DNA of 36,669 nt from Flavobacteriales bacterium (GCA_947488195.1 CANKYR010000011.1:1-36669); one strand, 5' to 3'; positions 1 through 36,669 are shown, counted from the first letter of the stretch. Numbers and translations: made by a program. Notes: generated by a model not told the origin, from the letters alone.

Positions 1-1
1 G

Positions 2-1507
2 ATAGATGTTCCCATGTACATCGGATCAGAATTGATTCGCACAGAAGAAAAGCTTCCGCTTACTTCTCCGCAAGAACATGGGAAAGTGTTAGGGTATTTG
101 AATCGAGGAACGAAAGAACATGTAATTCAAGCGATTGATACAGCCTTGGCTGCACGCGAACGTTGGTCGCAATTGCCTTGGGAACATCGCGCAGCTATCT
201 TCCTTCGTGCAGCTGATTTACTTGCTGGTCCATACAGAGACCGCATGAATGCAGCGACCATGCTGGGTCAAGGAAAGAACGCACATCAAGCTGAAATTGA
301 TGCGGCATGTGAGTTCATCGATTTCCTTCGTTTCAATGTGTTGTACATGCAACAGATTTACAACGAGCAACCGGGATCACAACCGGGGATGTGGAACCGT
401 TTGGAATACCGTCCGCTTGAAGGATTCGTTTTCGCGATTACTCCATTCAACTTCACAGCTATTGCGGGTAACTTGCCTGCAAGTGCGGCTATGATGGGTA
501 ATGTATGTGTGTGGAAACCTGCAGATACTCAGGTATACAGCGCGCATGTAATTATGGAATTGTTCCGCGATGCTGGATTGCCAGATGGTGTAATTAACAT
601 GATTACCGTTGACGGACCAGTTGCTGGAGATGTTGTATTCTCGCACAGAGATTTCGCAGGACTTCACTTTACCGGATCTACCGCTGTGTTCAAGCACTTG
701 TGGAAAGAAATTGGAAGCAACCTAGACAAATACAGAACCTATCCGAGAATTGTCGGAGAAACAGGAGGAAAAGACTTCATTGTTGTTCATCCATCTGCAA
801 ATGCAGAAGAAGTTGCAACTGCTATTGTTCGTGGAGCGTTCGAGTTCCAAGGACAGAAATGTTCTGCAGCAAGTAGAAGCTACATCCCTCGATCGTTGTG
901 GCCTGCGGTGAAAGCGAAAATTGTAAGTGATTTAAAAGTTATTAAAGTTGGAAGTCCTGAAGACTTTACCAACTTCGTAAATGCTGTTATTGACCGCAGA
1001 TCTTTCGATAAAATCAAAGGATACATCGAATACATCAAGACACAAAACGACGCGGAAATTATCGCAGGAGGAACATACGACGACTCTGTCGGATACTTTG
1101 TTCATCCTACAGTTGTTGTGACAACCAATCCGAAGTTCCGCACCATGGAAGAAGAGATCTTTGGTCCGGTTGTAACGCTTTATGTTTACGAAGATGAGTT
1201 GTGGGCAGATATGTTGCATTTGGTGAATGAAACCAGCGATTACGCATTAACGGGTGCAGTTATTTCGAAAGATCGTTATGCCATTGATCAGGCAATGCGC
1301 GTATTGGAAAACGCGGCTGGTAACTTCTACATTAACGACAAGCCAACCGGAGCAGTTGTAGGACAGCAGCCGTTTGGTGGCGCTCGTGGAAGTGGAACCA
1401 ACGACAAAGCCGGATCTTACTTGAACTTATTGCGTTGGGTTTCTCCACGCACCATTAAAGAAACCTTTGTTACTCCAGGACATTACACGTATCCTTGGAA
1501 TGCCTAA
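2..1507 (+). CDS. pruA: L-glutamate gamma-semialdehyde (1-pyrroline-5-carboxylate) dehydrogenase, 5' partial
   Basis: This enzyme oxidises glutamate semialdehyde, in equilibrium with 1-pyrroline-5-carboxylate, to glutamate with NAD+ in the second step of proline catabolism. The frame is open to the left edge and reads IDVP before the first ATG at 14. The family has about 45 more N-terminal residues ending in a similar VP-MYIG stretch, so the gene is cut by the window and the ATG at 14 is not the true start. Counting from that ATG, the aldehyde dehydrogenase motifs are VGETGGKD with general base Glu249, GQKCSAASR with nucleophile Cys283, and FTGSTAVF in the cofactor fold. The C-terminal PFGGARGSGTNDKAGS stretch is typical of PruA. 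A GNAT-like gene begins 12 bases after the stop. The identification is firm; only the start is missing. Confidence 0.95.
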   Translation: MDVPMYIGSELIRTEEKLPLTSPQEHGKVLGYLNRGTKEHVIQAIDTALAARERWSQLPWEHRAAIFLRAADLLAGPYRDRMNAATMLGQGKNAHQAEIDAACEFIDFLRFNVLYMQQIYNEQPGSQPGMWNRLEYRPLEGFVFAITPFNFTAIAGNLPASAAMMGNVCVWKPADTQVYSAHVIMELFRDAGLPDGVINMITVDGPVAGDVVFSHRDFAGLHFTGSTAVFKHLWKEIGSNLDKYRTYPRIVGETGGKDFIVVHPSANAEEVATAIVRGAFEFQGQKCSAASRSYIPRSLWPAVKAKIVSDLKVIKVGSPEDFTNFVNAVIDRRSFDKIKGYIEYIKTQNDAEIIAGGTYDDSVGYFVHPTVVVTTNPKFRTMEEEIFGPVVTLYVYEDELWADMLHLVNETSDYALTGAVISKDRYAIDQAMRVLENAAGNFYINDKPTGAVVGQQPFGGARGSGTNDKAGSYLNLLRWVSPRTIKETFVTPGHYTYPWNA

Positions 1508-1519
1508 GCAACAAAGCTT

Positions 1520-2068
1520 GTGAACGCGTTAGAAATATTAAAAGAGACCCTTGTAGACAATCGATCTGTTATCTTTTCGATTGGAAGCAAGGGCTTTTTT
1601 CGTTTTAAGGTTTGGCTTGTTGCTCATTTTTTATATTCGGAAGCAACCCGCAACCAAGGTGTGTTCATTGATTCGAACAACGAAGGAATCATTTGCTTCT
1701 TCGAAGCGAAGAACAAGCGCTCTGCGACATTTGTTACTGAGCTTGCCCTTATTATATTTGGAATTGGAACGCAACGTATCATGCGCGTCTGGCTTCGAAA
1801 GCGAGAGGTTCATCGCTTTCATTCACAATGGGAGAACTACATTCATTGCAGTTACTTGGCTGTTCGGAAATCGGCACGCGGACACGGAGCAATTTTCGAA
1901 TTGCGCGATGCCTTGTTTCAATTTCAACAAGAAAAACAACTACCCATTTTGATTGAAACCACCATTGAGAAAAACAAACGCGTCTACGAACGCATTGGAT
2001 TTCGTGTTCACGAAGAACGCGTGGTGAGTGGGTTTAAGACGTATTGTATGGTGAAGGATTACAAGTAA
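1520..2068 (+). CDS. GNAT-like N-acetyltransferase family protein
   Basis: The protein has 182 residues and looks like a divergent GNAT acetyltransferase. The likely acetyl-CoA loop is VRKSARGHGAIFEL, with the R-x-x-G-x-G/A pattern, and it is followed near the C-terminus by NKRVYERIGFRVHEE, the usual last strand-helix of the fold. The N-terminal half is less conserved and contains a hydrophobic stretch LALIIFGIG. I chose the GTG start at 1520, since no in-frame ATG precedes the core of the protein. It lies 12 bases after pruA and is probably co-transcribed with it. The last 10 bases overlap the convergent pyrF gene tail to tail. The substrate is unknown. Confidence 0.6.
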   Translation: MNALEILKETLVDNRSVIFSIGSKGFFRFKVWLVAHFLYSEATRNQGVFIDSNNEGIICFFEAKNKRSATFVTELALIIFGIGTQRIMRVWLRKREVHRFHSQWENYIHCSYLAVRKSARGHGAIFELRDALFQFQQEKQLPILIETTIEKNKRVYERIGFRVHEERVVSGFKTYCMVKDYK

Positions 2069-2844
2069 ACCGCCATTTCCTCTTGCATCTTCTTCGCTTC
2101 AGCAGCAGCAGCACTTGCGTAATCTGAGCAAGATGAAGCGTACAAGATAGAACGACTAGCGTTCACTAAGAGTCCTACTTCGCTATTCATTCCGTATTTC
2201 ACAACGTCTTGAAGGCTTCCGCCTTGAGCGCCAACGCCGGGAACAAGTAAGAAGTGATTCGGAATAATCTGACGAATCTGTGCAAGGCTTTCGGCCTTGG
2301 TTGCGCCAACTACGAACATGGTGTTCTCATCGGTTCCCCATGAAGCAACATCGCGAAGTACTTTTTCAAAAAGATACTCCTCTCCTATTTTCTGTGTTTG
2401 AAAATCTTTCGATCCTTCGTTTGAAGTTAGGGCCAAAACAATTGCCCATTTGTCTTGAAATTGCAAGAAAGGCGAAACGCTGTCTTTGCCCATATATGGA
2501 GCAACAGTGATACTATCGAATCCGTATTTTTCAAAAAATGCTTTCGCGTAATAACTCGAAGTGTTTCCAATATCGCCGCGCTTCGCATCGGCTATGGTGA
2601 AGTGTTCGTTTCCGATATAAGCAACGGTTTCTTTCAAGATATCCCATCCTTCTCTTCCCATGGCTTCGTAAAAAGCCAAATTCGGCTTATACGCCACTGC
2701 AAACTCTCGAGTGGCATCAATAATTGCCTTATTGAATTCAAGCGCACTAACACCCGCTGGAAGCTTCGAGGGGTCTGTATCCAATCCAACGCACAAGAAA
2801 CTTTTTCTTGAGCGAATGAGCTCTACCAATTTTGCTTTATTCAT
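2059..2844 (-). CDS. pyrF: Orotidine-5'-phosphate decarboxylase, PyrF type 2
   Basis: This cytosolic enzyme decarboxylates OMP to UMP, the last step of de novo pyrimidine synthesis. The catalytic Asp-x-Lys-x-x-Asp signature appears as DAKRGDIGN with Asp86, Lys88 and Asp91. An N-terminal strand CVGLDTDP binds substrate, and a C-terminal VPGVGAQGG forms the phosphate-binding loop. The length of 261 residues and the early KPNLAFYE stretch fit the longer type 2 (actinobacterial/Bacteroidota) form. The ATG lies one base after the prfA stop codon, so it is almost certainly translated from the same purM-prfA-pyrF transcript. Confidence 0.95.
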   Translation of the reverse strand: MNKAKLVELIRSRKSFLCVGLDTDPSKLPAGVSALEFNKAIIDATREFAVAYKPNLAFYEAMGREGWDILKETVAYIGNEHFTIADAKRGDIGNTSSYYAKAFFEKYGFDSITVAPYMGKDSVSPFLQFQDKWAIVLALTSNEGSKDFQTQKIGEEYLFEKVLRDVASWGTDENTMFVVGATKAESLAQIRQIIPNHFLLVPGVGAQGGSLQDVVKYGMNSEVGLLVNASRSILYASSCSDYASAAAAEAKKMQEEMAVYL

Positions 2845-2845
2845 C

Positions 2846-3922
2846 TTATGAATTTCCTTCTTTGAGTTTCTCTGTATTCTCGGCCAACTTCAACGCTTCA
2901 ATGACTTCGGCTATTTCGCCATTCATGGCAGCATCTAAATTGTACAAGGTTAAATTAATGCGGTGATCCGTAACACGTCCTTGCGGATAGTTGTAAGTTC
3001 TAATCTTCGCGCTTCGGTCTCCCGTGCTTACCAGAGACTTCCGCATACGTGAGCGTTCTTCGTGTCTACGATTAACTTCCGCTTCAAAGATTCGTGAGCG
3101 AAGCATAGTCATTGCTTTATCGAGGTTCTCGTGCTGACTTCTTCCTTCCTGACATGCAACAACAACTCCGGTTGGAAGGTGGGTCAAACGAACGGCAGAT
3201 TCCGTTTTGTTTACGTGCTGTCCGCCTGCACCACTTGCGCGGTAGGTATCTCTTCGAATATCTGACATGTTTATAACCACATCGAATTCTTCTGCTTCAG
3301 GCATAACAGCGACTGTTGCCGCTGACGTGTGCACACGTCCTTGCGTTTCCGTTGCAGGAACTCGCTGCACGCGATGCACACCGCTTTCAAACTTCATGGT
3401 ACCATAAACTTCATCTCCTTCCACTTTGAACGAAACTTCTTTAAATCCGCCCATAGTTCCATCACTCAAATTCAACACTTCAATTTTCCAACCTTGGTCT
3501 TGAATGTATCTCGTATACATTTTGTAGAGGTCTCCTGCAAAAATAGAGGCCTCGTCTCCGCCTGTTCCTGCGCGGATTTCCACAATAACGTTTTTGGTAT
3601 CTTCCGGATCTTTTGGAATAAGAATAAATTTAATTGCCTCTTCCATTTCAATAATCTTCGGCGATAACTCGTTGTATTCTTCTTGCGCCATTTCTTTCAA
3701 GTCGGCGCTCTCATTGCTGTATAGAATTTCCTTGGCGCCTTTCAAATCGTCGAGCGCTTTCTTGTATTCCAGGTAAACGATATTTATTTTTTCCAACTCG
3801 CGATACTCGCGCATGAGCGTTGGATACTTTTTCATATCGGCAATAACCGTAGGGTCGGTGATGCTCTTTCCAACTTCACTGTATCTGTCTGAAATAGCCG
3901 ACAACCGATCTATTAACTCCAT
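2846..3922 (-). CDS. prfA: Peptide chain release factor 1
   Basis: RF1 recognises UAA and UAG stop codons on the ribosome and triggers peptide release. The 358 residues match the normal RF1 length. The codon-recognition tripeptide is PAT at 189-191 within VQRVPATE, which distinguishes RF1 from RF2 (SPF). The universal GGQ motif that enters the peptidyl transferase centre is at 233-235 in [12 protein letters not shown]. Upstream lies the PCRF domain with RAGTGGDEA around 117-125. It sits between purM (9 bases upstream) and pyrF (1 base downstream), all on the minus strand. RF1 genes of this group are not programmed for frameshifting, and no frameshift is seen. Confidence 0.97.
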
Positions 3923-3931
3923 GCTTTCGAT

Positions 3932-5104
3932 TTAATATTGAAATGTTCCGTGCTCGGAACGAATTTCCAATGTGTTTCCTTCCCCTGCTTCAACACGTCC
4001 AATGACCTGAGCTGCGCATCCAAACTGATCAGCGTAATTGATAATCTCCAATGCCGTTTCTTCATCAGTATAAAACTCCATACGGTGTCCCATGTTGAAG
4101 ACCTTGTACATTTCCTGCCAAGGTGTTTTCGATTCTTCTTGAATCATTTTAAACAGTGGCGGAATTGCGAATAAGTTGTCTTTCACAATGTGCACATTGC
4201 TAGTGAAGTGAAGCACCTTAGTTTGTCCGCCCCCGCTGCAATGCACCATTCCTTTGATTTTATCCCTTCGATTCGATAAAATTCGTTTAACTATTGGGGC
4301 ATATGTTCTTGTTGGTGAAAGAACTAATTTACCTGCGTTCAATTCAGCATCGTGCACATAATCGGTGAGAGTATATGAGCCAGAATAAACCAAATCCTTT
4401 GGAATAGCGCTATCGAATGACTCTGGATACTTAGCAGTAATTCCGTTGTAGAACACATCGTGACGTGCAGAAGTAAGACCGTTACTTCCCATTCCACCGT
4501 TGTATTCAGATTCGTAAGATGTTTGTCCGTAGGACGCCAAACCCACTATAACCTGTCCCGGAGCAATGTTCGCATTGTCAATGACTTCATCTCTGCGCAT
4601 GCGGCAAACAACAGTTGAATCAACAATGATAGTTCGAACTAAGTCGCCCACATCGGCCGTTTCTCCACCTGTCGTGTGAATCTTCACACCGTATTTCTCC
4701 AACTCCTGACAAAGTTCTTCAGTCCCTGAAATAATTGCTGAAATAACTTCACCGGGAATAAGATTCTTGTTTCTTCCAATGGTGCTGCTCAGCAAAATAT
4801 TATCAATGGCACCCACGCAAAGCAAGTCGTCTAAGTTCATGACAATGGCGTCTTGTGCAATTCCCTTCCATACAGAAAGATCTCCTGTTTCCTTCCAATA
4901 GATGTAGGCTAATGAAGACTTGGTCCCTGCACCGTCGGCATGCATAACAATGCAATGCTCATCGCTACCGGTGAGGTAGTCGGGAACAATCTTACAAAAG
5001 GCCTTTGGAAAAAGACCTTTGTCAATGTTCTTAATAGCAGCGTGAACGTCTTCCTTGGAAGCACTTACTCCCCTGCTGTTGTATCTGTTTTCGGCTTGAC
5101 TCAT
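3932..5104 (-). CDS. purM: Phosphoribosylformylglycinamidine cyclo-ligase (AIR synthetase)
   Basis: PurM converts FGAM to AIR with ATP in de novo purine synthesis. The sequence shows the PurM/ThiL-like N-terminal ATP-binding fold with HADGAGTKSSLAY and MNLDDLLCVGA, then TTGGETADVGDLVRT, and the C-terminal domain with HCSGGGQTK and MGHRMEFY. I place the start at ATG 5104 (MSQAENRYNSRG). A longer frame beginning at 5125 would run into the perfect terminator hairpin at 5113-5141 and has no conserved residues. The protein is then 390 residues, the longer variant common in Bacteroidota. It heads the purM-prfA-pyrF cluster. I see no convincing promoter between it and the terminator of the upstream gene. 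Confidence 0.95.
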   Translation of the reverse strand: MSQAENRYNSRGVSASKEDVHAAIKNIDKGLFPKAFCKIVPDYLTGSDEHCIVMHADGAGTKSSLAYIYWKETGDLSVWKGIAQDAIVMNLDDLLCVGAIDNILLSSTIGRNKNLIPGEVISAIISGTEELCQELEKYGVKIHTTGGETADVGDLVRTIIVDSTVVCRMRRDEVIDNANIAPGQVIVGLASYGQTSYESEYNGGMGSNGLTSARHDVFYNGITAKYPESFDSAIPKDLVYSGSYTLTDYVHDAELNAGKLVLSPTRTYAPIVKRILSNRRDKIKGMVHCSGGGQTKVLHFTSNVHIVKDNLFAIPPLFKMIQEESKTPWQEMYKVFNMGHRMEFYTDEETALEIINYADQFGCAAQVIGRVEAGEGNTLEIRSEHGTFQY

Positions 5105-5111
5105 ATAAATA

Positions 5112-5141
5112 AAAAGGGCTGACAACGAGTGTCAGCCCTTT
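5112..5141 (-). terminator. Intrinsic terminator after the OmpA-family gene
   Basis: A perfect 12-bp stem (5113-5124 with 5130-5141, AAAGGGCTGACA on the plus strand) closes a five-base loop. On the minus strand it is followed by a T-rich run (TTTTTATTTATATG). It lies 14 bases after the stop codon of the 5156 gene and ends 8 bases before the purM start codon, so some purM expression may depend on read-through. Confidence 0.85.
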
Positions 5142-5155
5142 CGTTTGTTTTAATG

Positions 5156-7234
5156 CTATTTCTTCGGAACGTAATCCGTTCTTAGGATTCTGAATGTTGT
5201 ACGACGATTTAATTGATGAGCTCGCTCGCTAGAATCGCTGTCAGTGAGAGCGCTGATGAAGGCCTCATTTAAAATGGTTCCAACTGGGAATTCAATGAAA
5301 GTCTCTGGAGACAAACGATCACCTTCTTTGATTGTACGTGGCTCACTCTCGCCTTTTCCTTTTGCAACCAATCTGTCGGCAGCAATTCCTTTTGAGGTAA
5401 GGTATGTTACGCAAGTTTCGGCACGACCTTGAGAAAGTCTGTCATTGCTTGGCACATCGCCACGAGCATCTGTGTGAGACTCTAGCTGAACAACAAATGT
5501 TGGATTTTCTGTTAAGATATTCAACAAATAGTTTAACGAGTCGGCACTGTTCACTTCGTCGTTCACTAACAATTCTGTTTTGTTGAATGGATACAACACC
5601 GTTGGCATTGGGTACTCCTTTCCAATCTCAATAGGAATTAAGAAATAATCTTGTTGGTAGTTCGTAGACTCCTTTGCTCCTTTGGTAGAAAATTTATCTC
5701 CAGTACCTATGAAATTTTCCTTTTGAATATCTACCGTATATTTTGTCTCAACTTTAACCTTTGTTTTGTCTAAGAAGAAGCTTCCGTTAGCATCTGTAAC
5801 TGCATTGTATGTAGATCCATCAGATCCAACGATGGTCACTTTGCAACCTGAGAGTGTGCTTCCCGTTTTCTTGTTGTAAGCAGTACCTGTCATTGTGAAT
5901 TCCAAAGGACGCTCATATGCATGCCAAATATCGTCTTTTCCCTTGCCGCCTGGACGATTCGAGGAGAAGTAACAAGCGAATACACCTTCCATTAATACAT
6001 TATCCAAAACCGGCTTCTTATCTATGATAAACGCGAAGTCATCAGAAGCTGAGTTAATTGGAGCAGGCATTGCAGTTACATCTGCATATGTCATCTCGCC
6101 TGTCTTCTTTGCCTTGAAAATATCCAATCCACCAAATCCTGGATAACCGTTAGACGAGAAGTATAACGTTCCGTCTTCCGTCATGTGAGGATAGTACTCA
6201 TCACCAGCGGTGTTCAAAGAAACTAGGTTGGTAAGATTGTTCCAAATCTTCGCTTTTTTATCGAAGGTCATGTACCACAAATCTCTTCCTCCCTTGCCAC
6301 CTGGCATGTTCGAAGCAAAGATTAAATATTGCTCATCTGGGGAAAGGCATGGTTGCCCAACACGAGAAGAGTCATCAGACTCTCTGTTAATGATATCAAT
6401 GATTGATGCTGTAGCGAAGTTGTCTCCTTGCTTGTTAGCTGTGTAAATATCACAACCCATTCTTCCTTTCTTATCGAATCCGCAACGAGTGAAGAATAAC
6501 GTTTTATAATCCTTATCGAAAGCTCCGGCAGCTTCGTGAGACTCGGTGTTTACAGTAATGCTTGCAGGCATTGGGGCTCCTTGGAACTTGAACTTTTTGT
6601 CCAACTTAGCTACGAACACATCTTTGAACTCATCTCCATTGATAGGGCTTAAACCGCTTCCAACAGACTCTTTACGAGCTGAGGTAAATACGAATTCTTC
6701 GTATTTCTTTGAAGCATAGGCCAATCCAAAATCTTCTTCAGTGGTATTCAAGAACTCAACATTCTCTGCCACATAACGAGATTTCAAGCTTGTCTTTTTC
6801 GCTGCCGCTGCATTTGTACATGTTTGAATGCGCATGTCAGCTAAAGCAGCGTTTCCACCGCGCTCCTTGTACTTGTTGTATTGAACGATGGCGTCTTCTA
6901 TGCGATCCATTTCTTGAAGAGCAATACCATAGTTCAAATAAACATCTGCAGTTTTCTTATCGTACTTGGCGTTAATAGCCTTGTCGTAATAATCCAAGCT
7001 CATTCCATAACGCTTGGTATTTCTGTAACATTCCGCTATGTTATACAAAACACGCGCCTTTTCATCGATGTTTTTGATCTTAGTAACCTCACCGATGTAC
7101 AATGTTGCGGCTTGGTTGTAGCCTTGCCCAGCAAACTCGATATCGGCTTGTTGAATCTTTTTATTTTGAGCATTCATCAACGTTGACGTCGACAAACAAA
7201 CAAACAAAACCAAGATAGATTTGAAAAATCTCAT
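5156..7234 (-). CDS. TPR, PD40 beta-propeller, CarboxypepD-reg and OmpA-domain envelope protein (PorE-like)
   Basis: The 692-residue protein starts with a signal peptide (hydrophobic LVLFVCLSTST, cleavage near MNAQ). The order of domains is tetratricopeptide-like helices (about 25-150, with LYNIAECYRN and LNYGIALQEM), PD40/WD40-like propeller repeats (about 160-430, repeated LYFSSNGYPGFGGLDIF-type blades), a carboxypeptidase-regulatory-like domain (about 440-520), and a C-terminal OmpA peptidoglycan-binding domain (about 560-690, with ESHTDARG and NDRLSQGRAE). This architecture is that of PorE, a peptidoglycan-anchored component linked to type IX secretion in Porphyromonas, but several paralogues with the same domains exist in Bacteroidota. 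I infer an outer-membrane/peptidoglycan linker role. No lipobox is evident. It is monocistronic, with its own terminator. Confidence 0.8.
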   Translation of the reverse strand: MRFFKSILVLFVCLSTSTLMNAQNKKIQQADIEFAGQGYNQAATLYIGEVTKIKNIDEKARVLYNIAECYRNTKRYGMSLDYYDKAINAKYDKKTADVYLNYGIALQEMDRIEDAIVQYNKYKERGGNAALADMRIQTCTNAAAAKKTSLKSRYVAENVEFLNTTEEDFGLAYASKKYEEFVFTSARKESVGSGLSPINGDEFKDVFVAKLDKKFKFQGAPMPASITVNTESHEAAGAFDKDYKTLFFTRCGFDKKGRMGCDIYTANKQGDNFATASIIDIINRESDDSSRVGQPCLSPDEQYLIFASNMPGGKGGRDLWYMTFDKKAKIWNNLTNLVSLNTAGDEYYPHMTEDGTLYFSSNGYPGFGGLDIFKAKKTGEMTYADVTAMPAPINSASDDFAFIIDKKPVLDNVLMEGVFACYFSSNRPGGKGKDDIWHAYERPLEFTMTGTAYNKKTGSTLSGCKVTIVGSDGSTYNAVTDANGSFFLDKTKVKVETKYTVDIQKENFIGTGDKFSTKGAKESTNYQQDYFLIPIEIGKEYPMPTVLYPFNKTELLVNDEVNSADSLNYLLNILTENPTFVVQLESHTDARGDVPSNDRLSQGRAETCVTYLTSKGIAADRLVAKGKGESEPRTIKEGDRLSPETFIEFPVGTILNEAFISALTDSDSSERAHQLNRRTTFRILRTDYVPKK

Positions 7235-7270
7235 ACGTTATGTTTTAGTCCAGTTAAAAGTTAGTAATTG

Positions 7271-7306
7271 CGAAAATAAACAAAAATGTGACTTTTCCGC
7301 ACAAAA
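7271..7306 (-). promoter_or_regulatory. Candidate promoter of the PorE-like gene
   Basis: On the minus strand, TATTTTCG (7278-7271) resembles the Bacteroidota -7 box TAnnTTTG with one mismatch, and TTTTG (7306-7302) lies 23 bases upstream as a possible -33 element. The predicted leader is about 30 bases. Confidence 0.35.
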
Positions 7307-7329
7307 TCGCAATTATCTAGAAGCTCTTT

Positions 7330-9525
7330 TTAGCAAGTGAACAAAAGCTCACGCATCTTTGGTATTGGCCAAGTATTGTCGTCAATGATTTGCTCTAAGG
7401 CATCGGCAGCATCTCTTGCCGCATCCATTAAAGGCTTAATCTTGTGACAATATATTTCTGCCATCTTCTCTGTATTGCTGTGATTAACCTTGCCTTGCTC
7501 TACCACAATTCCTTCCGTGCAAGCCTTCAATCCGTTAACATGCTGCGAGATTTCCGTTATGAGTCCCAACTGAGTCTTCGACATCTCTTTGTATTCCTTT
7601 GCTCCTAAGACAGCCTTTAAACCCTGAACGTTATTGATTAACTCACTTTGGTATCTTAAAGCAGCTGGGATAATCTGATTCACCGCCATGTCTACCACAA
7701 TCTCAGCTTCAATTTCGCGACGACGCCCGTAGTTCTCTACTTCAATCTCATAGCGTGCATGAATTTCTTCTCCGGTTAGCACGTTCAGCTTTTCGAACAT
7801 AGCTATTACCTTCTTGTCTTTCCATACTTTCAATGCCGCAGGAGTATCTTTTAGATTTGACAACCCTCTCTTCGCAGCTTCTTTCACCCACTCGTCACCG
7901 TAACCATTTCCTTCGAAACGAATGGCCTTGCTTTGCTTGATTAAACGCTGAAGTTCCTTCAAAATAGCTTCGTCTTTATCGTCTCCTTTTGCAATGCGCG
8001 CGTCAACGTCCTTCTTGAATTGAATCAATCGGTTCGCAACTATTGTATTCAACGTAATCATCGCATGAGCGCAATTCGCGCTTGAACCTACCGCACGGAA
8101 CTCAAATTTATTTCCCGTGAAAGCAAAAGGAGAAGTTCTGTTTCGATCAGTGTTGTCGAGAAGAACTTGTGGCAACTTTCCGATATTCAACTTCAATTCA
8201 GTCTTATCTTCTGGAGTCATTTTTCCAGCCTTGATGTTTTTCTCGAGGTTATCGAGCATAGCATTCAACTGTTCCCCCAAGAAGCAACTCATGATTGCTG
8301 GAGGAGCTTCGTTTGCTCCAAGGCGATGGTCGTTTCCAACGGTTGCAATAGAAGCACGAAGAACATCTGCATTTTCGTGAATAGCAGCGACCGTATTCAC
8401 CATGAAGGTTAAGAACTGAAGGTTAGACTTTGGATTTTTTCCCGGACGAAGTAGGTTCACGCCTGTATTCGTAGCCAATGCCCAGTTGTTATGCTTTCCA
8501 CTTCCATTCACTCCTTCGAAAGGTTTTTCATGAAGAAGCACATTGAAGTTATGCTTCTGAGCAATCTTCTTCAACAAGTCCATTAATAACTGATTGTGGT
8601 CGTTTGCCAAGTTTGCTTCTTCGAACATTGGAGCAACTTCATATTGATTCGGAGCCACCTCGTTGTGACGCGTGGTTACAGGGATGCCTAATAAATGAGC
8701 TTCGTATTCGAAATCTTTCATATAAGCCAATACTCTTTCCGGAATACTTCCAAAATAATGATCTTCCAATTGTTGACCTTTTGCAGGCCTATGTCCAAAT
8801 AATACTCGACCCGTCATAGCCAAGTCAGGACGCGCTTTGTGTAAAGCTGAATCGACCAAGAAAAACTCTTGCTCCCATCCTAAGGTTGTATTTACCTTAC
8901 TTACATCCTTGTCGAAATACTGACAAACCGCCGTCGCTGCAGAATCTACAACTTGAAGCGCTTTAATCAAAGGCATCTTGTAATCAAGAGCATGTCCTGT
9001 GTATGAAATAAAAATGGTAGGAATACACAACGTGTTGCCTACAATGAATGCCGGTGAAGATGGATCCCACAAGGTATATCCACGAGCCTCGAAGGTGTTG
9101 CGAATTCCTCCATTTGGAAATGATGATGCATCTGGCTCCTGCTGAACCAACATGGTTCCCTCAAATTTTTCAATAGCTCTTCCATCGCCCAATGGCTTGA
9201 AAAAACTATCGTGCTTTTCTGCAGTTGCGCCTGTTAAAGGTTGAAACCAATGTGTGAAGTGAGTTGCCCCTTTGCTGATAGCCCATTCCTTCATGCCAGA
9301 TGCGATATGATCTGCAACGTTTCTATCGATGCGCGTTCCTTGGTTGATACATGACATTAAATTGTCATACAAATCTTCAGGTAGATATTCACGCATTTTA
9401 TGCGGATTGAATACATTATCACCGAAGTACTCACTTATTCTTTGGCCGCTTATAACCCCCGGCAATGGAACTCTACTGTTAATTTCCTGTTGCGCGTTTT
9501 TTCTTAAACTCATATATTTTTTCAT
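7330..9525 (-). CDS. glnN: Glutamine synthetase type III
   Basis: This enzyme makes glutamine from glutamate, ammonia and ATP, the main ammonium assimilation step. The 731-residue length and the GSIII-specific stretches THWFQPLTG, TAEKHDSF and VAPNQYEVAP identify type III rather than the shorter GlnA types. The ATP/metal-binding core includes GWEQEFFLVD, KPFEGVNGSGKHNNWALAT and RNRTSPFAFTGNKFEFRAVG. The first ATG (9525) follows AGGGGGT at a suitable distance for ribosome binding; a second ATG four codons later (9513) is possible. It is monocistronic. Its upstream region carries a -7 box and three C5/G5 motifs, suggesting regulation by nitrogen status. I see no clear intrinsic terminator in the 95 bases between it and the next gene. 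Confidence 0.96.
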   Translation of the reverse strand: MKKYMSLRKNAQQEINSRVPLPGVISGQRISEYFGDNVFNPHKMREYLPEDLYDNLMSCINQGTRIDRNVADHIASGMKEWAISKGATHFTHWFQPLTGATAEKHDSFFKPLGDGRAIEKFEGTMLVQQEPDASSFPNGGIRNTFEARGYTLWDPSSPAFIVGNTLCIPTIFISYTGHALDYKMPLIKALQVVDSAATAVCQYFDKDVSKVNTTLGWEQEFFLVDSALHKARPDLAMTGRVLFGHRPAKGQQLEDHYFGSIPERVLAYMKDFEYEAHLLGIPVTTRHNEVAPNQYEVAPMFEEANLANDHNQLLMDLLKKIAQKHNFNVLLHEKPFEGVNGSGKHNNWALATNTGVNLLRPGKNPKSNLQFLTFMVNTVAAIHENADVLRASIATVGNDHRLGANEAPPAIMSCFLGEQLNAMLDNLEKNIKAGKMTPEDKTELKLNIGKLPQVLLDNTDRNRTSPFAFTGNKFEFRAVGSSANCAHAMITLNTIVANRLIQFKKDVDARIAKGDDKDEAILKELQRLIKQSKAIRFEGNGYGDEWVKEAAKRGLSNLKDTPAALKVWKDKKVIAMFEKLNVLTGEEIHARYEIEVENYGRRREIEAEIVVDMAVNQIIPAALRYQSELINNVQGLKAVLGAKEYKEMSKTQLGLITEISQHVNGLKACTEGIVVEQGKVNHSNTEKMAEIYCHKIKPLMDAARDAADALEQIIDDNTWPIPKMRELLFTC

Positions 9526-9605
9526 TATACCCCCTAATTTATGGGGGTGGTTAGTAAATTTTTCTAATTTTTAGCAAATATACCCCCTCAAATGCAAACA
9601 CGCAA
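9526..9605 (-). promoter_or_regulatory. glnN promoter with repeated TATACCCCCT operator-like motifs
   Basis: On the minus strand a consensus -7 box TATATTTG (9582-9575) has a TTG (9605-9603) 20 bases upstream. The plus-strand decamer TATACCCCCT occurs at 9526-9535 and again at 9579-9588, 53 bp apart. An inverted copy, GGGGGT at 9543-9548, pairs with ACCCCC at 9529-9534 around an 8-base loop. One copy overlaps the -7 box and spacer; the inverted pair lies in the predicted leader just before the start codon. A protein operator or a ribosome-site hairpin would both fit. Confidence 0.55.
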
Positions 9606-9677
9606 CCTCAATTTTGCATGAATTATAAAAAAACAACTGCTTTTGTTGTGAATAACTTCATTCTGCCGAACCTTCAC

Positions 9678-9685
9678 TAAATTTG
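9678..9685 (+). promoter_or_regulatory. -7 box giving an apparently leaderless transcript
   Basis: TAAATTTG matches TAnnTTTG and ends 4 bases before the ATG at 9690, so transcription would start at or next to the start codon. No clear -33 TTG is present at the right distance; TTC at 9657-9659 is the closest. Confidence 0.5.
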
Positions 9686-9689
9686 AACC

Positions 9690-11528
9690 ATGAAAAAGAC
9701 ACTTCCCATTATTCTATTCGCGCTTGGGTTTTTCACCCATAGCAATTCATTCTGCCAAAGTTTACAAGTCAACCCCCCTTCTGCGAATAACGATAAATTA
9801 GTTGCTATTCCACAATCATTATATCCTTCGAATTTCTTTTTCAATGAGCCTCAAGTTCTTTCTATTGACTTGAATGAGGCTGGTGACAGGATCATAAAGT
9901 TACAAGAATCAGCGGGAATAACATTTCTAGTTCTCACAGATGTCGCATCGGAGAAAAGCGATGAAATTAGAAGTAAAAGCCTTGCGAATACTTCACAAGT
10001 TTTCTTTATTAATGACCAATTCATTGCTTTAGAAGTTCAAGGTGAGAATTCTTCCTTTGAAATTATTGAAATTGCAACGAATAACGTTTTAGCCAATATT
10101 CCCTCAAACAAATACATCGGCTCAACATCAGCTGCGGCGTATTTCAGCAATCAAAATGGAAGTCAAGCTACCATTGAGAAATTCGACATCGCTTCGAAAA
10201 AACAATATACAGTTGGATCTCTGACTGGAGAGGTTTTCGGGTGGTATTTTTCCAAAATGAAAGGTATCGTAGGAGTTGCCGTTCATAGCAATATGCTTTC
10301 AAAAATCTATAACGTCGAAAAGGAAAAAATAGGTAAGAGTCTATTTGAATTTTCTTCAGGATATTATTTTGAAACTAAGGGATGCAATTTTGCGGGTGAT
10401 GTATTTTACGGAATAACGAATTTCCAGAGCGTAACAACCTATTCATGCGCCATTTCTAAAACAGGAATAAAGCCTTTAAAAAATAAACTCGGTGAGAGTT
10501 GCACAGATATTTTCGTTCATGGAAATGAGGTCGTACTGAACACAAACAATATAAATGCAGCCGAATATCAAGAATCTCAAAACCCAACAATACAAAGAAT
10601 TCTAGCTTTCGCGCAAGATGGATTCAAAGGCTCTTCCGTAAACATCATTAAATACTCCAGCAAAAACAACAACATCTTATTTTGCATACAAGGCGAAACC
10701 ATCAAACCAAAGTATTTCGTTTGGGAAGGGAATACAGCGAAGCCTGTTTCCTTCGATAAATTCGATGGGAAAAACTTAAAATTTATTGCTAGCGAAGTGG
10801 CCCAAATTCAAACCGGTGAAGATGCTCCTCAGACAGGTCGCATGTATCTTCCAACGAAAACAGAGAAGGCTTCGTATCCCTTAGTTATTTATATTCCGAA
10901 AAACATATTCCTTCCATATGCGAATCAATTCAACCCAACGGTGCAGCATCTTTGCGAGAGTGGCTATGCCGTTTTCGTATGGAATACGAGGTATTCTTTC
11001 CGCCCGAAAATTGGATTTGCATATTCCGACCTGGTCGGGTCATTTCCTGAAGACATTGAATTACTTCTCCGTTCTTTAACTAAATCATACTCTTTACTTC
11101 CTGAAAACACATTTATTATAGGCGAATCACTGGGAGGCTATATTGCACTGAACGCCAGTAAATATTTCACAGGTGTTGTAATTAGCAGACTTGATTTTCC
11201 CGGAAAAACCTTCGGGCAAGATTTAACGGCAGCGAGAATGTTTGGTGAAGACGCTCAGTCTAAATGGACAACATTGGACCAAATGGAATTGCCTGGAAAA
11301 GTTAACTATTTATGCTATCAATCCGCCAAGTCTAACCCTGAAGTTCGATTAACAAATTCGATTAAACAGAATCAAATTAGGTGGACAGAGCACATTGCGA
11401 CAAGAAATAGTTCCATAAATATCACCTCTAACGAACTCAAAGAAATTACATTGTGGATGCAACATTTGTCTCAAATTGAGCCGCGTGTAATTGATGACAA
11501 ACCGAAAGTTGAAGTGAAAAAGAAATGA
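9690..11528 (+). CDS. Secreted S9-like alpha/beta-hydrolase with N-terminal propeller-like region
   Basis: The 612-residue protein has a signal peptide (MKKTLPIILFALGFFTHSNS, cleavage near FCQ). An N-terminal strand-rich region of about 350 residues resembles the propeller of prolyl oligopeptidase-family (S9) enzymes. The C-terminal alpha/beta-hydrolase part contains FIIGESLGGYIAL, giving a nucleophile Ser480 in G-E-S-L-G-G. After this, the expected catalytic Asp (usually in an HG-x-x-D stretch) and His are not recognisable; the region reads VNYLCYQSAKSNPE and TEHIATRN. The tail is very basic (VEVKKK). It may be a divergent peptidase/esterase or a non-catalytic relative. It opens the 9690-14447 operon and its stop codon overlaps the tgt start (ATGA). 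Confidence 0.6.
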   Translation: MKKTLPIILFALGFFTHSNSFCQSLQVNPPSANNDKLVAIPQSLYPSNFFFNEPQVLSIDLNEAGDRIIKLQESAGITFLVLTDVASEKSDEIRSKSLANTSQVFFINDQFIALEVQGENSSFEIIEIATNNVLANIPSNKYIGSTSAAAYFSNQNGSQATIEKFDIASKKQYTVGSLTGEVFGWYFSKMKGIVGVAVHSNMLSKIYNVEKEKIGKSLFEFSSGYYFETKGCNFAGDVFYGITNFQSVTTYSCAISKTGIKPLKNKLGESCTDIFVHGNEVVLNTNNINAAEYQESQNPTIQRILAFAQDGFKGSSVNIIKYSSKNNNILFCIQGETIKPKYFVWEGNTAKPVSFDKFDGKNLKFIASEVAQIQTGEDAPQTGRMYLPTKTEKASYPLVIYIPKNIFLPYANQFNPTVQHLCESGYAVFVWNTRYSFRPKIGFAYSDLVGSFPEDIELLLRSLTKSYSLLPENTFIIGESLGGYIALNASKYFTGVVISRLDFPGKTFGQDLTAARMFGEDAQSKWTTLDQMELPGKVNYLCYQSAKSNPEVRLTNSIKQNQIRWTEHIATRNSSINITSNELKEITLWMQHLSQIEPRVIDDKPKVEVKKK

Positions 11529-12655
11529 AGTATTCTATAGAGGCGAAGGACGCGTTATCGAAAGCAAGAGCAGGAGTTTTAGAGACTCCACATGGAAAAA
11601 TACAAACCCCCATTTTCATGCCTGTTGGTACCATTGGCTCCGTGAAGGCAGTATCTCAGCAGGAACTAAAGGCAGATGTGAACGCCCAAATTATTTTAGG
11701 AAATACGTATCACCTCTACTTACGTCCTGGAACGGAAATTTTAGAGCAAGCCGGCGGACTTCATCAATTCATGAATTGGGACCGCCCTATTCTTACCGAT
11801 AGTGGCGGATATCAAGTGTATAGCCTTTCAAAAAACAGAAAGATAAATCCTGAAGGGGTTGTTTTTAAATCGCACATCGACGGTTCGAAACACACGTTCA
11901 CTCCTGAAAATGTGATGGATATTCAGCGCAGTATTGGTGCCGACATTATCATGGCTTTCGATGAATGTCCTCCTTACCCATGCGATAAAACATACGCACG
12001 TGAATCGCTTCACATTACCAATCAATGGTTAGATCGTTGTTTCAAAAGACTTGATGAAACAGCGCCAATGTATGGACATGAGCAGGCTTTATTTCCCATT
12101 GTTCAAGGGAGTGTATTTCCAGATCTTCGAAAAGAAAGTGCTGAATATATTGCGAACAAAGGGGCTTTTGGAAACGCCATTGGCGGATTGAGTGTGGGAG
12201 AGCCTCACGAGATGATGTATGAAATGACCGATCTTGTTTGTTCCATTCTTCCTGCCGACAAACCTCGATATTTAATGGGTGTTGGAACCCCAGCTAATAT
12301 TCTAGAATGCATTGCTCTTGGGGTAGATATGTTCGACTGTGTGATGCCTACACGAAATGCACGTAACGGAATGTTGTTCACTTGGAACGGCACCATGAAT
12401 ATGAAGAACAGAAAATGGGAAAACGATTTCTCTCCCTTGGACGAATCTGGCGAGAGTTATGTAGACTCGTACTACACCAAAGCCTATGTCCGTCATCTAT
12501 TTGCGGCCAATGAAATACTTGCACTTCAAATTGCCTCGGTGCATAATCTAAATTTTTATTTACGTCTAGTTGAAAAGGCGAGAGAGAAAATTATTGAAGG
12601 TACCTTCGCAACATGGAAAGATGAAACTGTGAAAAGACTATCTGTTCGCTTGTGA
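11525..12655 (+). CDS. tgt: Queuine/preQ1 tRNA-guanine transglycosylase, zinc cysteines absent
   Basis: Tgt exchanges the wobble guanine 34 of GUN-anticodon tRNAs for the queuosine precursor. The 376 residues include the active-site stretches TDSGGYQVYSL, FPIVQGSVFPDLR, AIGGLSVGE, and MFDCVMPTRNARNG with the nucleophile Asp. The usual zinc-binding C-x-C-x-x-C before the (R/K)AYxxHL motif is replaced: Gly309, Ser311 and Asp314 occupy the cysteine positions, followed directly by YYTKAYVRHLF. The histidine in IASVHNLNFY remains. The otherwise intact sequence suggests a functional enzyme in which the metal site has been lost, possibly across the whole clade. It overlaps the preceding hydrolase by 4 bases and the following permease by 4 (GTGA). 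Confidence 0.93.
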   Translation: MKYSIEAKDALSKARAGVLETPHGKIQTPIFMPVGTIGSVKAVSQQELKADVNAQIILGNTYHLYLRPGTEILEQAGGLHQFMNWDRPILTDSGGYQVYSLSKNRKINPEGVVFKSHIDGSKHTFTPENVMDIQRSIGADIIMAFDECPPYPCDKTYARESLHITNQWLDRCFKRLDETAPMYGHEQALFPIVQGSVFPDLRKESAEYIANKGAFGNAIGGLSVGEPHEMMYEMTDLVCSILPADKPRYLMGVGTPANILECIALGVDMFDCVMPTRNARNGMLFTWNGTMNMKNRKWENDFSPLDESGESYVDSYYTKAYVRHLFAANEILALQIASVHNLNFYLRLVEKAREKIIEGTFATWKDETVKRLSVRL

Positions 12656-13731
12656 TAAAAAAACTTGACAACTACATCATAAAAAAATTCATTGGAACCT
12701 TTCTCTTCATGATTGGTGCCTTTGTGGTTATTGCTGTAGTTTTTGATATTAGCGAGAACATAGACGATCTGCTTCAATCGCAAGCCTCACTGTGGGAAAT
12801 TACAGTCGATTATTATTTTAACTTCTGCCTATATTACGGAAATCTATTGAGCTCGTTTATTATATTTCTTACTGTTATTTGGTTTACCAGTAAGCTTGCT
12901 CAGCGTTCGGAAATCATTGCCATGCTTTCTTCAGGCATTAGTTACAACCGCATTCTTCGCCCCTACTTCATTGTGGCGTTTTCACTCATTATTGTTTCTC
13001 TCGCCTTCGGTCACTACGTTGTTCCTCTAGCAAATAAGCGCAAGTTTGAATTTGAAGTGAAGTACTTAAAAGAACAACTCACCATTCAAGATAAGAACAT
13101 TCACAGAGAAGTTGAACCTGGACTTATTGCCTATTTTCAGCGCTACAATCCGGGTAATTTAGGTGGAAGTAACTTTTCGTTGGAACATTGGAAGGATGGG
13201 GAACTTACTTTTAAACTTATTTCATCCTCGGCGAATTTCAAGCCGGAAACTCAATCTTGGAGTATTACCAATGCGCAAGTGCGAGTTTTTAAAGACAGTA
13301 CCGAACACGTTTATTTCAAACAAAAATTAGATACCGTTTTAGAAGTTCGTCCGGAAGATTTCGGTTTGCGTTCTGAAATTGTCGCTACCATGAATTGGTC
13401 TGAATTGAATTCATTTATTGAAGACCAAAGGCTCAGCGGATCTGGAAACGTGGCCAAGTTTGAATTGGAAAAAGAGAACAGAACGGCAACACCATTTTCA
13501 ATTTTAGTCCTTACCGTTATTGGTGTTTCAATTGCGTCCCGAAAATCGCGTGGAGGAATTGGCTTTCACCTGGCATTGGCCATCATCATCGGTTTCATCT
13601 TTATTTTCATTTCTCGCATTACAGCAGTAAGCGCAATGAACTTAGGAGTTCCAAGTGAATTAGCGGTGTGGCTACCTAATTTACTTTTCGGAATACTCGC
13701 ATTTATACTTTACAAAAAAGCTCAGAAATAA
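12652..13731 (+). CDS. LptF/LptG-family (YjgP/YjgQ) lipopolysaccharide export permease
   Basis: This inner-membrane permease belongs to the family that, with the LptB ATPase, extracts LPS and passes it to the periplasmic bridge. The start is GTG at 12652, overlapping the tgt stop; no ATG precedes the conserved N-terminus KKLDNYIIKKFIGTF. The topology fits the family: membrane segments near 15-35, 55-80 and 100-120, a periplasmic beta-jellyroll-like domain of about 150 residues, and three C-terminal membrane segments (SILVLTVIGVSIAS, LALAIIIGFIFIFIS, LLFGILAFILY). The internal LAQRSEIIAMLSSGISYNRIL is the typical coupling-helix stretch. Bacteroidota usually encode LptF and LptG at separate sites; I cannot tell which this is. 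Confidence 0.88.
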   Translation: MIKKLDNYIIKKFIGTFLFMIGAFVVIAVVFDISENIDDLLQSQASLWEITVDYYFNFCLYYGNLLSSFIIFLTVIWFTSKLAQRSEIIAMLSSGISYNRILRPYFIVAFSLIIVSLAFGHYVVPLANKRKFEFEVKYLKEQLTIQDKNIHREVEPGLIAYFQRYNPGNLGGSNFSLEHWKDGELTFKLISSSANFKPETQSWSITNAQVRVFKDSTEHVYFKQKLDTVLEVRPEDFGLRSEIVATMNWSELNSFIEDQRLSGSGNVAKFELEKENRTATPFSILVLTVIGVSIASRKSRGGIGFHLALAIIIGFIFIFISRITAVSAMNLGVPSELAVWLPNLLFGILAFILYKKAQK

Positions 13732-14447
13732 TGTTAAAGAAAAGAATCTTAATTACCGGTGCAACCAGTGGAATTGGTGCAGCAACCTATGAAATCGCTA
13801 TTAAAAACGGACACACTGTTTTTATAGCTGGAAGAAATGAAGCCGTTTTAGCCGAAATGGCGTCAAAGAATGCGAATACCTTTTTTCTTAAAACCGATGT
13901 TACAAATGTTGAAGAAGTAAAGGCTATGACCAGCGCTGCGGTTCTGCAGATGGGCGGTATTGATGTGTTGTTAAACAATGCTGGATTAGGAATTTTCGAT
14001 TTACTTGAAGATGCTAAACTCGAAGATTGGCACACCATGGTAGACGTAAATATTAAAGGAGTGTTAAATGTTTTACACACTTGTCTTCCGCATTTGGTAA
14101 TATCTACAGGACATATCATCAATCTCGGGTCGTTGGCTTCTCACTTTGTGTTTCCAAATTCCGGAGTCTATAGCGCTACAAAACATGCCGTATTTGCTAT
14201 TAGCGAAAGCATTCGAACAGAGCTGGCGAAAAAAGTTCGGGTGACTACTATTAGCCCAGGCTCTGTAAACACCCCCTTTGTGGAGCAAACTAAAAACGAA
14301 GTTTTACTTGCGCAATTCCGTCCAAGCTTCGCGGCTGGAATGCCCGTTGAGTGGGTTGCTCAACAAATCATAAATGCAATTGAAGTCCCCGACGGGGTAA
14401 ATGTGAGCGAAATAATCATGCGTCCTTTTCTTCCCGAGAAAAAATAA
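13731..14447 (+). CDS. Short-chain dehydrogenase/reductase (YdfG-like classical SDR)
   Basis: A cytosolic NAD(P)-dependent oxidoreductase of 238 residues. It has the cofactor motif TGATSGIG (9-16), NNAG (82-85), and the catalytic Ser134, Tyr147 and Lys151 in YSATK. The Arg in AGRNE after the second strand favours NADP(H). Similar Bacteroidota proteins resemble YdfG, which reduces hydroxy acids such as allothreonine, but the substrate here is not determined. The ATG overlaps the last base of the upstream permease stop codon (TAATG), so it is the last gene of the hydrolase-tgt-permease-SDR operon. Confidence 0.9.
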   Translation: MLKKRILITGATSGIGAATYEIAIKNGHTVFIAGRNEAVLAEMASKNANTFFLKTDVTNVEEVKAMTSAAVLQMGGIDVLLNNAGLGIFDLLEDAKLEDWHTMVDVNIKGVLNVLHTCLPHLVISTGHIINLGSLASHFVFPNSGVYSATKHAVFAISESIRTELAKKVRVTTISPGSVNTPFVEQTKNEVLLAQFRPSFAAGMPVEWVAQQIINAIEVPDGVNVSEIIMRPFLPEKK

Positions 14448-14502
14448 ACAATTTGTGAAGTATTCTTAATAAGTTCTTTTTCTCAAAGGCCTTAAATAGT
14501 CC

Positions 14503-14510
14503 TATTTTTG
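14503..14510 (+). promoter_or_regulatory. -7 promoter box of the SF2 helicase gene
   Basis: TATTTTTG matches TAnnTTTG. Transcription from about 14516 would start downstream of the upstream TTG codon at 14515, which argues for translation from ATG 14530 or 14542. No strong -33 TTG is seen. Confidence 0.5.
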
Positions 14511-14541
14511 CACGTTGCCCAAAAAAGCAATGTTCGCATGT

Positions 14542-16059
14542 ATGAGTGAAGAATTAGTAGAGAGAAAAAAACTATACGACTACCAAGAAAAAGCTCTTGA
14601 GAGAATCTTCGCGCGCATTCATGAATTTCCTAACAATTATAATTTGTGTTTTCAACTTCCAACAGGCGGAGGTAAAACAGTTATTTTTTCTGAAATAGCT
14701 CGTCGATATATTCAGGAAACAGGAAAAAAAGTTCTCATTCTCACTCATCGCATTGAATTATTAAGTCAAACCAGCAATGTCCTGAATAATTTTTCAGTAA
14801 AGAATAAAATCATCGTCAGCAAAGTCAAGCAATTACCCGATGAATCGGATTACGAATGCTTTGTGGCCATGGTGGAAACGCTTCACAATCGTCTTCGCGA
14901 CGAGAAAATGGAATTCGCGAATTTGGGACTAGTTATCATCGATGAAGCACACTACAATTCATTTCGAAAACTGTTCGGATGGTTTGAAGAACAGGTGATT
15001 CTCGGTGTAACGGCAACTCCTTTGAGTAGTAACATTAAGCTCCCCTTAAAAGACAATTACCACGATTTAATCATTGGAGAAAGCATTGGCAATCTTGTTG
15101 GAAGAGGATACCTCGCAAGAGCCACTACATATAGTTACGATGTCAGCTTGCATTCTTTGAAAGTTGGAATAACCGGAGACTATACCGTGAGCAGTTCCGA
15201 GAAGCTCTATGGGAATATGTATATGCAAGAAAAGTTGCTGTACGCCTATGAACAAAAAGCTAAGGGAACAAAGACTCTAATCTTCAACAACGGTATTAAC
15301 ACATCGAAACAAGTTTTTCATTTGTTTCGTGAACAAGGATATGAAATTCGACATTTAGATAACACACACAACGAACAAGAGCGCCGAGAAATTCTCGATT
15401 GGTTTAAAAACAAACCCGACGCCGTATTGTCATCTGTTTCGATTTTAACCACTGGTTTCGATGAACCTTCGGTTGAAACAATCATTATCAATCGAGCAAC
15501 AAAATCGCTTACGCTCTATCATCAAATGATTGGACGTGGCTCTCGTATATTCAAAGAGAAAAAAGAATTTACAGTTATAGACTTAGGAAATAACGCCAAG
15601 CGATTCGGTTTGTGGGAGCAGTTCATTGATTGGTTCGACATCTTCGCGCATCCGCACAATTACCTGGAGAGCATTGTCAGCGACGAGCAAATGTCGCGCG
15701 AAATGAAATACGAGATGTCGCCAGAGATTCGCGATATGTTCGCTCTTTCTCCAGTGATAGACTTCGATATTAAAGAAGAGTATTTGCGCATAACACGTTT
15801 CGGTGGCAAAGGGAAAAGTGTGCTAGATAAGAGTATGCAACAGCACTCTACCATTATTCAAGAAAACGCACCAACGTTAGAAAGGGCTTTCGAACTACTA
15901 AAAATTCTAGATCAAGATATAAAGAGCCGTATGAAGCAATACAGTTATTGCATTTCAAAAAGCACCGATAGTTATCTCGATTGGTTGAAGGAAGAGTACA
16001 TACGTAAACTTCGTTTAGATCTTGGCAATTTATACAGCCCAGATGTAAATGAAGATTAA
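14542..16059 (+). CDS. DEAD/DEAH-box SF2 helicase, RadD-like
   Basis: A 505-residue superfamily 2 helicase counted from ATG 14542 (an ATG at 14530 is also possible). Motifs seen are the Q-like YDYQEKALERI, Walker A LPTGGGKT (39-46), DEAH (134-137), and GVTATP (155-160) in the first RecA domain. The second domain has the V/VI region SILTTGFDEPSVETIII and MIGRGSRIF. Overall it resembles the YejH/RadD group, which acts in DNA repair in Escherichia coli. The C-terminal third (from about 400) is helical and lacks a recognised domain. It has its own -7 box and stands between two unrelated operons, so context does not help. The role in DNA or RNA metabolism is inferred from family only. Confidence 0.85.
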   Translation: MSEELVERKKLYDYQEKALERIFARIHEFPNNYNLCFQLPTGGGKTVIFSEIARRYIQETGKKVLILTHRIELLSQTSNVLNNFSVKNKIIVSKVKQLPDESDYECFVAMVETLHNRLRDEKMEFANLGLVIIDEAHYNSFRKLFGWFEEQVILGVTATPLSSNIKLPLKDNYHDLIIGESIGNLVGRGYLARATTYSYDVSLHSLKVGITGDYTVSSSEKLYGNMYMQEKLLYAYEQKAKGTKTLIFNNGINTSKQVFHLFREQGYEIRHLDNTHNEQERREILDWFKNKPDAVLSSVSILTTGFDEPSVETIIINRATKSLTLYHQMIGRGSRIFKEKKEFTVIDLGNNAKRFGLWEQFIDWFDIFAHPHNYLESIVSDEQMSREMKYEMSPEIRDMFALSPVIDFDIKEEYLRITRFGGKGKSVLDKSMQQHSTIIQENAPTLERAFELLKILDQDIKSRMKQYSYCISKSTDSYLDWLKEEYIRKLRLDLGNLYSPDVNED

Positions 16060-16068
16060 ACAATTCCA

Positions 16069-16076
16069 TATTTTTG
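16069..16076 (+). promoter_or_regulatory. -7 promoter box of the SulP-carbonic anhydrase operon
   Basis: TATTTTTG matches TAnnTTTG and lies 19 bases before the ATG at 16096, so the leader would be only about 14 bases. Confidence 0.45.
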
Positions 16077-16095
16077 TTGTTTTTTAATAGACATT

Positions 16096-17646
16096 ATGAA
16101 ATTTACTCTTCCACATAAAAACGATTTTTCTGCCTCGCTTGTAGTATTTCTTGTTGCACTCCCTTTGTGTCTTGGAATCGCGTTTGCTTCAGGACTTCCT
16201 GCGATTACAGGAGTAATATCAGGAATATGCGGTGGTCTCCTCGTTGGTGCAATTAGCGGGTCACAGCAAAGTGTTAGCGGACCAGCCGCCGGTTTATTGG
16301 TCGTTGTTACTACCGCTATTTCAAGTTTAAATAATGACATTTCGTTATTCTTCACAGCCGTTTTACTTGCGGGGCTTATTCAAGTTGTTTTGGGAATCTT
16401 GAAAACTGGTTTTTTGGGTGGATTTATTCCCACTTCGGTGATCAAAGGAATGATGGCAGCCATTGGCTTCATTTTAATATTTAAGCAAATTCCTCACCTA
16501 GTTGGGTTCGATGGGGACTTTGAAGGAGACGAAAGTTTCTTTCAGCGCGATGGAAACAATACCATCACAGAACTTTTTCATGCGACCATTCATAGCGAGG
16601 CGGTTCTAATAGGACTAAGCTGCTTAATTTTATTAATTATTCTCGATTTACCGCGAATAAAGAAGTCCATTGTTTTAAAAATAGCCCCTCCATTTCTAGT
16701 CGTTGTTGTATTAGGTATATTCCTAAATATTTGTTCCTCTTTTTTCGGCATCACTGAGCAACTCGGAAGTGAACACCTAATTCAGCTTCCTCCATTAAGC
16801 ACAGCTGCCGATTTATTCCTCTGGAACAAATTCAGGTCGGATAGTTTGTTTAACTCTGCAGTTTGGATGCAAGCTTTCATTATTGCTATTGTTGCTAGTT
16901 TAGAAACCATATTAAATATCGAAGCCACTGACAAATTCGACGAGGAGAAACGGATTACGCCTCCTAACCGAGAGCTAGTTGCACAAGGGATTGGCAATAT
17001 ATTCAGTGGCTTATTTGGAGGTCTGCCTGTAACATCTGTAGTAGTGCGCAGTTCTTCAAATAGATTAGCGGGGGCTAAAACAAAATGGTCGGCAATTCTT
17101 CATGGTTTTTGGTTGCTTTGCGCCATTCTTTTTTTAGGACAATACCTCAACCTAGTGCCTCTCTCGGCATTGGCTGCGATTCTGATATTCGTTGGATTCA
17201 AATTAACCAAGCCATCTATTTTTCGAGATCTTTGGTCTGAAGGCATTTCTCAATTCTTACCATTTATTGCTACATTCCTTGCTATCTATTTTAGCGATAT
17301 GCTGAAAGGTGTGCTAATTGGAATCGCCTTCGGTATGTTCTTTATTATTCGAACGAATTTCAAAAGTGCCATTCGAATTACAAAAGGCGACAATAACGAC
17401 AATTTGCTTCGTTTCCGCAAAGAAGTTTCCTTCTTAAACAAGCCCGCTTTGAAAAAGATATTGATGGTTATTCCTGAAAATAGTGACCTTTTCATAGATG
17501 CTCGTAAATGTGAATTTATGGATCCCGATATTATTGAAATTTTACAAGATTTTGTTATAAGTTCGAAATCGAAAAATATACGAATTGAACTCAATAAAGA
17601 TAACTGGGGAGAACTGCCTGAAGTGTTTAAAACTCTAAAACTCTAA
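16096..17646 (+). CDS. SulP-family anion transporter, probable bicarbonate transporter
   Basis: An inner-membrane transporter of 516 residues with about a dozen hydrophobic segments. The first contains the SulP signature region SASLVVFLVALPLCLGIA, followed by AISGSQQSVSGPAAGL. The soluble C-terminus (about 450-516) is a STAS-like domain with IDARKCEFMDPDIIEILQDF. SulP proteins carry sulfate, bicarbonate or dicarboxylates. The next gene, 11 bases downstream, encodes a beta-carbonic anhydrase, so I infer bicarbonate as the substrate. The gene starts a two-gene operon with its own -7 box. The end of the gene and the junction contain three short CTCTAAA-type repeats with no evident role. Confidence 0.9.
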   Translation: MKFTLPHKNDFSASLVVFLVALPLCLGIAFASGLPAITGVISGICGGLLVGAISGSQQSVSGPAAGLLVVVTTAISSLNNDISLFFTAVLLAGLIQVVLGILKTGFLGGFIPTSVIKGMMAAIGFILIFKQIPHLVGFDGDFEGDESFFQRDGNNTITELFHATIHSEAVLIGLSCLILLIILDLPRIKKSIVLKIAPPFLVVVVLGIFLNICSSFFGITEQLGSEHLIQLPPLSTAADLFLWNKFRSDSLFNSAVWMQAFIIAIVASLETILNIEATDKFDEEKRITPPNRELVAQGIGNIFSGLFGGLPVTSVVVRSSSNRLAGAKTKWSAILHGFWLLCAILFLGQYLNLVPLSALAAILIFVGFKLTKPSIFRDLWSEGISQFLPFIATFLAIYFSDMLKGVLIGIAFGMFFIIRTNFKSAIRITKGDNNDNLLRFRKEVSFLNKPALKKILMVIPENSDLFIDARKCEFMDPDIIEILQDFVISSKSKNIRIELNKDNWGELPEVFKTLKL

Positions 17647-17657
17647 ACTCTAAGTAT

Positions 17658-18290
17658 ATGTCTAACATTGAAAATCTTTTATTAGCGAACAAAGCTTGGG
17701 CTGAAGATCGAATTGAAGATAATCCTGATTACTTTAAAAAGCTAGCGGCGCTTCAAACTCCTGAATATTTATGGATTGGTTGTTCAGATAGCCGTGTGCC
17801 AGCAAATGAGGTTACAGGCACTGCTCCAGGTGAAATATTCGTGCATAGAAACATTGCAAACATGGTTGTGCATACGGATATTAATTTATTGAGCGTTCTA
17901 ACCTATGCCGTTGATGTATTAGAAGTGAAGCACATTATTGTTTGCGGACATTACGGTTGCGGCGGTGTTAAAGCTGCAATGGGCAACGACTATTTACCAT
18001 TGATTAACAACTGGCTTCGTAACATTAAAGATGTTTACAAAACGAATAGAACGGAGCTGCAATCAATTCAAGATGAACAAGAACAATTCGACCGCTTGGT
18101 TGAATTGAATGTCTTGGAGCAAGTCCATCACTTAGCTGAAACCAACATTGTTCAAGGTGCTTGGAAAAAGCGAGAAATGCCTTTGGTTCACGGTTGGGTA
18201 TACGGACTCAACAACGGTATAATTAAACCGTTGATTACCATTGGTCCTGACAGTGATATGGATCCACTTTATAAGTACAAAAACTTATAA
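17658..18290 (+). CDS. can: Beta-class carbonic anhydrase
   Basis: This zinc enzyme interconverts CO2 and bicarbonate in the cytoplasm. The 210-residue sequence has all beta-class ligands and active-site residues: Cys42, Asp44 and Arg46 in GCSDSRVPA, and His98 and Cys101 in CGHYGCGGVK. The HRNIAN stretch at 63-68 and the C-terminal HGWVYGLNNG complete the family pattern. It is co-transcribed with the upstream SulP transporter, suggesting paired bicarbonate import and interconversion for carboxylation reactions or pH balance. Its stop codon interlocks with the convergent tsaD stop, with 6 bases shared. Confidence 0.95.
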   Translation: MSNIENLLLANKAWAEDRIEDNPDYFKKLAALQTPEYLWIGCSDSRVPANEVTGTAPGEIFVHRNIANMVVHTDINLLSVLTYAVDVLEVKHIIVCGHYGCGGVKAAMGNDYLPLINNWLRNIKDVYKTNRTELQSIQDEQEQFDRLVELNVLEQVHHLAETNIVQGAWKKREMPLVHGWVYGLNNGIIKPLITIGPDSDMDPLYKYKNL

Positions 18291-19298
18291 CGGGTATCGA
18301 CTTAAGGGAACCATTTTCAAATCTGAAATCTTATTTGCTTCCATTAAGTAATGCGCTGCTATGCCGATCATAGCCGCATTATCTGTGCAATATTTAAATT
18401 GAGGAATAAAGACTTCGACTCCATTATTTACCCCATACTCTGTAAGTTGTTTACGCAATTCACTGTTCGCTGAAACTCCGCCACAAATAGCTATTTGATT
18501 GGTCTTTGTTGAAGTCAATCCTCTTTGAATTTGTCGAAGCAAATAGGTGACTACTGTATGTTGAAACGAAGCACAAAGGTTCGCTCTTTCTTCTTCAATA
18601 AAATTCTGATTTAACTTTTGATTGTCTCTCAAGAAATAGAGCAACGAAGTTTTCAATCCGGAAAAACTAAAATTCAATCCTTCCACTTTTGGAATGGGAA
18701 AACTAAATTTCTTCGCATCCCCTGTTTGAGCCATTTTGTCCAATAATGGTCCCCCCGGGTAATCCAACCCCAAAACTTTCGCAGCTTTATCAAAGGCCTC
18801 TCCTCCTGCGTCATCAATGGTCTCACCCACTACTTCCATTCTTGTTGGTGAATGAACCACCACCAATTGCGTATGCCCGCCACTTACGGTCAAATTCAAA
18901 AATGGAAACGATGGTTTGTTCTCACAATCATCTGCAAAATGTGCAAGGATGTGTGCTTGCATATGATTCACTCCAACTAATGGGATTTCCAATGCAAGAC
19001 TCAAACTTTTGGCGAATGAAATCCCAACCAACAAAGAGCCCATAAGTCCAGGCCCTTGGGTTACTGCAATGACATCCAAATCACGTAGCTCCCTCCCTGC
19101 TGTCTTTAACGCAGCCTGAACAACAGCAGTAATCATGGTTTGATGCGCACGACTGGCAATTTCTGGAACTACACCTCCGTATTGCGCATGTTGCAATTGT
19201 GTAACGACTTCATTCGATAAAACTTTAGCACCCAGTAACACAGCTGCCGAGGTTTCGTCGCAGCTGCTTTCAATGGCTAAAATTAATTTATCTTCCAT
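18285..19298 (-). CDS. tsaD: tRNA N6-adenosine threonylcarbamoyltransferase
   Basis: TsaD transfers the threonylcarbamoyl group from TC-AMP to A37 of ANN-decoding tRNAs, working with TsaB and TsaE. The 337 residues start with the ASKHA-fold LAIESSCDETSAAV and carry the metal-binding His112 and His116 in NHMQAH. Further markers are TVSGGHTQLV, DDAGGEAFDKAAKVLGL and CGGVSANSELR. All expected motifs are intact and the length is normal. It begins one base after the stop of the ApbE-like gene and is probably transcribed with it. Confidence 0.96.
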   Translation of the reverse strand: MEDKLILAIESSCDETSAAVLLGAKVLSNEVVTQLQHAQYGGVVPEIASRAHQTMITAVVQAALKTAGRELRDLDVIAVTQGPGLMGSLLVGISFAKSLSLALEIPLVGVNHMQAHILAHFADDCENKPSFPFLNLTVSGGHTQLVVVHSPTRMEVVGETIDDAGGEAFDKAAKVLGLDYPGGPLLDKMAQTGDAKKFSFPIPKVEGLNFSFSGLKTSLLYFLRDNQKLNQNFIEEERANLCASFQHTVVTYLLRQIQRGLTSTKTNQIAICGGVSANSELRKQLTEYGVNNGVEVFIPQFKYCTDNAAMIGIAAHYLMEANKISDLKMVPLSRYPL

Positions 19299-19299
19299 T

Positions 19300-20349
19300 T
19301 TATTGTTTCGAAGGAGCCACCATCATTTTATTGAAATTCTCTGTTGAAGCTGATGCTCGCTCAGAATCCGATTTCATGAAATAAAGCAACGACTGAATAT
19401 CGCTCTCAGAATTTGACTCATAAAACTGACCAATTTCTTCCACACCCATAACCATGAATGCTTCAGCAAAAACATAAGATTCTACTATTGTCTTTGCAGA
19501 AACATAACTCTGATACATTTCATTCTGAACAGGAGAAAGCGTCTTCGGGTCGAGTAGCGATAATTTATTTCGTGCGTCGTATGTTGCATAAGCTCGATTC
19601 ACCACGCGCAAAAGATTTCCTGTGTTTTGCCCTGAGGTTTTCATGTCTAAGACATTTAAACTGTCCACTGCTGTTCCAAATCCAGCCTGCCACACATCGG
19701 TCTTCACAACGGCTTGCTTTACAGATACATTTCGCTCTTTCAAGTATTCAAGTATTTTATCCAAAACCATGGCACTTCCAAACTTCTGCAAATCAATTTG
19801 AACCTTTGCATTGTTTTTTCGAATGCGAGTTAATTTATAGACCCCGTTCTCTTCAACATCCTCAACATCAACATTAGCCGAATACATGCCTGTAAAGACT
19901 TTCAAGGAATCAATATTTGGAACTTTCGGCATTGGATTCAACAATTGTGGCAACCAAGCTATTTGGGCCGGAGAAAGAGTAAAATCCCAACTACCGCCTG
20001 AACGATAATTGAATTCTCTTGCCATGGTTAACATCACGCCCATGATTCGATTGTAATCTGTAAACTCAAAAAATCCGGTTTCAGCATTCGAGTAATTGTA
20101 TAGCATACATGTGCTATTCGGATTGCTCGCATCGATATGCATGCGCACCGCGTTTTCAATCGAGTCGAACGCGAACGAATAGTCGGTGGTGTCACCAACT
20201 ACGCTCACCGCATACTTCATTCCCAAAAAATCACGATCGTAATCTCTCCCTATCAATCCCCCATCTGTTTTACTTTTATTTCCACATGAATGAAAAACAA
20301 TTCCAAACAAAACGATTGCAAAAAATAGGATTAACGCATTTTTTTTCAT
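19300..20349 (-). CDS. Degenerate ApbE-like lipoprotein (FAD:protein FMN transferase homologue)
   Basis: This 349-residue protein has an N-terminal membrane segment ending in FHSC, a loose lipobox, so it is probably a lipoprotein. The body follows the ApbE layout: GMKYAVSVVGD, SWDFTLSPAQIAWL (cf. the FDPTVGPL region), VQIDLQKFGSAMVLDKIL (cf. the DLGGIAKGYAVD region), RAYATYDAR (cf. YATSGNY), LLDPKTLSP (cf. HIIDPRTG) and a final YVFAEAFMVMG (cf. ADALATALFVMG). However, the GGIAKGY core, the GGD/GGN motif, the His of HIIDP and the Asp/Thr of the metal site are not conserved. I therefore doubt that it transfers FMN. It is followed by tsaD and is divergent from the T9SS plug-family gene. Confidence 0.65.
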   Translation of the reverse strand: MKKNALILFFAIVLFGIVFHSCGNKSKTDGGLIGRDYDRDFLGMKYAVSVVGDTTDYSFAFDSIENAVRMHIDASNPNSTCMLYNYSNAETGFFEFTDYNRIMGVMLTMAREFNYRSGGSWDFTLSPAQIAWLPQLLNPMPKVPNIDSLKVFTGMYSANVDVEDVEENGVYKLTRIRKNNAKVQIDLQKFGSAMVLDKILEYLKERNVSVKQAVVKTDVWQAGFGTAVDSLNVLDMKTSGQNTGNLLRVVNRAYATYDARNKLSLLDPKTLSPVQNEMYQSYVSAKTIVESYVFAEAFMVMGVEEIGQFYESNSESDIQSLLYFMKSDSERASASTENFNKMMVAPSKQ

Positions 20350-20353
20350 GACA

Positions 20354-20361
20354 CAAAAATA
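20354..20361 (-). promoter_or_regulatory. -7 box of the ApbE-like gene, apparently leaderless
   Basis: The minus strand reads TATTTTTG (matches TAnnTTTG) and ends 4 bases before the ATG at 20349. It shares a 31-bp divergent intergenic region with the plug-family gene. Confidence 0.5.
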
Positions 20362-20368
20362 AACTGAA

Positions 20369-20376
20369 TAACTTTA
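20369..20376 (+). promoter_or_regulatory. -7 box of the T9SS plug-family gene, apparently leaderless
   Basis: TAACTTTA is one mismatch from TAnnTTTG and ends 4 bases before the ATG at 20381. Confidence 0.4.
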
Positions 20377-20380
20377 TCGC

Positions 20381-21670
20381 ATGCGGAATACTTCAACTAT
20401 CCTCGTTTATTTTTTTCCTTGTTGTTTCCTGTTATTCTTTGTTGAATTGAATGCACAAATTCCAACATCAAATAGCAACTTCGTTCATTCCGATTACGAC
20501 TATTTTTCGGTTGAAGCACACGCCAAGAACGCTGCTCTTTCCGGACCATTCTTAAACCTATTGAGTAACGACGTCATTCAATTTGAATTCGATGTGTTCA
20601 CTTCTCCTGATGAAGATTTATACTATTCCATATTTCACTGCGACCCTTTCTGGAATACCGATGACAGCAATCCTTCAGACGTTATACAAGGATTCACAAG
20701 TCAACGCGTTTCCTTCCCCGAAAACTCCATTCACACAACCGCTACTTTCGATCACTACCGATTCGAATTGCCCAATACCATGACCAAGTTTATTCAATCT
20801 GGAAACTACTACGTGGTTGTTCACGAAGGAAGCGAATACACTGAATCGAGCGTTCGAATTGGGTTTCGCATGGTGGTTTATGTTGAAGGGGATCACGGAT
20901 TGAATGCCGATATGAATATTAAGCGTGCTTCTACCATTCAACATCTTCAGTCACATCAGGAAGTTGATTTCACCATTTCACTAGCTAACACTCCTGTGTA
21001 CGACATGAACAAAGTCATTCCCGTTATTCTTCAAAACGGAAGATGGGAAGACGATAAAATGAATTTCCAACCGACTTACATTCAACCCAATAACGTTCTG
21101 CTGTATGATTATTCAAACGGTGAAAATGAATTTCCAGGGGGCGGCGAATGGGAAGCTTTTGAAACGAAGGATTTGAGAGTAAACGGATACAACGTCCAAA
21201 ACAACGTTCGTGTTGAAAATGAAAATCACATCTACCTATACCCCAGTCAGAATGAAATGAATCTCGCCTACACCAGTCGTTCCGACCTCAACGGTGCTGC
21301 ATTGATTTCCAGTGAAATTTATGAAGATGACGATCTAACCAGCGACTACACTTTTGTTCATTTCGAATTGAATTCACCCGAATTACTTAACAAGGTTTTT
21401 CTTGAATGTGGAAATGAATGGAATACTCCTATTCTGTGTGAATACAGTGACATTAAAAAAGCGTATCAAGCAACCATGTATTTGAAACAAGGTGTTTACA
21501 ATTACCGTTTTCGAATTGAACCTTCAACCTATAACCACGAAATTAATTTTGCTGAAGGAAACCATTCTGCCACTGAAAACAATTATCAGCTATTGGTATA
21601 CTACTACGACCGGAATGCTGGCTTTTTCAAATGCGGGGGAAACTTCATTCAAAATTCGAGAAGGAACTAA
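20381..21670 (+). CDS. Type IX secretion system plug protein family (DUF5103)
   Basis: The 429-residue protein has a signal peptide (hydrophobic LVYFFPCCFLLFFVELN, cleavage near NAQ) and is strand-rich throughout. It matches what I know of the DUF5103 family, now linked to the Plug protein that closes the periplasmic side of the SprA translocon in type IX secretion. Features seen are QFEFDVFTSPDEDLYYSI, SGNYYVVVHEG, a middle QEVDFTISL...VILQNGRWED stretch and FPGGGEWEAFETKDLRV. The last part has FLECGNEWN, MYLKQGVYNYRFRI and NYQLLVYYYDR. I infer a periplasmic/outer-membrane location. It is transcribed alone from a promoter that abuts the start codon. Its last 4 bases overlap the next gene tail to tail. 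I am confident of the family, less so of its exact role. Confidence 0.78.
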   Translation: MRNTSTILVYFFPCCFLLFFVELNAQIPTSNSNFVHSDYDYFSVEAHAKNAALSGPFLNLLSNDVIQFEFDVFTSPDEDLYYSIFHCDPFWNTDDSNPSDVIQGFTSQRVSFPENSIHTTATFDHYRFELPNTMTKFIQSGNYYVVVHEGSEYTESSVRIGFRMVVYVEGDHGLNADMNIKRASTIQHLQSHQEVDFTISLANTPVYDMNKVIPVILQNGRWEDDKMNFQPTYIQPNNVLLYDYSNGENEFPGGGEWEAFETKDLRVNGYNVQNNVRVENENHIYLYPSQNEMNLAYTSRSDLNGAALISSEIYEDDDLTSDYTFVHFELNSPELLNKVFLECGNEWNTPILCEYSDIKKAYQATMYLKQGVYNYRFRIEPSTYNHEINFAEGNHSATENNYQLLVYYYDRNAGFFKCGGNFIQNSRRN

Positions 21671-22398
21671 TCCTTGTCGTAATTGAAATCTTCTTCCTTC
21701 CACTCTCTTCTTCCACGTCTCCAAATTTTGTATTGTTGAAACTCTTCCTTCACAAAAATTAAGAATTCATACTGCGAACTCTGACGGATGAATTCGTCAC
21801 TCACATGCATGAAATCAATAAACGCATCAAACTCTTCATTGGTTAAATCAATTATATCATAGTCGACATACAAATGAAAAAGCTCTTTCAGCAAAGCCCG
21901 TTTCTTGTCTTCGTAAACCATGCGAGAAACCTCTAGCTTGCTTCTTTCACGTTTACTAAATTGCTCGTATAAAAACGTAATTGGATTACTTACATTAGCC
22001 GTCTTAAATTGATTTTCATCGAAGCCCAAACCGCGCAAATCTTCCTCAATGGATTCTAAATCTCGGGGTGAAATGAATTCAACAACGGGTAACATATATG
22101 TTCTATCATCAAGGAAAATTGTCGGGTGATAAACGTCCTTCACCAAAGAATCTTTCATACACAATTGACGCGTGTAATAACTCAAGGCAGTAATGCTTAA
22201 TGTGTCTGTCTTCTCACAAACAATGGAATAAAAACCACTTGAATTTCCGAAACTACCCGTCTTTGTTCTGTTGTTAACTATGATAGCGTTCGGAATACCT
22301 TGACCGTGAGGATCGCGCACTCTTCCTTCAATACGAATGGTCTGTGAAAATCCAATTAGGGAAAGAAATAAAAAGAAAAACAGACTGACACACCTCAT
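21667..22398 (-). CDS. Exported carboxypeptidase-regulatory-like domain protein
   Basis: This 243-residue protein begins with a signal peptide (VSLFFFLFLSLIGFSQ). A CarboxypepD_reg-like beta-sandwich follows (about 20-110), marked by IRIEGRVRDPHGQGIPNAI and the SFGNSSGFYSI turn. The second half is helical and charged, with KRERSKLEVSRMVYEDKKR, and ends in an acidic tail. Similar stand-alone proteins occur in Bacteroidota next to envelope genes, and the domain also forms the N-terminus of TonB-dependent receptors; no receptor barrel is present here. The function is unknown. It is transcribed toward the plug-family gene, and its promoter shares a 56-bp divergent region with the M28 peptidase gene. 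Confidence 0.7.
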   Translation of the reverse strand: MRCVSLFFFLFLSLIGFSQTIRIEGRVRDPHGQGIPNAIIVNNRTKTGSFGNSSGFYSIVCEKTDTLSITALSYYTRQLCMKDSLVKDVYHPTIFLDDRTYMLPVVEFISPRDLESIEEDLRGLGFDENQFKTANVSNPITFLYEQFSKRERSKLEVSRMVYEDKKRALLKELFHLYVDYDIIDLTNEEFDAFIDFMHVSDEFIRQSSQYEFLIFVKEEFQQYKIWRRGRREWKEEDFNYDKD

Positions 22399-22402
22399 AT
22401 AG

Positions 22403-22410
22403 CGAAGGTA
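22403..22410 (-). promoter_or_regulatory. Possible -7 box of the 22398 gene, apparently leaderless
   Basis: The minus strand reads TACCTTCG, one mismatch from TAnnTTTG, ending 4 bases before the ATG at 22398. Confidence 0.35.
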
Positions 22411-22418
22411 ACGAAGAA

Positions 22419-22450
22419 TTGAAAACTATATTGAATCGTCACTAAATTTG
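22419..22450 (+). promoter_or_regulatory. Promoter of the M28 peptidase gene, apparently leaderless
   Basis: A TTG (22419-22421) lies 21 bases before TAAATTTG (22443-22450), matching both Bacteroidota promoter elements. The box ends 4 bases before ATG 22455. The string TCACTAAATTTG followed by four bases and ATGAAAAAG is the same as at 9690. Confidence 0.6.
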
Positions 22451-22454
22451 CGGC

Positions 22455-23729
22455 ATGAAAAAGTTTTTACTTCAGATTTCTGTGGCAGTTGCATTCGCGA
22501 GTTGCACTGTACTTCCACATGAAAAAAAATCAACCGAAAGCGTTGCTCATTTAAAAACAGATGTTACGGTTTTGGCAGGTGATGCGTTCGAAGGAAGAGC
22601 TATAGGAACACCTGGCGCTGATAAAGCTGCTGTATATATTCAAGATCAATTTCTTCAAATTGGATTACTTCCAAAAGGAACTCTCGGATTTTTTCAAGCC
22701 TTCTCATTTATTCCGCAAGGACATGGACAAGTGCACCAAGTGGGTGACAGTTTGAAAATGGGAAAGTCATTGGTGAAAGAAATCAATGGGAAAAATGTTG
22801 TCGGATACATCGACAACGGTGCTGCGAATACCATCATCATTGGCGCACACTATGATCACTTGGGTTATGGCGACGAGAATAGCTTGTGGACAGGAGAGCG
22901 CGCCATTCACAACGGAGCAGATGACAACGCCAGCGGCGTATCTGCAATGATCGAATTGGCTCGCAAATTCAAAGCAGACAAATCTGCTTCAACCACTAAA
23001 TACAACTACCTCTTCATCGCCTTCAGCGGAGAAGAAAAAGGACTGTGGGGAAGCAACTACTTCTGCAAGAATCCGACTGTTGATTTGGCAACCGTGAATT
23101 GCATGATGAACATGGATATGGTTGGAAGGTTGAACGCAGAGCACGCTCTTTCAATTAGCGGAACAGGGACTTCTCCTGAATTTGAGAACTGGCTCACAAA
23201 AAACAACACAACGAATTTCAAATTGTTGTTCGATAAAAGTGGCATCGGTCCAAGCGATCACAGTTCGTTCTACAACATGGGACTACCCGTGTTACACTAC
23301 TTTACCGGTCAGCACAGCGACTACCACAAGCCAAGTGATGACTTCGACAAAATCAATTATGAGGGATTGAATGAAGTGGTGAATTACATGTATTCGATGT
23401 GTGTTGAAATGAATGCGCATTCGAAATTGGAATTCACAAAGACCATAGATCCAAAACCAATGAACTCTTCGTTTAAAGTAACACTAGGTGTTATGCCAGA
23501 TTATATGTTCAGCGGAGTTGGAATGCGTATCGATGGCGTGAAGGAAAATCGTCCAGCTGCATTAGCGGGACTTAAGCAAGGTGACATTGTTGTTCGCCTT
23601 GGAGAGAATAAAATTGCAGACATGAGTTCATACATGGAAGCGCTTGGAAAGTTTAACGAAGGTGACACAACTGAAGTTGAATATATTCGTGAAGGAAAAT
23701 CAACTGTAGGTCCTGTGATATTTAAGTAA
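22455..23729 (+). CDS. M28-family zinc aminopeptidase with PDZ domain, lipoprotein
   Basis: A 424-residue exopeptidase whose N-terminus (VAVAFASC) looks like a lipoprotein signal with Cys17. The two-zinc site of family M28 is complete: His132 in GAHYDHLG, the bridging Asp in GADDNASG (about 156-157), the Glu193-Glu194 pair in SGEEKGLWG, Asp221 in MNMDMVGR and His291 in DYHKPSDD. A PA-like insertion lies before the catalytic core. The C-terminus (about 340-424) is a PDZ domain with RPAALAGLKQGDIVVRLGE, probably for substrate or partner binding. It likely acts in the periplasm or on the surface to trim peptides. The next gene starts 1 base after its stop, so the two are co-transcribed. Confidence 0.92.
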   Translation: MKKFLLQISVAVAFASCTVLPHEKKSTESVAHLKTDVTVLAGDAFEGRAIGTPGADKAAVYIQDQFLQIGLLPKGTLGFFQAFSFIPQGHGQVHQVGDSLKMGKSLVKEINGKNVVGYIDNGAANTIIIGAHYDHLGYGDENSLWTGERAIHNGADDNASGVSAMIELARKFKADKSASTTKYNYLFIAFSGEEKGLWGSNYFCKNPTVDLATVNCMMNMDMVGRLNAEHALSISGTGTSPEFENWLTKNNTTNFKLLFDKSGIGPSDHSSFYNMGLPVLHYFTGQHSDYHKPSDDFDKINYEGLNEVVNYMYSMCVEMNAHSKLEFTKTIDPKPMNSSFKVTLGVMPDYMFSGVGMRIDGVKENRPAALAGLKQGDIVVRLGENKIADMSSYMEALGKFNEGDTTEVEYIREGKSTVGPVIFK

Positions 23730-23730
23730 T

Positions 23731-24969
23731 ATGAAGAAACTATTTTTCTGTGCGGGGTTGGTGGTTTTCGCCAACCTTTTACATGCACAAACACGCGTGT
23801 TGTTCATTGGGAACAGTTACACTGCGGTAAATAACTTGCCTCAATTAACCGCCGATTGTGCCTTGAGCATTGGCTTCGCAGGAATGCCTTTGGAAGTGGC
23901 AAGTAGCACTCCTGGAGGCACTACATTCCAAATGCATACCACCAATGCAACATCTCAAAACCTCATAAATCAAGGAAACTGGGATTATGTTGTCCTTCAA
24001 GAACAAAGTCAACTCCCCTCCTTTCCAGATGGGCAAGTCGCAGCGGAGTGTTTTCCATTTGCAACGCAATTGAACAACCAAATACTTGCAGTAGATTCTT
24101 GCACCGAGACGGTTTTTTATATGACTTGGGGAAGACAGAATGGAGATGCCTCTAACTGCGCTTCTTGGCCACCCGTATGCACATATGAGGGCATGGACAG
24201 TTTGTTGAATCTTCGCTACAGACAAATGGCCATTGATAACCAGGCAATTCTTTCTCCGGTTGGAGCACTGTGGAAATACATAAGAACGACCTACCCCGAA
24301 ATAAATTTATATTCCGCAGATGGCAGTCATCCTTCTCTTGAGGGAAGTTATGCCGCAGCATGCAGCATGATTGCGGTAATGCTTCGCACTGACCCGTATC
24401 TCATTACATATTCCTCAACATTAGATCCTGTTGTTGCCGAAAAAATAAAATTAGCAGCTCAAGAAGTCGTATTTAATAATTTATTGGAATGGCACGTAGG
24501 TGAATATGATCCAGCTGTATCAATTAGCTCATCATCCAATGGATTAAATCTTCAAATTGAAAATCTATCTGCAACGGGTTGGAATTTCACTTGGGACTTT
24601 GGAGATGGGAGTTCTTCAACCGATTTTGCTGCGCAACATGTCTACAATTCATCCGGAAGTTATGTGCTAAGTTATTCAGCTATCGATGCCTGCGGAAGAA
24701 CAGCGCAAGATTCTTTTGATATTCAAATGCAAGAAAATAATATAGAGGAAATAAATCGCGAGTATCGCGTGCGAAATTTAGAGAGTGGTTTCGCTCTGGA
24801 TTTCAATTTTCCTGTTACCAAAGTTTCTGTTTATGATCTAAACGGAAGACTTATAGAATATTCAACGGAAAATGTAAATACTTTTTTTCTAAAAAAATCA
24901 AGCAGCCCTAAAATTATTCAGTTCATTATGAATGGAATAAGTCATCGGATAATACTAGGCGTTTTATAA
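23731..24969 (+). CDS. Secreted SGNH/GDSL-like hydrolase with PKD domain and T9SS-type C-terminus
   Basis: The 412-residue protein has a signal peptide (LFFCAGLVVFANLLHA). The N-terminal two-thirds resemble the DUF4886/SGNH hydrolase fold: nucleophile Ser29 in LFIGNSYTAVNN, a DYVVLQEQSQ block, and Asp197 and His200 in ADGSHPSLEGSY. A PKD domain follows (about 270-335) with FTWDFGDGSSS. The last 75 residues look like a type A T9SS sorting domain (VSVYDLNGRLIEY), although the terminal half is unusual, ending in HRIILGVL rather than the usual basic strand. I infer a surface-exposed or secreted esterase acting on polysaccharide substituents. It is in one transcript with the M28 peptidase; a terminator is found at 25091. 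Confidence 0.75.
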   Translation: MKKLFFCAGLVVFANLLHAQTRVLFIGNSYTAVNNLPQLTADCALSIGFAGMPLEVASSTPGGTTFQMHTTNATSQNLINQGNWDYVVLQEQSQLPSFPDGQVAAECFPFATQLNNQILAVDSCTETVFYMTWGRQNGDASNCASWPPVCTYEGMDSLLNLRYRQMAIDNQAILSPVGALWKYIRTTYPEINLYSADGSHPSLEGSYAAACSMIAVMLRTDPYLITYSSTLDPVVAEKIKLAAQEVVFNNLLEWHVGEYDPAVSISSSSNGLNLQIENLSATGWNFTWDFGDGSSSTDFAAQHVYNSSGSYVLSYSAIDACGRTAQDSFDIQMQENNIEEINREYRVRNLESGFALDFNFPVTKVSVYDLNGRLIEYSTENVNTFFLKKSSSPKIIQFIMNGISHRIILGVL

Positions 24970-25027
24970 CTGCGTTATTGTTCAAAACTACTACAAATAA
25001 TAACATTAAAATACCCCTGAACCTGCG

Positions 25028-25125
25028 TATTTTCGCGCCGTTAAGTCCATTCGCAGTTTCTGCTGTGGGTCTTTTTAGTTAAGGTAAAGCAAACCCTCGA
25101 AAACGTTCGGGGGTTTGTTTTTTCT
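25028..25125 (+). ncRNA. Candidate small RNA or long 3' UTR in a gene-free stretch
   Basis: The 246-base gap between the PKD and starch-binding-protein genes holds a possible -7 box TATTTTCG (25028-25035), a small GCAG-TTT-CTGC hairpin (25053-25063), a T-rich run, and a strong terminator at 25091-25125. If the box is used, an RNA of about 85 bases would result. The same sequence could simply be the end of the 23731 transcript. No known RNA family is recognised. Confidence 0.3.
25091..25125 (+). terminator. Intrinsic terminator
   Basis: An 11-bp stem (AAACCCTCGAA with TTCGGGGGTTT, one G-T pair) around AACG is followed by GTTTTTTCTT. It ends the plus-strand transcript of the M28/SGNH genes or of the candidate small RNA. 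Confidence 0.85.
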
Positions 25126-25161
25126 TAAACTTTCCCGTTCAACTACAATATTTATTGCAAT

Positions 25162-25191
25162 AAAAAAAGGCTACCTTCCGGCAGCCTTTTT
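25162..25191 (-). terminator. Intrinsic terminator of the starch-binding-like gene, possibly bidirectional
   Basis: AAAAAGGCT (25164-25172) pairs with AGCCTTTTT (25183-25191), extended by an inner CC-TTCC-GG pairing. On the minus strand it is followed by more T residues, 24 bases after the 25216 stop codon. The A and T runs on both sides would allow termination in both directions. Confidence 0.8.
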
Positions 25192-25215
25192 CTAAAATTA
25201 ATCTGTTCAAATGAA

Positions 25216-26934
25216 TTATTGAACTGCGATTTGTACAGCAGTTCTTTCAATTCCGTTTGACAATTCGATAGCATAAATTCCACCAGCAACACCTTCTAAG
25301 TTCACACGAACTTGATTGTTACCAGTTGGAAGATTACCCATGTACTGAGTAGAAACTACTTGACCTAAGTTGTTCATTACACGAACAGTGATAGGTGCAG
25401 ATTTTACTTGTCCGAAAGAAAGAGTTACGAACTCATTCGCTGGAACTGGGTAGGCATTCAATACAGTTAAAGCCATAGCCTCTTGAACACCAATGATACA
25501 ATCAGCGCAAGAATCGAAACATACTGTGTTCAATACCTCTGCAATACCTGTGCGAGTGTGAAGACGGTTGTAACCACCAACACCGTTAGCAATACCACAG
25601 TTCATTAATCCTGCAGCCTCTTCATTCGCAGAAACAGCTACATCTCCATTAACAAACTTGTACTGAATGTCAGCAGAACCGCTAACGTTCACTGTGCACT
25701 CATAAACTCCGTCTAAGTTGTCATCAGTCATTTGAACTGCACCTGCTTGCCATACTGGAGTTGTGAAACCACCAATCATCCAAACACCTGCAGCACTCGC
25801 ACCGGTAGTGAACATATTCACGCGGAAAGTGATGTCAGCAGCAGCTGGATCAACAATACACTCAGCTCCACATTGGTTGTAGCAGAAATGCTCAACAACT
25901 GGATCAGCAGCAACTACTAATTGACGGTTTCCACCTACATTACAATCTGCAGGTAAAGATTCATTAGGGTCGTCCCATGAAGCTCCGTTTACAAATTTGT
26001 ATTGGTAATTACCCGGCTGAAGCACAAGAGTTAATTCATAAATATTGTCACCGTCTGGGTCAGTCATTAATGTGTTAGCATCGCCAGGATTCCATTCTTG
26101 GAAAGAACCTGCAACGTGAGGACCTGCAGAGTTAACAGTTTGCAAAGACATATCAACTCTGAAAAATACAGAGGTTGGAGCCTGGCAAGGACCGCAAGCA
26201 CTGAAACAAAATACGTCACCAACTGTATTTGTTTCAGCTATATCCGAGAAGCGGTCGCCTGTAAGAGCACATTCACTGGGAACGGTTTCTGCGAAAGCGA
26301 AATCATTTCCATTGAGAAATTTATACTTCACTGATGTTGCGGTACCGATAGAAAAATAACCCTCGTAAATACCGTTACCGTCTGGATCAATCAATTGTGA
26401 TACAGCAGGGTTCCAACCTTGGAAGTCACCTGCCACGAAGATACCCGCTGGGTTAACACCTTCAGCTTCTTGAGTCATGTCTACACGGAAACGAACCGTT
26501 TTTTCCCCGCAAGCAGCACATGAAGCATAACAAACTGTCATGCTCTCTGTAGCATTCAATCCTGAAATAGACCAAAAACGATTGTCGTTTCCATTTACTT
26601 GAACTTGACAAGCCGATGGAACATCTTCAACGAAAGGCCAATAGTTACCATTGATGAACTTAAACTCATAACGCTCAGCAACTAAGTTCAAGGTAATGGT
26701 ATAGATACCGTTCGCTTGCATGGTCATTAGATTTCCTGCTGGATCCCAGTTAACATAAGACGGATTTTCAGCAGAACCATCACCATTAACATCATTAAAA
26801 TTACCGGCAAGATGCACGCCGTTTGGACTAACCGTTAGACCGGTCATGTCGACATTAAACGTAACGGCAACTGGGGTCTGAGCCATCATTGCAGTTGTTA
26901 ACGCGACGAAACAAAATGTAAAAATTTTTTTCAT
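25216..26934 (-). CDS. Secreted protein with four starch-binding-like modules and T9SS sorting domain
   Basis: The 572 residues comprise a signal peptide (ends AMMAQ), four related modules at about 23-143, 146-250, 255-357 and 367-479, and a type A T9SS sorting domain (486-572, with NAYPVPANEFVTL, VRVMNNLGQVV and GGIYAIEL). Each module has the pattern V-x-F-x-V-x-M, then AGxFxxWNP, an aspartate-rich DPDGNGIYE turn, and YxxKFxNG, which resembles CBM20/CBM48-type glucan-binding E-set domains. Each ends in a cysteine cluster such as CYASCAAC or CFDSCADC. It is divergent from a GH13 amylase, so I infer cell-surface or secreted alpha-glucan binding. No catalytic domain is present. Confidence 0.82.
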   Translation of the reverse strand: MKKIFTFCFVALTTAMMAQTPVAVTFNVDMTGLTVSPNGVHLAGNFNDVNGDGSAENPSYVNWDPAGNLMTMQANGIYTITLNLVAERYEFKFINGNYWPFVEDVPSACQVQVNGNDNRFWSISGLNATESMTVCYASCAACGEKTVRFRVDMTQEAEGVNPAGIFVAGDFQGWNPAVSQLIDPDGNGIYEGYFSIGTATSVKYKFLNGNDFAFAETVPSECALTGDRFSDIAETNTVGDVFCFSACGPCQAPTSVFFRVDMSLQTVNSAGPHVAGSFQEWNPGDANTLMTDPDGDNIYELTLVLQPGNYQYKFVNGASWDDPNESLPADCNVGGNRQLVVAADPVVEHFCYNQCGAECIVDPAAADITFRVNMFTTGASAAGVWMIGGFTTPVWQAGAVQMTDDNLDGVYECTVNVSGSADIQYKFVNGDVAVSANEEAAGLMNCGIANGVGGYNRLHTRTGIAEVLNTVCFDSCADCIIGVQEAMALTVLNAYPVPANEFVTLSFGQVKSAPITVRVMNNLGQVVSTQYMGNLPTGNNQVRVNLEGVAGGIYAIELSNGIERTAVQIAVQ

Positions 26935-26981
26935 AGGTTTTTAAATTAAATTACTGTAGTTCGTGTACTTTTAACACTTTC

Positions 26982-26989
26982 CAAATATA
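26982..26989 (-). promoter_or_regulatory. -7 promoter box of the starch-binding-like gene
   Basis: The minus strand reads TATATTTG, a full TAnnTTTG match, giving a leader of about 42 bases before ATG 26934. It is in the 94-bp divergent region with the amylase; no equally clear plus-strand box was seen. Confidence 0.55.
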
Positions 26990-27028
26990 TATCGAAAAAA
27001 TGATGCACACCCAACTAAGACGTAAATC

Positions 27029-28894
27029 ATGAAAAAAAGTTTCGTGTACTTTTCCACAATCCTATTGTTCATGTCCTGTTTTGCCTTCGGGCAAAATTTG
27101 GAATACATCAGTCGTATTGACCCTCCTAACTGGTTCAGCGGTATGGAGAATAAAGAGGTAGAGCTCCTATTCTATTCGAATGGCAAAGAAAATTTGAGTT
27201 TTTCTTTTACCTCTGAAAGCGCAAAATACGCGACCATTAAAAGCGTTGAAAAGTCGAAGTTGAACAATTATTATTACGTCAATCTATCCATTTTAAGTCA
27301 ACCAAAAAGCAACTACCTTTTCTTTGAAATTTCAAAAGCAGGATACACCGCAACTGCCGTGCATCCCTATTCCATTGCTCCAAAAGCAACTTTACCTAAA
27401 GGCCTTTCGCAGGAAGACGCTATATATATGGTCTTCCCCGATCGCTTTGCAAATGGCGATGCTACCAACGATTCTGTTGCCAATTATTTCCAAGGTGTTA
27501 ATCGGAATGAATTAAAAGGCAGGCGTGGTGGCGATATTAAGGGAATATGTGACCACCTCGAATACATCTCAGATCTAGGATTCACAGCTCTTTGGATAAA
27601 CCCAATGGTTGAGAACAACGAGAAGAGAGATTCGTATCATGGCTACGCAAGTACAGATTCATATCGTATCGATCCTCGTTTTGGAACGCTCGAAGAATTG
27701 CAATCGCTAACTTCCAACATGAAGAAAAAAGAGATGAAGCACGTTTGGGACGTTGTGTACAATCACTGGGGCGATCAACATCAACTCTTCCGCGAAATGC
27801 CAGATAGTAATTGGTTTCATTGGTTTCCGACCTACACCAAAACAAACTATCGTGCTGAAACGATGATGGATCCTTACGCCAGCGAATACGATAAGAACTT
27901 AATGGCAAACGGTTGGTTCGACAGGCACATGCCTGATCTAAATCAGCAAGACGAGCACCTTTCAAAATACCTCATCCAAAATTCTCTTTGGTGGGTGGAA
28001 ATGGGAAAGATTGATGCATTTCGAATTGACACCTACAGCTATCCAGATCAATTATTTATGTCGAAATTGAATGCTTCACTGAAGGAAGAATATCCGAATC
28101 TCTTTCTATTCGGAGAAACTTGGGTACAAGGATCTGCCGTCCAAGCTTGGTTTCCGGAAGGAAAAAAAGTTGGACAAAATTTCGATTCGAAGTTAGACGG
28201 GGTAACCGACTTCCAATTGTACTTCGCCATGACCAAAGGACTTACAGAGCCGTTCGGTTGGGAAGAAGGCCTTCGAAGAATTGAATTAGACTTGGCGCAT
28301 GACCACCTTTATGCCCATCCGGAAAACCTCGTGACATTTCTCGACAACCACGATCTAGCGCGCATCTATTCCCTCCTGAATAAAGATTTAGAAAAATGGA
28401 AAATGGCGAATGCTATGCTCTTCACCCTTCGTGGAATTCCTTGTATTTACTATGGAACTGAAATTCTCATGTCCGGATTTTGCGATCCAGATGCACACGT
28501 CCGCGAGGAGTTTCCAGGGGGATGGTCCGATCATAAGGTAAATGCCTTCGAAAAGAAAGGCAGAACTGACATTCAAAATGAAGCCTTCGATTTCATTCAA
28601 ACACTTCTGAACTACCGTAAGAAAAACGAATGGCTTGCAACAAGCAGACTCACTCAGTTTGTCCCGAATGACAATACCTACGCATACGCCAGGAAATCGG
28701 CAGACGGAAAGAAAGCTCTTCTCTGTCTTTACAATTTGAATGAAACCGAATTCAACTTTCCCATGGAATCTCTGAAAGAAGTTGCCCTTCACTTGAATAC
28801 TGGAAAAAACATTCTAACTGGAGAATCCGTTTCTTGGAAAAAAACACTCTCCATTCCATCACAAGGATTTACTTTGATTGAAATTTCATTCTAA
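27029..28894 (+). CDS. GH13 alpha-amylase, cyclomaltodextrinase/neopullulanase (SusA-like)
   Basis: The 621-residue enzyme hydrolyses alpha-1,4 glucans or cyclodextrins, probably in the periplasm. It has a signal sequence (LLFMSCFAFGQ; Cys17 makes a lipoprotein possible), an N-terminal cyclomaltodextrinase-type beta domain (about 25-120), the catalytic barrel, and a C-terminal beta domain. GH13 regions seen are DVVYNHWG, DAFRIDTYSY with nucleophile Asp334, LFGETWVQG with acid/base Glu363, and TFLDNHDLAR with transition-state Asp442. The FPDRFANGD stretch near 136 is typical of SusA-like enzymes. A PDZ protein begins 23 bases downstream, and the divergent neighbour is a four-module starch-binding-like protein. 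No SusC/SusD pair is in the window. Confidence 0.92.
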   Translation: MKKSFVYFSTILLFMSCFAFGQNLEYISRIDPPNWFSGMENKEVELLFYSNGKENLSFSFTSESAKYATIKSVEKSKLNNYYYVNLSILSQPKSNYLFFEISKAGYTATAVHPYSIAPKATLPKGLSQEDAIYMVFPDRFANGDATNDSVANYFQGVNRNELKGRRGGDIKGICDHLEYISDLGFTALWINPMVENNEKRDSYHGYASTDSYRIDPRFGTLEELQSLTSNMKKKEMKHVWDVVYNHWGDQHQLFREMPDSNWFHWFPTYTKTNYRAETMMDPYASEYDKNLMANGWFDRHMPDLNQQDEHLSKYLIQNSLWWVEMGKIDAFRIDTYSYPDQLFMSKLNASLKEEYPNLFLFGETWVQGSAVQAWFPEGKKVGQNFDSKLDGVTDFQLYFAMTKGLTEPFGWEEGLRRIELDLAHDHLYAHPENLVTFLDNHDLARIYSLLNKDLEKWKMANAMLFTLRGIPCIYYGTEILMSGFCDPDAHVREEFPGGWSDHKVNAFEKKGRTDIQNEAFDFIQTLLNYRKKNEWLATSRLTQFVPNDNTYAYARKSADGKKALLCLYNLNETEFNFPMESLKEVALHLNTGKNILTGESVSWKKTLSIPSQGFTLIEISF

Positions 28895-28917
28895 TATTGC
28901 AATTAAATAATAAAACG

Positions 28918-29538
28918 ATGAAGTCATTTTTTTCACTTTTAGCACTCGTAATGATCAGTGTTATTTCTTTCGCGCAAGTGCAAAAGAAAAATCACGTTAC
29001 CATTATTAAAATCGACACTTCCATTGCAGGACAAGTCGATACCCTCATCTTCAATTTTGAAGGAGATCAGATGGGCAATATGAAAGATCTTATTAAGGGA
29101 TTTCCAGACATTGATTTATCCATTATGGACTCGTCGTTTAACTTCAAACTCGACAACAATTTCCAAATGCCAGAAGGAATGGGGTTCGCTATTCCAGATG
29201 GAATGCCTTTCGGATTCGGCGCGCCAGACAACAGCGCGAAAATTGGAATTATTCCTGCTCGTTCATTTAAAGGTGAAGGCGTAATGATTGAAACCGTTTC
29301 TCCTATAAGTTTAGGTGCGGCGCTTGGATTACAGACAGGTGATGTAATTGTTGAATTAAACAAGCAAGCCATTCACGATTTCGATGAATTGGTTGAAACC
29401 TTACAACAATATTCTGTGGGCGACGAGGCGAATATTATAGTACTTCGCAACGGTAAAAAGAAAAAAGTAACTGGGTATTTTATTCCCGCGCAAGGGGGGC
29501 CTGTAGGACAACGAGAGATTAAAATTCAACGTCCATAA
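28918..29538 (+). CDS. Exported PDZ-domain protein
   Basis: I start this 206-residue protein at ATG 28918, which directly precedes a typical signal peptide (KSFFSLLALVMISVISFAQ). The middle (about 40-110) is rich in Met, Phe, Gly and Asp and of low complexity, with GMGFAIPDGMPFGFGAPDN. The C-terminal part (about 115-200) is a PDZ domain: GVMIETVSPISLGAALGLQ, GDVIVELNKQAI and VGDEANIIVLRNGK. There is no protease domain. It sits between the amylase (23 bases) and the glycosyltransferase (1 base from stop to CTG) and is probably in the same transcript. It may be a periplasmic adaptor; the partner is unknown. Confidence 0.75.
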   Translation: MKSFFSLLALVMISVISFAQVQKKNHVTIIKIDTSIAGQVDTLIFNFEGDQMGNMKDLIKGFPDIDLSIMDSSFNFKLDNNFQMPEGMGFAIPDGMPFGFGAPDNSAKIGIIPARSFKGEGVMIETVSPISLGAALGLQTGDVIVELNKQAIHDFDELVETLQQYSVGDEANIIVLRNGKKKKVTGYFIPAQGGPVGQREIKIQRP

Positions 29539-29539
29539 A

Positions 29540-30547
29540 CTGAACTCTTCGAAGAAAATACTTTTCGCAGCACTCGATTGGGGTTACGGACATATGACTC
29601 GCGGTAGCGAGCGAATTACGCAATTCATCGAAGAAGGAAACATTGTAGAAATCGCTTGTTCGGACAATCAGAAATCGTTTTTCCGAAACCGATTTCCCGA
29701 ATTAATTCTCTATGTTAACCTTCCCAACAATCACATTCAAATTGAGAGTGGAAAAGGGTTATTCTTCAAACTAGGATTGCGTGCGTTTGAATTTCGCTCC
29801 AACTGGAAAAAAGAAAAATCGTGGTTGAAAGAACACCTTGAATCAAATTACTACGACCTCATTTATTCTGACAACCGCTACGGATTTTACCACCCGAATG
29901 TTCATTCGGTATTGCTAACACATCAATTAACTTTACCAGGCCCTCGATTCCTATTGGCGTTGCCTCAATTGGTGTTAAACTCTAATTTGCGGAATTTCAA
30001 CGAGATTGAAATTCCTGATTTCAAAAACGCACCAAAACTTAGCGGAAACTTGAGTCATTTGAAAGATACTTTTCATGCCACATTCATAGGGCCACTTAGT
30101 CAAGTAAAGCCGATTCACACTTCCACGAAAAAGCAGCTTTTGCTCATTCTTTCGGGACCAGAACCTCAGCGATCGCGCTTCGCTAAAGACATTCTTGAGG
30201 AAACTTCTCAACTTGGATTTCATTTGGTGGTCGCGGGAGAAAGCAATGTCAAATCAACGAATTCAAACGTGACTCAATTGGGCTATTGCAATGCAAGACA
30301 ATTGGAACAATTGATGAATGAATCTTCACACATTGTTTGCAGATCCGGATACAGCACACTCATGGAGTTAGCGACTGTTCAAAAAAAGGCACTGCTTATC
30401 CCAACTTCAGGACAATACGAACAAGAATATTTGGCGAAATATTGGGCAGAACAATTTAACTTTCCCACGGCAAATGAACACGAAATCTCAACGAAAGATT
30501 TTGTTAATTACTTAAACGACACCACTCATTTTGAACGACGCCAATAA
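29540..30547 (+). CDS. GT28/MurG-like glycosyltransferase, apparent CTG start
   Basis: The 335 residues match glycosyltransferases of the MurG/UDP-glycosyltransferase type (GT-B fold). The conserved N-terminal KKILFAALDWGYGHMTRG stretch lies upstream of the first ATG at 29594. In this frame there is no ATG, GTG or TTG between the preceding stop (29504) and 29594; the only near-cognate codon at a sensible place is CTG at 29540, one base after the PDZ stop codon. The nucleotide-sugar-binding C-terminal half has LLLILSGPEPQRS, LGYCNARQLEQLM and HIVCRSGYSTLMEL. The acceptor is unknown. The 3' end overlaps tadA by 17 bases. A shorter product from ATG 29594 would lose the donor/acceptor-site loop. 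Confidence 0.72.
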   Translation: MNSSKKILFAALDWGYGHMTRGSERITQFIEEGNIVEIACSDNQKSFFRNRFPELILYVNLPNNHIQIESGKGLFFKLGLRAFEFRSNWKKEKSWLKEHLESNYYDLIYSDNRYGFYHPNVHSVLLTHQLTLPGPRFLLALPQLVLNSNLRNFNEIEIPDFKNAPKLSGNLSHLKDTFHATFIGPLSQVKPIHTSTKKQLLLILSGPEPQRSRFAKDILEETSQLGFHLVVAGESNVKSTNSNVTQLGYCNARQLEQLMNESSHIVCRSGYSTLMELATVQKKALLIPTSGQYEQEYLAKYWAEQFNFPTANEHEISTKDFVNYLNDTTHFERRQ

Positions 30548-30986
30548 AGACGAGTATTACATGAAGATGGCCATTAAAGAAGCCATCTATGCAGCCGAAC
30601 AAGACGAAGTCCCGGTGGGATGCGTTATAGTTGCGGAAGACCGCATCATAGCCCGCGGACACAATCTTGTTGAGCGGTTGCACGACTTCACCGCACATGC
30701 TGAAATGCAAGCTTTTACAGCCGCTTCAGAGTACCTGAGTGGAAAATCATTGGATAAGTGCACCCTGTACGTCACGCTAGAGCCTTGCGTGATGTGCGCA
30801 GGAGCGGCTTACAATACCCGCATCGGTCGAATTGTATTCGGAGCGTTCGATCAGAAGAGAGGATTTTCAATCTTTCAAACGGAAGATAAAAAACTGCTAC
30901 ACCCTAAGACTGAATGGATTGGAGGTGTGTTGGAAGAAGACTGCGCTATCATTCTGAAGCAGTTCTTCGAGAACAAGCGGAAATAA
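30531..30986 (+). CDS. tadA: tRNA(adenine-34) deaminase
   Basis: TadA converts A34 to inosine in tRNA-Arg(ACG). The zinc site is complete: His56 and Glu58 in AHAEMQAF, and Cys86 and Cys89 in EPCVMCAGA. The protein has 151 residues if started at TTG 30531. This start keeps DEYYMKMAIKEA, which is conserved in the family, and overlaps the upstream gene by 17 bases. An ATG at 30561 would remove part of the first helix. The IFGAFDQKRG stretch and C-terminal basic FFENKRK fit TadA. It is the last gene before the mks-like cluster, from which it is separated by a 115-base region with a new promoter. Confidence 0.93.
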   Translation: MNDANKDEYYMKMAIKEAIYAAEQDEVPVGCVIVAEDRIIARGHNLVERLHDFTAHAEMQAFTAASEYLSGKSLDKCTLYVTLEPCVMCAGAAYNTRIGRIVFGAFDQKRGFSIFQTEDKKLLHPKTEWIGGVLEEDCAIILKQFFENKRK

Positions 30987-31044
30987 ATCAAGGACTACTT
31001 TTCCACATTTATTAACATTCCTTTTCGAAGCGACGCAAGCCGTT

Positions 31045-31052
31045 TAGATTTG
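31045..31052 (+). promoter_or_regulatory. -7 promoter box of the mks-like cluster
   Basis: TAGATTTG fully matches TAnnTTTG and predicts transcription from about 31057, giving a leader of about 45 bases. A clear -33 TTG was not found. Confidence 0.5.
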
Positions 31053-31060
31053 TGTGTTCG

Positions 31061-31077
31061 GTGCGAATTTGTCGCAC
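31061..31077 (+). promoter_or_regulatory. Perfect inverted repeat in the mks-like leader
   Basis: GTGCGA-ATTTG-TCGCAC is a perfect 6-bp inverted repeat with a 5-base spacer. It begins just after the predicted transcription start and ends 24 bases before the ATG at 31102. It could be a repressor operator or an RNA hairpin; no poly-T run follows, so it is not a terminator. Confidence 0.5.
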
Positions 31078-31101
31078 AACACATGACCTAAACTTTTCCG
31101 T

Positions 31102-33765
31102 ATGATAACCCGAATTATTGGGATAAACACCAGCACCTATGTGAACGCTGAAATGCGTCTAGACGATTGCGATTCATTGCAGTTGGTAGGTCCTAACAAC
31201 GTTGGTAAGTCAACCCTTATATACACCTTGAACTTCTTGTTCATTGTAGATGGATCGAAGATGTCCTTTTCAGGACAGCGCCGTGGAGACAAAGAAACCA
31301 TTCATCACTACTTCCCTACTCACAACCAGAGCTACATCATTTTTGAAATCAAGAAGAACAATTCAAGCTATTGTATTCTTGTCAAGCGCGACAGCGATGG
31401 CGAGTTGGAATACTTCCGTTTTTCTGGAGAATACAATGCCGAAAACTTCTTCAAAAAAGAAGGCGCACACCAGCGTATTCGCAAATGGGACGAAGTTCAA
31501 GATGAACTAAAAACTGCTGGCGTTGAATTGTATCTCTTCAAGAGCAAAACTGAAGTATTCAATACGGTATACTCTAGAGGAAGAAAGAACGACGCTGCTA
31601 TTTGGCTGGAAGACAGTGTTCGCACAGACGGACTTTCAAACAACTTCTCGAAGGTTTATCGCTACTTGATTAACTCGAAGTTAATCACGAACAAGACCCT
31701 AAAAGAAAGCTTAATTGTTGCGGATAACCGCGAGAACGAAGGCTTAAGCTTTTCACAGAAAAACAAAAAAGACATCAACGATTTACTTCGTATCAACGAA
31801 GAAATTCGCACAGTAAAAAGCATTCAAAAAGAGTTCGAAGAATTCCGTGAAGTGGTGAATTTGTTCAAAGCAAAAACACGAATCGTTAGCGATTTGGTTT
31901 ATGCCTTCGATAAACAATACAACGGGGTAATCAACGAACTCGACAGTTCTCGTTTAGAAAAGGAGAAGCAATATCAAACTACGCTTCTCAACCTGAATGA
32001 AAAACTAAAACCGAAGCAAGAAGAGTTAAATCGTGAATTGGGTAAGCGCGAATTGGAGGTTGAAATTCAAGAAAAAAAATTCATCAATCTTCAAACACAA
32101 TTAGATGAAATAACTTCTTTCGAAGGAAAGAAATTCTTGGAAGAATCTCTTTTGAATTTAGATGCTAAACGTCGCGAATCAGAGGTGCGCATTACCATGG
32201 TTGAGAATCAAAAATTAGATTCGAAAAACTTGGAGGCGAAGCTTCAGAAGATTGATGTGACTTGCGGAAAGCTTGAAGCACAAATTAAAAATTACGACGA
32301 CCAGTTGATTCACAAGATTACAGCGAAAGACGACATTCGCAAAATCTTGAACACCGTATTTTCTCAAGAATTCGCGGCACTTCCAAGTAAGTTGGTGAAG
32401 AAAAAAATTACCAAGGCTGGAACAACGTTAAGCATTTTCGATGGTGAAATTACACTTCCGAAAGACCTCGTTCTTGCTGACATTCCTTCAGTTAAGTCTT
32501 TGAAAGAAGAACTTCAAGAATTGAAAAGAGAAAAAGTTGAGTTAGAGAAACTATGGGCCGTTGCTCTAAATTTCGACAAGGCACAAAAAGAACTCGATAA
32601 GATTCATGCCGACATTGAAGAAGTGAAAGCGAAATTGAACAAGCTCAAGAATAAACCGAAACTTGAAAAAGAGGCTGACGCTGCAGGAAAAGAACTGCGC
32701 ACAATGAAGGCCGAAAAAGAAAAGTGTGAAGGTGATTTGAGCAAATTGAAAAAAGAGCTTTCCGACAAAACACTATTGCTCGATTCTCTGCGAGAAGAAA
32801 CACGCAGAAGTGAAGAGCGTATTATTGAATTGAAACGTCGCAAAGCAGAAATTGAAACCTTCGGAATTGTTCCAACAGAATTCGACACGACAGAATCTCT
32901 CGACGAAATTTACGGCAAGATAAAAATTTCGAACACCGATCGCGATACGTTGAAAGGCAACAAAGACCGGATGTTCGATCACTTGCGTTTCAAAACAAAT
33001 TCTGCAATGGCCGATGAAGAAGAATTCATCAAATATTTGGAAGATGAAATAGCGTGTATCAACGATAAAGTAAAAAGTATCGACGGTCTTTTGGGAAGTA
33101 TTTCAACGCAATTCGCTAACCCTGCTTTCACCTTGCGGAAGCGTTATGAAGAATTCAAAACATTCGTTTATAATCGCTTCAACGAGAGCTTGGCTAAAAC
33201 CAGAATCTCAAACATTGAATCGCTTCGTATTGAACTTGTAGACAACAAACGTGTATTGTTCGATTTGGAAAGAATCGCTTCTATCGAAAACTTGAACTCT
33301 CAACTCGCGTTTGAATTCGAACAAGGTGAAGATTTGAAAATTCTGAATCAATACTTAGACGCCGGGAAAACCATTGAATTCGAAGATCTATTCGATATAG
33401 AACTTCATCTCGATGTGAAAGGAAAGTTGAAGCGGGTGGACTTGAAAGAACAAGTGGAATCCGACGGAACAGACCGCATGATTCGTTTAGTCATTGTCAT
33501 GGCTATTATTAATCGTTTGGCGATCTCTACGCCAGAAAACAAAATTGCCCTCTTTATTGACGAGATTGGAACCATTGACGAACACAACCGTCCACAATTG
33601 GTTCAGTTCTGCAAAGAGCACAACTTCTTGCCAATCTTCGCTGCACCGCAGCCATATGATGGATTCTCGAAGTACTACTTCATCTTCCGCTCAAAAGGAA
33701 AAATTAATTTGAACGACAAGCAGCACGCTGTGCGTCGTGAAGACCTAAAAATATCAGAAAACTAA
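31102..33765 (+). CDS. Short SMC-like condensin ATPase, MksB/JetC-like
   Basis: The 887-residue protein has the SMC/MukB layout: an N-terminal ATPase half with Walker A GPNNVGKST (30-38), two long coiled-coil arms (about 205-410 and 465-690) interrupted by a non-coil segment (about 415-463) that may be the hinge, and a C-terminal ATPase half with Walker B IALFIDEIG (Asp820, Glu821). The usual LSGGQ-like signature is not evident; the aligned place reads ESDGTDRMIRL (786-795). MksB and JetC proteins are usually longer. The downstream MksF-like and MksE-like genes support assignment as the motor of a non-canonical condensin that extrudes DNA loops. No JetD nuclease is adjacent. The last base of its stop overlaps the start of a 35-residue ORF. 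Confidence 0.8.
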   Translation: MITRIIGINTSTYVNAEMRLDDCDSLQLVGPNNVGKSTLIYTLNFLFIVDGSKMSFSGQRRGDKETIHHYFPTHNQSYIIFEIKKNNSSYCILVKRDSDGELEYFRFSGEYNAENFFKKEGAHQRIRKWDEVQDELKTAGVELYLFKSKTEVFNTVYSRGRKNDAAIWLEDSVRTDGLSNNFSKVYRYLINSKLITNKTLKESLIVADNRENEGLSFSQKNKKDINDLLRINEEIRTVKSIQKEFEEFREVVNLFKAKTRIVSDLVYAFDKQYNGVINELDSSRLEKEKQYQTTLLNLNEKLKPKQEELNRELGKRELEVEIQEKKFINLQTQLDEITSFEGKKFLEESLLNLDAKRRESEVRITMVENQKLDSKNLEAKLQKIDVTCGKLEAQIKNYDDQLIHKITAKDDIRKILNTVFSQEFAALPSKLVKKKITKAGTTLSIFDGEITLPKDLVLADIPSVKSLKEELQELKREKVELEKLWAVALNFDKAQKELDKIHADIEEVKAKLNKLKNKPKLEKEADAAGKELRTMKAEKEKCEGDLSKLKKELSDKTLLLDSLREETRRSEERIIELKRRKAEIETFGIVPTEFDTTESLDEIYGKIKISNTDRDTLKGNKDRMFDHLRFKTNSAMADEEEFIKYLEDEIACINDKVKSIDGLLGSISTQFANPAFTLRKRYEEFKTFVYNRFNESLAKTRISNIESLRIELVDNKRVLFDLERIASIENLNSQLAFEFEQGEDLKILNQYLDAGKTIEFEDLFDIELHLDVKGKLKRVDLKEQVESDGTDRMIRLVIVMAIINRLAISTPENKIALFIDEIGTIDEHNRPQLVQFCKEHNFLPIFAAPQPYDGFSKYYFIFRSKGKINLNDKQHAVRREDLKISEN

Positions 33766-33872
33766 TGTCAACATTCCTAACTCCCCCAAACGGCGCAATT
33801 CTTTATCCTTCGAACATTCAAGACATTGAAGAAGTAAAAGTTTGCTACCATTTAGAATCAGAAGAAAAATGA
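33765..33872 (+). CDS. 35-residue ORF coupled between the SMC-like and MksF-like genes
   Basis: The ATG overlaps the SMC-like stop (TAATG) and its own stop overlaps the MksF-like start (ATGA), so both junctions fit translational coupling. The product begins MSTFLTPPNGAI and ends CYHLESEEK. It is acidic at the C-terminus, has one cysteine, and shows no membrane segment or signal peptide. It could be a small subunit, or only a short cistron that carries ribosomes to the next gene. It is too short for a family assignment. Confidence 0.5.
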   Translation: MSTFLTPPNGAILYPSNIQDIEEVKVCYHLESEEK

Positions 33873-35065
33873 TCAAAGCCGAACCACGGACCATATTAAA
33901 TTTCCTAAACACCTACTTCGATGTGGTGCGCGACTTGTTTGAATACCAGCAACAAGACGGGCTCATTACAAAGGAAGTATTCGATATGATATGTCACAAG
34001 CATGGCGCGCAAATGAAAAGTCGTTTGCGCGAATACCGCGTTGTTCGTTCAATTGGAAGTGATTTCGAAATGCGCGATGTGTATTTCAAGTTGATGGAAT
34101 TTTTGTTGTTTGAATTCAAACCGCTTCTTCCTGAAACCATTGAAAAATACAAAGGAGCCATTTCTGAATTGTTCATGAAGATTCGCAAAAGCGAACATTC
34201 TGATCGAGATATTCTTCAAGAAAGAATAAAAAATCTCTCCGGGCAAGTGCGAGAATTCGTCGATCTTGTTGAACGCAACGCTTTCAGATTACTGGCTGAA
34301 ACGCGCGATTTGAAATCGAACATCGACCGCGTACAATATCGCGAAAAGGTTCACAAGGCTTCCTTCTGGATTGAATACTACATTCTTCCACTGAATCGAA
34401 TTCTAGATGTAAATCACAGCGAATCGGTAACCAGCAAATTGGTTGAGGTATGCGAATACGCTAACCGCAAGCGTCTCGATTATTCAGATGAGACTACGCG
34501 AAGTGAATATGAAAAACTTTACACGCAGCTCATTCAAACCAACCAAGACTTGTTAAAGCAATCGAAGATTCTAACCAATGAATTGATTCCACTTCTTGAA
34601 CGCATTCGCACAGAATCTTTGATCCTAACTGGCTTTATAGAGTTCTTACGCAATCCGTATAAAGTAGAGACACCACCATTATTGAAAGGAACGCGCACAA
34701 TGGTTTACGCGAAAGACATGTACTTCAAAGTACGTGAATTCTTCGAGCAGTTTCAAATTGAAGCACCCGTTATTGTTGAAAATTCAGAAGCAGATTTCGA
34801 TAGATGGATTTTCGACAGAACATTATTCAAGGAAAAGCTTGCAGCAAGTATGCCCGTGAACGATTTCTTCGGATGGTGCTTCAAGGCATTGAAAAAAGAT
34901 TTCGATCAGATTGAAACGGATAAGTTCTTTGCGGTAACCGGATTGTTATTCGACGAAGAATTACAAATTGATTATTCAAAGAAAAGTGAACGCGTTTCCA
35001 TTGAGACTACAACATCACTGCTCAACGTGCCTAAATTAAAAATCGAACCCGCAATAAAATTATAA
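33869..35065 (+). CDS. MksF-like kleisin subunit of condensin-like complex
   Basis: I start this 398-residue protein at ATG 33869 (MIKAEPRTILNFLN), which overlaps the preceding stop. A longer frame from TTG 33842 would overlap the micro-ORF and adds no conserved sequence. The protein is almost wholly helical. The N-terminus (about 1-90) looks like a winged-helix dimerisation domain, the centre (about 110-265) is a helical bundle with long charged helices, and the C-terminus has a small domain. By gene order and size this is the MksF/JetA kleisin that links the two ATPase heads. Sequence similarity by eye is weak, so the call rests mainly on position between the SMC-like gene and the MksE-like gene. 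Confidence 0.65.
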   Translation: MIKAEPRTILNFLNTYFDVVRDLFEYQQQDGLITKEVFDMICHKHGAQMKSRLREYRVVRSIGSDFEMRDVYFKLMEFLLFEFKPLLPETIEKYKGAISELFMKIRKSEHSDRDILQERIKNLSGQVREFVDLVERNAFRLLAETRDLKSNIDRVQYREKVHKASFWIEYYILPLNRILDVNHSESVTSKLVEVCEYANRKRLDYSDETTRSEYEKLYTQLIQTNQDLLKQSKILTNELIPLLERIRTESLILTGFIEFLRNPYKVETPPLLKGTRTMVYAKDMYFKVREFFEQFQIEAPVIVENSEADFDRWIFDRTLFKEKLAASMPVNDFFGWCFKALKKDFDQIETDKFFAVTGLLFDEELQIDYSKKSERVSIETTTSLLNVPKLKIEPAIKL

Positions 35066-35066
35066 C

Positions 35067-35612
35067 ATGGTATATCCAGCGCACCATAGACAAATTGTTG
35101 AAGAACTCATGAGTGGTAAGTTCTTATTGAACAACGAGGAGCATTTCAATAGTTTGAAAGAAAACGAATCGTTTTACACCGAGTTTTTCAAAGTGTCATT
35201 CGACCTTGAATTGATCATGAAACCTGAATTCTCTTATCTCCTAAGCAAAGACACTCAGGAGAATTTCTCTCGCGATGTAAGTATTTTCATAGCCATTCTA
35301 AGCTATGAATTAGACCGCGACGGTCGCAATTTCATTGAATCCTTCGACTTCAACGAATTTACTTTCGAAGAGATTGACAACTATTTCCTAAATAGTTCTT
35401 TCGTGGATTTAATTGAAAGCAACAAGACCTTGCGCGATAATGAAAGTAGAAGAACATTGCTCAATGGTATGGCGCGTCGAAATATTATTTACAAAACTTT
35501 CGAAGACCGCTTTACCTTTACTCAAGCGTACAAAGTATTTATAGACTTCGCTAAAGAGCTTGCATTGAAACGCATTAAAGGCGAACCAGAAACACAAAAC
35601 ACTGAAAAATGA
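35067..35612 (+). CDS. MksE-like (KITE) condensin subunit
   Basis: The 181-residue protein resembles MksE/MukE/JetB winged-helix subunits. The markers are a start with IVEELMSGKFLL, then FDLELIMKPEFSYLLSK, the SRD-x(6)-AILSYELDRDGR stretch, and a second wing region ending in YKTFEDRFTFTQAYKVFIDF. KITE subunits bind the kleisin and DNA and regulate the ATPase. The start is 1 base after the MksF-like stop, and the stop overlaps the start of the next gene (ATGA). The acidic, polar C-terminal tail (EPETQNTEK) is typical of soluble subunits. Confidence 0.75.
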   Translation: MVYPAHHRQIVEELMSGKFLLNNEEHFNSLKENESFYTEFFKVSFDLELIMKPEFSYLLSKDTQENFSRDVSIFIAILSYELDRDGRNFIESFDFNEFTFEEIDNYFLNSSFVDLIESNKTLRDNESRRTLLNGMARRNIIYKTFEDRFTFTQAYKVFIDFAKELALKRIKGEPETQNTEK

Positions 35613-36067
35613 AAAAAACAATCCTTACACTTGCCTTCGCAGTAGCTTGCTTATTCAACAGCAGCCTAAATGCACAGTCACTTGAAAGTCGCGCTGCGGC
35701 AAATATTTGCGAATGCTCTCACATAATTGAAAACAATGTTAGCCCTGCATTTAGAGAAATCATCCGTTATAAATTAATTGCTGAAACACAACAGGATTTC
35801 GATAACGCAATGCTCACTTATGTGACGAATAATCCCGATCAAGCAGCTAAAGATATGCTGTGGATGCAAAGCATGAGTGACGATAACGGTCAGTTTTTGC
35901 GATGCATTTCGAAAATGGAAATGCAATACGACAACACAGAGCTAGACACTCCTGAGATGTATAATTCCATTATGGTAGAATTGTATGAAATCGAATGTGA
36001 TTTTGCAGCTGCACTCTTCCTGTTTGGAGCTGAGGTTCAAGAAGCCGAAGTTACTGAAGGCGAGTAA
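35609..36067 (+). CDS. Small exported protein of unknown function, end of the mks-like cluster
   Basis: The 152-residue product has a clear signal peptide (ILTLAFAVACLFNSSLNAQ). The mature part is helical and acidic, with four cysteines in NICECSHII, FLRCISKM and EIECDFA, and an acidic end (EVQEAEVTEGE). I do not recognise the family. The start codon overlaps the MksE-like stop (ATGA), so translation appears coupled even though the product is exported and the others are cytosolic. A terminator follows 20 bases after the stop, so this is the last gene of the transcript. Confidence 0.75.
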   Translation: MKKTILTLAFAVACLFNSSLNAQSLESRAAANICECSHIIENNVSPAFREIIRYKLIAETQQDFDNAMLTYVTNNPDQAAKDMLWMQSMSDDNGQFLRCISKMEMQYDNTELDTPEMYNSIMVELYEIECDFAAALFLFGAEVQEAEVTEGE

Positions 36068-36087
36068 TCCTCATTTTACTAACACTC

Positions 36088-36119
36088 AAAGCGCTGAATA
36101 TCAGCGCTTTTATTTTTTT
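36088..36119 (+). terminator. Intrinsic terminator of the mks-like cluster
   Basis: A perfect 10-bp stem (AAAGCGCTGA with TCAGCGCTTT, loop ATA) is followed by TATTTTTTT. It lies between the exported-protein gene and the promoter of the RNA helicase. Confidence 0.9.
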
Positions 36120-36143
36120 ATGCACAATTGTTAATAAAAGTGC

Positions 36144-36272
36144 TATCTTTGCGCCGCCTTTAAGGGGCGGGTTTAACTATCACATTTCCTTTTTCTGTTG
36201 GCGTAAACAGAATTTAGCTCAGGGAATACGGTCGTCGAATTCAATCCGACATCGGGCGACTAAATAAAATAT
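36144..36272 (+). promoter_or_regulatory. Promoter and long structured leader of the DEAD-box helicase gene
   Basis: TATCTTTG (36144-36151) matches TAnnTTTG and predicts a 5' leader of about 115 bases. The leader has a GC-rich hairpin at 36154-36170, a 6-bp hairpin at 36194-36211 (TCTGTT with AACAGA), and two GTCG copies (36231-36237) that can pair with either of two CGAC copies (36247-36250 and 36257-36260). Such leaders are common before cold-inducible RNA helicase genes. No named riboswitch is recognised. Confidence 0.5.
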
Positions 36273-36669
36273 ATGACAACATTTCAAGAACTTGGTCTAT
36301 CGAAGACCACAGTTTCAGCTATCGCTGAAATGGGGTTTGAGACCCCAACACCAATTCAAGAACAAGCTATTCCGCACATGCTAACAGGCACAACAGACGT
36401 TGTTGCACTAGCACAGACGGGAACAGGAAAGACCGCAGCGTTCGGACTTCCATTGTTAGAGCTTCTTGACTTTCAAAACAAAAAAACGCAAGCTTTCATT
36501 CTAGCACCAACTCGCGAGTTGTGTGTTCAAATTGCGAAAGACATTCAACGCTATTCTGCACACACAACCGGAGCGAACGTAGTTCCTGTATACGGTGGAG
36601 CAAGCATTGAAACTCAAATTCGCGAAATCAAACGCGGCGCGCAAATCTTAGTAGGTACTCCTGGTAGAA
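36273..36669 (+). CDS. DEAD-box ATP-dependent RNA helicase, 3' partial
   Basis: The first 132 codons of a DEAD-box RNA helicase are present; the rest lies beyond the window. The motifs occur in order: FQELGLSKTTVSAI leading into the Q motif TPIQEQAIP (about 26-34), Walker A AQTGTGKT (about 49-56), Ia PTREL, GG, and Ib TPGR at the edge. This N-terminus is typical of the DeaD/CsdA/RhlE group, which remodels rRNA and mRNA structure, often in the cold. The subfamily cannot be fixed without the C-terminus. The long structured leader suggests post-transcriptional control. Confidence 0.92.
   Translation, partial: MTTFQELGLSKTTVSAIAEMGFETPTPIQEQAIPHMLTGTTDVVALAQTGTGKTAAFGLPLLELLDFQNKKTQAFILAPTRELCVQIAKDIQRYSAHTTGANVVPVYGGASIETQIREIKRGAQILVGTPGR

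What the first reader, a model, noticed from the sequence alone, without database searches (positions are those of the whole stretch)
31102..36067. MksBEF/Wadjet-like condensin cluster with a short ATPase and no visible JetD nuclease
Seen: an SMC-like ATPase (Walker A at 30-38, Walker B Asp820-Glu821), a helical protein and an MksE-like protein in one overlapped cluster. Known: MksBEF and JetABC are loop-extruding condensins, and Wadjet adds the JetD topoisomerase VI-like nuclease that cuts plasmids. Unusual here: the gene order is ATPase first, the ATPase is short (887 residues), its signature reads ESDGTDRMIRL instead of an LSGGQ-like motif, and the next gene downstream is an exported protein followed by an RNA helicase. 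Inference: a Bacteroidota-specific condensin branch, either for chromosome organisation or for plasmid exclusion with a nuclease encoded elsewhere.
Basis: partly seen in the sequence, partly recalled or inferred. Interest (0 to 1): 0.75.

Follow-up and report, generated by a model that had tools for sequence, protein, structure and literature searches.

The report
Nuclease-less chromosome condensin with hidden microprotein
A three-protein DNA-looping machine of the MksBEF (condensin) type, descended from plasmid-cutting Wadjet-like systems that lost their cutter, is nearly universal in some Bacteroidota families, a phylum whose chromosome organiser is largely unknown; in this lineage an unannotated 35-residue protein sits where the nuclease gene used to be.

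Summary
Window 31102-35612 encodes an SMC ATPase (MksB, 887 aa), a kleisin (MksF, 398 aa) and a KITE protein (MksE, 181 aa). Models of MksB and MksF match MukB/JetC and MukF/JetA; MksE hits Pfam MksE (1e-17). The "oddities" are family traits: ATPase-first order, ~885-residue ATPase and S-x-G-T signature recur in relatives.

JetD is absent from the genus, but not from the family. Seven sister loci are B-D-F-E, with a ~265 aa JetD-like Toprim nuclease between mksB and mksF. D is scattered on the tree (at least 6 changes), differs between relatives at one syntenic locus, and one locus keeps an internally deleted 54-codon remnant. So the cluster is best read as a nuclease-less derivative of a Wadjet-like system. 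D-less copies are near-universal in two Bacteroidota families (25/26 and 38/45 good genomes) and strongly constrained in the window genus (dN/dS ~0.02); ScpA is undetected in 40 relatives. Chromosome organisation is the likeliest role, but is inferred.

New: in every readable locus of the window's own family, the nuclease slot holds a conserved 33-48 aa microprotein (window 33765-33872), overlapping both neighbours here.

The parts
31102..33765 (+). mksB: SMC-type ATPase, 887 aa, head / about 200-residue coiled-coil arm / small hinge region / coiled coil / head
   Evidence: AlphaFold model (mean pLDDT 69) best matches MukB (9gm9_A E=1e-16) and JetC among 350,542 PDB chains; conserved in 18 relatives
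31189..31215 (+). Walker A GPNNVGKST (residues 30-38)
   Evidence: sequence; core residues invariant
33457..33489 (+). ABC signature variant ESDGTDRMIRL (residues 786-796); S and G positions kept in all distant relatives (S-x-G-T/S)
33553..33564 (+). Walker B end FIDE (D820-E821)
   Evidence: sequence; D820 and E821 invariant
33765..33872 (+). unannotated microprotein, 35 aa (MSTFLTPPNGAILYPSNIQDIEEVKVCYHLESEEK), in the slot where sister loci carry the JetD-like nuclease; start overlaps mksB stop (TAATG), stop overlaps mksF start (ATGA)
   Evidence: present in every readable locus of the window's family; a model built without the window's group finds it at E=2.8e-5 in 2.9 million six-frame residues
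33869..35065 (+). mksF: kleisin, 398 aa (N-terminal winged helix, helical middle, C-terminal winged-helix-like domain)
   Evidence: model (mean pLDDT 67); Foldseek top four are chain E of the JetABCD core 8q72 and three MukF chains; VIA top eight all MukF, Z 12.8-14.1
35067..35612 (+). mksE: KITE subunit, 181 aa
   Evidence: Pfam PF21980 MksE 9.9e-18; 18 of 18 aligned relatives match
35609..36067 (+). exported 152 aa protein overlapping the mksE stop; in the transcription unit in this genus only, not part of the conserved system
   Evidence: fast-evolving
36088..36110 (+). terminator-like hairpin (10-bp stem, T-run) that would end the transcription unit
   Evidence: consensus match only; total count near chance

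Best explanation
A nuclease-less MksBEF-type SMC complex. Two MksB ATPases are bridged by the kleisin MksF with MksE (KITE) dimers; ATP binding and hydrolysis at the heads drives DNA loop extrusion. It descends from a four-subunit Wadjet-like B-D-F-E system by loss of the JetD-like nuclease, so it can still extrude DNA but not cut it, and it serves as a resident condensin for chromosome folding and segregation. In the window's family the vacated slot holds a co-translated microprotein that probably binds or regulates the complex. Shown here: identities and predicted folds of the subunits, conservation of the trio, D-bearing sister loci, a D remnant, near-universal presence in two families, purifying selection on the trio in the window genus, conservation of the microprotein. 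Inferred: loop extrusion, the chromosomal role, the microprotein's function.
For: MksE Pfam hit; MksB model to MukB/JetC; MksF model to a JetABCD chain and MukF. Trio conserved with no constant fourth gene. JetD-like D between B and F in seven loci, with Toprim E and DxD and terminal EQ residues invariant and JetD matches to 4e-6 (Pfam) and 2.6e-7 (PADLOC) among the eight D proteins scanned. D presence needs at least 6 changes on the tree; D+ and D- species share one syntenic locus, L180 vs L178; L233 keeps a 54-codon internally deleted D, 58% identical over 52 aa to an intact D. No JetD_C in nine genus genomes. The trio is in 38/45 good genomes of f71 (48 junctions read, 3 with D) and 25/26 of f79. 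dN/dS 0.017-0.028 for B, F, E in the genus, like tadA. No ScpA in 40 relatives and no SMC above cut-off. Published precedent: P. [quoted passage not shown]
Against: Presence across genera of the window's own family is patchy (all 8 congeners but only 4 of 16 other family members), which also fits an accessory system. No sequence-profile link to MukB, JetC, MukF or JetA; identity rests on models of mean pLDDT 67-69. The 54-codon D remnant is one locus. D identities do not clearly follow B/F/E, so D could have been regained in places. No functional data. The SMC/ScpA census covers only the window's order.
Confidence: 0.66

Rival explanations
1. A plasmid-exclusion (Wadjet-like) defence system whose cutting step is done by an unrelated nuclease encoded elsewhere, or which acts without cutting (sequestering or silencing plasmids).
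For: D-bearing sister loci are Wadjet-like and partly accessory: one f79 genome (G683) carries both a D-less trio and a separate B-D-F-E locus; patchy presence among genera of the window's family; distant homologues on plasmids.
Against: No constant fourth gene near the trio; JetD not found in the genus; near-universal retention in two families and constraint like a housekeeping gene in the window genus; shared flanking gene block in a sister genus (L064).
Confidence: 0.18
2. An SMC-like DNA-repair complex (Rad50/RecN-like role) rather than a condensin.
For: The MksB model also matches Rad50 (7zr1) and Smc5/6.
Against: MukB and JetC rank first; partners are a kleisin and a KITE, which Rad50 and RecN lack; no CxxC zinc-hook motif seen in the MksB sequence (direct reading); no nuclease partner.
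Confidence: 0.06
3. The trio is a decaying remnant of Wadjet with no present function.
For: Nuclease lost; copies absent from many genera of the family.
Against: dN/dS about 0.02 for all three genes and intact ATPase motifs in the aligned relatives.
Confidence: 0.03

Closest known systems
MksBEF of Pseudomonas aeruginosa (nuclease-less)
   Same: SMC + kleisin + KITE, no nuclease; reviewed as contributing to chromosome organisation and as likely derived from JetABCD by JetD loss (PMC10586767)
   Different: Here order is B-F-E instead of F-E-B, sequences are too divergent for profile detection of the ATPase and kleisin, a microprotein sits between B and F, and nuclease-bearing sister loci and a remnant are visible
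Wadjet / MksBEFG (JetABCD)
   Same: Same SMC/kleisin/KITE architecture; sister loci carry a JetD-like Toprim nuclease; B-D-F-E is a circular permutation of the canonical F-E-B-D order
   Different: The window and most of the branch lack JetD; no JetA, JetB or JetC call in PADLOC or Pfam on the window proteins
MukBEF (Enterobacteria)
   Same: Best structural matches for MksB (9gm9, 7nyw) and MksF (3euh, 1t98, 7nz2)
   Different: MukB is far longer (chains up to 1467 residues, against 887), no Pfam MukB or MukF match, different phylum
SMC-ScpAB
   Same: General role proposed
   Different: No ScpA in 40 relatives; kleisin and KITE are MukF/MksE-like

Membership tests
MksBEF condensin | SMC ATPase with split head, coiled coil and ABC motifs | tested here: met
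MksBEF condensin | MukF/MksF-type kleisin encoded beside it | tested here: met
   (fold level; Foldseek E 1.6e-3 to 2e-2; MukF fills the top eight VIA rows, Z 12.8-14.1)
MksBEF condensin | MksE-type KITE subunit | tested here: met
   Pfam PF21980 above cut-off, 18/18 relatives
MksBEF condensin | DNA loop extrusion / chromosome organisation | not testable with these tools
   needs biochemistry or Hi-C
Wadjet (JetABCD / MksBEFG) | JetD/MksG nuclease in the operon | tested here: not met
   absent from the window operon; no JetD_C match in genus genomes; present in seven sister loci
Wadjet (JetABCD / MksBEFG) | plasmid restriction | not testable with these tools
   needs transformation or conjugation assays
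MukBEF | MukB/MukF sequence families (Pfam) | tested here: not met
   no such match at E<=1
SMC-ScpAB | ScpA kleisin in the genome | tested here: not met
   0 of 40 relatives; 9 of 14 control genomes ring
Rad50/Mre11 | CxxC zinc hook and Mre11 partner | tested here: not met
   no CxxC seen in the MksB sequence (direct reading); partners are kleisin and KITE

The most novel reading that the evidence does not exclude
The 33-48 residue microprotein that replaced the nuclease gene in the window's family is a dedicated fourth subunit of the complex (for example a beta-strand peptide that docks on MksB, MksF or MksE and regulates loading or ATPase), and the B-F-E complex is a resident chromosome condensin of several Bacteroidota families: a plasmid-defence machine converted, subunit by subunit, into a housekeeping condensin.
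Probability: 0.4. Interest if true: 0.78.

Novelty: new variant of a known kind. Interest (0 to 1): 0.64.

Why it matters
A Hi-C study found no homologue of any known condensin in its two Bacteroidetes and concluded that Bacteroides rely on unidentified SMC complexes (PMC10197239). Here is a concrete, near-universal candidate in several Bacteroidota families, easily missed because its ATPase and kleisin lie outside the existing profiles. The branch also shows the defence-to-housekeeping transition in progress: nuclease-bearing, nuclease-less and remnant-bearing versions exist side by side, even at one syntenic locus, which makes the proposed origin of MksBEF/MukBEF from Wadjet directly testable. 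The microprotein gives an immediate experimental handle.

Tried and rejected
Sequence-profile search of MksB, MksF and MksE against PDB sequences: only chance hits, so folds were used. PADLOC, NCBIfam: no informative hit on the window proteins. Viral contigs: none with a relative of MksB. Plasmids: only distant (under 33% identity) relatives on seven plasmids; in those I opened the order, where readable, is F-E-B-D. A 292 aa gene between mksB and mksF in L058 looked like a nuclease candidate; it is an inserted LigB-type dioxygenase on the other strand. The JetD_C hit in G017 (L128) lies in a genome where this trio was not found. The exported downstream protein was considered as a subunit and rejected: genus-only and fast-evolving. 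Recent horizontal transfer of the window copy: not favoured, since GC and third-position GC of mksB/F/E resemble neighbours and a sister genus shares the downstream gene block. No D remnant is detectable beyond chance in the gaps of the window's family, so descent of the microprotein from D is only a guess. MksE-positive Bacteroidota loci found by Pfam that I opened are mostly ordinary F-E-B-D loci.

Full report
WHAT IS THERE. The three ORFs are at the stated places. MksE matches Pfam MksE at 1e-17, as do all 18 aligned relatives. MksB and MksF have no informative sequence-profile match to solved structures, so structures were predicted from 18-row alignments. The MksB model has the SMC layout: N-terminal head, a coiled-coil arm (about 219-406), a small hinge region (about 407-463), a return arm (464-698), C-terminal head. 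Its best PDB matches are MukB (9gm9_A, E=1e-16), then JetC, Rad50 and Smc5/6. The MksF model starts with a winged helix and ends with a winged-helix-like domain; among 350,542 chains its top four Foldseek matches are chain E of the JetABCD core 8q72 and three MukF chains, and the eight best VIA matches are all MukF (Z 12.8-14.1). Both models are of middling confidence (mean pLDDT 69 and 67) and single E-values for MksF are weak; the case rests on the same answer coming from three adjacent genes.

THE UNUSUAL TRAITS ARE FAMILY TRAITS. In the relatives found by protein search and by kleisin profile, the order is B-F-E, MksB is mostly 878-943 aa, and the signature stays ESDGT in the 18 aligned close relatives; in distant relatives it is S-x-G-T or S-x-G-S. 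B-first is a circular permutation of the canonical F-E-B-D order with D removed. Apart from B, F and E no neighbour is constant: it is a three-gene system.

THE NUCLEASE. Nine genomes of the window's genus (G000-G008) have no JetD_C match, and this branch's own D protein has no match in the own genome or the genus members sampled. But seven loci elsewhere in Bacteroidota are B-D-F-E: L122, L086, L131, L180, L193, L197 and L229. D is 261-279 aa, with the Toprim E and DxD and terminal EQ residues conserved; JetD_C matches 6 of 8 D proteins scanned (the eighth being a plasmid homologue), best 4e-6, and PADLOC JetD models match to 2.6e-7. On a tree of B+F+E (quick method, long branches flagged) presence of D needs at least six changes. 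In family f71, L180 (D present) and L178 (D absent), both of genus g272, lie between the same upstream and downstream genes. L233 keeps, between mksB and mksF, a 54-codon ORF that is an internally deleted D (58% identical to an intact D over 52 aa, catalytic E and DxD gone), beside short repeats. That supports loss; regain in some lineages is not excluded, because D similarities do not clearly follow those of B, F and E.

DISTRIBUTION. In f79 it is in 30 of 36 (25 of 26). Of 48 f71 loci whose B-F junction I could read, 3 carry D; of the f79 family-wide copies none does. One f79 genome, G683, has a D-less trio and in addition a B-D-F-E locus closest to one from another family. In the window's family f1 (it includes a record labelled Crocinitomicaceae) all eight congeners carry the trio but only 4 of 16 other family members do. 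Within the genus dN/dS is 0.017-0.028 for B, F and E, about that of the neighbouring tadA and below that of the downstream exported protein. GC of the trio resembles that of its neighbours.

OTHER CONDENSINS. ScpA is undetected in 40 relatives while nine of 14 controls ring. No SMC match passes the cut-off; in the genus the head-domain fragments lie in 555-codon frames, the size of RecN (RecN is my reading). I could not extend this census to f71 and f79. A published Hi-C study reports no known condensin in two Bacteroidetes species (PMC10197239).

THE MICROPROTEIN. The mksB-mksF gap is 0-21 bp in most f71 and f79 loci, but 99 bp or more in f1. In the window the gap is an ORF: ATG overlaps the mksB stop (TAATG, 33765) and TGA overlaps the mksF start (ATGA, 33872), giving MSTFLTPPNGAILYPSNIQDIEEVKVCYHLESEEK. 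Every readable f1 locus has a 33-48 codon ORF just before mksF with the C-terminal motif EV(K/R)(V/L)K(Y/F)(H/N)L or close to it, even L058, where a dioxygenase gene has been inserted into the gap. Leave-one-group-out profiles recover held-out members at 2e-7 to 0.65 (window 2.8e-5) in 2.9 million six-frame residues, 11 of 13 below 0.01, and the motif occurs in 39 of 72,321 six-frame segments, all from f1 loci. Within the genus pN/pS is 0.061/0.212 in this frame, and changes favour third positions (11 of 19, p=0.024, not corrected for shared ancestry). The alternating pattern suggests a beta strand (inference). It sits exactly where D sits in sister loci. Whether it derives from D is not shown.

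MECHANISM. From knowledge of MukBEF and Wadjet: heads engage on ATP, the kleisin and KITE gate DNA, loops are extruded. Without JetD there is no cutting step, so the product is DNA compaction and segregation. The published precedent is P. [quoted passage not shown] I put the chromosome role at about two in three; plasmid exclusion without a nuclease is the main rival.

VERDICT. A new variant of a known kind: a nuclease-less, permuted MksBEF branch of Bacteroidota with visible evolutionary intermediates and an apparently unreported microprotein. No paper found in the held library describes it; subscription papers and preprints were not searched.

Noticed in passing
window 33765-33872 (+): Unannotated 35-codon ORF between mksB and mksF, conserved throughout the window's family; made part of the report.
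   Followed up: yes
L233 (G860) and L234 (G854), mksB-mksF gap: Gap holds an internally deleted JetD-like ORF of 54 codons (L233) and copies of a roughly 90-bp repeat with a palindromic core (AGCCGTTnGGCT..AGCCAACGGT); in L234 the repeats fill most of the gap.
   Followed up: partly
G683 (L183 and L197): One genome carries both the D-less B-F-E trio and a separate B-D-F-E locus most like one from another family: a natural pair for comparing condensin and defence versions.
   Followed up: partly
L058 12721-13599: A LigB-type dioxygenase gene inserted on the opposite strand between mksB and mksF, leaving the microprotein ORF intact next to mksF.
   Followed up: partly
L118-L127 (family f27, genus g76 and others): MksE-family loci with about 1130 aa ATPases in F-E-B-D order are common in one large genus of the phylum (most of the 42 MksE-positive genomes); probably standard Wadjet/MksBEFG.
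   Followed up: partly
window 35609-36067; L055 7489-7929; L056 5329-5769: Downstream exported proteins of one family (shared CEC motif) occur singly or as tandem pairs in the genus and evolve fast.
   Followed up: no
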